From contig JAKQYE010000026.1 of assembly GCA_023356605.1 (NCBI GenBank), forward strand, positions 1-38,418: 38,418 nt of DNA, written 5' to 3'. The notes under the pieces were generated by a model. That model was not told the origin of the DNA. It was given only the letters and a program-made list of their open reading frames with translations, and did not search any database. The position numbers and the translations under genes are program-made. How positions within the stretch are numbered: the first letter of the stretch is position 1; each line of letters begins with the position of its first letter. The stretch is from Trichodesmium sp. MAG_R02 (GTDB lineage Bacteria > Cyanobacteriota > Cyanobacteriia > Cyanobacteriales > Microcoleaceae). This document shows, one piece after another, positions 1 through 38,418 of this stretch.

Positions 1-706
1 CGCTCTCAATTATTTCTATTTTTCAGTGATTAAATTCACTGGAGACAGAGGAACATTGCCTGATTTAGTTAGCGTAATTATTACACTAACTATTTTTTCT
101 TTTTGTCCAAAGTCCAATCACATAATTCTGCAAGAGTTACGTCTGGATATTTTGGCATAAGTTGTTTTCAATTCTTATCTGCATTTGTCAGATGGCAAAA
201 CCTTGGTTTCCTGCGTTTTAAATGAAATATTCAGTCCAGGAAATAGCTTTTTTTGACTCGTCTTCGACCTAATATTTAGTCAAATACTTCAGGACTTGCT
301 CACGCTTCACCTAGATCAAACCTATATAGAAGCTTGCTGGTATTTGCCCTCACCCTCAGGAGGTGCCAGTCCGTAAGTCCTGTACCTATAAACGTTTATA
401 AATAATAACTGGGACTTACGCAGGCAAACTGAGAAACCCGGTTTCTCGTAGATATTTATGTGTTAAAAACAATGATTTACTGTCAAAACCTGGTTTCTTT
501 GCGTAAGTCCTGATAACATCACCCATTTTAAATATTTATAAATATAGCACTACTCATTTAGGGCGCGGACATTGCTCAGAGACACTTGCGAAACATTTGG
601 GAATCTAAAACTAATTTAGAGATTATCCTTAAATTTTGACTTTTAACTTTTGATTTGCATGTAGCGCTATAATTTTAATCATAGAAAATAACCAGGAAAA
701 TAGACT
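1..706. other. Gene-free stretch with dispersed repeats
   Basis: I see no convincing coding sequence here. It contains the GGACTTACGCA repeat element at 412-513 and a short fragment of the same family near 371-382 (cgtaagtcctg). The last 100 bases before the gene at 707 are AT-rich and may hold its promoter, but no clear -35/-10 pair stands out. Confidence 0.5.
412..513. repeat. GGACTTACGCA hairpin repeat, copy 1
   Basis: The element is bounded by an exact 11-base inverted repeat: GGACTTACGCA at 412-422 and TGCGTAAGTCC at 500-510. Inside is a second near-perfect palindrome, GAGAAACC-C-GGTTTCTC, at about 431-447. A close copy lies at 38267-38350 and a fragment at 9590-9626, so it is a dispersed MITE-like family. 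It carries no coding capacity. Confidence 0.75.
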
Positions 707-979
707 ATGAAAATTGATATTGATATAATGACTCGCTATTTACACAGAATGCGCAATCAACCAGGATGGGATTCTCTTAATGAGGTTGCCACATCTTTAA
801 ATATGGATAGAGCTACATCTAGGCGCTACACAAAAACAGCAGAGGAATGGGAATTAATTGAGCGTCAACAGTTAGAAAATCAACCTACTAAAATTCAAGC
901 CACTCAGAAATTAATGAAATTAGAGCCTGGAGAAGTTAGAAAAATTGTACAGGCAAATTTTCAGGAATTTAAGTTTTAG
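707..979 (+). CDS. Small putative winged-helix/HTH protein
   Basis: This is a 90-residue protein that I cannot assign to a named family. Residues about 20-50 (DSLNEVATSLNMDRATSRRY) look like a helix-turn-helix or MarR/GntR-style recognition segment, followed by a short basic/charged tail, so DNA binding is possible. The ATG at 707 is preceded by a plausible Shine-Dalgarno (ccagga, about 692-697). It stands alone, with repeats upstream and non-coding sequence downstream. Other possibilities are an antitoxin or a fragment of a larger regulator. That it is a gene is fairly likely; the function is inference. Confidence 0.6.
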   Translation: MKIDIDIMTRYLHRMRNQPGWDSLNEVATSLNMDRATSRRYTKTAEEWELIERQQLENQPTKIQATQKLMKLEPGEVRKIVQANFQEFKF

Positions 980-1557
980 AAATTGATATTTTACTGAGAA
1001 AAATGGGCTAATATTGAGATAATTTTGAATTTGATAGTTTTGGAACAGAGGCGACAGATATTTATTATGCAACACTCAAAAAGTTTGCCATTTATTCTTG
1101 GAATACGGAAAAAAGGTAGGTAAGGTGATTATACTAAATCCTATTTATAAAGTAACCTGAGTTCGAAATTAGCTAAACTCCAGATTTTAAGATTTTATCA
1201 TCCTTAGCTCTGAGTAATACTAGTTGTTAGAATGAGTTACAAAATTGCCTTAAATCGAACTGACGTTCAAGTCTACTTTTGTGTAGATAATCATATCAGG
1301 AGATAGTTACAGAGAATTTTGAAAAAGAATATGCATTGAGGGAGTGAATTGGGTATTACAATTAAATATATAGTAATCCTATCTGAAGAGTAAAATAAAT
1401 GGGTGGCTAGAAGGCAAGATAAAAGAGGCAGAAATAACAAGATTTGGAGCTATTTTTTAAGACAGCATGTAATTTTAAATGCCGGATTTATGATTGCTAT
1501 ATTAGATAATATTTGGTCAAATATTTATAATAAAAAAACTTCCCTAATTATTGATGA
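980..1557. other. Non-coding stretch, nothing recognised
   Basis: Frames on both strands are broken by frequent stops. A 61-codon GTG-start frame at 1403-1588 has no recognisable motif and runs into the opposite-strand gene, so I do not call it. No repeat of the families seen elsewhere in the window was spotted here. Confidence 0.4.
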
Positions 1558-1854
1558 TTATTTATCAAGAACACTACAAATAAATTGACCTGCACCATTA
1601 GATTCAAACTTCACAATTCTACCATTTTTTTTTATTTTCTGTTGAGTGCGACAATTATAAATTTCTAATGGTTTTCTAACATCATTGATACTAACTTCTG
1701 CTCGATATTCCCAATAGTTTTTAGCACTACGTTTAATACTGAGAATACAAATTCTATTTTCCTTGTAGTTACGGCAAAAAGATGCTACTGCAGGTTGGGC
1801 AGCAGTAAAGAACAATATTAATAAAGCGATTGGCAGAATAATGTATTTCCGCAT
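1558..1854 (-). CDS. Small secreted cysteine-containing protein
   Basis: The product is 98 residues with a clear Sec signal peptide: a short basic start (MRKY), a hydrophobic core at residues 5-19, and a likely cleavage after AVA at residue 25. The mature part is about 73 residues, basic, with four cysteines (C27, C36, C68, C93) that could form two disulfides, consistent with a periplasmic or lumenal location. I do not recognise the family. It is monocistronic, pointing away from the RTX relic. The signal peptide makes it a real gene; no function can be given. Confidence 0.7.
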   Translation of the reverse strand: MRKYIILPIALLILFFTAAQPAVASFCRNYKENRICILSIKRSAKNYWEYRAEVSINDVRKPLEIYNCRTQQKIKKNGRIVKFESNGAGQFICSVLDK

Positions 1855-2029
1855 TTTTAAATTTTTTTGTAATATTAAATCTACTTAGGAGTAGAGTTCT
1901 ATAATAAGGTAGGATTAGTTGAGGTGGAGGTTATACCAATGGTAAAAAAATGCTATACTTATGTGAAACTTCAACTATTAAGTGATTAACATAGGCAGAA
2001 GAACTTTTTCGATCATTAGCACCTCAGGA

Positions 2030-2320
2030 GAATATAAATTATTCACATTTTTTAGGGATATTGCATACAATGTCCCCACCTACTCCGACTCTACCCTCAG
2101 GTTTAGGGATGAGTCCCCATATCAAGAAAGTATAGTACAAATTACTACTTTGACTACTGCAAACAATCCATCCCCCTGATGTAGCAGCATCATTATCATC
2201 ATTAACAACGGCAAAATTATCTTGTATATCTTCTGTTGTATTAAATTTGGTAAAAGTTACAGCTCCAAGTTCGATTAAATCTTCTGATGCATTAAAATCA
2301 GTTATTCTCTAATATCTACT
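2030..2320 (-). pseudogene. Relic of RTX/hemolysin-type Ca-binding protein C-terminus
   Basis: Reading the minus strand from about 2297 gives TDFNASEDLIELG, then DNFAVVNDDNDAA and GGWIVCSSQSSNLYY. This pattern (I-x-DF-N-x-x-EDLI-x-L followed by a residual Ca-loop-like stretch) is typical of the C-terminal secretion region of RTX-type calcium-binding proteins in cyanobacteria. Upstream codons DEVDIRE are in a different frame, so there is at least one frameshift. The 3' end runs into the palindromic repeat at 2053-2077 and then a stop. No start, no Ca-binding nonapeptide array and no full domain remain. Confidence 0.55.
2053..2077. repeat. Small palindromic dispersed repeat (GGGATnTTGCATACAAnnTCCC), copy 1
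   Basis: The sequence tagggatattgcatacaatgtcccc is an imperfect palindrome with arms GGGAtATTG / CAATgTCCC. Related copies occur at 3690-3715, inside the mini-element at 10781-10836, in tnpB at 21110-21135, and in degenerate form at 35865-35891. It resembles the small dispersed repeats known from other filamentous cyanobacteria. Confidence 0.7.
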
Positions 2321-2345
2321 TCATCGAGGAGGAGACTGCTATAGT

Positions 2346-3248
2346 ATGTTCAATCAAAACTATTTAAAACCAGGTGACTTATTACAAGTTATTTCACCCA
2401 GTGGCTGTTTGAGAGAGTTGGATGCTCTCAAAAGAGGAATACAAATTTGGCGATCGCATGGCTATCAAGTGGAACTCACTCCTAACTATGACGAGCAGTG
2501 GGGTTATTTAGCAGGTACAGATGAAAGTCGCTGTAGTCAATTGGTGGCAGCTATTAATAATGAAAATTGTCGTGGTATTCTCTGCTCTAGGGGTGGTTAT
2601 GGTGCTACTCGTATACTAGAAAACTGGCAAGGCCTCAATAATTGTTCATCGTCCACTCCTAAATGGTTGATTGGTTTTTCCGATGTTACAGCTCTACTCT
2701 GGACTTTTAGTAAGATGGGCTTTCTCTCCATTCATGGTCCATTATTGGCTACTTTATCTGCCGAACCAGAGTGGTCAATTCAACGACTATTTGATTTGGT
2801 AGAGGGTCGTCCCCTTGCACCTATAAAAGGAAATGGTTGGGGTGGTGGCCAAGCAAAGGGATATTTAATGCCAGCAAACTTGACTGTAGCTAGTCATTTA
2901 TTAGGCACTAAGTATCAACCAGATTTGAGTGGGACAATTTTAGCTTTAGAAGATGTGAATGAAGCTCCTTACCGCATTGACCGAATGTTGACTCAGTGGG
3001 GCATGGCAGGTCTATTAGAACAGGTTAAAGGTATTGCTCTGGGGCGGTTTAGTCAGTGTTCCTCTGGGGTAATGAATCATACCGAGTTTACTGTTGAGGA
3101 AGTATTGCGCGATCGCTTAGGGAATCTAAATATTCCTATTGTCTCTGAACTTCCCTTTGGCCATGATAGCCCCAATGCAGCTTTACCTGTAGGAATGGAG
3201 GCCAGTCTTGATGGAGATGAAGGTATTCTAGAAATTAAGGGGAATTGA
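2346..3248 (+). CDS. LD-carboxypeptidase (peptidase S66 family)
   Basis: The 300-residue product has the length and motif order of muropeptide LD-carboxypeptidases (LdcA/MccF, S66), which remove the terminal D-Ala from tetrapeptide stems during peptidoglycan recycling. The nucleophile is S112 in IGFSDVTAL, the glutamate is E202 in ALEDVNEAPYRIDRML, and the histidine is H273 in FGHDSPNAALPVG. This spacing is close to that of the E. coli enzyme. The N-terminal KPGDLLQVISPSG is the usual first strand. There is no signal peptide, so it is cytoplasmic. ATG 2346 follows a strong gaggagga ribosome site. The stop codon TGA (3246-3248) lies inside the TTGACATCCTCC end of an IS605-derived element, so the native last few residues may have been replaced. 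MccF-like immunity proteins are an alternative within the same family. Confidence 0.92.
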   Translation: MFNQNYLKPGDLLQVISPSGCLRELDALKRGIQIWRSHGYQVELTPNYDEQWGYLAGTDESRCSQLVAAINNENCRGILCSRGGYGATRILENWQGLNNCSSSTPKWLIGFSDVTALLWTFSKMGFLSIHGPLLATLSAEPEWSIQRLFDLVEGRPLAPIKGNGWGGGQAKGYLMPANLTVASHLLGTKYQPDLSGTILALEDVNEAPYRIDRMLTQWGMAGLLEQVKGIALGRFSQCSSGVMNHTEFTVEEVLRDRLGNLNIPIVSELPFGHDSPNAALPVGMEASLDGDEGILEIKGN

Positions 3249-3500
3249 CATCCTCCACGGTCATTAGGCACGGGAATTCCTATCGAGCCGTAGCTCCGAA
3301 GCGGGTTGACGTTTCACAAGCTGCCGCTACTTTGGCAGTAGTCTTACACTTGCCGACCCGTCCGTTTTTTGTCTCGGCATGTCCACTCGGGACCAATATA
3401 TTTCTTGTGAACTCAAAAGCAAGAAGGACAAAACCTTGTGGAAAACAATCAACTAATAAAGTCGCCCGCTTATGGGCGAGGTTTTAAACCCAATTTTTCG
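3245..3500 (-). mobile_element. IS200/IS605-derived mini-element, copy 1 (tnpB internally deleted)
   Basis: Read on the minus strand, this 256-bp unit starts with a left end (cgaaaaattgggtttaaaacc, hairpin cgcccataagcgggcg, then ttagttgatt). It jumps to the 3' tail of tnpB (agaaatatattggtc... to about acttgtgaaacgtcaac) and finishes with a right end closing in GGAGGATGTCAA. The same ends flank the longer tnpB element at 20421-21802. A second deletion derivative with the same junction lies at 6474-6716. A frame at 3245-3487 on the plus strand is not coding. The unit may be mobilised in trans by a TnpA, and it keeps the region that in active elements yields the TnpB guide (omega) RNA. Confidence 0.8.
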
Positions 3501-3689
3501 GTAATTTGAATTCTACTACTGTGAGGTTTGGTGATGGTAGTTAACTAACTTTTTCAGATCAAATCCGGTTGAATACTTATTGTATAGTCGGGGGTGGAGT
3601 TCCGGGGAGTCCTTGAGAAGTTGAGGTCATACAGAATTAATTATATACTAACTCCCATTCTGGTAAGGTACAAAGTTTGCTTGTTTTAG

Positions 3690-3715
3690 TAGGGATGCTG
3701 CATACAACATCCTTA
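3690..3715. repeat. Small palindromic dispersed repeat, copy 2
   Basis: The sequence tagggatgctgcatacaacatcctta has arms AGGATGcTG / CAaCATCCT and differs from the other copies by a few bases. It sits in non-coding DNA. Confidence 0.7.
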
Positions 3716-4161
3716 AAAAGTAGCAATTTGGAAAATAGGGTATGGATAGAGAAGAAAAAAACTGTACCGACCGTGCCTTGAGCAACCCTATATAATTTAA
3801 TTCCAAATCAGAAGTTGGATGTTTCTAACCTGAATTATTCACAATACTGAGGAAAAAGCCCTCAGATGTTTATGACTCAACAATATAGTATAAGTTTGTA
3901 TAAAGTTTGAATAATAATGATGGTTTTTTCCCTAAAAAATAAGTTATTTTTACCCCAGCAAAACCAAATAATTATTTGAGGCATAATCCTTTTATGAGTT
4001 TAAATGTATTTTTGCTTTTTTCATATTAGTTTCTAAATCATGTGACTGTACTGAATAGCAAAATTTTTCTGACCCTGTTTTCTCCTTTTTGTTAGCAATC
4101 TGACTACTTTCGTGCCTGACTCTTTAATTTATATACAACGGTTTAACTAAATTCAATAGAC

Positions 4162-4190
4162 TTGACATTACACTCTTTTTAAGGTATAGT
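4162..4190 (+). promoter_or_regulatory. Sigma-70 type promoter
   Basis: TTGACA (4162-4167) is separated by exactly 17 bases from TATAGT (4185-4190). Transcription would start near 4197 and give a leader of about 310 nt before the ATPase start at 4507. It is the best consensus promoter I noticed in the window. Confidence 0.6.
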
Positions 4191-4506
4191 TTGCTGTTTG
4201 TATTAATTTATATAAATTTAAAAACAATAGCTCTCATTAGAGCATAATTATTAATTTTGGTGTAAGCTTTTTGGTTACTGGTAGGGATATATTCTAATCT
4301 CTATTCTTAGGAAAACTGACTAAAAAATCAATTGTCAAATCTCAAATCTATGATGAATGACTAAAAAATAAGGTTTTAAGCCCGTCCTTAAAGGGTAATG
4401 AAGAAACTAAACTTCAGTATTTCCAGCCTCTGACTTCAGCAGTTGGTACTGATAACTTATAACTAATAATTAATTGATAACTGAAATGACATCTGGCACC
4501 TGAAAA

Positions 4507-6336
4507 ATGACTAATCAACAAACTCTCAGGCGGAAACTCTTAGACTTAGACAACAGTAACTACAAAGCCTACAGAGATATTCAAGGTAGTTACGAATTTC
4601 CTGACTTTACCCTAATTATTGACCATGTTCAGGGAGATCCCTTTGCCGCCCCTAGTAAGCTTCGGGTACAGGTGCCATATACAGTGGCTGGCTTTCCTCC
4701 AGAACTTTATAAAAATCCCATTCGGGAAATGGCCTTGCGAGATTTCCTAACTCGTAAATTTGATAGACTGGCCTATGAAGTCAGTGGACGTCGTGGCACT
4801 GGCAAGAGTGGGATGATAGCAATTACGAAAATGGGGCAGGAAGTTCTAGAACGAACATCAGCATACCTAATTAAGTTAGCTCCCCCAGCTCCTAAACCCG
4901 CTCCTGGTTCAAACCCAGCTTTAGAAAGGGCAAAACCTATAAAATTAAGCAGTCAAAAGGGTGTAGAAGTTCGATTAATAGTAGGATTACCTGCTGGTGG
5001 TCGTCGGATTTTAGGTAGGCAAGCAGCAGAAATGCTTTGTGATGATCTCCCATATATTGTTCACCGGAGTCTCAAATATGAACAATTAGATGGTGATGTT
5101 TGCCGCCATCATGTAGAAACTGTAGAAGATACAGATTGGTTACGGAAACAGTTGCCAGAAAAAAATTTAGTGGCCTTTGTGGCTAATGGGGCAATTTTAC
5201 CCCGCCAGAGTGGAGTTGATGATCGCCCTTTATCATCTGAGGAAGTAGTACCATTTAAGTCCCCTCCTTCTCTGGAAGTAGAATTTGAATGTCCAAATCA
5301 AGGTAAAATTTATGGTATGGGAATTCCTAAGGGGGTGACATTAATTGTTGGTGGTGGTTACCATGGTAAGTCGACTCTCCTTAAAGCAATTGAACGAGGG
5401 GTTTATAATCATGTTCCTGGTGATGGACGTGAATTTGTAGTGACAGATCCAGCAGCAATTAAAATTAGAGCTGAGGATGGCCGTAGTGTTGCTGGTGTAG
5501 ATATTTCTCCTTTTATTAATCAGTTGCCTAAAGGTCGTTCGACTACTCAGTTTACTACTGAAAATGCTAGTGGTAGTACATCTCAAGCTGCAAATATTAT
5601 GGAAGCTTTGGAGGCTGGTCTGGGAAATAGTAATTCTGAAGAAACTGCAACTACTGCTACTCCCCCTGTGTTGTTAGTGGATGAAGATACAGCAGCTACT
5701 AATTTTATGATTCGCGATCGCAGAATGCAAGAACTTATTGCTAAAGAACGGGAACCAATTACGCCTTTTATTGATAAAGTACGACAGTTATATACGGATT
5801 ATCAAGTCTCAACTATTTTAGTGATGGGTGGTAGTGGTGACTATTTTGAGATGGCAGATAAAATCATTGCCATGGAAAATTTCCAAGGGCAAGAAGTTAC
5901 AGAAAAAGCTAAGGAGATTGCCGAAAAATACGCTACTGGTCGTAGTGCTGAAGGTGGTGAAAAATTTGGTGAAATCCGAAGGCGAATACCACTACCAGCA
6001 AGTCTAGACCCTAGTCGTGGGCGACGAGATGTGCGTTTAAAAGTGCGGGATGTTGATGAAGTAGTGTTTGGGAGTGAAGATGTTGACCTTTCTGCAGTGG
6101 AACAATTGGTGAGTAAAGACCAACTAAAGGCAATTGGTGTTGCTATGGTTTATGCTAAAAAACAATATATGGATGGTAATCGCACATTATTAGAAATTAT
6201 TGATGCTGTCATGGCAGATATTGAATCTAAAAGTTTGGATGTTTTAGTTCCTTTTCCACAAGGAGATTTAGCTCTATTCCGACCTTTTGAATTGTTGGCA
6301 GCTATAAATCGTCTGCGAACTTTGAAAGTTAAATAA
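4507..6336 (+). CDS. Predicted ABC-class P-loop ATPase (COG3044 type)
   Basis: The 609-residue protein matches the widely conserved predicted ATPase of the ABC class. Walker A is GGGYHGKST (282-290), Walker B is VLLVDED (about 388-394) and a signature-like ASGSTSQ lies at 354-360. An N-terminal domain precedes the ATPase core and carries a second glycine-rich loop, GRRGTGKSG (94-102), which is typical of this family. The closest studied relative I know is trypanosomal MRB1590, an RNA-editing accessory ATPase, so RNA binding is a reasonable guess. The bacterial role is unknown. It is cytoplasmic, with no transmembrane segment, and stands alone. A consensus promoter lies 320 bases upstream. Residues 125-150 are a Pro/Ala-rich linker. 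Confidence 0.88.
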   Translation: MTNQQTLRRKLLDLDNSNYKAYRDIQGSYEFPDFTLIIDHVQGDPFAAPSKLRVQVPYTVAGFPPELYKNPIREMALRDFLTRKFDRLAYEVSGRRGTGKSGMIAITKMGQEVLERTSAYLIKLAPPAPKPAPGSNPALERAKPIKLSSQKGVEVRLIVGLPAGGRRILGRQAAEMLCDDLPYIVHRSLKYEQLDGDVCRHHVETVEDTDWLRKQLPEKNLVAFVANGAILPRQSGVDDRPLSSEEVVPFKSPPSLEVEFECPNQGKIYGMGIPKGVTLIVGGGYHGKSTLLKAIERGVYNHVPGDGREFVVTDPAAIKIRAEDGRSVAGVDISPFINQLPKGRSTTQFTTENASGSTSQAANIMEALEAGLGNSNSEETATTATPPVLLVDEDTAATNFMIRDRRMQELIAKEREPITPFIDKVRQLYTDYQVSTILVMGGSGDYFEMADKIIAMENFQGQEVTEKAKEIAEKYATGRSAEGGEKFGEIRRRIPLPASLDPSRGRRDVRLKVRDVDEVVFGSEDVDLSAVEQLVSKDQLKAIGVAMVYAKKQYMDGNRTLLEIIDAVMADIESKSLDVLVPFPQGDLALFRPFELLAAINRLRTLKVK

Positions 6337-6337
6337 T

Positions 6338-6372
6338 TAGAAAATACAAAAATCAGAATGATTGATTTTCTA
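6338..6372 (+). terminator. Possible weak terminator hairpin after the ATPase gene
   Basis: TAGAAAAT (6338-6345) pairs with ATTTTCTA (6365-6372) just after the stop codon, with ATCA/TGAT inside the loop. The stem is AT-rich and has no long T-tract, so termination is uncertain. Confidence 0.3.
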
Positions 6373-6473
6373 GTATTCCCTAAGTATTTCTTCGAGAATA
6401 TCAGAGTTAATTTTGGGTATCAGTTGTCAGTTATTAGTTATAAAAAAAGATAGAGACTTAACTTTGACATCCT

Positions 6474-6716
6474 CCCCGGCCTAAAGGCCCGGGGAAAAAA
6501 CTGGGCCGTAGCCCCTCGGCGGGTTGACATCTCACAGGCTGCTCCTACTTTGGCAGTAGTCTTATGGTGGCCGACTTGTCAGTTGTTTGTCTGGTGTAAG
6601 CCCACCCGCGACTAATATATTTCTTGGGAACTAAAAAGCAAGAAGGACATAACCTGTAGAAAAAAATCAACTAAAAAGTCGCCCTAGAAGGGCGAAGCTT
6701 TAAACCCAATTTTTCG
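6474..6716 (-). mobile_element. IS200/IS605-derived mini-element, copy 2 (tnpB internally deleted)
   Basis: This is a 243-bp unit with the same architecture as the one at 3245-3500. On the minus strand it has the left end cgaaaaattgggtttaaag with hairpin CGCCCttctaGGGCG and ttagttgatttttt. It then joins directly to caagaaatatattagtcgcgg (the tnpB 3' tail). The right end has the hairpin CCCCGGGCC-TTTA-GGCCGGGG and terminal GGAGGATGTCAA. The hairpins are better preserved than in copy 1, suggesting a younger insertion. Its right end is closest to that of the tnpB element at 20421-21802. Confidence 0.82.
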
Positions 6717-6735
6717 ATAAATTGTAATTTTTAAC

Positions 6736-7890
6736 TCACCTTGTGTGACTTCTATTTAACTGCTCTAAAGCCCATTTTGCTATTTTCTCAACTTCTGGAT
6801 CTGGATCATACTCTGCTTGTCGCAAGAGGTTGGTTACTTGAATGATCAACTCATACATTCGCATTAAATCTCGGATAGCATTTTTTCTGACTTCTGCATT
6901 ATCATTCTGAAGTGATATTACTAAAGCTCTGCTCATTGGTTTTAATGTTTTAGTACCAATTTCTGAGAGAGTTGCTAAAATTAAACTTTGCTGTTTAGAA
7001 TCAGAATCTATGAGTAAGTTGACTAATGGTTGAACAGCTCTAGAATCTCCTTTTTGACCAAGCTCCCAAATAGCTTTATGGCGTTTATTCGGGTCGAAGT
7101 TTTGCAATTCATTAATCAACTTCTCAACAATATTAACCTGAGGCAAAGGATAATTGTTTGGCTGAATAATATTGTCAAAGTTAGACTCTTGAACAATATA
7201 ATTTTTGTCAGTTGCTGTTGATAAATTTAGTTCAGTTTCTGCTTGTTCAGAATTATTATATTCTTGGGTATCCATAGAATAATTACTATCAACTATAGGA
7301 AATGTTTCTGCTTCAATTTCTTGGTCTTGATGATCTAATTTGGAGCTATTCTGGGAAATCGGTACATAAGCATTTTCCCCTGAATTTCCTTGTAATGCAG
7401 GAACAAAAGAATCTAGAGAATTTTCAGTATTAGCCACAGAATAGTTTTCGGAAGATACTGATAAGTTTCGGTTATTTACTTCAGAATAGTTAGTTTTATT
7501 ATCAGCTGAAGTTGCTTTTGATGTTTCCTCTGGATCTAAATCTTGAGGTTGATTATCGTCAAAAAGCTTGAGTAAAATGAATACTGCTGTGGCTGTGACT
7601 ATAACAGATATTATACTCAAAAGAAATAGTGTTTTTCGCTCCGCTAGAACCTTGAGTATGGAACGAATTGGTCTAGGTACTTTGGTTTTTAAGTCACTAT
7701 TTTGAGCAATATACAGATGAACTAGAGAATTAATTTGATGAGATTGTTTGAGATTTTCTGTTTTTGTTAAGGCACGATTGCTAAATTCCCATGTGCTAGA
7801 ATCATCAATTATTGCTCTACTTGGAGTTGGAGAAAAGCAAAAGAAAGTCAACCATATAATAATAAAAAAAGTGGATTTGTAGTTGAGCAT
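6736..7890 (-). CDS. Secreted or membrane-anchored HEAT-repeat protein
   Basis: The product has 384 residues. Residues 5-25 form a signal-peptide-like hydrophobic segment (FFIIIWLTFFCF, then PSRA). A strong transmembrane helix lies at about 88-109, followed by a long acidic Asn/Ser/Glu-rich linker (111-250). The C-terminal 125 residues contain HEAT/PBS-lyase-type helical repeats (for example KRHKAIWELGQKGDSRAVQPLVNLL and EVRKNAIRDLMRMYELI). HEAT repeats mediate protein binding; in cyanobacteria some act in phycobilisome chemistry, but nothing here indicates lyase activity. The gene is monocistronic, with its 3' end 20 bp from the mini-element. The topology (two hydrophobic segments) is inferred, and the partner is unknown. 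Confidence 0.75.
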   Translation of the reverse strand: MLNYKSTFFIIIWLTFFCFSPTPSRAIIDDSSTWEFSNRALTKTENLKQSHQINSLVHLYIAQNSDLKTKVPRPIRSILKVLAERKTLFLLSIISVIVTATAVFILLKLFDDNQPQDLDPEETSKATSADNKTNYSEVNNRNLSVSSENYSVANTENSLDSFVPALQGNSGENAYVPISQNSSKLDHQDQEIEAETFPIVDSNYSMDTQEYNNSEQAETELNLSTATDKNYIVQESNFDNIIQPNNYPLPQVNIVEKLINELQNFDPNKRHKAIWELGQKGDSRAVQPLVNLLIDSDSKQQSLILATLSEIGTKTLKPMSRALVISLQNDNAEVRKNAIRDLMRMYELIIQVTNLLRQAEYDPDPEVEKIAKWALEQLNRSHTR

Positions 7891-8198
7891 AATGTTCTTT
7901 CAGGAGTTTTATGAGGCAGCTTTTACATTAATAGGTCATTTGAGTGATCATGACCGTGAGCTAAAGCTAGAGGTTGAAGACATTATATTTAAGGGTTATT
8001 ATAGTTTAGCTTGACCTTCGATATCATTAGTTAAAAATAGATAACATGGAAGCTTTAGCAACAAAAATACTACTTTAACGAAGGCAAAATATTTCGGCAT
8101 TTAGAGACTATATCTTGAGAAAAAGTTTTGGCAAAAGCTAATATTTATTGAGTAATGGACAGAGCAATTTTGGAGTAGACAGAATTCGGTATTAAAGC

Positions 8199-8426
8199 TT
8201 TTATAGTTAAAGAATTAGTACCGCGAAATAACCTTGTGTCATAATAGATAACCCTAAAATTCATTTAGGACAAATAGGGATAGAAGTTATTGAAAAAGTT
8301 AGGACTAGTATCATGTATTTACCTCTTGATTCACCAGAATTTTTGCCCTATAAAACTTTTGGTCAAAAGTTAAAGTTATTATCAAACTTACATTCCGCAC
8401 GTCAACATGTAGTATATCAGACATAA
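8199..8426 (+). pseudogene. IS630-family transposase relic (C-terminal part)
   Basis: Translation gives FIVKELVPR, then after a frameshift near 8236 VIIDNPKIHLGQIGIEVIEKV, IMYLPLDSPEFLPYKTFGQKLK and SARQ. This follows the IS630/DDE_3 pattern: a DN-x-x-xH catalytic block, LPPYSPEF-x-PIE-x-x-WSKLK, then SARQ. The PIE glutamate is missing and the reading frame is broken, so it is inactive. No terminal inverted repeats were identified around it. Confidence 0.65.
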
Positions 8427-9185
8427 TATTGAAAGCCTTGCCTGATAATAACTCTGAAGTTTGTAAGTAAAAATACATATTACAACGACTATTGATAGTT
8501 ATCAGCAATAACAGAGGCTATAATCTACCTTATTCGTTAAAAACACCCTTGTAGTATACTTGAAGTGCGGGAAGTGGGATCAAAAAAATTAAAGCAAAAA
8601 AAGACAAATATTTAATAGACTTTATTACCTTAGCTATATTGTAAGTTATCCAAAAAGATACTTGCAACTGGTTTACCCATTGTCGTTACTATACCCTATA
8701 ATTGTGGGAATTGCTATAATAAAAGAGTCTACTCTGCCTTCAGCACTCTACCTCCTAATTTTTACTCAAACTTTAGTGAAAAAATGCTAAAAAAAGAGGT
8801 AAGCTAATACTCATTTAAAATGCGTATTAGTAAGCTAGAACTTAGAAGGTTTTTTCCTCCAAACGAGGCATACAATCAATTTGTCATTTAAATGCACAAA
8901 AGCTTGAAGTTCATATCATGTATGCATTTTACATTAATGACTACAGCCGTGGTAGTACAATGAAAGAAAATAACTTCAGTGGCCAGACTCTCTTATTTCC
9001 ATGGATGGTTCGATCGCTTTAATCATATATTGAAGATAGCAGAATTAACTATAACTACCCTATTTAAGTTATAATATTTTGCTGGTAGTTAGGACTCATA
9101 AGTCATGATTTTAAAGGTTTTCAGTGAAAATTAACTGTGACAAAGATTATCACAACCAATTTAGGATTACTAAGCTGTCGTGCAT

Positions 9186-9475
9186 TTAAACCACGTTAAC
9201 AGAATTTCCTTGATTTTTAAGTTGACGATTCCATATATAATGAGTTCTCCTTTATTTAAGAGTTGATGTAGTAAAAACTCTAACTCTTTAATTGATTTGA
9301 AAAGACGATTAGCAGTATACTATTTAGCAGAATGCCAAACCAATTTAATTAGGTTTTTTCAGGACTATATTCAGGTAGAAACTCTAAATATATCTTCGGT
9401 ATTTCGGCTTTATTTTATGTAATATCTCTTCTTTTTTATGAAAGATTGCATTATTTAAAATTCGGATAGATATTA
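9186..9475 (-). pseudogene. IS630-type (DDE_3) transposase relic, C-terminal part
   Basis: On the minus strand, fragments in different frames read NNAIFHKKK, then FLPEYSPE, then LVWHSAK and NRLFKSIKELEFLLHQLLNKGELII, ending near VNVV-stop at 9186. These correspond in order to the DNASFHK block, the LPPYSPELNPIE-x-xW block and the C-terminal tail of cyanobacterial IS630-like transposases. At least two frameshifts are required. Confidence 0.62.
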
Positions 9476-9589
9476 CTTTTAATTGAAATTAAAATAAGGA
9501 TGCAAATTGTTAAATTTATTTACTGACAATCTTTATGCGGTGTATTTTTGATAATCCTGATCCGATATTTACACTTACATAAGTGTCTT

Positions 9590-9626
9590 TGCGTAAGTCC
9601 TGATAGTATCTTTCCATAAGTCCTGA
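9590..9626. repeat. Fragment of the GGACTTACG repeat family
   Basis: The sequence tgcgtaagtcctgatagtatctttccataagtcctga repeats the right-hand arm of the 412-513 element twice. A small hairpin, ACACTT-acat-AAGTGT, lies just upstream at 9571-9586. Confidence 0.5.
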
Positions 9627-9697
9627 AAACATCATAAATTAAGGCAGTTGATACTCGTCAACGCTGCTTTAGTAGAGTTTGTACAGTATTCTCCTTA

Positions 9698-9947
9698 CAG
9701 CGGTTTTCATATGAATAAACCACAGTGTTCAAAGCAACCCATGGCATCATCTTCAGTAATTTGAGCGATCGCGCTTACTAATAACTCGATCCAGTTGTTC
9801 TGAAGTTCGAGGCTGATAAGAACGGAGGAAATTTTTAAATTTTGACCAGCTAGATTCGATAGGTGACTCTCTCTGGAGAGTAGGCTGGGTGTGAATATTA
9901 ATTCGGCTCCTGCTGAGTTAATCAAGTCTTTAATTCTTTGTCCTTTA
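9698..9947 (-). pseudogene. IS630-family transposase relic (C-terminal third), cut by another IS630
   Basis: On the minus strand GQRIKDLINSAGAELIFTP is followed by the PIESSWSKFKNFLRSYQPRTS block in another frame, and then by SAIAQITEDDAMGCFEHCGLFI and a stop. These are consecutive segments of one IS630 transposase C-terminus separated by frameshifts. The gene end overlaps the terminal repeat CAGCGGTTTTCATATGAATAAACCACAG (9698-9725), preceded by TA. Its 5' part is missing because a second IS630 copy, in the opposite direction, begins at 9948 after a TA. Confidence 0.7.
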
Positions 9948-10753
9948 CAGCGGTTTTCATATGAATGAGCCACAAAAGTTTAAAATGTGACTTCATACCA
10001 AAATAGTTATCTAGAGCGATCGCTAAACCACAAAAATGGCCAGACCATATTCACAAAATTTAGGCCGACCTGTGTAATGGGCCATTCAATACCAAGAAGG
10101 TTCTTAACGTCAAATAGCACAAAGGTTTCAAGGAACGTTTAACTTTTGTCCGTAATTTATTACGGCATTATCGAACCACAGGAACTGTGAATCCAAAGCA
10201 ACGTGGGGGAGGACCATTGATCTAAATTTGAGACTAATTTTGATTCTTTAATGAGCGCATAAAATTCAACAAAAACCAGATATTTTACTTTGTGAATTAT
10301 GGGAATATTTAGAAATTAGAACAGCAGTAAAAGTTAATCTATCAACAATGTATAGAATTTTCAAAAAAATTAATATAAGTAGAAAAAAAAGTATTTGTGC
10401 TTCCCTTCCAAGAGAGAGAAGATATTAAGCAAAAACTTTATTAGTATAGAAAATGGCTGGATGATCGTAGACATAAATAATTTGGTTTTTGTGGAAATTT
10501 CAGGAGTAAATTTAGGAATGACTCGTCTTTATGCTCGAGGAAAAGTAGGAGAGAGAGTAGTCAGTAATGCTCCATTAAATAAAGGTAGAAATACAAGTGT
10601 CTTAGGAGCCTTAAGCCTGGATGGCGTAAATAGCATCAATGACGGTAATTGGTAGTACAAATAAAAATGTGTTTGAAACATATGTAGAGCAAATTTTAGT
10701 ACCTCAATTATGGCCCGGAGCAATTGTATTGATGGATAATTTAAGTGTTCATA

Positions 10754-10882
10754 CAGCAGTTTTCATATCGGTAGACCACAGTAGGGACGTTTCGCTACGC
10801 GACATGCAATACATTTTTGTTATGCAACATCCCTACAAGGTTTTGGTTATGATGATGTAGTTTATCAACTAGAAAAGCGCTG
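10754..10882. mobile_element. 129-bp IS630-type MITE nested in transposase relic
   Basis: The element is flanked by TA on both sides (10752-10753 and 10883-10884). It begins with CAGCAGTTTTCATATCGG...ACCACA and ends with TGTAGTTTATCAACTAGAAAAGCGCTG, an imperfect inverted copy of the same end. Removing it and one TA restores the host reading frame as agtgttcataaagttcg (SVHKV). Its core carries a copy of the small palindromic repeat (10781-10836). Confidence 0.7.
10781..10836. repeat. Expanded small palindromic repeat, copy 3
   Basis: The arms gtagggacgt and gcaacatccctac enclose a longer centre (ttcgctacgcgacatgcaatacatttttgttat) than in the other copies, as if a second short repeat had been inserted. 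It lies inside the 129-bp MITE. Confidence 0.55.
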
Positions 10883-10971
10883 TAAAGTTCGTAGTAGAAG
10901 TTAACTATAACTGCAGATAGAGCTAAAGCCCTACTACAAACAAAAACTTTTTTCTTACTAATTATCCGGAA

Positions 10972-11066
10972 ATATAGTTATTTAAAATAAGAATGAAAAA
11001 CTTTTTATACTGAAACCTAGTTATAGCAGTAAAAACTTGTCTCAATCTAAATTTAAATGACTATAT
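10972..11066. repeat. 95-bp MITE, copy A
   Basis: The ends atatagttatttaaaataagaatga and tctcaatctaaatttaaatgactatat are near-perfect inverted repeats of about 25 bases. The centre (gaaaaactttttatactgaaacctagttatagcag) is shared with the copies at 30508-30600 and 31754-31848. Confidence 0.72.
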
Positions 11067-11104
11067 CACTAATTCTATGACTAGTCTCTCTAAAAAAACA
11101 GAAA

Positions 11105-11141
11105 AGCGTAGTCAAATCTCTAATTAATGATTAACTACGCT
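11105..11141 (-). terminator. Rho-independent terminator of the SdrD-like gene
   Basis: Reading the minus strand, the stem AGCGTAGTTAA / TTGACTACGCT (one mismatch over 11 bp, at 11105-11115 and 11131-11141) is followed by TTTTCTGTTTTTTT. It lies about 80 bases past the stop codon at 11221. Confidence 0.65.
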
Positions 11142-11220
11142 AAAAATTTAACTTTTAAATTAAGCCTCAGTTTTGGTCCTGAATTCTGGTACTATCCAAA
11201 ATACTAAATAAATCCAGATA

Positions 11221-14200
11221 TTATACACCGGCATTACCAAAATTCACACCAGGAACATTCTCACCAGCAGATATATTGATCAAACTTGGTTGACCAGAAG
11301 GCGGAAGAGTCTGATTAAAGACTGCTGCCTGATCTGGGTTTAAGTCTTGCCGAACCGTATAAGCAGCACTTGGTAAGTTTGAGAAACTATAGTTACCGTT
11401 GACATCACTAGCAACAAGTATCTCATTAGCATCTCGAACAGAGTTGTTATTCTGATCTAGGTAAACAACAACACCAGGAATATTAGGTTCACCAGGTTCC
11501 AGGATACTATTAGCATTGAGGTCTTCAAAAGTTACCCCACTAATACTACCAGTACCTGTAGGTGGTAGTGGCGGTGCTATAGGTGATATTGATTGTGGGG
11601 TAGTGCTGTTACCAAAGTTGATAAAGTTAGCATCATCCCCTGCAAATATGGTAACAGTTGGGTTTTGATTAGTTTGAAATAAACCTGGTAGTTGGACCTG
11701 TCGAACTGTGTAAGTACCAGGCGGTAAACCTTTAAAGTCGTATACTCCCAAAGAATCTGTAACCGCCTGACGTTCCTCATTGTCAAGGATTACATTACCA
11801 TTGCGGTCAAGGAATACGGTAGCACTAGGAATACCATTCTCTCCTGGATCTATCAGGCCATCACCATTAATATCGTTGAAAACAATACCACCAAGATCGG
11901 CAACAGGAAGGACAGCAGGTGGCAGATTTGTAGGATTATTAGCAAAGTTAACAAAGTCAGCGTTGTCCCCTTCTGCCAATGTTACTACCACAGGAGCAGG
12001 AGTAGTAGAGTCAGTGAAACCAGGTAGTGGTTCCTGACGAACAACATAAGTTCCTGGAGTCACAAACGGGATATCGTAGCGACCAAATTGGTCCGTGAAA
12101 GCAAACCGTTCATCAATGCCTCGTTCCCCGTTCTCGTTGGCATCTATGTAGATAGTAGCATTAGCCAGTTGAAGCTCACCAGCCTCCGCCTGACCATCAC
12201 CGTTATCATCTATAAATGCGATACCAGAAATATTCCCAAAATTAGGAGGAGCAAGTACTGGAGACTGCCCAAAATTAACTACTACATTAGAGTTCTCAAA
12301 CGGATCAACAGTAATTGGAAGATCTGTTGGAGTTGTAGCAGTATAGCTTTGTGAAACTGCGTTTGGATTATTCGGATCTGTAACAGGATCTGGTGAAATC
12401 AGTCGTAATGTGTAATTGCCAGGCAACAAACCAACAATTGCATAGTTTCCGTTGGTATCTGTGAAGGCATTAGGTTCAATATCTCGGTTGTCAAGAATAC
12501 CATTTTCATTTATATCTACATATACCTGAAAACGAGGTACACCCCTTTCTACCAATTCATCAGGGTCAAGGATACCATTACCATTAGCATCGTTAAAGTC
12601 TTGGATACCATTACTATTAAAGTCTTCAAAAACATTTCCTGTAATTAGAGTTTGTGGTTGGTTTCCAAAGTTGTAAACAACACTACGACCACCACCAACT
12701 GTTACTACTGCTGGTGGAGTAGTTTGAACAAACCCTGTACGATCAAGAATTTGTAGAAGCGGAAATGAGCCCGATAAACCAGATGTATCTAGACCATAAG
12801 TACCATTAGGACCACTAAGTTGATTTGGTTCAAAGCCCTGTATTTGTCCATCTGTGTTGGTATCTAGGAATACCTCAACACCGGGTAAACCAGCTTCCCC
12901 TTCCAGAGGTTCAAACAGTCCGTTACCATTGTTGTCCGCAAATACAATACCACTAACAGTATCTTTATCTGGTGACGTGACGTTAACACCTACATCAATA
13001 TTGGTGACACTTTGACCAAAGGGAAGATTGATTGGAGTTGGTGAGATATTGGGGTTTGGTAGTACCTCACCGGCAGTAACATTTATAACCGGGGGAGTGG
13101 CAGTTAAGAATAAGTTTTCTTGCTGAACAACACCAACTGTATAATTACCAGGGGTTACACCATTAAATGTATAACGACCATCAGGAGCTGTGAAGGTTTC
13201 AACTTCGTCTACATCGAGTATACCATCGCCATCTCTGTCTTCTTCCCCCTCACTTAGTACCCCGTCACCGTTGAGGTCTTCATTGCTATCTAGTCGTCCA
13301 TCACCATCTATATCTAAGAAAACTTGAGCAGTTGGAATACCTGCTTCCCCTGAATCTTGGACTCCACTGTTATTACTATCAGTAAAGATGATACCACTAA
13401 TACTGGTGTTCGGGTCGAAGATACTGGTATCACCAAAGTTATACACAACAGTCTGACCAGGAACAACCGGAATTAGGGGAGTAGGAGTAGTATTAACAAA
13501 ACCAGCAGGTGGTGTTTCTAATACTCTGAAGTTTCCTGGTGGCAATGTAAACCGATATTCACCGTTAGGATCTGTTTGTGTAACTGGTTCATTAGCTTCT
13601 GGGAAACCATTACTATTTAGGTCCACAAAAACTTGGACATCTATGAGTCTTGGTTCGTCAGGACCTGCTAAACCGTCAGCATTGCGATCGTCAAATTTAA
13701 CCCCAGTAATTGTACCAGGGCCATCTGTATTTATAGGGGGAGTTAAAGGAAGTGTTACTGATGCATCAGGTTCGCTACCAATATTGACAAAGTTAATATT
13801 GTCACCCTCAGCCAAGTTAATTACTGGATCGGGAGTAATTTGTCTGAAACCTGCTCCTTGAACTACTTTGACTGGATAAGTACCAGATGGGAGATTCTCG
13901 AAGCTATAGCGACCTTCCACATCAGTCATAGACTGGGGTTCACCCGCACTTAGCTCTTTGTCCTCATTAAGGTCTAGATAAACAGTGAATCCGGGAAGAC
14001 CAGGTTCTTCAGCATCTATTGCATTGTTACCATTGAGGTCATTAAATTTAGTACCAGCGATCCTGCCTGTTCCTGTTACTTGGCTACCAGTCCGCGTCGC
14101 ATCTTCAGGATTATTAGTCACAGTTGTTTGTTCTCCTCCCGTAATATCTCCTGTCGTAATATCTCCCCCGCTAGTTGTTTCTGTAACTTGACTTTCCGGA

Positions 14201-15840
14201 GCAGGTGTAGTAATAACAGCATTACCGACATTCAATACAATAGGTGGATCACCTTGTAGAATATTAATCGGTTGAACTATAGTAATTTCCTTATCTGGAG
14301 TAGTTTTCGAAAAATTAGGTTGAGGTATTTCTCTCAAAAAGTAAGTTCCTAACGGAAGATTATTAAAGCTATAGTCACCAGCAACATTTGATATTGAAGC
14401 TGGTTCATTAGGATCTAGTACATTGTTACCATTCGAGTCTAAATATAAAGTGAAATTAGCTAAACCTGGTTCTCCTGGATCTAAGAGTCCATTGGAATTA
14501 AAGTCATTAAACTTCTTACCTATCAATTCACCTTGAAGCAAAGGACTCTCAGGAGCTTGACCTATGTTGACAATATTAACATCTTCCCCACTTGCGACAA
14601 CAACGACTGGAGCTGGGGTTGTTTGAGTAAAACCAGGTTGGGGTACTACTTCGACAACGTAACTACCTGGAGGCAAGGTATTAAAACTATATTCACCTCG
14701 ATCGCCAGTAATTCTAAAAGGTTCATTCGGGTCAAAGATACCATTTTGATTCAGGTCTAGATAGACAGTGGAGTTGGATAAACCCATATCTCTTGGATCG
14801 ATGGCACCATTAGAATTATTATCTAAGAAATTAATACCAGAGATGCTATTGATTTGAGCATTAGCAAAGTTAACCCCTGATAAAGTCCCCCCACTAGGTA
14901 CATCAACAGTCTGAGATTGAGTTATTAGATTAAATTCTAGTTGTTGCTCTGCTTCCCGAATATTGAGGCGGGTTGCTGGCAAATTAGCTAAGAAGTAATC
15001 ACCATTCTCGTTAGTGACATCAAATGGTTCTCTTGGATCTAGAATATTATTACTATTGATATCTGCATAGATAGTAAAGTTTGGTATCCCAGATTCACCA
15101 AAATCTAAAATACCATTAGTATTACGGTCTAAGTATTTAACACCTTGAACATTACCTGTACCAACAGGAGTAATAATACCGATATCTAGAGCTACATTTG
15201 GTATTTCTTCTTCTGTTCCAGTAAAAATGATGGCTGGGTTAAGAGTTGTTCGGGCTTCATCTGCTTGACGGATGACATCCACGTTGAATAGACCAGATGT
15301 AACCTCTGTGAATGAGTAAAAACCAAACTGATCGGTTATACTGGTTATCTCACCTTCATCTAGAATCCCATTTCTGTTACCATCAAGAAATACTTCATAC
15401 CCAGAAATGACTGGCTCATTAGAGTCTCGGGCACCGTTAATATTTAGATCTTTAAATAATACACCACTAATATTACCGCCTGGGCCAGTTGCAGTGCTAC
15501 CAAATAGAAAACCTGAAACAGTAGGTTCTTCTGGACTCAGACTAATAAATGTAGGGTCTGGGATAGTTTGAACAAAACCAGGTTGCTGGATTTCCCGAAG
15601 AGTGTAAATTTCATTTAAGGGTAGGTTAGTAAAACTAAAGCTACCATCATCCCCACTAATTGATGATAGTTCATTAGGATCTAACTGACCATTATTGTTT
15701 TGGTCCAAGTATATAGTAAATCCTGGTAAGCCTGGTTCTAAGGGGTCGCGAAGGCCATCACGATTAAAGTCATTGTACTTGACACCGGAAATACTACCTG
15801 GACTACCACTGGGACTTAATTGGCTGTTTGTTGTATTCAC
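11221..15840 (-). CDS. Giant SdrD/Cna-B-like repeat protein with Ca-binding loops
   Basis: The protein has 1539 residues and consists almost entirely of 13 tandem beta-sandwich repeats of about 105-130 residues. Each opens with a block like ISGVKYNDFNRDGLRDPLEPG and continues with a dockerin/EF-hand-like YLDxNxNGxxDxxEP loop, YSFxNLPxGxY, and a T-P-x-x-V ending in NFG. These are the hallmarks of SdrD B-like (Cna-B type) domains, known from bacterial surface adhesins, and the D-x-N-x-NG loops should bind calcium. No N-terminal signal peptide, sortase motif or transmembrane anchor is visible. Export, if it happens, would need a leaderless route such as type I secretion. Repeat 8 and repeat 10 contain extra D-x-N/D-G loops. 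ATG 15840 is preceded by GGTGGAGGAG on the minus strand, a very strong ribosome site. It stands 616 bp downstream of ndhJ on the same strand but is probably a separate transcript with its own terminator. A surface or sheath structural role is inferred. Confidence 0.88.
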   Translation of the reverse strand: MNTTNSQLSPSGSPGSISGVKYNDFNRDGLRDPLEPGLPGFTIYLDQNNNGQLDPNELSSISGDDGSFSFTNLPLNEIYTLREIQQPGFVQTIPDPTFISLSPEEPTVSGFLFGSTATGPGGNISGVLFKDLNINGARDSNEPVISGYEVFLDGNRNGILDEGEITSITDQFGFYSFTEVTSGLFNVDVIRQADEARTTLNPAIIFTGTEEEIPNVALDIGIITPVGTGNVQGVKYLDRNTNGILDFGESGIPNFTIYADINSNNILDPREPFDVTNENGDYFLANLPATRLNIREAEQQLEFNLITQSQTVDVPSGGTLSGVNFANAQINSISGINFLDNNSNGAIDPRDMGLSNSTVYLDLNQNGIFDPNEPFRITGDRGEYSFNTLPPGSYVVEVVPQPGFTQTTPAPVVVVASGEDVNIVNIGQAPESPLLQGELIGKKFNDFNSNGLLDPGEPGLANFTLYLDSNGNNVLDPNEPASISNVAGDYSFNNLPLGTYFLREIPQPNFSKTTPDKEITIVQPINILQGDPPIVLNVGNAVITTPAPESQVTETTSGGDITTGDITGGEQTTVTNNPEDATRTGSQVTGTGRIAGTKFNDLNGNNAIDAEEPGLPGFTVYLDLNEDKELSAGEPQSMTDVEGRYSFENLPSGTYPVKVVQGAGFRQITPDPVINLAEGDNINFVNIGSEPDASVTLPLTPPINTDGPGTITGVKFDDRNADGLAGPDEPRLIDVQVFVDLNSNGFPEANEPVTQTDPNGEYRFTLPPGNFRVLETPPAGFVNTTPTPLIPVVPGQTVVYNFGDTSIFDPNTSISGIIFTDSNNSGVQDSGEAGIPTAQVFLDIDGDGRLDSNEDLNGDGVLSEGEEDRDGDGILDVDEVETFTAPDGRYTFNGVTPGNYTVGVVQQENLFLTATPPVINVTAGEVLPNPNISPTPINLPFGQSVTNIDVGVNVTSPDKDTVSGIVFADNNGNGLFEPLEGEAGLPGVEVFLDTNTDGQIQGFEPNQLSGPNGTYGLDTSGLSGSFPLLQILDRTGFVQTTPPAVVTVGGGRSVVYNFGNQPQTLITGNVFEDFNSNGIQDFNDANGNGILDPDELVERGVPRFQVYVDINENGILDNRDIEPNAFTDTNGNYAIVGLLPGNYTLRLISPDPVTDPNNPNAVSQSYTATTPTDLPITVDPFENSNVVVNFGQSPVLAPPNFGNISGIAFIDDNGDGQAEAGELQLANATIYIDANENGERGIDERFAFTDQFGRYDIPFVTPGTYVVRQEPLPGFTDSTTPAPVVVTLAEGDNADFVNFANNPTNLPPAVLPVADLGGIVFNDINGDGLIDPGENGIPSATVFLDRNGNVILDNEERQAVTDSLGVYDFKGLPPGTYTVRQVQLPGLFQTNQNPTVTIFAGDDANFINFGNSTTPQSISPIAPPLPPTGTGSISGVTFEDLNANSILEPGEPNIPGVVVYLDQNNNSVRDANEILVASDVNGNYSFSNLPSAAYTVRQDLNPDQAAVFNQTLPPSGQPSLINISAGENVPGVNFGNAGV

Positions 15841-16456
15841 GTTCTAACTCCTCCACCAAAAAATCTATAGTTAATAGTGATTTGCGTTTAACAAATGGTT
15901 AAAAATCACTAAATGCAAGAATACAGATATACATTAAATCAATATGATACTTATTACCCATAACGAGTAAAGCTAAAGCGTAAACGCTGAGGATTATACC
16001 AGGTTGACTTGAATGTGACAATTCAATTGGAAAATAGATTTACTAGAACAATTTCCTCTTAAGGCCACAAACAAAATCTAAGTACTAGAGTTAGTGTAAC
16101 CGAATAAAAAGAGCCCATCAGTTACAAAATTCTCAAAGTCTCAAGAATTATTTTGACTTTTGGATTTTAAGTTCTGCCACCCAAAACTAGATAGTAATAC
16201 TAAGCACCCCCCTATTTTTTGGTGGGTGCTATCTGGTGTCGGGACGTTACCTATTCCTGACAAGTTCCAATTCCAGAGAAAATTTATTCTATCTCATTAA
16301 AATGCAGAAATATAGCTAGACTCTAATAAGCTATTAACTTTTGGCATTTCCCTGTTGGAACACTCTCCAAACAGTTACCCTCCTTGGTCGGAACTTCCTT
16401 CACAGCTTTTCTATCTCTTTTTGAGACCCATATCTTTAAACATCTTCACCATTATT
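15841..16456. other. Intergenic region between ndhJ and the SdrD-like gene
   Basis: No gene is seen. The region contains the ribosome binding site of the SdrD-like gene (minus strand, 15846-15857) and one clear hairpin, AGCACCC...GGGTGCT (16203-16230). AT-rich sequence between them could include the promoter of the SdrD-like gene. Confidence 0.5.
16203..16230 (-). terminator. Hairpin downstream of ndhJ
   Basis: AGCACCC (16203-16209) pairs with GGGTGCT (16224-16230), with further CC/GG pairing inside. It lies 230 bases beyond the ndhJ stop codon and may end the ndhCKJ transcript. On the minus strand there is no T-run directly after the stem, so it could instead be a repeat or an RNA-stability element. 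Confidence 0.4.
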
Positions 16457-16960
16457 TTAATAGGCATCTTGTAATTCGTAGAATTCTGGGGAAATATAAT
16501 CCTTACGTAATGGCCAACCCACCCAGTCTTCCGGCATCAAAATTCGTTTAAGATTAGGATGTCCCTCATAGATAATGCCATACATATCATAAGATTCTCG
16601 CTCTTGAAAATCCGCTGACTTCCAAATCCAGTACACCGAAGGAACTCTAGGATCATCTCTAGGTACAAATACCTTTAAGCGTATTTCTTCGGGTTGATCT
16701 ATATCATCACCGACCTTGAGCAAGTGATACATACTTACCAAGTCTTCTCCAGGCCCAGCATCATAAGCACATTGACATTGTAGATAGTTAAACCCATAAG
16801 CATACAAAGCTGTGGATAGGGGGATTAAAAAATCCCTATTAACTTTGATAATTTCTACTCCCTGATGATCAGGTTCTAAGAACTCATGATCAAAGCCATT
16901 CTCTGTCAGCCATTTTGAAACTTTTCCGGCTTCAATAATTGGAGCTTCAGATTTAGCCAC
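16457..16960 (-). CDS. ndhJ: NADH/ferredoxin:plastoquinone oxidoreductase subunit J (NDH-1)
   Basis: This 167-residue peripheral-arm subunit of the thylakoid NDH-1 complex is homologous to the 30-kDa (NuoC-type) subunit of complex I. The family signature [10 protein letters not shown] followed by [22 protein letters not shown] is intact, and the length is normal. The start ATG overlaps the end of ndhK by 8 bp, showing translational coupling in the ndhC-ndhK-ndhJ operon. It acts in cyclic electron flow and respiration at the thylakoid membrane. Confidence 0.96.
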
Positions 16961-17675
16961 GACTTACCTCCTCTTTTTGTGCAGCTTGCAGTGCTGGTGG
17001 TATTGGCGTACCTATTGCTTCTGTCAGCTCTTTTGGTGCAGCTTTACGGTCAGATGTCCCTAGATACTGACCTGTTAGGATTGGTTCAACAACTTTCATA
17101 TTATGCTTAACGCTATAGTAACGATGCACTTGCTGTAGTTTACCCCTCTCTTGCAAGGAATCATTGGCAATTTTTTTCCTCAACTTGATGACCGCATCAA
17201 TAATCGCTTCTGGACGTGGTGGACACCCAGGAATATATATGTCCACTGGAATTAATTTGTCTACTCCACGAACTGCTGTTGGTGAGTCTATGCTGAACAT
17301 TCCACCCGTAATTGTACAAGCACCCATGGCAATAACATATTTAGGTTCTGGCATTTGCTCATAAAGACGTACTAAGGTAGGAGCATACTTCATGGTGATT
17401 GTTCCAGCAGTAATTAGTAAATCTGCTTGCCTAGGACTAGACCTTGGAACTAAGCCAAAGCGGTCAAAGTCAAATCTGGAACCGATGAGAGCTGCAAATT
17501 CAATAAAGCAACAGGCTGTACCATATAACAAAGGCCATAAACTAGAAAGTCTGGCCCAGTTGTAAAGATCGTCAACTGTAGTTAAAACTAAATTTTCTGA
17601 AAGTTCTTGAGTAACTGTAGGAGATTGCTCAATAGGATTAATAATTTTTTGGTTTTGATTAGGACTTAAGACCAT
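16953..17675 (-). CDS. ndhK: NDH-1 subunit K, 4Fe-4S protein (NuoB/PSST type)
   Basis: The 240-residue subunit carries the N2 cluster of NDH-1. The cluster ligands are visible: the tandem cysteines C55-C56 in [12 protein letters not shown]120 in GACTITGG and C151 in PGCPPRPE. Compared with bacterial NuoB there is a cyanobacterial N-terminal extension of about 30 residues and a longer C-terminal tail. It overlaps ndhC by 10 bp and ndhJ by 8 bp, so all three genes are one operon on the minus strand. Confidence 0.97.
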
Positions 17676-18028
17676 TCTAAGGCTCCTTTACGCCATGCAT
17701 ATACTAGAGCAACCACTAAGATTGCGATGAAAATCAGGGCTTCTATAAAGGCTAAAAGTCCCAACTGATGAAAAGCCACTGCCCAAGGATATAAAAATAC
17801 TGTCTCTACATCAAAGATGACAAAAACAAGGGCAAACATATAATAACGGATATTGAACTGTATCCAAGCTCCACCAATTGGTTCTACCCCTGATTCGTAA
17901 GTAGTTCTGCGCTCTGGGCCACGAGTTTTGGGCCGCAGTAGCTTAGATGCAGTTAAGGCAATGACTGGTACTAGACTGCTAATTATTAGAAAGCCTAGAA
18001 AATACTCGTAACCACTAAGAAAAAACAC
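17666..18028 (-). CDS. ndhC: NDH-1 membrane subunit C (NuoA type)
   Basis: The 120-residue protein has three hydrophobic helices (about residues 8-27, 60-80 and 88-112) and the conserved [39 protein letters not shown] block of NdhC/NuoA, here split by a loop. The start codon is GTG at 18028, giving the usual [13 protein letters not shown] N-terminus. It is the first gene of ndhC-ndhK-ndhJ. Its promoter must lie in the 226-bp divergent spacer shared with rubA (18029-18254). Confidence 0.96.
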
Positions 18029-18254
18029 AATTAAGTTATATTTCCTAAATAACTATGACTCTATTTTGTGAACACTATAGAAACCTACAGACCACAAGAG
18101 TTATTTTAATGTCAATTTAAGTATAAGTCACAAGTCAAAATTAATAAGTCAAAAGAAATAGCTGTTTATTAATGGTTATATCCTCAAATTGCACCGATTC
18201 TGTAATAATAATTTAAATATATTTTCATAATCCCTGATTTGATATTTTAAAACT
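18029..18254. promoter_or_regulatory. Divergent promoter region between ndhC and rubA
   Basis: This 226-bp AT-rich spacer separates two divergent photosynthetic gene groups, so it should carry at least two promoters. No single -35/-10 pair is convincing. TATAAT-like stretches occur on both strands. Confidence 0.45.
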
Positions 18255-18596
18255 ATGAGCGAGGAAACCACTCAGGTAAATACACAAGAACAGGATCGGT
18301 ATGAATGCCGATCTTGTGGCTACATATATGAGCCTACAAAGGGAAGCTCTGCTAATAAAGTTTCTCCTGGAACTGCTTTTGCCAATTTGCCAGTGCGTTG
18401 GCGCTGTCCTGTTTGTGGAGCGTCTACAACCCAATTTGTAAATGTTGGACCTGTTGAAGGACCTTCGGGATTTAAAGAAAACCTTGGTTATGGTTTTGGT
18501 GTCAATATTCTCACACCCAGCCAGAAAAATATCCTTATTTTTGGTGCATTAGCCCTTGGATTTCTGTTTTTCCTGAGCTTATATGGTTTACGATAA
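18255..18596 (+). CDS. rubA: Membrane-anchored rubredoxin for photosystem assembly
   Basis: The 113-residue protein has a rubredoxin domain with the iron ligands C18-x-x-C21 and C51-x-x-C54 (ECRSCGY and RCPVCGA). After a linker, one C-terminal transmembrane helix (about 92-110) anchors it in the thylakoid membrane. Cyanobacterial and plant RubA of this architecture is needed for photosystem biogenesis. It is followed after 30 bp by ycf48, the usual order of this cluster. ATG 18255 is the start; a weak ribosome site precedes it. Confidence 0.94.
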   Translation: MSEETTQVNTQEQDRYECRSCGYIYEPTKGSSANKVSPGTAFANLPVRWRCPVCGASTTQFVNVGPVEGPSGFKENLGYGFGVNILTPSQKNILIFGALALGFLFFLSLYGLR

Positions 18597-18626
18597 GATG
18601 GCCCATTGGCTAATTACTGATTAAAT

Positions 18627-19643
18627 GTGATGTACTCAATATTAAAATTCTGGAAACAAATTTTCATAATACTGGTAGCTGTTATAGTTTGTAGTGGTTG
18701 CAAAAATGCTTTTTTACCACCAATAAGTTACAATCCCTGGGAAGTAATTAAACTACCAACTGAGGCTACATTGTTCGATATCGAATTTACTGATAGTCTT
18801 GAACATGGTTGGATTGTAGGCTCTGATGCGACTCTCCTCGAAACTAATGATAGTGGTGAAACTTGGCAACCTAGGACTATCGACCTAGAAGAAAAAGCTC
18901 GCTTGACATCAGTAAGTTTTAATGGTAAAGAAGGATGGATTGTGGGACAGCCCTCTATACTTTTACATACTAATGATGAAGGAGAGTCTTGGAATCGTAT
19001 TGCTCTAAGTTCTAAACTACCTGGGGCTCCTAATACAATCACTGCTCTGGGGCTAAACTCTGCGGAAATGACTACTGATGTGGGAGCTATCTATCGAACT
19101 AAGGATGGAGGCCAAAATTGGCATGCTCAAGTAGAGGATGCTGTGGGAGTGGTCAGAAATATTTCTCGTTCCTCTGATGGTAAATATATTGCTGTTTCAG
19201 CAAAGGGTAATTTCTATTCTACTTGGGAGCCGGGACAAAAATCTTGGGTTCCTCATAACCGTCAAAACTCCCGCCGTTTAGAAAATATGGGCTTTACTGA
19301 TGATGGTCGTTTGTGGCTATTAGCACGAGGTGGTCAACTGAGGTTCAGTGATGGAGAAAACCTAGAAGAGTGGGGAGAAGCGATTAATCCTGAGTATGCT
19401 ACAAGTTGGGGTCTTTTAGATTTGGCTTATAGAACTCCTGATGAAATTTGGGTCTCTGGTGGTAGTGGTAACTTGCTGCGCAGTAACGATGGTGGTCAGA
19501 CTTGGGAAAAGGACCGTGAGGTAGAGAATGTGCCGGAAAATTTCTACAACATTATATTTATTAACTCAGAAACAGGTTTTATTCTTGGTCAAAGAGGAAG
19601 CATGCTCAAATATAATAGTTCTCTGGTTTCAGAGACGACTTAG
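18627..19643 (+). CDS. ycf48: Photosystem II assembly factor Ycf48 (HCF136)
   Basis: The 338-residue protein folds as a seven-bladed beta-propeller; several BNR/Asp-box-like turns (NDSGETW, NDEGESW, KDGGQNW, NDGGQTW) are visible. The N-terminus is a lipoprotein signal, with lipobox VCSGC and lipidated Cys at residue 25, so it sits on the lumenal side of the thylakoid or plasma membrane. Ycf48 binds precursor D1 early in PSII assembly. In many cyanobacteria psbEFLJ follows directly. Here about 2.3 kb of tnpB debris intervenes. A second ATG (residue 2) is equally possible as start. Confidence 0.95.
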
Positions 19644-19724
19644 ACAGATAATGTATCTCACTATAACAAAAGAGAAAAATCACTTTTTTTCATAATTTTA
19701 TCTAAATATTGCCAGAAGACCCGC

Positions 19725-19743
19725 GCTCTCCCCATGGGAGAGC
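19725..19743. repeat. Left-end hairpin of decayed IS605-type element
   Basis: GCTCTCCC-CAT-GGGAGAGC is a perfect 8-bp stem with a 3-base loop, placed about 80 bases before the tnpB relic start. Subterminal hairpins of this kind are recognised by HUH transposases of IS200/IS605 elements. Confidence 0.55.
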
Positions 19744-19820
19744 ATCGAGGTTAATGCAAATCAATCTTAGAGTTTTACCAATAATCTGTTAGAATGTAAA
19801 TATTGAAAAGTAGGCAGCAG

Positions 19821-20335
19821 ATGGTTGAAAAAGCATACAAATTCAGACTTTACCCAACTCCTGACCACTGTTAGTCTGCTGAGGAAAACTTTGGGCTGCC
19901 TACATTTAGTCTACAAAAAATCCTTAACTGCCAGGACTAAAGCTTGGTATGAACACCAAGAACGACTGGGATACAAACAAACCTTAGCTATGCTGACGAA
20001 CTGAAAAAAACAGGAAGATTTGGATTTTCAGCAGTGAAGCAAACTGCTTTCAGCAACTTTTTTGGCGGATGGACTAAATATCTGTTCCTTAAAGAAAAAG
20101 CACAATGAGAGAATGGGACTGTCCTAAATTGGCTAGTCTCCATTACGGTCACATAAGCGCCCATTTTAAACATTTTGGCTGCCGGGCAGGCAGTGTCAAG
20201 TCTGGGTCGCGGTATTTATACCTGAAAGAGAGTAAATCTTGGAGGGCAAGTGCTATGAAGCAAAAAGCCCCTAACAACAATGACGCGGAAATCCCGCCCT
20301 GTCTTGTAAGAGCAGTATTGGGAGGATGTCAATGA
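19821..20335 (+). pseudogene. Decayed tnpB of a second IS605 subfamily
   Basis: ATG 19821 opens VEKAYKFRLYPTPDH, then a stop. After a frameshift the frame reads LLRKTLGCLHLVYKKSLTAR, then TKAWYEHQERLGYKQTLAMLTN-stop-KKQEDLDF. Another frame gives VKQTAFSNFFGGWTKY. This is the TnpB N-terminus. The central RuvC part is deleted, and a possible C-terminal remnant ends at GGAGGATGTCAA (20330-20341), the right-end sequence of the IS605 elements in this window. It differs clearly in sequence from the tnpB at 20518, so two elements landed next to each other. Confidence 0.7.
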
Positions 20336-20517
20336 GTAGTATTACTCGGATGATTAGACTTGGTTTCTCTACATTGTTGAATTTGGTAAAAATAAAGCTG
20401 GATGTGTTAGAATTCACCCAGAAATTAGGTTTAAAGCCTCGCCCTTCTAGAGCGACTTTTTAGTTGATTTTTTTTTACAGGCTATGTTATCATGCTTCTC
20501 AGTTCAAAAATCATTCT

Positions 20518-21750
20518 ATGAAAGCAAGATTTAAGTACCGTATATATCCAACATTAGGACAAAAACAACGATTAGCAAGGCTATTTGGTTGTGTCCGTGT
20601 AGTTTGGAATGATAGTCTAGCTTGCTGTCAGGAAAAGTACAAACTAGGAAAGAAAAAACCGACTAATTCTGAACTACAAAAACAGTTTATTACTCTGGCT
20701 AAAAAGACTGAGAAAAAAAAATGGCTATCAGAAGTTTCCGCTATACCACTACAGCAATCTTTAAACAATTTAAACCAGGCTTATCAAAACTTTTTTAAAT
20801 CAACTCAAGGCAACAGGGAAGGTCAACCTATAAGACCTCCTAAATTTAAGAGTAGGAAGTCAAAGCAAACAGCTAGATTTACAAAGGGTGGATTTAAAGT
20901 TGGTCAGCATAAAGTCTACTTAGCTAAAATAGGAAAGCTGAAAATTGTGTGGTCAAGGGAACTACCCGCTATTCCATCATCAGTAACAGTAATCAGAGAT
21001 TCAGCTAATCGATATTTCTTGATTTTTGTAGTAGAAGTTTTGCCAGAAGTATTGTCTAAAACTTATAATTCAGTAGGTATAGATTTAGGAATTAAAACTT
21101 TTGCGACTATAGGGATGTTCCATACAACGTCCCTACATGGTAAAAAGATTGATACACCAAAACCACTAAAGAAACGAGTTAAGAAGTACCGAAAACTAAG
21201 TAAGTCATTATCTAAGAAAACTAAGGGTTCTAAACGATATGAAAAAGCTAGACTAAAAATAGCTAAATTTCATGCCAAACTGAAAGATACAAGGATAGAT
21301 TTTCTACACAAATTATCTACTAAAATAATTCGTGAAAACCAAACAATTGTTTTAGAGGATTTGAACATTTCTGGAATGGTTAAGAATCGGAAATTATCGA
21401 GAGCTATTTCAGACTTAGGCTGGAGAAAATTCAGAACATTTTTAGAAGGAAAAGCAGAAAAATACGGTCGCGTACTAAGAGTAATTAACCGTCGGGATCC
21501 CACATCCCAAACTTACTATTGTTGTGGATTTGAAGGTGGAAAATTAGATTTATCAATATCCTGAAGTGGGAATGTCGTACATTGTGGGGTTAAACATGGT
21601 CGTGTAGTGGAACAGAGTTCTATCGAGACGAAAATACAGCAAGAAATATATTAGTCGCGGGTGGGCAACCCGAGACAAAAAACGGACATGGAGGCTAGCA
21701 TAAGACTACTGCCAAAGTAGCAGCAGCCTGTGAGATGTCAACCTACTGAG
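20518..21750 (+). pseudogene. tnpB: tnpB RNA-guided nuclease, frameshifted at the C-terminus
   Basis: From ATG 20518 (KARFKYRIYPTLGQKQRLARLFGC) the frame stays open to 21564. It includes the first RuvC aspartate in GIDLGIKTFAT and the glutamate in VLEDLNISGM. After KLDLSIS a stop interrupts the frame. The remaining zinc-finger and third catalytic block continue in other frames: KWECRT, then CGVKHGR, then RDENTARNILVAGGQPETKNGHGG, a stop, and HKTTAKVAAACEMSTY. Intact TnpB needs that RDEN aspartate and both CxxC pairs, so this copy is inactive. A palindromic repeat at 21110-21135 is inserted in frame between FAT and KKIDTP, adding about nine residues in the RuvC region. An upstream ATG at 20464 only adds left-end sequence. 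Confidence 0.85.
21110..21135. repeat. Small palindromic dispersed repeat, copy 4 (inside tnpB)
   Basis: The sequence tagggatgttccatacaacgtcccta is an almost perfect palindrome (arms TAGGGAtGTT / AACgTCCCTA). It lies inside the tnpB frame without breaking it and is translated as IGMFHTTSLH. Confidence 0.75.
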
Positions 21751-21973
21751 GGACTACGGCTCCGTAGGAACTCTGGTGCCTTTAGGCCGGGGAGGATGTC
21801 AATCCGTCTGACTCATAAGTTAAAATGAGTTGTGTAAAGAAGACAAAAAGTTAGTCGCTCTTTACTTTTAACAAGAAAATAAAAAACTCATACCATTAAC
21901 AACTATGGCATGAGCATAAAGTTTTAAGACTATCTCAAATGATGGTTTAAGATAATTTAGAGGAGAAAATGAG

Positions 21974-22222
21974 ATGGCTGGTGGCAGCACAGGTGAACGT
22001 CCATTTGGGGACATCATAACAAGCATTCGTTATTGGGTGATTCATAGTATTACTATTCCCGCTCTGTTTATTGCAGGTTGGTTATTTGTGAGTACTGGGC
22101 TGGCTTATGACGTTTTCGGTACACCTCGACCCAATGACTATTACACTGAACAAAGACAAGAATTACCAATTTTGTCAGACCGTTTTGAGAGTAAACAACA
22201 AATTGATGAGTTTATCAAATAG
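21974..22222 (+). CDS. psbE: Cytochrome b559 alpha subunit (PSII)
   Basis: The 82-residue protein has one transmembrane helix (about 19-41). The heme-ligand histidine is in [14 protein letters not shown], the C-terminal tail is lumenal, and the length matches the family exactly. With PsbF it binds the cytochrome b559 heme at the PSII core. ATG 21974 follows GAGGAG at 21959-21964; an ATG at 21968 is out of frame. It is first in the psbE-psbF-psbL-psbJ operon, whose promoter probably lies within 21803-21960, just after the tnpB element's right end. Confidence 0.97.
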
Positions 22223-22246
22223 ATTAAAAATTAGGAGATTTAAATA

Positions 22247-22381
22247 ATGACTAGCCAAAATCCCAATCAACCAGTTAGTTATCCAATTTTTACAGTTAGA
22301 TGGTTAGCAGTTCACACTCTTGGTGTACCTACAATTTTCTTTCTCGGCGCGATCGCCGCTATGCAGTTTATTCAAAGATAG
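22247..22381 (+). CDS. psbF: Cytochrome b559 beta subunit (PSII)
   Basis: The 44-residue product contains [20 protein letters not shown], including the axial heme histidine, and one transmembrane helix. The start ATG (22247) follows TTAGGAG with normal spacing, 24 bases after psbE. A HIP1 octamer gcgatcgc lies inside the gene. Confidence 0.97.
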
Positions 22382-22393
22382 GAGTGGAATATA

Positions 22394-22519
22394 ATGCCTT
22401 TAGACCGTAATAGTAATCCTAATCAGCAACCAGTAGAATTAAACCGTACTTCACTCTACCTTGGTTTGCTGTTGGTTTTTGTTCTTGGTATTCTTTTTTC
22501 TAGTTATTTCTTTAACTAA
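22394..22519 (+). CDS. psbL: Photosystem II protein L
   Basis: The 41-residue single-helix PSII subunit contains the family motif [16 protein letters not shown]...[12 protein letters not shown] at the monomer-monomer interface of PSII. It starts 12 bases after the psbF stop, with GGAG just upstream. The N-terminus is one or two residues longer than usual. Confidence 0.96.
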
Positions 22520-22556
22520 TTCTAAAAGTAGAATAAGTAAGTTCAAAGACACAAAA

Positions 22557-22575
22557 GTCACCCTATTTGGGTGAC
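22557..22575 (+). promoter_or_regulatory. Hairpin in the psbL-psbJ spacer
   Basis: GTCACCC-TATTT-GGGTGAC is a perfect 7-bp stem in the 156-bp spacer between psbL and psbJ. No T-run follows, so a processing or stability element is more likely than a terminator. Confidence 0.5.
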
Positions 22576-22675
22576 GTATAGGTAGTAACACCAGGTAGAA
22601 AGTTAATCGGCGAGTTGCTGAAAATTATCTCAGAATAGTAAGTAGTTAGTTTAGAAGTAATTGAGGTGAAGTATT

Positions 22676-22798
22676 ATGATGTCTGAACCAGGAAGAATTC
22701 CTTTGTGGTTAGTTGCTGTTGTAGCAGGAACTGGCGTACTTGTAGTCGTCGGTCTTTTCTTTTATGGCTCCTATGTTGGTGTAGGTTCTTCTTTATAA
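22676..22798 (+). CDS. psbJ: Photosystem II protein J
   Basis: The 40-residue protein carries [35 protein letters not shown], with one transmembrane helix, typical of PsbJ, which tunes forward electron flow from QA to QB. Two consecutive ATGs (22676, 22679) are possible starts; TGAGGTGAAG precedes them. It is unusually far (156 bp) from psbL. Confidence 0.95.
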
Positions 22799-22880
22799 GA
22801 TAAGAAAAGATTTTAGGTTTCAGCTCTTTCATCCACAAGCCTCACGCCAAATCAAAGACTGTGGCCTGAGACGAATGGAC

Positions 22881-22925
22881 GGTCAATCAATGGGACTCAA
22901 TGGGACATTGATTGACCATATTTTT
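22881..22925 (+). terminator. Rho-independent terminator of psbEFLJ
   Basis: GGTCAATCAATG (22881-22892) pairs perfectly with CATTGATTGACC (22906-22917) over 12 bp and is followed by ATATTTTTCTT. It ends the psb operon 80 bases after psbJ. Confidence 0.8.
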
Positions 22926-22954
22926 CTTGTTTCCTGTACTTGGTTGTTAATCTT

Positions 22955-23101
22955 AAATGGGCCTTCACATTTGACACTGAACGACTAACAGACTTTCTCA
23001 CGACAATTCAAGCTATTTTGCCCGGTATGCCCTCTGATTCAAAGCTTAAATTGTCAACTCCAGCATTTTCGGCTCAAAAGTTAAGAAGAGCAAGGAATTG
23101 A
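22955..23101 (+). pseudogene. C-terminal fragment of an unknown protein
   Basis: An in-frame stretch reads KWAFTFDTERLTDFLTTIQ, then AILPGMPSDSKLKLSTPAFSA, ending QKLRRARN-stop. The composition is that of a normal soluble protein C-terminus (alternating helix and strand, basic end) and unlike the surrounding AT-rich spacer. There is no start codon or ribosome site, and the upstream in-frame codons come from the terminator region. I do not recognise the family. Confidence 0.35.
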
Positions 23102-23364
23102 CCTCCAAAACCTGTAATTAATTGGCTTACTCAACCAGGTTGAGGATTAACCCTTTAATATTCAATTAAGTTTTCGTTGATCTTTAACATCAGCTTTTCA
23201 TAAGAAATCATTGACTCTCTTAATACGCACCTCAAATAACTAGTATTTTACTGATCATAGCAACCAAGGAAATATTGTTCCATATCTCTCATACCATTCC
23301 CAAATTCATTTTGCGCTTTTCATAACTAACCTAAATCATTCTGTGCACCGTTAAATAAAATTAG

Positions 23365-23370
23365 TATAAT
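23365..23370 (+). promoter_or_regulatory. Candidate -10 element for the TerY-like cassette
   Basis: A perfect TATAAT lies 35 bases before ATG 23406. The hexamer 17 bases upstream (tgtgca, 23342-23347) matches TTGACA poorly, so this may be an activator-dependent or extended promoter. Confidence 0.4.
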
Positions 23371-23405
23371 ATCCTTTGAAATAAAAATTCGTAGCATTAA
23401 GGCCA

Positions 23406-24098
23406 ATGTCAGAAGATGAATTGTCGGTCAGTCGGGGCATAAAATATGCAGTTGATTTAATAATATGTATTGACGCTACAGGTTCAATGACTCCGGTTAT
23501 TGATTTAGTAAAGTCAAATGCTCTTGGCTTTTACAAAGAGATAGAAAACAGGATGAAGGAAAGGCAAAAAAATGTAGATCAACTTCGAGCAAAAGTAATT
23601 GTTTTCCGTGATTATTGGGCAGATAAACCTGACGAGGTAATGGTTAGTTCTGATTTTTTTGACTTGAGGGAACAATCTTCTGAATATGCTGACTTTGTAT
23701 CTTTGATTTATGCCAAAGGCGGAGGTGATGAGCCAGAAAATGGCCTAGAAGCTTTAGCAATAGCTTTAAACTCAGACTGGGAAAAGAGATCAGAGTTTCC
23801 TAAGCAACGGCATATTGTAGCTTTTTATACTGATGCTAGTGCTCACTCTTTAGAGAAAGAACCAAAACCTAGTCATTATCCCAATGATATTCCTAAAAAT
23901 TTTGATGAATTAACAGATTTATGGTCAGAAATGTCAGATTCGGGGAAAAGACTACTCTTATTTGCTCCAGAGGCTACTCCTTGGACAATGATTGCCAGTT
24001 CTTGGGAGCAGACTATCCATTATCCTTCTAAAGCAGGAGAGGGTCTTAAAGAATTTGAAAATGAAGAAATTCTAGCAGCAATTATTAATAGTATCTAA
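23406..24098 (+). CDS. vWA-domain protein, TerY-like
   Basis: The 230-residue protein is a single von Willebrand A domain. The metal-ion-dependent adhesion site is recognisable: D23-A-T-G-S27, the middle GGGDEPENGLEAL motif and the third aspartate in FYTDASAH. Such vWA proteins (TerY) bind partners through a metal and, together with a PP2C phosphatase and a kinase, form the TerY-P triad proposed by Anantharaman, Iyer and Aravind for tellurite/stress and conflict systems. Exactly those two enzymes follow here, at 24237 and 25890. No signal peptide or transmembrane helix is present, so it is cytoplasmic. It probably acts as the adaptor or substrate of the kinase/phosphatase pair. No other ter genes (terB, terC, terD) are in the window. 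Confidence 0.85.
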   Translation: MSEDELSVSRGIKYAVDLIICIDATGSMTPVIDLVKSNALGFYKEIENRMKERQKNVDQLRAKVIVFRDYWADKPDEVMVSSDFFDLREQSSEYADFVSLIYAKGGGDEPENGLEALAIALNSDWEKRSEFPKQRHIVAFYTDASAHSLEKEPKPSHYPNDIPKNFDELTDLWSEMSDSGKRLLLFAPEATPWTMIASSWEQTIHYPSKAGEGLKEFENEEILAAIINSI

Positions 24099-24236
24099 AA
24101 AATTTCTCTCTAAAAATTTTGGTTGATTACGGTAATAATTATGATGGTAGTAATTTAGTATTACTACCGAGTATTTTCTAAGTTAGAAGTATCTAACAAC
24201 AAGGGGAAAACATATATAGTTTCATATATAGAAATA

Positions 24237-25595
24237 ATGAATAAAGACCAAATTCTAGTTATCAGCTTAGACAATAAATTAGACAAAGGTGAAGACTTTC
24301 AGATTGCGGAAAACTATGACCAAGCAATTGTCATAGGAGTTTTTGATGGTTTAGGGGGAAGAATTTCAGGTACTGCTAAGGAAACGGGGGGAAGGATTGC
24401 TTCTAGAAAAGCAGCTGAAGTTACTAAGGATATTTTAGTAAAATCACAAGGTTATTTAGATAAAGATAGAGCTTTAGAAATTAAAGCTAAGAGTTGTCAA
24501 ATACTTAAACAGTTTGCTGAAGAAAATCTTCCCGTTTCCAGAATTAGAGGGAAATTAGCTTCTAAAAGGTTATGTTCTACTATAGGGGTTGCGAGTCTTT
24601 TTAAGAAATTAAATGACGCTCAAAAATATTTGGTTCAAATAGCGTGGATGGGAGACTCTCGTGTTTATTATTTGCACCCTCATCAAGGGTTACAGCAGTT
24701 AACTAAAGATGACTTAAAAGAAAGTAAGGATGCTTTAGAGGTTATCTATCAAGATTTACCTATGTCTAAGTTTTTAACAGCAGATCCAGAAGCAGATTGG
24801 GAAATTAATTACAAAGAATTTGAGTTCTCAGAAGAAGGATTTATATTGGCTTGTACTGATGGATGTTTTCAGTATTTATCTGCTCCGTGGGAGTTCGAAA
24901 AACTTTTACTAAAAACTTTAATAGAATCAGATTCTATGGAAGAATGGCATAATTTACTAACTAATTTTTATCGATATAATAAGTATGATGATGTCACTCT
25001 TGTGCTTTGCCCATTAGGAAATAATCAGCTCAACTTTCAAGATTTTCATAGTTCTTACCAATCACGTTTAGAGCTTCTAAACGAAAATTATAATGTTCAC
25101 CGCAAAAGTAGTCCTGATAATATAAAAAAAATGTGGGAGCAATATCGAAATGATTATGAAAATCGTCTGGAAAAAGTCAAAGTTAAAAACTATATCAATG
25201 CTGAAGAGGTAAAAACTAAAGATGTATATTTATCTAATTTAGAGTCGGAAACTGAAGTAATGGCAAGTTTTGAGGAAGAATCTATTGGTGATTCTTCTGA
25301 GTCAGAAACTGAAGTAATGGCAAGTATTGAGGAAGAATCTATTGGTGATTCTTCTGAGTTAGAAACTGAAGTAATGGCAAGTTTTGAGGAAAAATCTATT
25401 GGTGATTCTTCTGAGTCAGAAACTGAAGTAATGGCAAGTATTGAGGAAAAATCTATTGGTGATTCTTCTGAGTTAGAAACTGAAGTAATGGCAAGTATTG
25501 AGGAAAAATCTATTGGTGATTCTTCTGAGTCAGAAACTGAAGTAATGGCAAGTTTTAAGGAAGAATCTATTGGTAGATTATTCAAGGGAGGATGA
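24237..25595 (+). CDS. PP2C-family protein phosphatase with acidic repeat tail
   Basis: The 452-residue protein has a PP2C (PPM) catalytic domain at residues 1-262. Metal-binding and catalytic motifs are GED20F, VFD37GLGG, GDS141R, CTD208G and YDD252VTLV, all intact, so it should be an active Mn/Mg-dependent Ser/Thr phosphatase. A charged helical linker (270-330) leads to six tandem 19-residue repeats (337-450) of the type SETEVMASFEEESIGDSSE, rich in Glu and Ser. The last repeat is degenerate (SIGRLFKGG). It starts 138 bp after the vWA gene on the same strand. The likely partner is the kinase at 25890. Just past the stop, codons LESKESSNTKGGEKIFRQ continue a similar polar tail in another frame, suggesting a recent frameshift. 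Confidence 0.87.
   Translation: MNKDQILVISLDNKLDKGEDFQIAENYDQAIVIGVFDGLGGRISGTAKETGGRIASRKAAEVTKDILVKSQGYLDKDRALEIKAKSCQILKQFAEENLPVSRIRGKLASKRLCSTIGVASLFKKLNDAQKYLVQIAWMGDSRVYYLHPHQGLQQLTKDDLKESKDALEVIYQDLPMSKFLTADPEADWEINYKEFEFSEEGFILACTDGCFQYLSAPWEFEKLLLKTLIESDSMEEWHNLLTNFYRYNKYDDVTLVLCPLGNNQLNFQDFHSSYQSRLELLNENYNVHRKSSPDNIKKMWEQYRNDYENRLEKVKVKNYINAEEVKTKDVYLSNLESETEVMASFEEESIGDSSESETEVMASIEEESIGDSSELETEVMASFEEKSIGDSSESETEVMASIEEKSIGDSSELETEVMASIEEKSIGDSSESETEVMASFKEESIGRLFKGG
25245..25586 (+). repeat. Six 57-bp in-frame tandem repeats
   Basis: Six units of 57 bp (starting at 25245, 25302, 25359, 25416, 25473 and 25530) are nearly identical at DNA level, indicating recent slippage or recombination. 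Variation is limited to a few positions: tcA/ttA at the start (S or L), Ttt/Att (F or I) and Gaa/Aaa (E or K). Confidence 0.92.
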
Positions 25596-25889
25596 GAGTC
25601 AAAATTAAAAAAAATTGGAATCAAAAGAATCTTCTAACACAAAAGGTGGGGAAAAAATATTTCGTCAAAATGAAATCCAAAAAGATGATACTCAATCTGG
25701 TTTATAGAGTATCTTTATTGTTGAGTTTAGGAGATGAGGTATAGAGGATATTGAGAAAGGCTTAGACTAAAATAGGTAAAAGTATTTTTTGATCACCGGC
25801 TTTGATATGATTGGTTTTAATTGTGAGAAAATATTCATACAAATATACTCCAAAAACCGTTCAGATAATTCATCATTAAGAGGAAAAAA
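25596..25889. other. Spacer between the phosphatase and kinase genes
   Basis: 294 bp without a gene. The first 110 bases keep an open polar frame that may be the former phosphatase C-terminus. The kinase ribosome site aagagg lies at about 25878-25883. Confidence 0.45.
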
Positions 25890-26984
25890 ATGGCTTATAA
25901 AAAAGGTGATAAAATTGGCAAATATATTATTACTCGTGACTTCGATAGTACTAATGGTGGTCAAGGTCAATGGGGTTTTGCTGAATATAATGGTGATGAG
26001 TATTTTATCAAAAAATTTCTCAATCCGGTATATCCTGAAGTAAAAGCACCAGGAAGTGAGAAAGGCAAACAAAAGAAAAAAGATAAATGTAAAGAATTTG
26101 AAAGAAGACATCTAGCAATGATGAAAGCTCTAGAATCTTGTGGTGATGGTGGTTTAGTTGTTAAAACTACGGATTTTTTTAAGTGTGGCGATGAATTTGG
26201 CAGTCATTACCTTAAAGTATGCCAAAAAGTTGATACTAGCAATTTATCTAATCAAGTTTATAACCTTAATTGGGAAAAGCGATTATTTGTAATGCTAACT
26301 TCGGCTGGTGCCTTGAAAATGTTACATAAAAATGGCATTATTCATTTAGATTTAAAACCAGATAATATTTTAATTCAAGAGTGGGGAGGAAAATTAATTG
26401 CCAAGATTATTGACTTCGATAGTAGTCTTATTGAAGGTGATTCAATGCCTTATGAAGAATTAGTAGGAGACTCTCTTTATCTATCTCCCGAATTTGCTAA
26501 ACATATTAATACTCATGGTGAAGAATTACCACCTACTAAAAAGTCTGATGTGTTTTCTTTGGGATTAATATTTTTTCAGTATTGTACGGGAAGATTACCG
26601 AGTTTTTCTGATAAATATAATTACCCCTATGAAGCTTTACTTAATGGGGAAAAACTGGAATTACCAATAAATTTTTTGATTAGCGCAGAAGATAAAGAAC
26701 TAGCAGAAAAAGTTATTTTCAAGTTAATTGAAAAAATGTTAATTTTGGATCCACATGCACGAATATCAATTGATGAAGCCCATGATAATTTAAAAGCTAT
26801 CTGTAAGGAAAAATTACCTAAATTTTCTCCAATAACTTCTCCGTCAGAAAAAAACAAGACATTATTGGAAGGTAGCCAAATCAAAATAGGTTTAAAAACA
26901 ACAAACCAGGAAAAGTCAAAAGAAAAAAAAGATTACCCAAAATCATCTAGTAGGGTTAGGTTTAACTTTCCCAGAAAGGGTTAA
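25890..26984 (+). CDS. Divergent Ser/Thr protein kinase of the TerY-P type triad
   Basis: The 364-residue protein is a Hanks-type kinase at residues 5-310. The glycine-rich loop is loose (TNGGQGQWGF, 21-30) and the ATP-anchoring lysine is in YFIKKF (41-42). The catalytic loop is H152-L-D154-LKPDN159, the metal aspartate D175 is in an unusual DFD instead of DFG, the APE motif is SPE (199-201), and D220 of the F helix (KSDVFSLG) is present. All key residues needed for activity remain, so it is probably active. A basic, Lys/Ser-rich tail (315-364) has no membrane segment, unlike PknB-type receptor kinases. It follows the vWA and PP2C genes on the same strand. ATG 25890 has aagagg upstream; a different frame at 25789 is not coding. 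Confidence 0.87.
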   Translation: MAYKKGDKIGKYIITRDFDSTNGGQGQWGFAEYNGDEYFIKKFLNPVYPEVKAPGSEKGKQKKKDKCKEFERRHLAMMKALESCGDGGLVVKTTDFFKCGDEFGSHYLKVCQKVDTSNLSNQVYNLNWEKRLFVMLTSAGALKMLHKNGIIHLDLKPDNILIQEWGGKLIAKIIDFDSSLIEGDSMPYEELVGDSLYLSPEFAKHINTHGEELPPTKKSDVFSLGLIFFQYCTGRLPSFSDKYNYPYEALLNGEKLELPINFLISAEDKELAEKVIFKLIEKMLILDPHARISIDEAHDNLKAICKEKLPKFSPITSPSEKNKTLLEGSQIKIGLKTTNQEKSKEKKDYPKSSSRVRFNFPRKG

Positions 26985-27065
26985 AGATATATAATTAGAT
27001 CTAGTTCGTTCTGAGAAGTACCTAATATAAAATTCAAGCTAATCATAGATTATAGATTTTACTAA

Positions 27066-27800
27066 ATGTCTATTTACAAGTGTAACGAGTGTAGTCACGA
27101 ATACAGTCAACTGTCAAAACCTAATGAGTGTGAGGTTTGTGGTGCAAATAATTTTCAAGTTATAGAAGAAAAGAAAGAATTACGATCTAAGGTAGTTCAA
27201 ACATTAATTCCTTCAATTATTGATAAAACTATACTTGATGAAAGTTTTATTAAGCTATCATCGTTTTGGTCGCCAATTAGTCAATTTGCCAAGTTTGAAG
27301 ATAGGAGTTTATTTCAGCAAGTTTCAAAACCTAACTGGGGTGAATGGAGTGTTTTAAATACTAATTCTTCGCTCCATAATGTTCAAAAAACTGATTACTG
27401 TTTAAATGTAAAGAAAGTAGATGGTCCTAAGAACTGTCTTTATGGAATACTTACTACAGTTCAAGAACCTAAATTTCTAAATTGTTATTATTTATTGATT
27501 ACAAGCAATGGTCTTTTTTCTCTGGGAAAACACTCCAGAAAAAATTGGCAACATTACATAAACAGAAAGAAGCATAGTTCAATAAAACAAGGTGATAGTC
27601 TTAATAGATTAAGAATAGTTACTGAAGGTAATTTAATTACAGGATTTATTAATGGCCAAGAGGTAGGGAGTTTTAGAGATAATTCCACACCCTACAAATC
27701 TACGAATATAGGAGTATACTCAACAAGTAATGAACAAGGAAATGGAGTAGCTGTATATTTTAATAAAATTAAAGTTATAACTACTATTTTCAAAGAATAA
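27066..27800 (+). CDS. Zinc-ribbon protein with C-terminal beta-sandwich-like domain
   Basis: The 244-residue protein begins with a rubredoxin-like or zinc-ribbon module: CNEC at residues 5-8 and CEVC at 22-25. A helical linker (33-75) follows. The C-terminal part (about 80-244), with YYLLITSNGLFSLGKHS, GDSLNRLRIVTEGN, TGFINGQEVGSF and GVYSTSNEQG...VYFNKIKV, resembles concanavalin-like/DUF1080 (3-keto-disaccharide hydrolase-type) sandwich domains. These are often attached to signalling proteins and bind glycans or other ligands. It lies 81 bp after the kinase in the same direction and closes the four-gene block. Function is unknown; a sensor or adaptor for the kinase is inferred. Confidence 0.72.
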   Translation: MSIYKCNECSHEYSQLSKPNECEVCGANNFQVIEEKKELRSKVVQTLIPSIIDKTILDESFIKLSSFWSPISQFAKFEDRSLFQQVSKPNWGEWSVLNTNSSLHNVQKTDYCLNVKKVDGPKNCLYGILTTVQEPKFLNCYYLLITSNGLFSLGKHSRKNWQHYINRKKHSSIKQGDSLNRLRIVTEGNLITGFINGQEVGSFRDNSTPYKSTNIGVYSTSNEQGNGVAVYFNKIKVITTIFKE

Positions 27801-27905
27801 AAATGGTTCTGATTTTATCAGAAAAGTTATATTAGCATCTACTATGAGCTTAGTAACAGTTTGAGGACTACTAGCAGGGACTCTCACAACTCTTGCATTT
27901 TCACC

Positions 27906-28166
27906 AAAAAATTAGGTTTAAAGCCTCGCCCTTCGAGGGGGACTTTTTAGTTTATTTTTTTTCGTAGGTTACGTTATAGCACTACCTCTTTTGCTTAGGA
28001 CAATAAATTTAGGTTGTAAGGGAATAGGGAATAAGCATAGGAGCAATAAAGAAATGTCCTAACATATTTGTGTAGGGCAATATCATGCTTTTTAGTTCAA
28101 AAGTCATTCCTGGAAAATTAGATTTATCAATTCGTGAGTGGGAATATCGTAGGTTGTGGGGCTAAA
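27906..28166 (+). mobile_element. IS605-family remnant with tnpB almost completely deleted
   Basis: The left end aaaaaattaggtttaaagcctcgcccttcgaggg...ttagtttattttttt matches the tnpB element at 20421. After the nested insertion it continues atcatgctttttagttcaaaagtcattc, then jumps into the 3' tnpB codons KLDLSIREWEYRRLWG and ends there. The deletion breakpoint differs from that of the two mini-elements at 3245 and 6474. Confidence 0.75.
27978..28080. mobile_element. 103-bp MITE inserted in the IS605 left end
   Basis: Compared with the intact left end (gttatcatgc), this copy has 103 extra bases between gttat and tatcatgc. The ends GCACTACCTCTTTTGCTTAGGACA and TGTCCTAACATATTTGTGTAGGGC are imperfect inverted repeats, and TAT appears duplicated on both sides. 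Confidence 0.6.
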
Positions 28167-28391
28167 TTATTATATAACTAGATTCTATATTGAGCTGTTA
28201 TTGAATCTTGATTTTTATAAACAAGTATTATCACTATACCAATCTGGTCATGTTGTGACAATTAAAAAACTAGAAATAAATTCGGATACTATTGTCCATT
28301 GCCTATTACCTATTACACAAAAAGCGGTAATATTTTGGAGACCAATAAAATAGAATTGCTATAATAACTAGTAATTGATAAAATCTTAAAT

Positions 28392-30014
28392 GTGTCTAAT
28401 AATCTATTTAATACTGAAAGCTTACTCTTTACTCCAGCTATCCCTGAATCTAATGCTATACCAATTATTTTTGCTTTTCCAAATGAATATAGTGTAGGAA
28501 TAACTAGCCTTGGTTATCAGGTTGTTTGGGCTACTTTAGCTATGCGTTCTGATCTACAAGTTAGTCGTTTATTTACTGATATTAATGAACCTCTCCCAAA
28601 ACAAGCAGAATTATTCGGTTTTTCTCTTTCCTGGGAACTTGATTATGTTAATATTTTTGATATTCTGGAGTCTTGGGAAATTCCTATCAGAGCTAAAAAT
28701 CGTTGTGGAAAAAATTATCCAATAATATTTGGTGGCGGACCAGTTTTTACAGCTAATCCAGAGCCTTTTGCTGATTTTTTTGATGTGATTTTACTAGGAG
28801 ATGGGGAAAATTTATTGGGATATTTTATTGAAGCTTATAAGGAAGTTAGGGGTGCTGAAAAACAAGTACAATTAAAACATTTATCTCAAGTACCTGGGGT
28901 TTATGTTCCTAGTCTTTATGAAGTAACTTATGAAGGTACTAATGGTGCTATTAAATCTATTGAACCTATAGATAAAGATATTCCTGCTGTGTTGCAAAAA
29001 CAAACTTATCGAGGTAATAGTTTATCTGCTTCTACTGTTGTTACTGAAAAGGCGGCTTGGGAGAATATTTTTATGGTAGAAGTGGTAAGAAGTTGCCCCG
29101 AAATGTGTCGTTTTTGCTTGGCAAGTTATCTAACTTTGCCCTTTAGAAGTGCTAGTTTAGAAGGTTCTCTAATTCCAGCTATCGCTAGGGGATTAACTGT
29201 GACAAAACGTTTGGGTCTATTGGGTGCTTCGGTTACTCAACATCCTGAATTTGAAAGTTTATTGGATTATTTATCCCAATCAAAATACGATGATATTCGC
29301 TTGAGTATTGCATCGGTCAGAACAAATACAGTGACAGAAAAGCTGGCAAAAATTTTAGCTAATCGAGATACAAAGTCAATTACAATTGCTATAGAAAGCG
29401 GTAGCGATCGCCTCCGAAGAATTATTAATAAAAAGTTAGAAAATGAGGAAATTATTCAAGCTGCTATTAATGCTAAAGCTGGTGGTCTGAAAGGTATTAA
29501 GTTTTATGGAATGGTTGGTTTACCGGGAGAAGAGTCAGAAGATTTAGATGCTACTGTGGAGATGATATTAACTTTGAAAAAAGCTGTTCCTGGGTTAAGA
29601 TTAAGTTTAGGTTGTAGTACTTTTGTGCCGAAATCTCATACTCCTTTTCAATGGTTTGGGGTAAATTATCACTCAGAAAAACGGTTAAAGTTTCTGGAGA
29701 AAAAATTACGGTTAAAGGGAATAGATTTTCGGCCAGAAAGTTATAAATGGTCGGTAATTCAAGGGTTAATTTCTAGAGGTGATAGAAGGTTGTCTCATTT
29801 GTTAGAATTGGTCAGAAATTATGGAGATTCTTTGGGTAGTTATAAGAGAGCTTTTAAGGAGTTGCGTGGGAAGTTACCAGAGTTAGATTTTTATGTTTTT
29901 GATAATTGGGAGTTAGAACGAATTTTGCCTTGGAATCATATTCAAGGTCCTCTATCTGAAGCTACTTTAAAAAAGCATTTAGCTGAGGCTACGGTTTTGA
30001 TCAGGAAAAAGTAA
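28392..30014 (+). CDS. B12-binding-domain radical SAM protein
   Basis: The 540-residue protein has an N-terminal cobalamin-binding-like Rossmann region (1-150, with FGGGPVFTANP and ILLGDGE) followed by a radical SAM TIM-barrel. The cluster motif C235-x3-C239-x2-C242 (RSCPEMCRFC) binds the 4Fe-4S that cleaves S-adenosylmethionine; TIAIESGSDRLRRIINK is a second barrel segment. This family is widespread in cyanobacteria and usually annotated as a radical SAM protein of unknown substrate; methylthiolation or methylation is possible. The start is GTG 28392; an overlapping ATG at 28390 is out of frame. It stands apart from the preceding cassette because of the IS remnant between them. Confidence 0.88.
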   Translation: MSNNLFNTESLLFTPAIPESNAIPIIFAFPNEYSVGITSLGYQVVWATLAMRSDLQVSRLFTDINEPLPKQAELFGFSLSWELDYVNIFDILESWEIPIRAKNRCGKNYPIIFGGGPVFTANPEPFADFFDVILLGDGENLLGYFIEAYKEVRGAEKQVQLKHLSQVPGVYVPSLYEVTYEGTNGAIKSIEPIDKDIPAVLQKQTYRGNSLSASTVVTEKAAWENIFMVEVVRSCPEMCRFCLASYLTLPFRSASLEGSLIPAIARGLTVTKRLGLLGASVTQHPEFESLLDYLSQSKYDDIRLSIASVRTNTVTEKLAKILANRDTKSITIAIESGSDRLRRIINKKLENEEIIQAAINAKAGGLKGIKFYGMVGLPGEESEDLDATVEMILTLKKAVPGLRLSLGCSTFVPKSHTPFQWFGVNYHSEKRLKFLEKKLRLKGIDFRPESYKWSVIQGLISRGDRRLSHLLELVRNYGDSLGSYKRAFKELRGKLPELDFYVFDNWELERILPWNHIQGPLSEATLKKHLAEATVLIRKK

Positions 30015-30228
30015 AAAGGAAGAAGAAAGAAGAAAGAAGGAAGAAAACTTTATTATTATAATTGCTCAATTTTTATCTGCTTAGGTTATGTTCAGGAATG
30101 TCTTTGTTTAATGATTTTATTTGATAGAATTTAACTATTATTGACGTAAGTATTCAGGGATTATACCAATTTGAAAAAAGAATGTAATGTTTAAGCAAAA
30201 TCTGAAACACTTCTTACATAATTTCATA

Positions 30229-30302
30229 ATCATTATCAATATTAACTTTCATTGTCTAACTCCTTATCATTATCAATATTAACTTTCATTGTCTAACTCC
30301 TT
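30229..30302. repeat. Exact 37-bp tandem duplication
   Basis: The unit atcattatcaatattaacttt... (37 bp) occurs twice, back to back, without a mismatch. Confidence 0.9.
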
Positions 30303-30319
30303 TGTTTTTTCTTATTGCT

Positions 30320-30371
30320 AAAATCAAGTTGGTCTCTACGAGATGGCATAGGCAAGAACCATCTTGATTTT
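30320..30371. repeat. Inverted repeat AAAATCAAGTTGGT / ACCATCTTGATTTT
   Basis: A 14-bp stem with one mismatch encloses 24 bases (ctctacgagatggcataggcaaga). It has the form of a short palindromic dispersed repeat. It could be a bidirectional terminator, but no gene ends nearby. Confidence 0.55.
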
Positions 30372-30507
30372 AAATATCTAGTAAAATAGATAGAATCAGG
30401 ATAATTAGTTACTGTATTGCTCAGGAGTCAAGATTCAGGATCAAGAAAGGATTTAAAAGTATAAACTTTTAAATTAGTTTTCATAGAAAATCTGTGTTGA
30501 AAGGAAG

Positions 30508-30600
30508 CATAGTTATTCCAAATAATCATGGAAAACTTTTTCTGCTAAAACTTAGTTATAGCAAGAAATACTTGTCTTAATCTAAATTAAAATAACTATA
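30508..30600. repeat. 95-bp MITE, copy B
   Basis: Shares the core gaaaactttttctgctaaaacttagttatagcaagaaatacttgtct and the right end taatctaaattaaaataactata with copies A and C. The left end (catagttattccaaataatcatgg) is slightly decayed. Confidence 0.65.
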
Positions 30601-30695
30601 ATTTTGTGATTACTTTACAACCGGATTTTATATTAATGGACAAATAAAAATACAGTCTAAAAACAATAATTATGATGTGAGTCTGAGGTTTAAAA

Positions 30696-31145
30696 ATGTT
30701 ACATTTTCGCTATTCAACTTTAATCAATGCTCCAGTTGAGGTGGTTTGGAAATTTCACGAACGTTCCGATATTCTACAAACACTTACCCCACCTTGGCAA
30801 CCAGTTCAAATTATTCGTCATCAAGGTGGACTTGAAATAGGGGCCATATCAGAATTTATTATTTGGCTTGGTCCAATTCCCGTGAAGTGGGTGGCCATAC
30901 ATACAGAATATGAAGAATATCGTCTGTTTACTGATCAGCAAAAAGAAGGCCCAATGGAAAGTTGGACTCATCGTCATCAGTTTAGTGAGGAAGATGGTCA
31001 GACTAGGTTAACTGATGCGATCGCATTTTCCTTGCCTGGAGAATGGTTGACAGAATCTTTTTTGGGTTGGTGGGTAGACTCTCGACTAGAGAATATGTTT
31101 CAGTACAGACATGATGTAACAAAACGGGAATGTGAAGCAAATTAA
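30696..31145 (+). CDS. SRPBCC-family (START-like) protein
   Basis: The 149-residue protein shows the pattern of the SRPBCC/Bet v1-like fold: FRYSTLINAPVEVVWKFHERSDILQTLTPP at the N-terminus, the central GAISEFIIWLGPIPVKWVAIHTEYE and FTDQQKEGPMESWTHRHQF, then DAIAFSLPGEW and a final helix. Related cyanobacterial proteins are annotated as cyclase/dehydrase-type or cell-division-inhibitor-like proteins and sometimes precede NAD-dependent epimerases. They bind hydrophobic ligands in a helix-grip cavity. No catalytic role can be assigned. It is monocistronic and cytoplasmic. ATG 30696 follows gaggttt, a modest ribosome site. Confidence 0.82.
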   Translation: MLHFRYSTLINAPVEVVWKFHERSDILQTLTPPWQPVQIIRHQGGLEIGAISEFIIWLGPIPVKWVAIHTEYEEYRLFTDQQKEGPMESWTHRHQFSEEDGQTRLTDAIAFSLPGEWLTESFLGWWVDSRLENMFQYRHDVTKRECEAN

Positions 31146-31217
31146 ATACCACTAAGTAGTCGGACACAAATAAATAGCTCTGTTTGAAAATCGGACCATT
31201 TTTATCTCAAAAATTCC

Positions 31218-31535
31218 TCAAAAACTCTCACCCGAAATAGTACCTCGGTAATCAATATTTTCTAACATTTCTTTAAATTTGGCTACTCTTTTTGATAGTC
31301 TTTTTGCATCAACAAGAGTTTCTCTCAAGTCTTCTAAATTATCAAGATGAGGTGTTTTATGTTTGGATAAATATGAATTTAAGTATGTCAAGACAAAATT
31401 AATTTTTTCTTCTAGCTTGTCCATATTTTGAAAATTCAGAACATCCCCATTTAAAATAACTTCAGAACACCACTTTAAAATTTCAGCTAGTTGACTCAAG
31501 TCTAAAAAATAAATTATATGTTCGTTTTCCTTCAT
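31218..31535 (-). CDS. Hypothetical helical protein
   Basis: The 105-residue protein is acidic at the N-terminus and predicted from composition to be mostly alpha-helical (LEEKINFVLTYLNSYLSKHK, LRETLVDAKRLSKRVAKFKEMLENI). I know no family for it. It is convergent with the SRPBCC gene, with 72 bp between stop codons. The ribosome site is weak. It could be a small regulator or a decayed gene end, and the gene call itself is moderately supported. Confidence 0.5.
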   Translation of the reverse strand: MKENEHIIYFLDLSQLAEILKWCSEVILNGDVLNFQNMDKLEEKINFVLTYLNSYLSKHKTPHLDNLEDLRETLVDAKRLSKRVAKFKEMLENIDYRGTISGESF

Positions 31536-32181
31536 GGCTCTTTGTCTTGTAATTTTCCATTGAATAATCCAGTCATCCTGATTTTTACCTTCAATAAACT
31601 CTAAAAACTAATATTCATTATTATCAAACACTATTGATATAGCAGTCCTAAAAAGGAGAAAGAATATTTGAAGGGCGTTATGAATGCTATTTCTATAGAA
31701 GAGACAATAGAAATTGATGATTTTATTACCAATTTCGAGCAATCAAAAGTGACATATAGTCATTTCAAATAAGAATGGAAAACTTTTTATGTTGAAACTT
31801 AGTTATAGCGAGAAATATTTGTCTCAATCTAAATGAAAACAACTATATGAGTGGATAATAAATCACTACTCAAACAGGAATTGAATAGAGTTTTTTTACC
31901 AAGAAGCCCTGATGATAGTGAGGGTTAAGAGAATATAAAGTAAGAGATAAATGGAGACAAGATAGCCATTTTATATTGTATTTTGTGCTTATACTTTGAT
32001 CATTTGTCATAAGTTAACAGGGGAATTATGAAGACAATGGGCCAACAAACCGTTGAAAACCTTTACTGTAGAGCCGCCAGCGGCTTCTCGAGGAGTAGCT
32101 TGGGAAGCTTTTCGTACAGCTATTTATTTCCGTTTTGATGTATTCTAATTCCTTCTCCATTTCTAACTTCTGACTTTTTGA
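31536..32181. other. Intergenic stretch with MITE and a short truncated frame
   Basis: A 30-codon frame (31680-31772, MNAISIEETIEIDDFITNFE) with aaggagaa upstream runs into MITE copy C (31754-31848), which supplies its stop. It may be the remaining 5' end of a gene cut by the MITE. A small hairpin AGCCGC-ca-GCGGCT lies at 32073-32086. Nothing else was recognised. Confidence 0.4.
31754..31848. repeat. 95-bp MITE, copy C
   Basis: The left end atatagtcatttcaaataagaatgg and the right end gtctcaatctaaatgaaaacaactatat are inverted repeats. The core gaaaactttttatgttgaaacttagttatagcgag matches copies A and B. This is the best-preserved copy. Confidence 0.75.
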
Positions 32182-32862
32182 TTAATTGGCAGTAGCTTTT
32201 TGTTGCCCTGATATTATAGAGATATCTGTTAATAATAGAGGTGAACGAACAGACAAATAAATTAACGGACCTAAAAGAGGAACTAATGCTACCCAATACC
32301 AAAGATTTTTTTTCATTCCCCGTCTACTCATATCATCCTCTAAAATAGTAGGAAATAACAAGCACAACACACAAAAATCTAAACTCATTACATGAATAAA
32401 TCTACTACTTTGCCACTGTCGAATAAAATCTACCCAGTCGCCATTTTTTAAACCATATATAAGTAAAAAAATCGTACCTAATGTTAAAGCAATTCCTAAA
32501 AACCGAGAATCTAAGATATTGAGAAATAAATTCTTTTTCCCATAAAAAATTGGATTAGGTTGACGCCATCCTAAATAGGGTAAAATAGCAAATGCCCCAA
32601 CTCCAAATGATAATGTAGAAAATAACCATGCCGGTACTTTTTGTCCTCTACCGTCAAACAATAATAAACAAGCATAAATTAGAGGCCAAATTCCCATGAT
32701 ATTGAATAGAGACACAATCAAAGGATTAATATTCTCCCATTCACCTGTTGACAATTTTTGGATTAATTCTAAAGTATCCGGTTGACTTGGGGGTGCCAAA
32801 AGAAAAGCATAAAGACCAAAGCACACCCAAAGTAACCAAAATGCTATTTTATTTAACATCAT
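32182..32862 (-). CDS. Multi-pass membrane protein, cyanobacterial family of unknown function
   Basis: The 226-residue protein has about six hydrophobic helices (roughly 5-22, 47-68, 76-95, 117-140, 150-170 and 187-205). The loop GWRQPNPIFYGKKN and the segment DSRFLGIALTLGT are the most characteristic parts. Similar proteins occur in cyanobacteria and plastid-bearing plants as unnamed integral membrane proteins. The start is at 32862, where two consecutive ATGs occur. It stands alone on the minus strand, with repeats on both sides. No function can be assigned. Confidence 0.78.
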   Translation of the reverse strand: MMLNKIAFWLLWVCFGLYAFLLAPPSQPDTLELIQKLSTGEWENINPLIVSLFNIMGIWPLIYACLLLFDGRGQKVPAWLFSTLSFGVGAFAILPYLGWRQPNPIFYGKKNLFLNILDSRFLGIALTLGTIFLLIYGLKNGDWVDFIRQWQSSRFIHVMSLDFCVLCLLFPTILEDDMSRRGMKKNLWYWVALVPLLGPLIYLSVRSPLLLTDISIISGQQKATAN

Positions 32863-32905
32863 AGTTCTTTTAATTAAGTTGTATTTTTTGTATATATTTA
32901 TCTAA

Positions 32906-33095
32906 CTATAGCAATCCGTGCATAGGTCGCAACAGATATAATAATAATAATAACATATATGGCAATCCTATTTTATTTGTGGCAAAAATCTTACTGCTTT
33001 TTAGGGAACAAGGAAAAGGGAACAGAGAATAGGTAATAGTTTTAAAAGTTTTATTTACTTTTTGATTTTTCGCAACCTATGCGCGGACTGCTATA
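32906..33095. repeat. 190-bp element with 25-bp terminal inverted repeats
   Basis: The left end tatagcaatccgtgcataggtcgca and the right end cgcaacctatgcgcggactgctata match as inverted repeats at 21 of 25 positions. Between them lies a segment (32961-33006) also found at 37123-37170, suggesting one repeat nested in another. Confidence 0.65.
32961..33006. repeat. Dispersed repeat, copy 1 (ggcaatcctat...ctgctttttaggg)
   Basis: The block gtggcaaaaatcttactgctttttaggg recurs with one mismatch at 37143-37170. Both copies start with gcaatcctat about 20 bases earlier. Confidence 0.65.
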
Positions 33096-33186
33096 TCCAC
33101 TTCCCTAGACAAAAAAATGAACATTTTAGATGAACTAGACTATTTTATAAATGAAACATGTATAGTCAAAAGAAATAAAAAGAGCC

Positions 33187-33620
33187 ACAGCATTTCAAAA
33201 TAATTTTGTTGGGAAAATCTTACCATAAAATCAAAGAATTATTAAAGTTTTCTCAAAGTTTTGTTGGGAAATGGAAAAATTAAGCACTGTTTCATGGCGT
33301 AGAAAGTTTAAAGCTTCAATTATATTGGAATACAAGGTTACTTAAAGGCGGTCAAAAAAGAGTAAATAATTGAGTCGATGATGGTACAAAATCACCTAAG
33401 ATTATCAAATAACAAAAATATTTAAAGAAGCAATATGATGTAGTTTTTGACATCTTACAAAGTTATTATAATTTACTCAAAGAAGCGGGAATAACTTGGA
33501 AAAACTTACTCATAACAATCCTGCTAAAAATGATGAATTAGTGAAAGAAAAAAAATAAATAAAGGGAATGTTGACAAAATAGCAACCATAAATAGAGATA
33601 GTTAAGTGGCTATTTAAATT
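33187..33620 (+). pseudogene. IS630-type transposase relic (N-terminal half)
   Basis: Broken frames read LLGNGKIKHC, LEYKVT-stop-RRSKKE and KQYDVVFDILQSYYNLLKEAGITWKN, followed after a frameshift by NPAKNDELVKEKK. The last two match the conserved YDVVYKSLQSYYxLLKEAGISWKK and NPAKNxELVxKKR blocks of IS630-like transposases with an N-terminal HTH. The catalytic half is missing. At least three frameshifts or stops. Confidence 0.65.
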
Positions 33621-33761
33621 TTTTGCAGATGGTCAAATATTTGATTTTCTAAAACTTTTTCAGTATGGAATTTTGCCACAACCACCCAGAGAATTGCTAT
33701 ATAACTATTTATCAGTATTAGTTAGTAGTAGTTATTAAGTATTCTGAAGTATTAATACAAT

Positions 33762-34130
33762 TTAGGGTAAAAATCTGTCTAAAGCTGACTTTAAAGCAGC
33801 AATTTCAACATCAATATCTCCATCTTGATTTGCCCGAACAATACAATCAGATAAATGATTATCTAAAACTATACGAGCTACTCGGTCTAAAGCACCACGA
33901 ACTGCAGCTATTTGTATCAAAACATCAGGACAAGCCCGATGATCTTTGATCATAGTTTTAATCCCTCTAACGTGGCCTTCAATTCTTGATAATCTATTTA
34001 TCAAACGTTTTAGAGATTCTTCACTGTGAACATGAGGATGAGCAGAAGAATGATGATGATCTTCAGAGTTTATATCTTTCTCAAATGCATGACTACCGGT
34101 CTGTTTTTTTCGTTTGCTAGATATCACCAT
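33762..34130 (-). CDS. CsoR/RcnR-family metal-sensing repressor, InrS-like
   Basis: The 122-residue protein is an all-helical DUF156 regulator (KRLINRLSRIEGHVRGIKTM is the DNA-binding helix). The metal ligands C67 (RACPDV), H92 and C96 (DNHLSDC) match the Cys-His-Cys set of copper CsoR and nickel InrS. A His-rich N-terminus (HHHSSAHPHVHSEES, 25-39) with H33/H35 just before the first helix favours an InrS-like nickel sensor, though copper is possible. These proteins repress metal-efflux genes and leave DNA on metal binding. It is divergent from the HtrA protease gene, with 67 bp between starts. No efflux gene is in the window, so its target is elsewhere or is the protease. Confidence 0.88.
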   Translation of the reverse strand: MVISSKRKKQTGSHAFEKDINSEDHHHSSAHPHVHSEESLKRLINRLSRIEGHVRGIKTMIKDHRACPDVLIQIAAVRGALDRVARIVLDNHLSDCIVRANQDGDIDVEIAALKSALDRFLP

Positions 34131-34197
34131 AAACTTATTTATATTATAATACTATACTGTTAGAAAGATTATAACACCAAACTTACCCCATTCAAAT
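34131..34197. promoter_or_regulatory. Divergent spacer between the metal sensor and HtrA
   Basis: This short AT-rich spacer must contain both promoters (tatattataatactatactg includes TATAAT-like hexamers). A typical CsoR operator (G-tract/C-tract inverted repeat) is not seen; only ttacccc occurs. Confidence 0.4.
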
Positions 34198-35418
34198 GTG
34201 AATACTATGAGATTGTTAAAATTTTGTCGAATCACTACCAAAATCGCCACTCAATCATTGGCCACTTTTCTGGCTTTTACTTTTATATTTGCTTGTCTAT
34301 CAGCATTACCAGTTGGAGCTTCAGGAGTCTTTGAAGGGTTATCAAATACTCAATTAGTAGCATTACAAGCCATACCAGAAAATATCAATACTAGAAATAG
34401 TAATAGCTTTGTGACAGAAGCAGTTAATAAAGTTGGTTTAGCTGTAGTGAGAATTGACACAGAAAGATTAGTTACTCGTCCAAATAATCGTTTTTTTGAA
34501 GATCCATTTTTTGACCGTTTTTTCGATGAAAATTCAAGGATTCAACCACCTTCAAAAGAATTATTAAAGGGTCAAGGTTCCGGTTTTATTGTTGACTCGA
34601 AAGGTATAATTTTAACCAATGCTCATGTAGTCAATAAAGCTGACAAAGTTACTGTAACTTTAAATGATGGCAGACAATTTATTGGGGAAGTCAAAGGAAC
34701 AGATGAAGTTACAGATTTAGCAGTAGTTAAAGTTGAGACAAAAGGTGAAATTTTACCAATAGCAACTTTAGGTGATTCTGATTTAGTACAGGTAGGAGAT
34801 TGGGCAATAGCAGTAGGAAATCCCTTAGGATTTAATAACACTGTTACTTTAGGAATTATTAGTACCTTAAAACGTCCTAGTTCAGCAGTAGGAATTCCTG
34901 ATAAGAGACTAGATTTTATTCAAACCGATGCAGCAATTAATCCAGGAAATTCAGGGGGTCCGTTGTTGAATTATAAGGGTGAAGTAATTGGAATTAATAC
35001 TGCAATTAGAGCTGATGCTATGGGTATTGGTTTTGCCATTCCCATAAACAAAGCTAAAGAAATTAAAGATATATTAGCTCGTGGAGAACAAGTACCTCAT
35101 CCTTTTATTGGCATTCAGATGATTACTCTAAATCCAGAAATTGCTAAAGAAAATAATAGTGACCCCAATTCTGTTTTAATTCTGCCAGAGGTAAAAGGAG
35201 TTTTAGTAACGAAAATATTGTCTGGTACTCCAGCAGAAAAATCAGGAATGCGCATAGGAGATGTAATTATAGAAATTGACAATCAATCAGTACTCAGTGC
35301 TGAACAGTTACAGAGGAAAGTTGAAAATAGTAATATAGGTGAAAAATTGCTATTCAAAATCCTCCGAAATAACAAAGAAAGAGAACTATTTGTTGTTAGC
35401 GGACAAATGAATTATTAG
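34198..35418 (+). CDS. HtrA/DegP-family serine protease
   Basis: The 406-residue trypsin-like protease carries a catalytic triad at H143 (TNAHVV), D173 (TDLAVVK) and S252 (NPGNSGGPLL). It has one C-terminal PDZ domain (about 300-400, with GVLVTKILSGTPAEKSGMRIGDVIIEID). The N-terminus has a long hydrophobic signal segment (18-40), so the enzyme is periplasmic or lumenal. Cyanobacteria usually have three such proteases (HtrA, HhoA, HhoB) for protein quality control; which one this is cannot be told. The start is either GTG 34198 or ATG 34207; neither has a clear ribosome site. The latter fits a signal peptide better. Confidence 0.93.
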   Translation: MNTMRLLKFCRITTKIATQSLATFLAFTFIFACLSALPVGASGVFEGLSNTQLVALQAIPENINTRNSNSFVTEAVNKVGLAVVRIDTERLVTRPNNRFFEDPFFDRFFDENSRIQPPSKELLKGQGSGFIVDSKGIILTNAHVVNKADKVTVTLNDGRQFIGEVKGTDEVTDLAVVKVETKGEILPIATLGDSDLVQVGDWAIAVGNPLGFNNTVTLGIISTLKRPSSAVGIPDKRLDFIQTDAAINPGNSGGPLLNYKGEVIGINTAIRADAMGIGFAIPINKAKEIKDILARGEQVPHPFIGIQMITLNPEIAKENNSDPNSVLILPEVKGVLVTKILSGTPAEKSGMRIGDVIIEIDNQSVLSAEQLQRKVENSNIGEKLLFKILRNNKERELFVVSGQMNY

Positions 35419-35914
35419 ATATCTCTAGAAAAGAGGGTGTAGGAAGTGTAAGGAGAGACTATAACCAGAGAGGCTGAATTACAGGGCTTGAACTTGTTAT
35501 GAGGTACGCCTACGGGATCAAGATGCTCGTACTACATAATTTTCACCATTTACCTTGTACCTTATATGCCCGAAATCTGCTGTAACTGTTTATATCCCCT
35601 CCCCAAACTACACTTTCCAAAGTAACTCCCCCGATGGGTTTCACTAGAATAAAATAGTATTGATGAGTAGTGGAAAATAATTGATGATTTCTTTGGAATA
35701 ATTGATTTTATTTTTTATTATTGGAGATGTTTATTAGTAGAATAAATGGTAATGACTAATTTGATAAATGGTAAGCATAGGACATTTAGCTATTGCTTCT
35801 AATCCGCCATAATAGCTTAATTATAAAGGTTGTCACAATGACCTCATGTCATAAACAAAACCTTGTAGGAACACTCCATCAAGCGTCCCTAGTTCAGAAA
35901 TAGCGATAAAAACT
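35419..35914. other. Gene-free stretch
   Basis: No coding frame is supported. It ends with a degenerate palindromic repeat (35865-35891) about 25 bases before the next gene, which could lie in its 5' leader. Confidence 0.45.
35865..35891. repeat. Degenerate palindromic repeat, copy 5
   Basis: The sequence gtaggaacactccatcaagcgtcccta keeps the outer arms and the central ccat of the family but has several mismatches. Confidence 0.4.
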
Positions 35915-36931
35915 ATGAATAAAAATCCCAATATTGAAGGCATCTACGAAGTCTGCATAGGTATCACTGAACCCTTGTCGATGATTCAATATTGGCAACA
36001 ATTTGGTTATCGCATTGGACAAATAGGTGAATTAACTGCTCCTATGGCTAACAATTTATATGGAGTAAATTCTAACTTGCGTTCTATTCGACTTTATCAC
36101 CAAGATGTGGATCATGGTTTAATTCGCCTTATGGTTTGGGACAAACCCACCAATGAAGGTTTACAAATGATATCCATGAGAGTTTTGGGCAACCGTTGGG
36201 TGACAAGTTTAACTGCTGATGTTTTGAATATTCTTAACCACGCTGAGGATGGTAAGTTGGCAGGTTTACCAATTAAATACACTTTTCCCCAGTGGGAGAT
36301 AATTTATAAAATGGATAAAGGTCGCCCATTTATCGATCCAGCAGTGGGAGTGCGGGAAATGATGTTATTGCAACTATTGACACGTCAGGTGTTATTTCAA
36401 CGCTTTAATTACACAATACCTAAATATGGCCAGATTAATCATACCTCTACTTTCAAAACAAGTCAATTTACCCATGCAGGTATGATTGTCCAAGATGATA
36501 GTAAAGAAACCTTGCAGTTTTATGAGGATGTTTTGGGTTTATTGCGATCGCGCGACAACTCGGAAACTTCTTATGAAAGTTCACAAGCAGCTAGACAAAT
36601 TTTTGATTTACAACCAGGGGAAAAGTTTACAGTTACAACTTTTGACGATCCCCGCTCTTCAACAAATTGGGAAGAAGCGCGATCTGGCAGAATGTATATT
36701 ATTCGTTTTCCTGAACAAATTAACTTGCACTCTTGTTTTGATAAGTCACAACCTGGTTGTTTAGGAATGTCTTTGTATACTTATCGAGTTAATGATATAA
36801 AATATTATTTTGACATAGTTAATAATTCAGCAGCGACAAAAATTACAGACATTGTTGATAATGAATTTGGCGAAAAAAGTTTTTCTTTTGTTGCTCCTGA
36901 TAGTTATTTTTGGAATTTAATTAGTAAGTAA
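35915..36931 (+). CDS. VOC-fold (glyoxalase/dioxygenase-like) protein
   Basis: The 338-residue protein seems to contain two VOC-type modules: residues about 8-110 (IYEVCIGITEPLSMIQYWQQFGYRIG) and about 190-335 (FTHAGMIVQDDSKETLQFYEDVLGLL...). The second has the typical HAGMIVxDxxxTLxFYxxVLGL opening and a closing YFDIV...FVAPDSYFWNLI. Metal ligands cannot be placed safely, so activity (dioxygenase, isomerase or simple binding) is open. It is cytoplasmic and monocistronic. The start ATG 35915 has no strong ribosome site. Confidence 0.75.
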   Translation: MNKNPNIEGIYEVCIGITEPLSMIQYWQQFGYRIGQIGELTAPMANNLYGVNSNLRSIRLYHQDVDHGLIRLMVWDKPTNEGLQMISMRVLGNRWVTSLTADVLNILNHAEDGKLAGLPIKYTFPQWEIIYKMDKGRPFIDPAVGVREMMLLQLLTRQVLFQRFNYTIPKYGQINHTSTFKTSQFTHAGMIVQDDSKETLQFYEDVLGLLRSRDNSETSYESSQAARQIFDLQPGEKFTVTTFDDPRSSTNWEEARSGRMYIIRFPEQINLHSCFDKSQPGCLGMSLYTYRVNDIKYYFDIVNNSAATKITDIVDNEFGEKSFSFVAPDSYFWNLISK

Positions 36932-37263
36932 ATTTTTAAACAAACCCCTGGATAAACAACTTGATAAAATATAGTATTCTTAAATCATACCGCCATTTTC
37001 TAAAAAATTTATTACTTTTTGTCTTAAGTATAAACTGTAAGGCATAGTTCAAAACAGTTTCTAGTCGACTTAATTTTATTATACTCATTTTTTGTTTCAA
37101 TCTTAATTAAAACGACTATATATAGCAATCCTATGAGTGTTCGTGGCAAAAATCCTACTGCTTTTTAGGGTATAGGGAAATTAGATGAACTTTTCAGATT
37201 ACAGAATGGTAAAAAAATCTTTAACTGCACTGTATTACCCTAAATCATGAATTTGTATAAGTT
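36932..37263. other. Intergenic stretch with degenerate MITE and repeat
   Basis: Holds the remains of the 95-bp MITE family (about 37042-37122, right end gtttcaatcttaattaaaacgactatat) directly followed by the repeat at 37123-37170. No gene. Confidence 0.45.
37123..37170. repeat. Dispersed repeat, copy 2 (tatagcaatcctat...ctgctttttaggg)
   Basis: Matches 32961-33006; the block gtggcaaaaatcctactgctttttaggg differs by one base. It abuts the MITE remnant. Confidence 0.6.
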
Positions 37264-38121
37264 TTATTGAACAACAGATAATTCTAATTGATAACGATAT
37301 AATGCTACAGGGTGATTAGCTACTAAAAAATAATTAGGGTCTTGAGGAGATAAATAAATTGCTGTTATCTGATTTGCCTCAATTAGTTCTCCTCGATATT
37401 CATCAATAATATGATGATAATTTGTAGTTGTTTCTACCTCATTTAAGTAAATCATTGTCTCCCCCTGAAATAACTGTTGAGTTATTTCACAAGTAATAAA
37501 ATTATCTGGGTTTAATTGTTCGCTAGCGCGACTGGTAATAATTGAAACTAACTCTAGATTATCTGCTAAAATAGTCGTCTGGCGATTAGGATTATATTGG
37601 TCAATTTCAACAGATAAAATTGCATCATCACCTAAAAATGCTTTGCCAATGTTCAAACCATTAAATTCTCGGTCAGCGATAACTGCCTCTGGAGGTAAAT
37701 CTAATTTTTCGATTTTGCTATTATTAATCACAGGAGACCAAAATGTAGGAAAATTTATTAATTTTTGTTCCGATCTTTCTTGGACATTCAAGCTTGATTT
37801 AAGCTTAATAAATTTAACTTGAAAATTTACTGGTTGATACAAGTATTGACGATTATTTTCAAAACCTGGTGTGATAATTTTTGGAGCTAATGGAGCAACC
37901 ATATCTATTAAAGTACTTTCCACATTCCAATTTCCCGCCATCCAGTCTGGATAAATTAAATCTGTCTTAGGGGCACTAATTAATGGTTTATTTTCCCAGT
38001 TAGGAAAATTAGCGATTCTCTCAGTAAGGGTTTCTGCTGCTGCATTATTAATCCAAAGTAAAACAATTGTGATTAAGCTCAGATTCAAGATGACTTGCCA
38101 AAAATTCTGGTGATTTTTCAT
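37264..38121 (-). CDS. Secreted cyanobacterial protein, possibly DUF6816-like
   Basis: The 285-residue protein has a signal peptide (hydrophobic core at 10-26, likely cleavage after AAA near 29). The mature part contains YPDWMAGNWNVESTLIDMVAPLAPKI, DREFNGLNIGKAFLG and an end VANHPVALYRYQLEL, which reads like a lipocalin-type beta-barrel. Proteins of this kind occur in cyanobacteria and plant chloroplasts and are thought to be lumenal. I am not certain of the family name. The ATG at 38121 lies only 13 bases from the heptamer array that fills its upstream region. Confidence 0.7.
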   Translation of the reverse strand: MKNHQNFWQVILNLSLITIVLLWINNAAAETLTERIANFPNWENKPLISAPKTDLIYPDWMAGNWNVESTLIDMVAPLAPKIITPGFENNRQYLYQPVNFQVKFIKLKSSLNVQERSEQKLINFPTFWSPVINNSKIEKLDLPPEAVIADREFNGLNIGKAFLGDDAILSVEIDQYNPNRQTTILADNLELVSIITSRASEQLNPDNFITCEITQQLFQGETMIYLNEVETTTNYHHIIDEYRGELIEANQITAIYLSPQDPNYFLVANHPVALYRYQLELSVVQ

Positions 38122-38134
38122 AATAGAGAGTAGG

Positions 38135-38246
38135 TTAGGTGTCAGGTGTTAGGTGTTAGGTGTTAGGTGTTAGGTGTTAGGTGTTAGGTGTTAGGTGTTA
38201 GGTGTTAGGTGTCAGGTGTTAGGTGTTAGGTGTCAGGTGTTAGGTT
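38135..38246. repeat. 16-unit TTAGGTG heptamer array
   Basis: Sixteen uninterrupted 7-bp units (112 bp). Units 2, 12 and 15 read TCAGGTG, the last reads TTAGGTT, and all others are identical. Short tandem heptamers are known from filamentous cyanobacteria. The array lies where the promoter or leader of the minus-strand gene at 37264-38121 should be. Confidence 0.95.
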
Positions 38247-38266
38247 TAAAAATTAACAAATTGATC

Positions 38267-38350
38267 AGGACTTACGCAGGCAAACTAAGAAACCCGGTTT
38301 CTCGTAGATATTTATGTGTTAAAACAATGATTTACTCAGGACTTACGTAA
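38267..38350. repeat. GGACTTACGCA hairpin repeat, copy 2
   Basis: The first 70 bases match 411-480 almost exactly (aggacttacgcaggcaaact, gaaacccggtttctcg, tagatatttatgtgtt). The right arm is replaced by caggacttacgtaaag in direct orientation, so this copy has lost its inverted end. Confidence 0.75.
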
Positions 38351-38418
38351 AGGTACTACTTGTAGTGTAAATATTTGAATTTATTGTCAAAAATGCACTA
38401 TATATGGTGACACTGCCT

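Follow-up and report, generated by a model that had tools for sequence, protein, structure and literature searches.

A predicted vWA/PP2C/kinase phospho-switch with a zinc-ribbon partner in Trichodesmium that parallels the TerY-P triad

The Trichodesmium DNA analysed here, a stretch of 38,418 nucleotides that we call the window, carries a row of vWA, PP2C and kinase genes followed by a gene for a zinc-ribbon protein (Table 1). We find that the three core genes form a conserved triad and are not a chance cluster. Our preferred reading, which we hold with moderate confidence, is that the cassette belongs to a VWA_4 triad family paralleling TerY-P and would work on its own as a reversible Ser/Thr phospho-switch. 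All four genes, as mechanically called, are intact open reading frames on one strand, just where an earlier sequence-only reading had placed them, and they encode the vWA, PP2C, kinase and ribbon-plus-beta-sandwich proteins that it had described. The gaps between them are 138, 294 and 81 nt in gene order, and the second of these leaves room for the kinase to be transcribed separately. The cassette lies between psbE (recognised by eye) on one side and a radical-SAM gene on the other, and its flanking genes are found again beside two other Trichodesmium copies (L019 and L029). A scan of named genomes also returned an 85% match to a contig of T. erythraeum GBRTRLIN201.

Table 1. Cassette features and their positions in the window
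Feature	Position	Strand	Description
vWA gene	23406..24098	+	230 aa; ORF; Pfam VWA_4 match; MIDAS-like DxTxS (D23, T25, S27) with D108 and D143
PP2C gene	24237..25595	+	452 aa; ORF; profile matches; acidic repeat tail
Kinase gene	25890..26984	+	Hanks-type, 364 aa, soluble; Pkinase match; own clade in kinase tree
Zinc-ribbon gene	27066..27800	+	244 aa; N-terminal ribbon; C-terminal galectin/CBM66-like beta-sandwich, residues about 70-240
Tandem repeat	25242..25583	+	57 bp x 6, inside PP2C gene; 19-aa unit SETEVMASIEEESIGDSSE; TRF

We queried a species-level collection of 84,980 genomes with an alignment of the vWA alone, which recognised 336 relatives, and kept and read 80 of these. PP2C and kinase genes of the window families stand beside the vWA in 70 of the 80 vWA-selected loci, on the same strand and within a few kb. 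They occur in two main orders (vWA-PP2C-kinase and PP2C-kinase-vWA) and in at least seven phyla: Cyanobacteriota, Bacillota, Actinomycetota, Chloroflexota, Bacteroidota, Spirochaetota and Pseudomonadota. The triad is plasmid-borne in Calothrix sp. 336/3 and Herpetosiphon aurantiacus and lies on a mobile contig in one further case. Pairwise distance matrices of vWA, PP2C and kinase correlate at 0.71-0.79, against a maximum of 0.14 after shuffling; as these correlations include the shared history of the species, they point to joint inheritance and not to contact. Thus, the row proposed in the sequence-only reading is a real conserved triad, and its homologues co-occur in other genomes, one of two matters on which that reading had staked its proposal beforehand. 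Gaps of 81-294 nt and an unproven operon status are what might favour four unrelated genes brought together by accident. With linkage kept across phyla and correlated distances, the survey refutes this explanation, to which we give practically no credence.

Among the 386 cyanobacterial genomes sampled, seven hold a close relative of the vWA (54% identity or more), and the kinase is present in four of seven genomes of the genus, so we regard the cassette as accessory. Within Trichodesmium/Okeania, dN/dS is 0.17-0.38 for the core genes and 0.45-0.60 for the fourth gene, so that constraint acts on the whole set and is weakest on the last gene. A viral origin was considered and rejected, the IMG/VR scan having returned one remote match only (24% identity). 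The kinase domain of MT836186 (‘Bacteriophage sp.’) is identical to that of a Faecalibacterium genome locus in the kinase tree, and MT836186 holds recombinase-like ORFs (by eye); it therefore looks like a bacterial mobile element.

Profile matches and conserved residues support the assignment of the three core proteins. In Pfam, the window vWA scores 33.1 bits against PF25106 (VWA_4), above the gathering cut-off of 27, and the kinase scores 94.9 bits against Pkinase. The PP2C scores 22.2 bits against PP2C_2, slightly below the cut-off of 24, and matches a Stp1-type PP2C profile at E 4e-11. The vWA residues D23-x-T25-x-S27, D108 and D143 are invariant in 73 of 73 loci. PP2C residues E19, D20, D37 and G38 are kept in the same 73, and the 71 loci that extend over D140, D208 and D251 have these three without exception; the window PP2C, first described as intact, has all of the metal ligands E19/D20/D37/D208/D251. 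The kinase likewise keeps K41, D154, K156 and D175 in 73 of 73 loci, and the window copy has these together with N159, reading HLD for HRD and DFD for DFG. The HRD arginine is absent from the kinase in every one of the 73 loci, and DFD replaces DFG in 71 of them. In the kinase tree, window-type kinases group in a single clade (SH-aLRT 96) that leaves out the Hanks kinases encoded in the same genome.

The cassette had been likened to a TerY-P triad with a TerY-like vWA. The adjacent, same-strand and conserved vWA/PP2C/kinase architecture stands; membership in TerY does not. As references for TerY-P we took the Klebsiella ter-plasmid triad and E. coli YegL/PphC/YegI. TerY and YegL belong to PF00092 and have DxSxS, whereas the window vWA belongs to PF25106 and has DxTxS; BLASTP found no significant pairwise similarity between the window vWA and YegL, and hhalign gave a probability of 23% against TerY/YegL. 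In profile searches, then, the vWA falls in VWA_4 and not in the TerY family; this was the second matter on which the sequence-only reading had staked its proposal, and here the result goes against it. Canonical TerY-P profiles match no window-type protein among the surveyed loci, and they match one locus only, L053, from an uncultured proteobacterium (RUG065). There, a complete canonical TerY-P triad (4907-8819) is followed 178 bp downstream by a window-type array of vWA, kinase, three proteins with Cys-pair motifs and PP2C. As both kinds occur in this locus, we take them to be separate families able to share one array. If the window cassette were a true TerY-P triad that had diverged, this would account for the gene order that it has in common with the ter-plasmid triad, for PP2C relatives that match PP2C_2, the family of PphC (176.7 bits for PphC itself, with L020, L017 and L022 also above the cut-off), and for two oddities found in both kinds of kinase, the missing HRD arginine and a DxD in place of DFG (canonical TerY-P kinases read HSD...DVD). 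The different Pfam family of the vWA with its low hhalign probability, the silence of the TerY-P profiles on window-type proteins and the presence of both kinds side by side in L053 make such divergence very unlikely. The TerY-P kinases have no firm place in the kinase tree because of long branches. On these sequence comparisons, the window cassette is a parallel to TerY-P and not a member of it.

PMC11090510, citing Anantharaman 2012, gives the canonical TerY-P triad as that of ter plasmids and of E. coli YegL/PphC/YegI. The window cassette resembles it in its three components, their order vWA-PP2C-kinase, an HxD/DxD kinase and a zinc ribbon tied to the kinase. Besides the family and motif of the vWA, it differs in a PP2C and a kinase that TerY-P profiles miss and perhaps in its setting, as a scan of the ten larger ORFs of the window showed no terB/C/D or other ter genes. 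The placement of the ribbon differs as well: the canonical kinase carries it at its C-terminus (Cys pairs are visible in the TerY-P kinases of L111 and L053, and Bell et al. 2024 describe TerY-P with a kinase-ribbon fusion; PMC11090510), whereas the window kinase is free of Cys pairs and the gene after it supplies the ribbon. The antiphage TerY-P of Gao et al. is an OB-fold variant, according to PMC11090510. Compared with the window by its descriptions in PMC7699616 and PMC11090510, the system of Gao et al. 2020 also has vWA, phosphatase and kinase and stands alone, and its kinase OB-fold recalls the S1 domains of L020. Kaur et al. 2020 describe an Actinobacteria kinase with a zinc ribbon and a beta-rich domain beside a PP2C and a lone vWA (PMC7159879); that set, compared with the window by description only, sits in GAP1-N2 GTPase systems. 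No GAP1 gene was identified near the window, and the proteins scanned from actinobacterial loci L062, L084 and L103 included NACHT or nSTAND3 and no DO-GTPase/GAP1. The TerY-P of type II/III-A CoCoNuTs resembles the window type in its kinase-ribbon, PP2C and vWA, in a duplicated vWA with a degenerate MIDAS (compare L023) and in a restriction partner (compare L020), but its vWA has DxSxS and the window type has DxTxS in 73 of 73 loci (PMC11090510). In the literature searched, of which coverage was partial, we found no description of either the VWA_4 triad family or the separate ribbon proteins that partner it.

The fourth gene was said to combine a zinc ribbon with a sandwich-like domain, and both parts hold up. 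Its product has two CxxC pairs (C6/C9 and C22/C25), and the AlphaFold model shows a confident ribbon (pLDDT 85-89), a low-confidence linker and a jelly roll of moderate confidence that comes nearest, among solved structures, to CBM66 (Z 12.4) and to galectins (about 11). Matches to a 3-keto-disaccharide-hydrolase family in Pfam and to NF045720 are both weak. The gene had also been taken for a peculiarity of this cassette; such a partner is in fact usual. A zinc-ribbon protein adjoins the triad in 53 of 77 loci, and in 17 of 18 when cyanobacterial loci are counted; by the Cys pattern used, the remaining 24 have no zinc-ribbon ORF near the triad. Among same-strand ORFs, 106 of 267 near ones (40%) and 14 of 161 distant ones (9%) carry a zinc ribbon, with a p-value of 4e-13 that is optimistic because the loci are not phylogenetically independent. 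The ribbons were detected by Cys pattern, and Pfam Zn_Ribbon_1 backs 31 of 135 neighbours.

These ribbons differ between loci (RCKP-like, RanBP-like and Zn_Ribbon_1), so that a docking function shared by all of them is guesswork. What they are joined to also varies. The Trichodesmium partner has a galectin-like C-terminus and no evident membrane segment, the Okeania orthologue has a sandwich, a likely transmembrane segment (by eye) and a PDZ domain, and the Iningainema protein has a coiled coil, PPC and a likely membrane segment (by eye). Ten Microcoleus/Planktothrix/Nostoc-type loci encode ribbon proteins with a domain that we read as YbjN-like and that Pfam leaves unnamed, and in Clostridia the C-termini are TPR, transglutaminase or LRR. 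A model of a YbjN-like partner (A9) was set aside, with a pLDDT of 53 and weak KA1-domain matches (best E 0.06). In the cyanobacterial locus L020, the only fusion, the kinase is extended by a zinc ribbon and a pair of S1 domains. Together with where the ribbon sits in canonical TerY-P kinases, this fusion is an argument for joint action of ribbon and kinase.

A conserved triad with a fourth, zinc-ribbon gene is built like a phospho-switch, as had been suggested. In the switch that we favour, the kinase, of the non-RD, DFD type, would phosphorylate its partners, and the PP2C would remove the phosphorylation that the kinase sets. The vWA could act as a metal-dependent scaffold joining enzyme and target. 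More speculatively, the partner protein might dock through its zinc ribbon, and its variable C-terminus, in the window a lectin-like sandwich, might either sense a signal or execute the response. TerY-P triads are a known antiphage system and part of large restriction systems. The second, independent vWA/PP2C/kinase family described here has the same order, kinase oddities and ribbon link, but its ribbons sit on separate, varied proteins, which offer a natural route to ribbon function and to phosphorylation targets. Should the ribbon serve as a docking tag, the partners would show what feeds the switch and what it drives. We raise only tentatively the broader idea of a separate, widespread phospho-signalling system, in which one kinase/phosphatase/vWA core would serve many interchangeable ribbon-tagged partners with differing sensing or effector domains.

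Two more specific functions have to be weighed. In a strict antiphage (conflict) system, the switch would arm or release killing upon infection, as Gao et al. proposed for TerY-P. Several neighbourhoods are consistent with this: the L020 triad is followed by an McrB-like AAA and a LlaJI-type restriction protein, an NB-ARC gene adjoins eight cyanobacterial loci, NACHT or nSTAND3-HEAT genes adjoin Streptomyces/Actinomadura loci, and the L053 array stands in tandem with canonical TerY-P. The patchy spread of vWA and kinase would fit as well, as would the published activity of TerY-P against T7-like phages (PMC7699616). However, PADLOC matches are scattered among the 135 neighbours and are mostly singles, the neighbours of clostridial loci look envelope-related (ribbon-plus-membrane proteins, MatE, MurJ and transglutaminases) and are not defence genes, and in the window photosystem genes adjoin the cassette and no effector nuclease or toxin was recognised. 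We therefore consider a strictly antiphage role possible and lean against it. The window as a defence island was rejected: the Pfam scan of its ten larger ORFs found no defence gene, and PADLOC run on the four proteins gave kinase matches only (mad6, MkoA and PD-T4-6), which we read as generic Hanks-kinase matches.

The other function is envelope or stress signalling, in which membrane-spanning ribbon proteins with outward lectin, PDZ, PPC, LRR or protease domains would exchange a phospho-signal. The Okeania and Iningainema proteins, with their likely membrane segments, suggest such a module, as do Clostridia with ribbon-plus-membrane proteins, transglutaminase, LRR and FHA-subtilase. Yet no membrane segment is evident in the Trichodesmium protein, the cyanobacterial ribbon proteins of the YbjN-like kind seem to be soluble, and membrane segments were called by eye; we find this function rather doubtful for the family. 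The stand-alone phospho-switch remains our preferred reading.

The PP2C gene ends in a repeat array (Table 1) that the earlier reading did not mention. A minus-strand ORF at 25190-25624 mirrors this array and was rejected as a gene. The 19-aa unit is acidic and Ser/Thr-rich; other Trichodesmium MAGs have repeats in the same place, with the same 19-aa length and a different sequence, and the Okeania PP2C has no repeat tail. In the window, the final stretch of the last unit is unlike that of the other units, and the gap past the gene holds what seem to be the remains of a longer tail, read in a different frame. The tail is fast-changing and probably disordered. Acidic and Ser/Thr-rich, it might be a phosphorylation target, but its sequence is not conserved.

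An NB-ARC STAND gene repeatedly adjoins the cassette, being found at eight cyanobacterial loci (L021-L024, L035, L036, L039 and L040) and lying divergently at most of them. At another locus (L020:2413-8853), the order is vWA, PP2C and kinase-zinc ribbon-S1-S1, then a McrB-like AAA protein and a LlaJI-type restriction protein; this is possibly a composite defence locus. Phosphothreonine is the expected ligand of FHA, and a protein with FHA and subtilase adjoins a Clostridial triad of vWA, PP2C and kinase (L061:9697-12411).

The window-type and canonical families also meet: in the uncultured proteobacterium RUG065 (L053:4907-14711), a complete canonical TerY-P triad leads directly into a window-type array that includes three Cys-pair proteins. 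We also find the triad in a record labelled 'Bacteriophage sp.' (MT836186.1; L017), where the kinase domain is identical to that of a Faecalibacterium prausnitzii locus (L078) and, as judged by eye, there are recombinase-like ORFs. This record is probably a bacterial mobile element.

The vWA gene varies in number and company. Three loci have an additional copy (L023:8104-8781, L024 and L039:9866-10534); the second vWA of L023 has lost the MIDAS acidic residues, and the copies of L024 are broken up. At six loci, mostly from Cytophagales (L041, L042, L043, L048, L085 and L105), a vWA is present with no PP2C or kinase nearby, possibly reflecting stand-alone use of the family, though some of these contigs end close by.

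Features of the window
Feature	Position	Strand	Remark
Protein with SdrD_B-like domain matches	11221-15840	-	1539 aa, ten domain matches
IS605 OrfB/TnpB-type transposase	20521-21564		seems to end within C-terminal domain
57-bp repeat	25242-25583		six units, inside PP2C gene
37-bp direct duplication	30229-30302		exact
Heptanucleotide GTTAGGT	38134-38245		16 units

Among the Trichodesmium MAGs (L029, L030 and L032), the PP2C repeat keeps a constant 19-aa unit length while the unit sequence is swapped; the Okeania PP2C gene (L031) is without the repeat. Beyond the PP2C stop codon in the window, an out-of-frame stretch (25596-25700) is similar to the Okeania tail, which suggests that the window tail has been truncated or has slipped out of frame.
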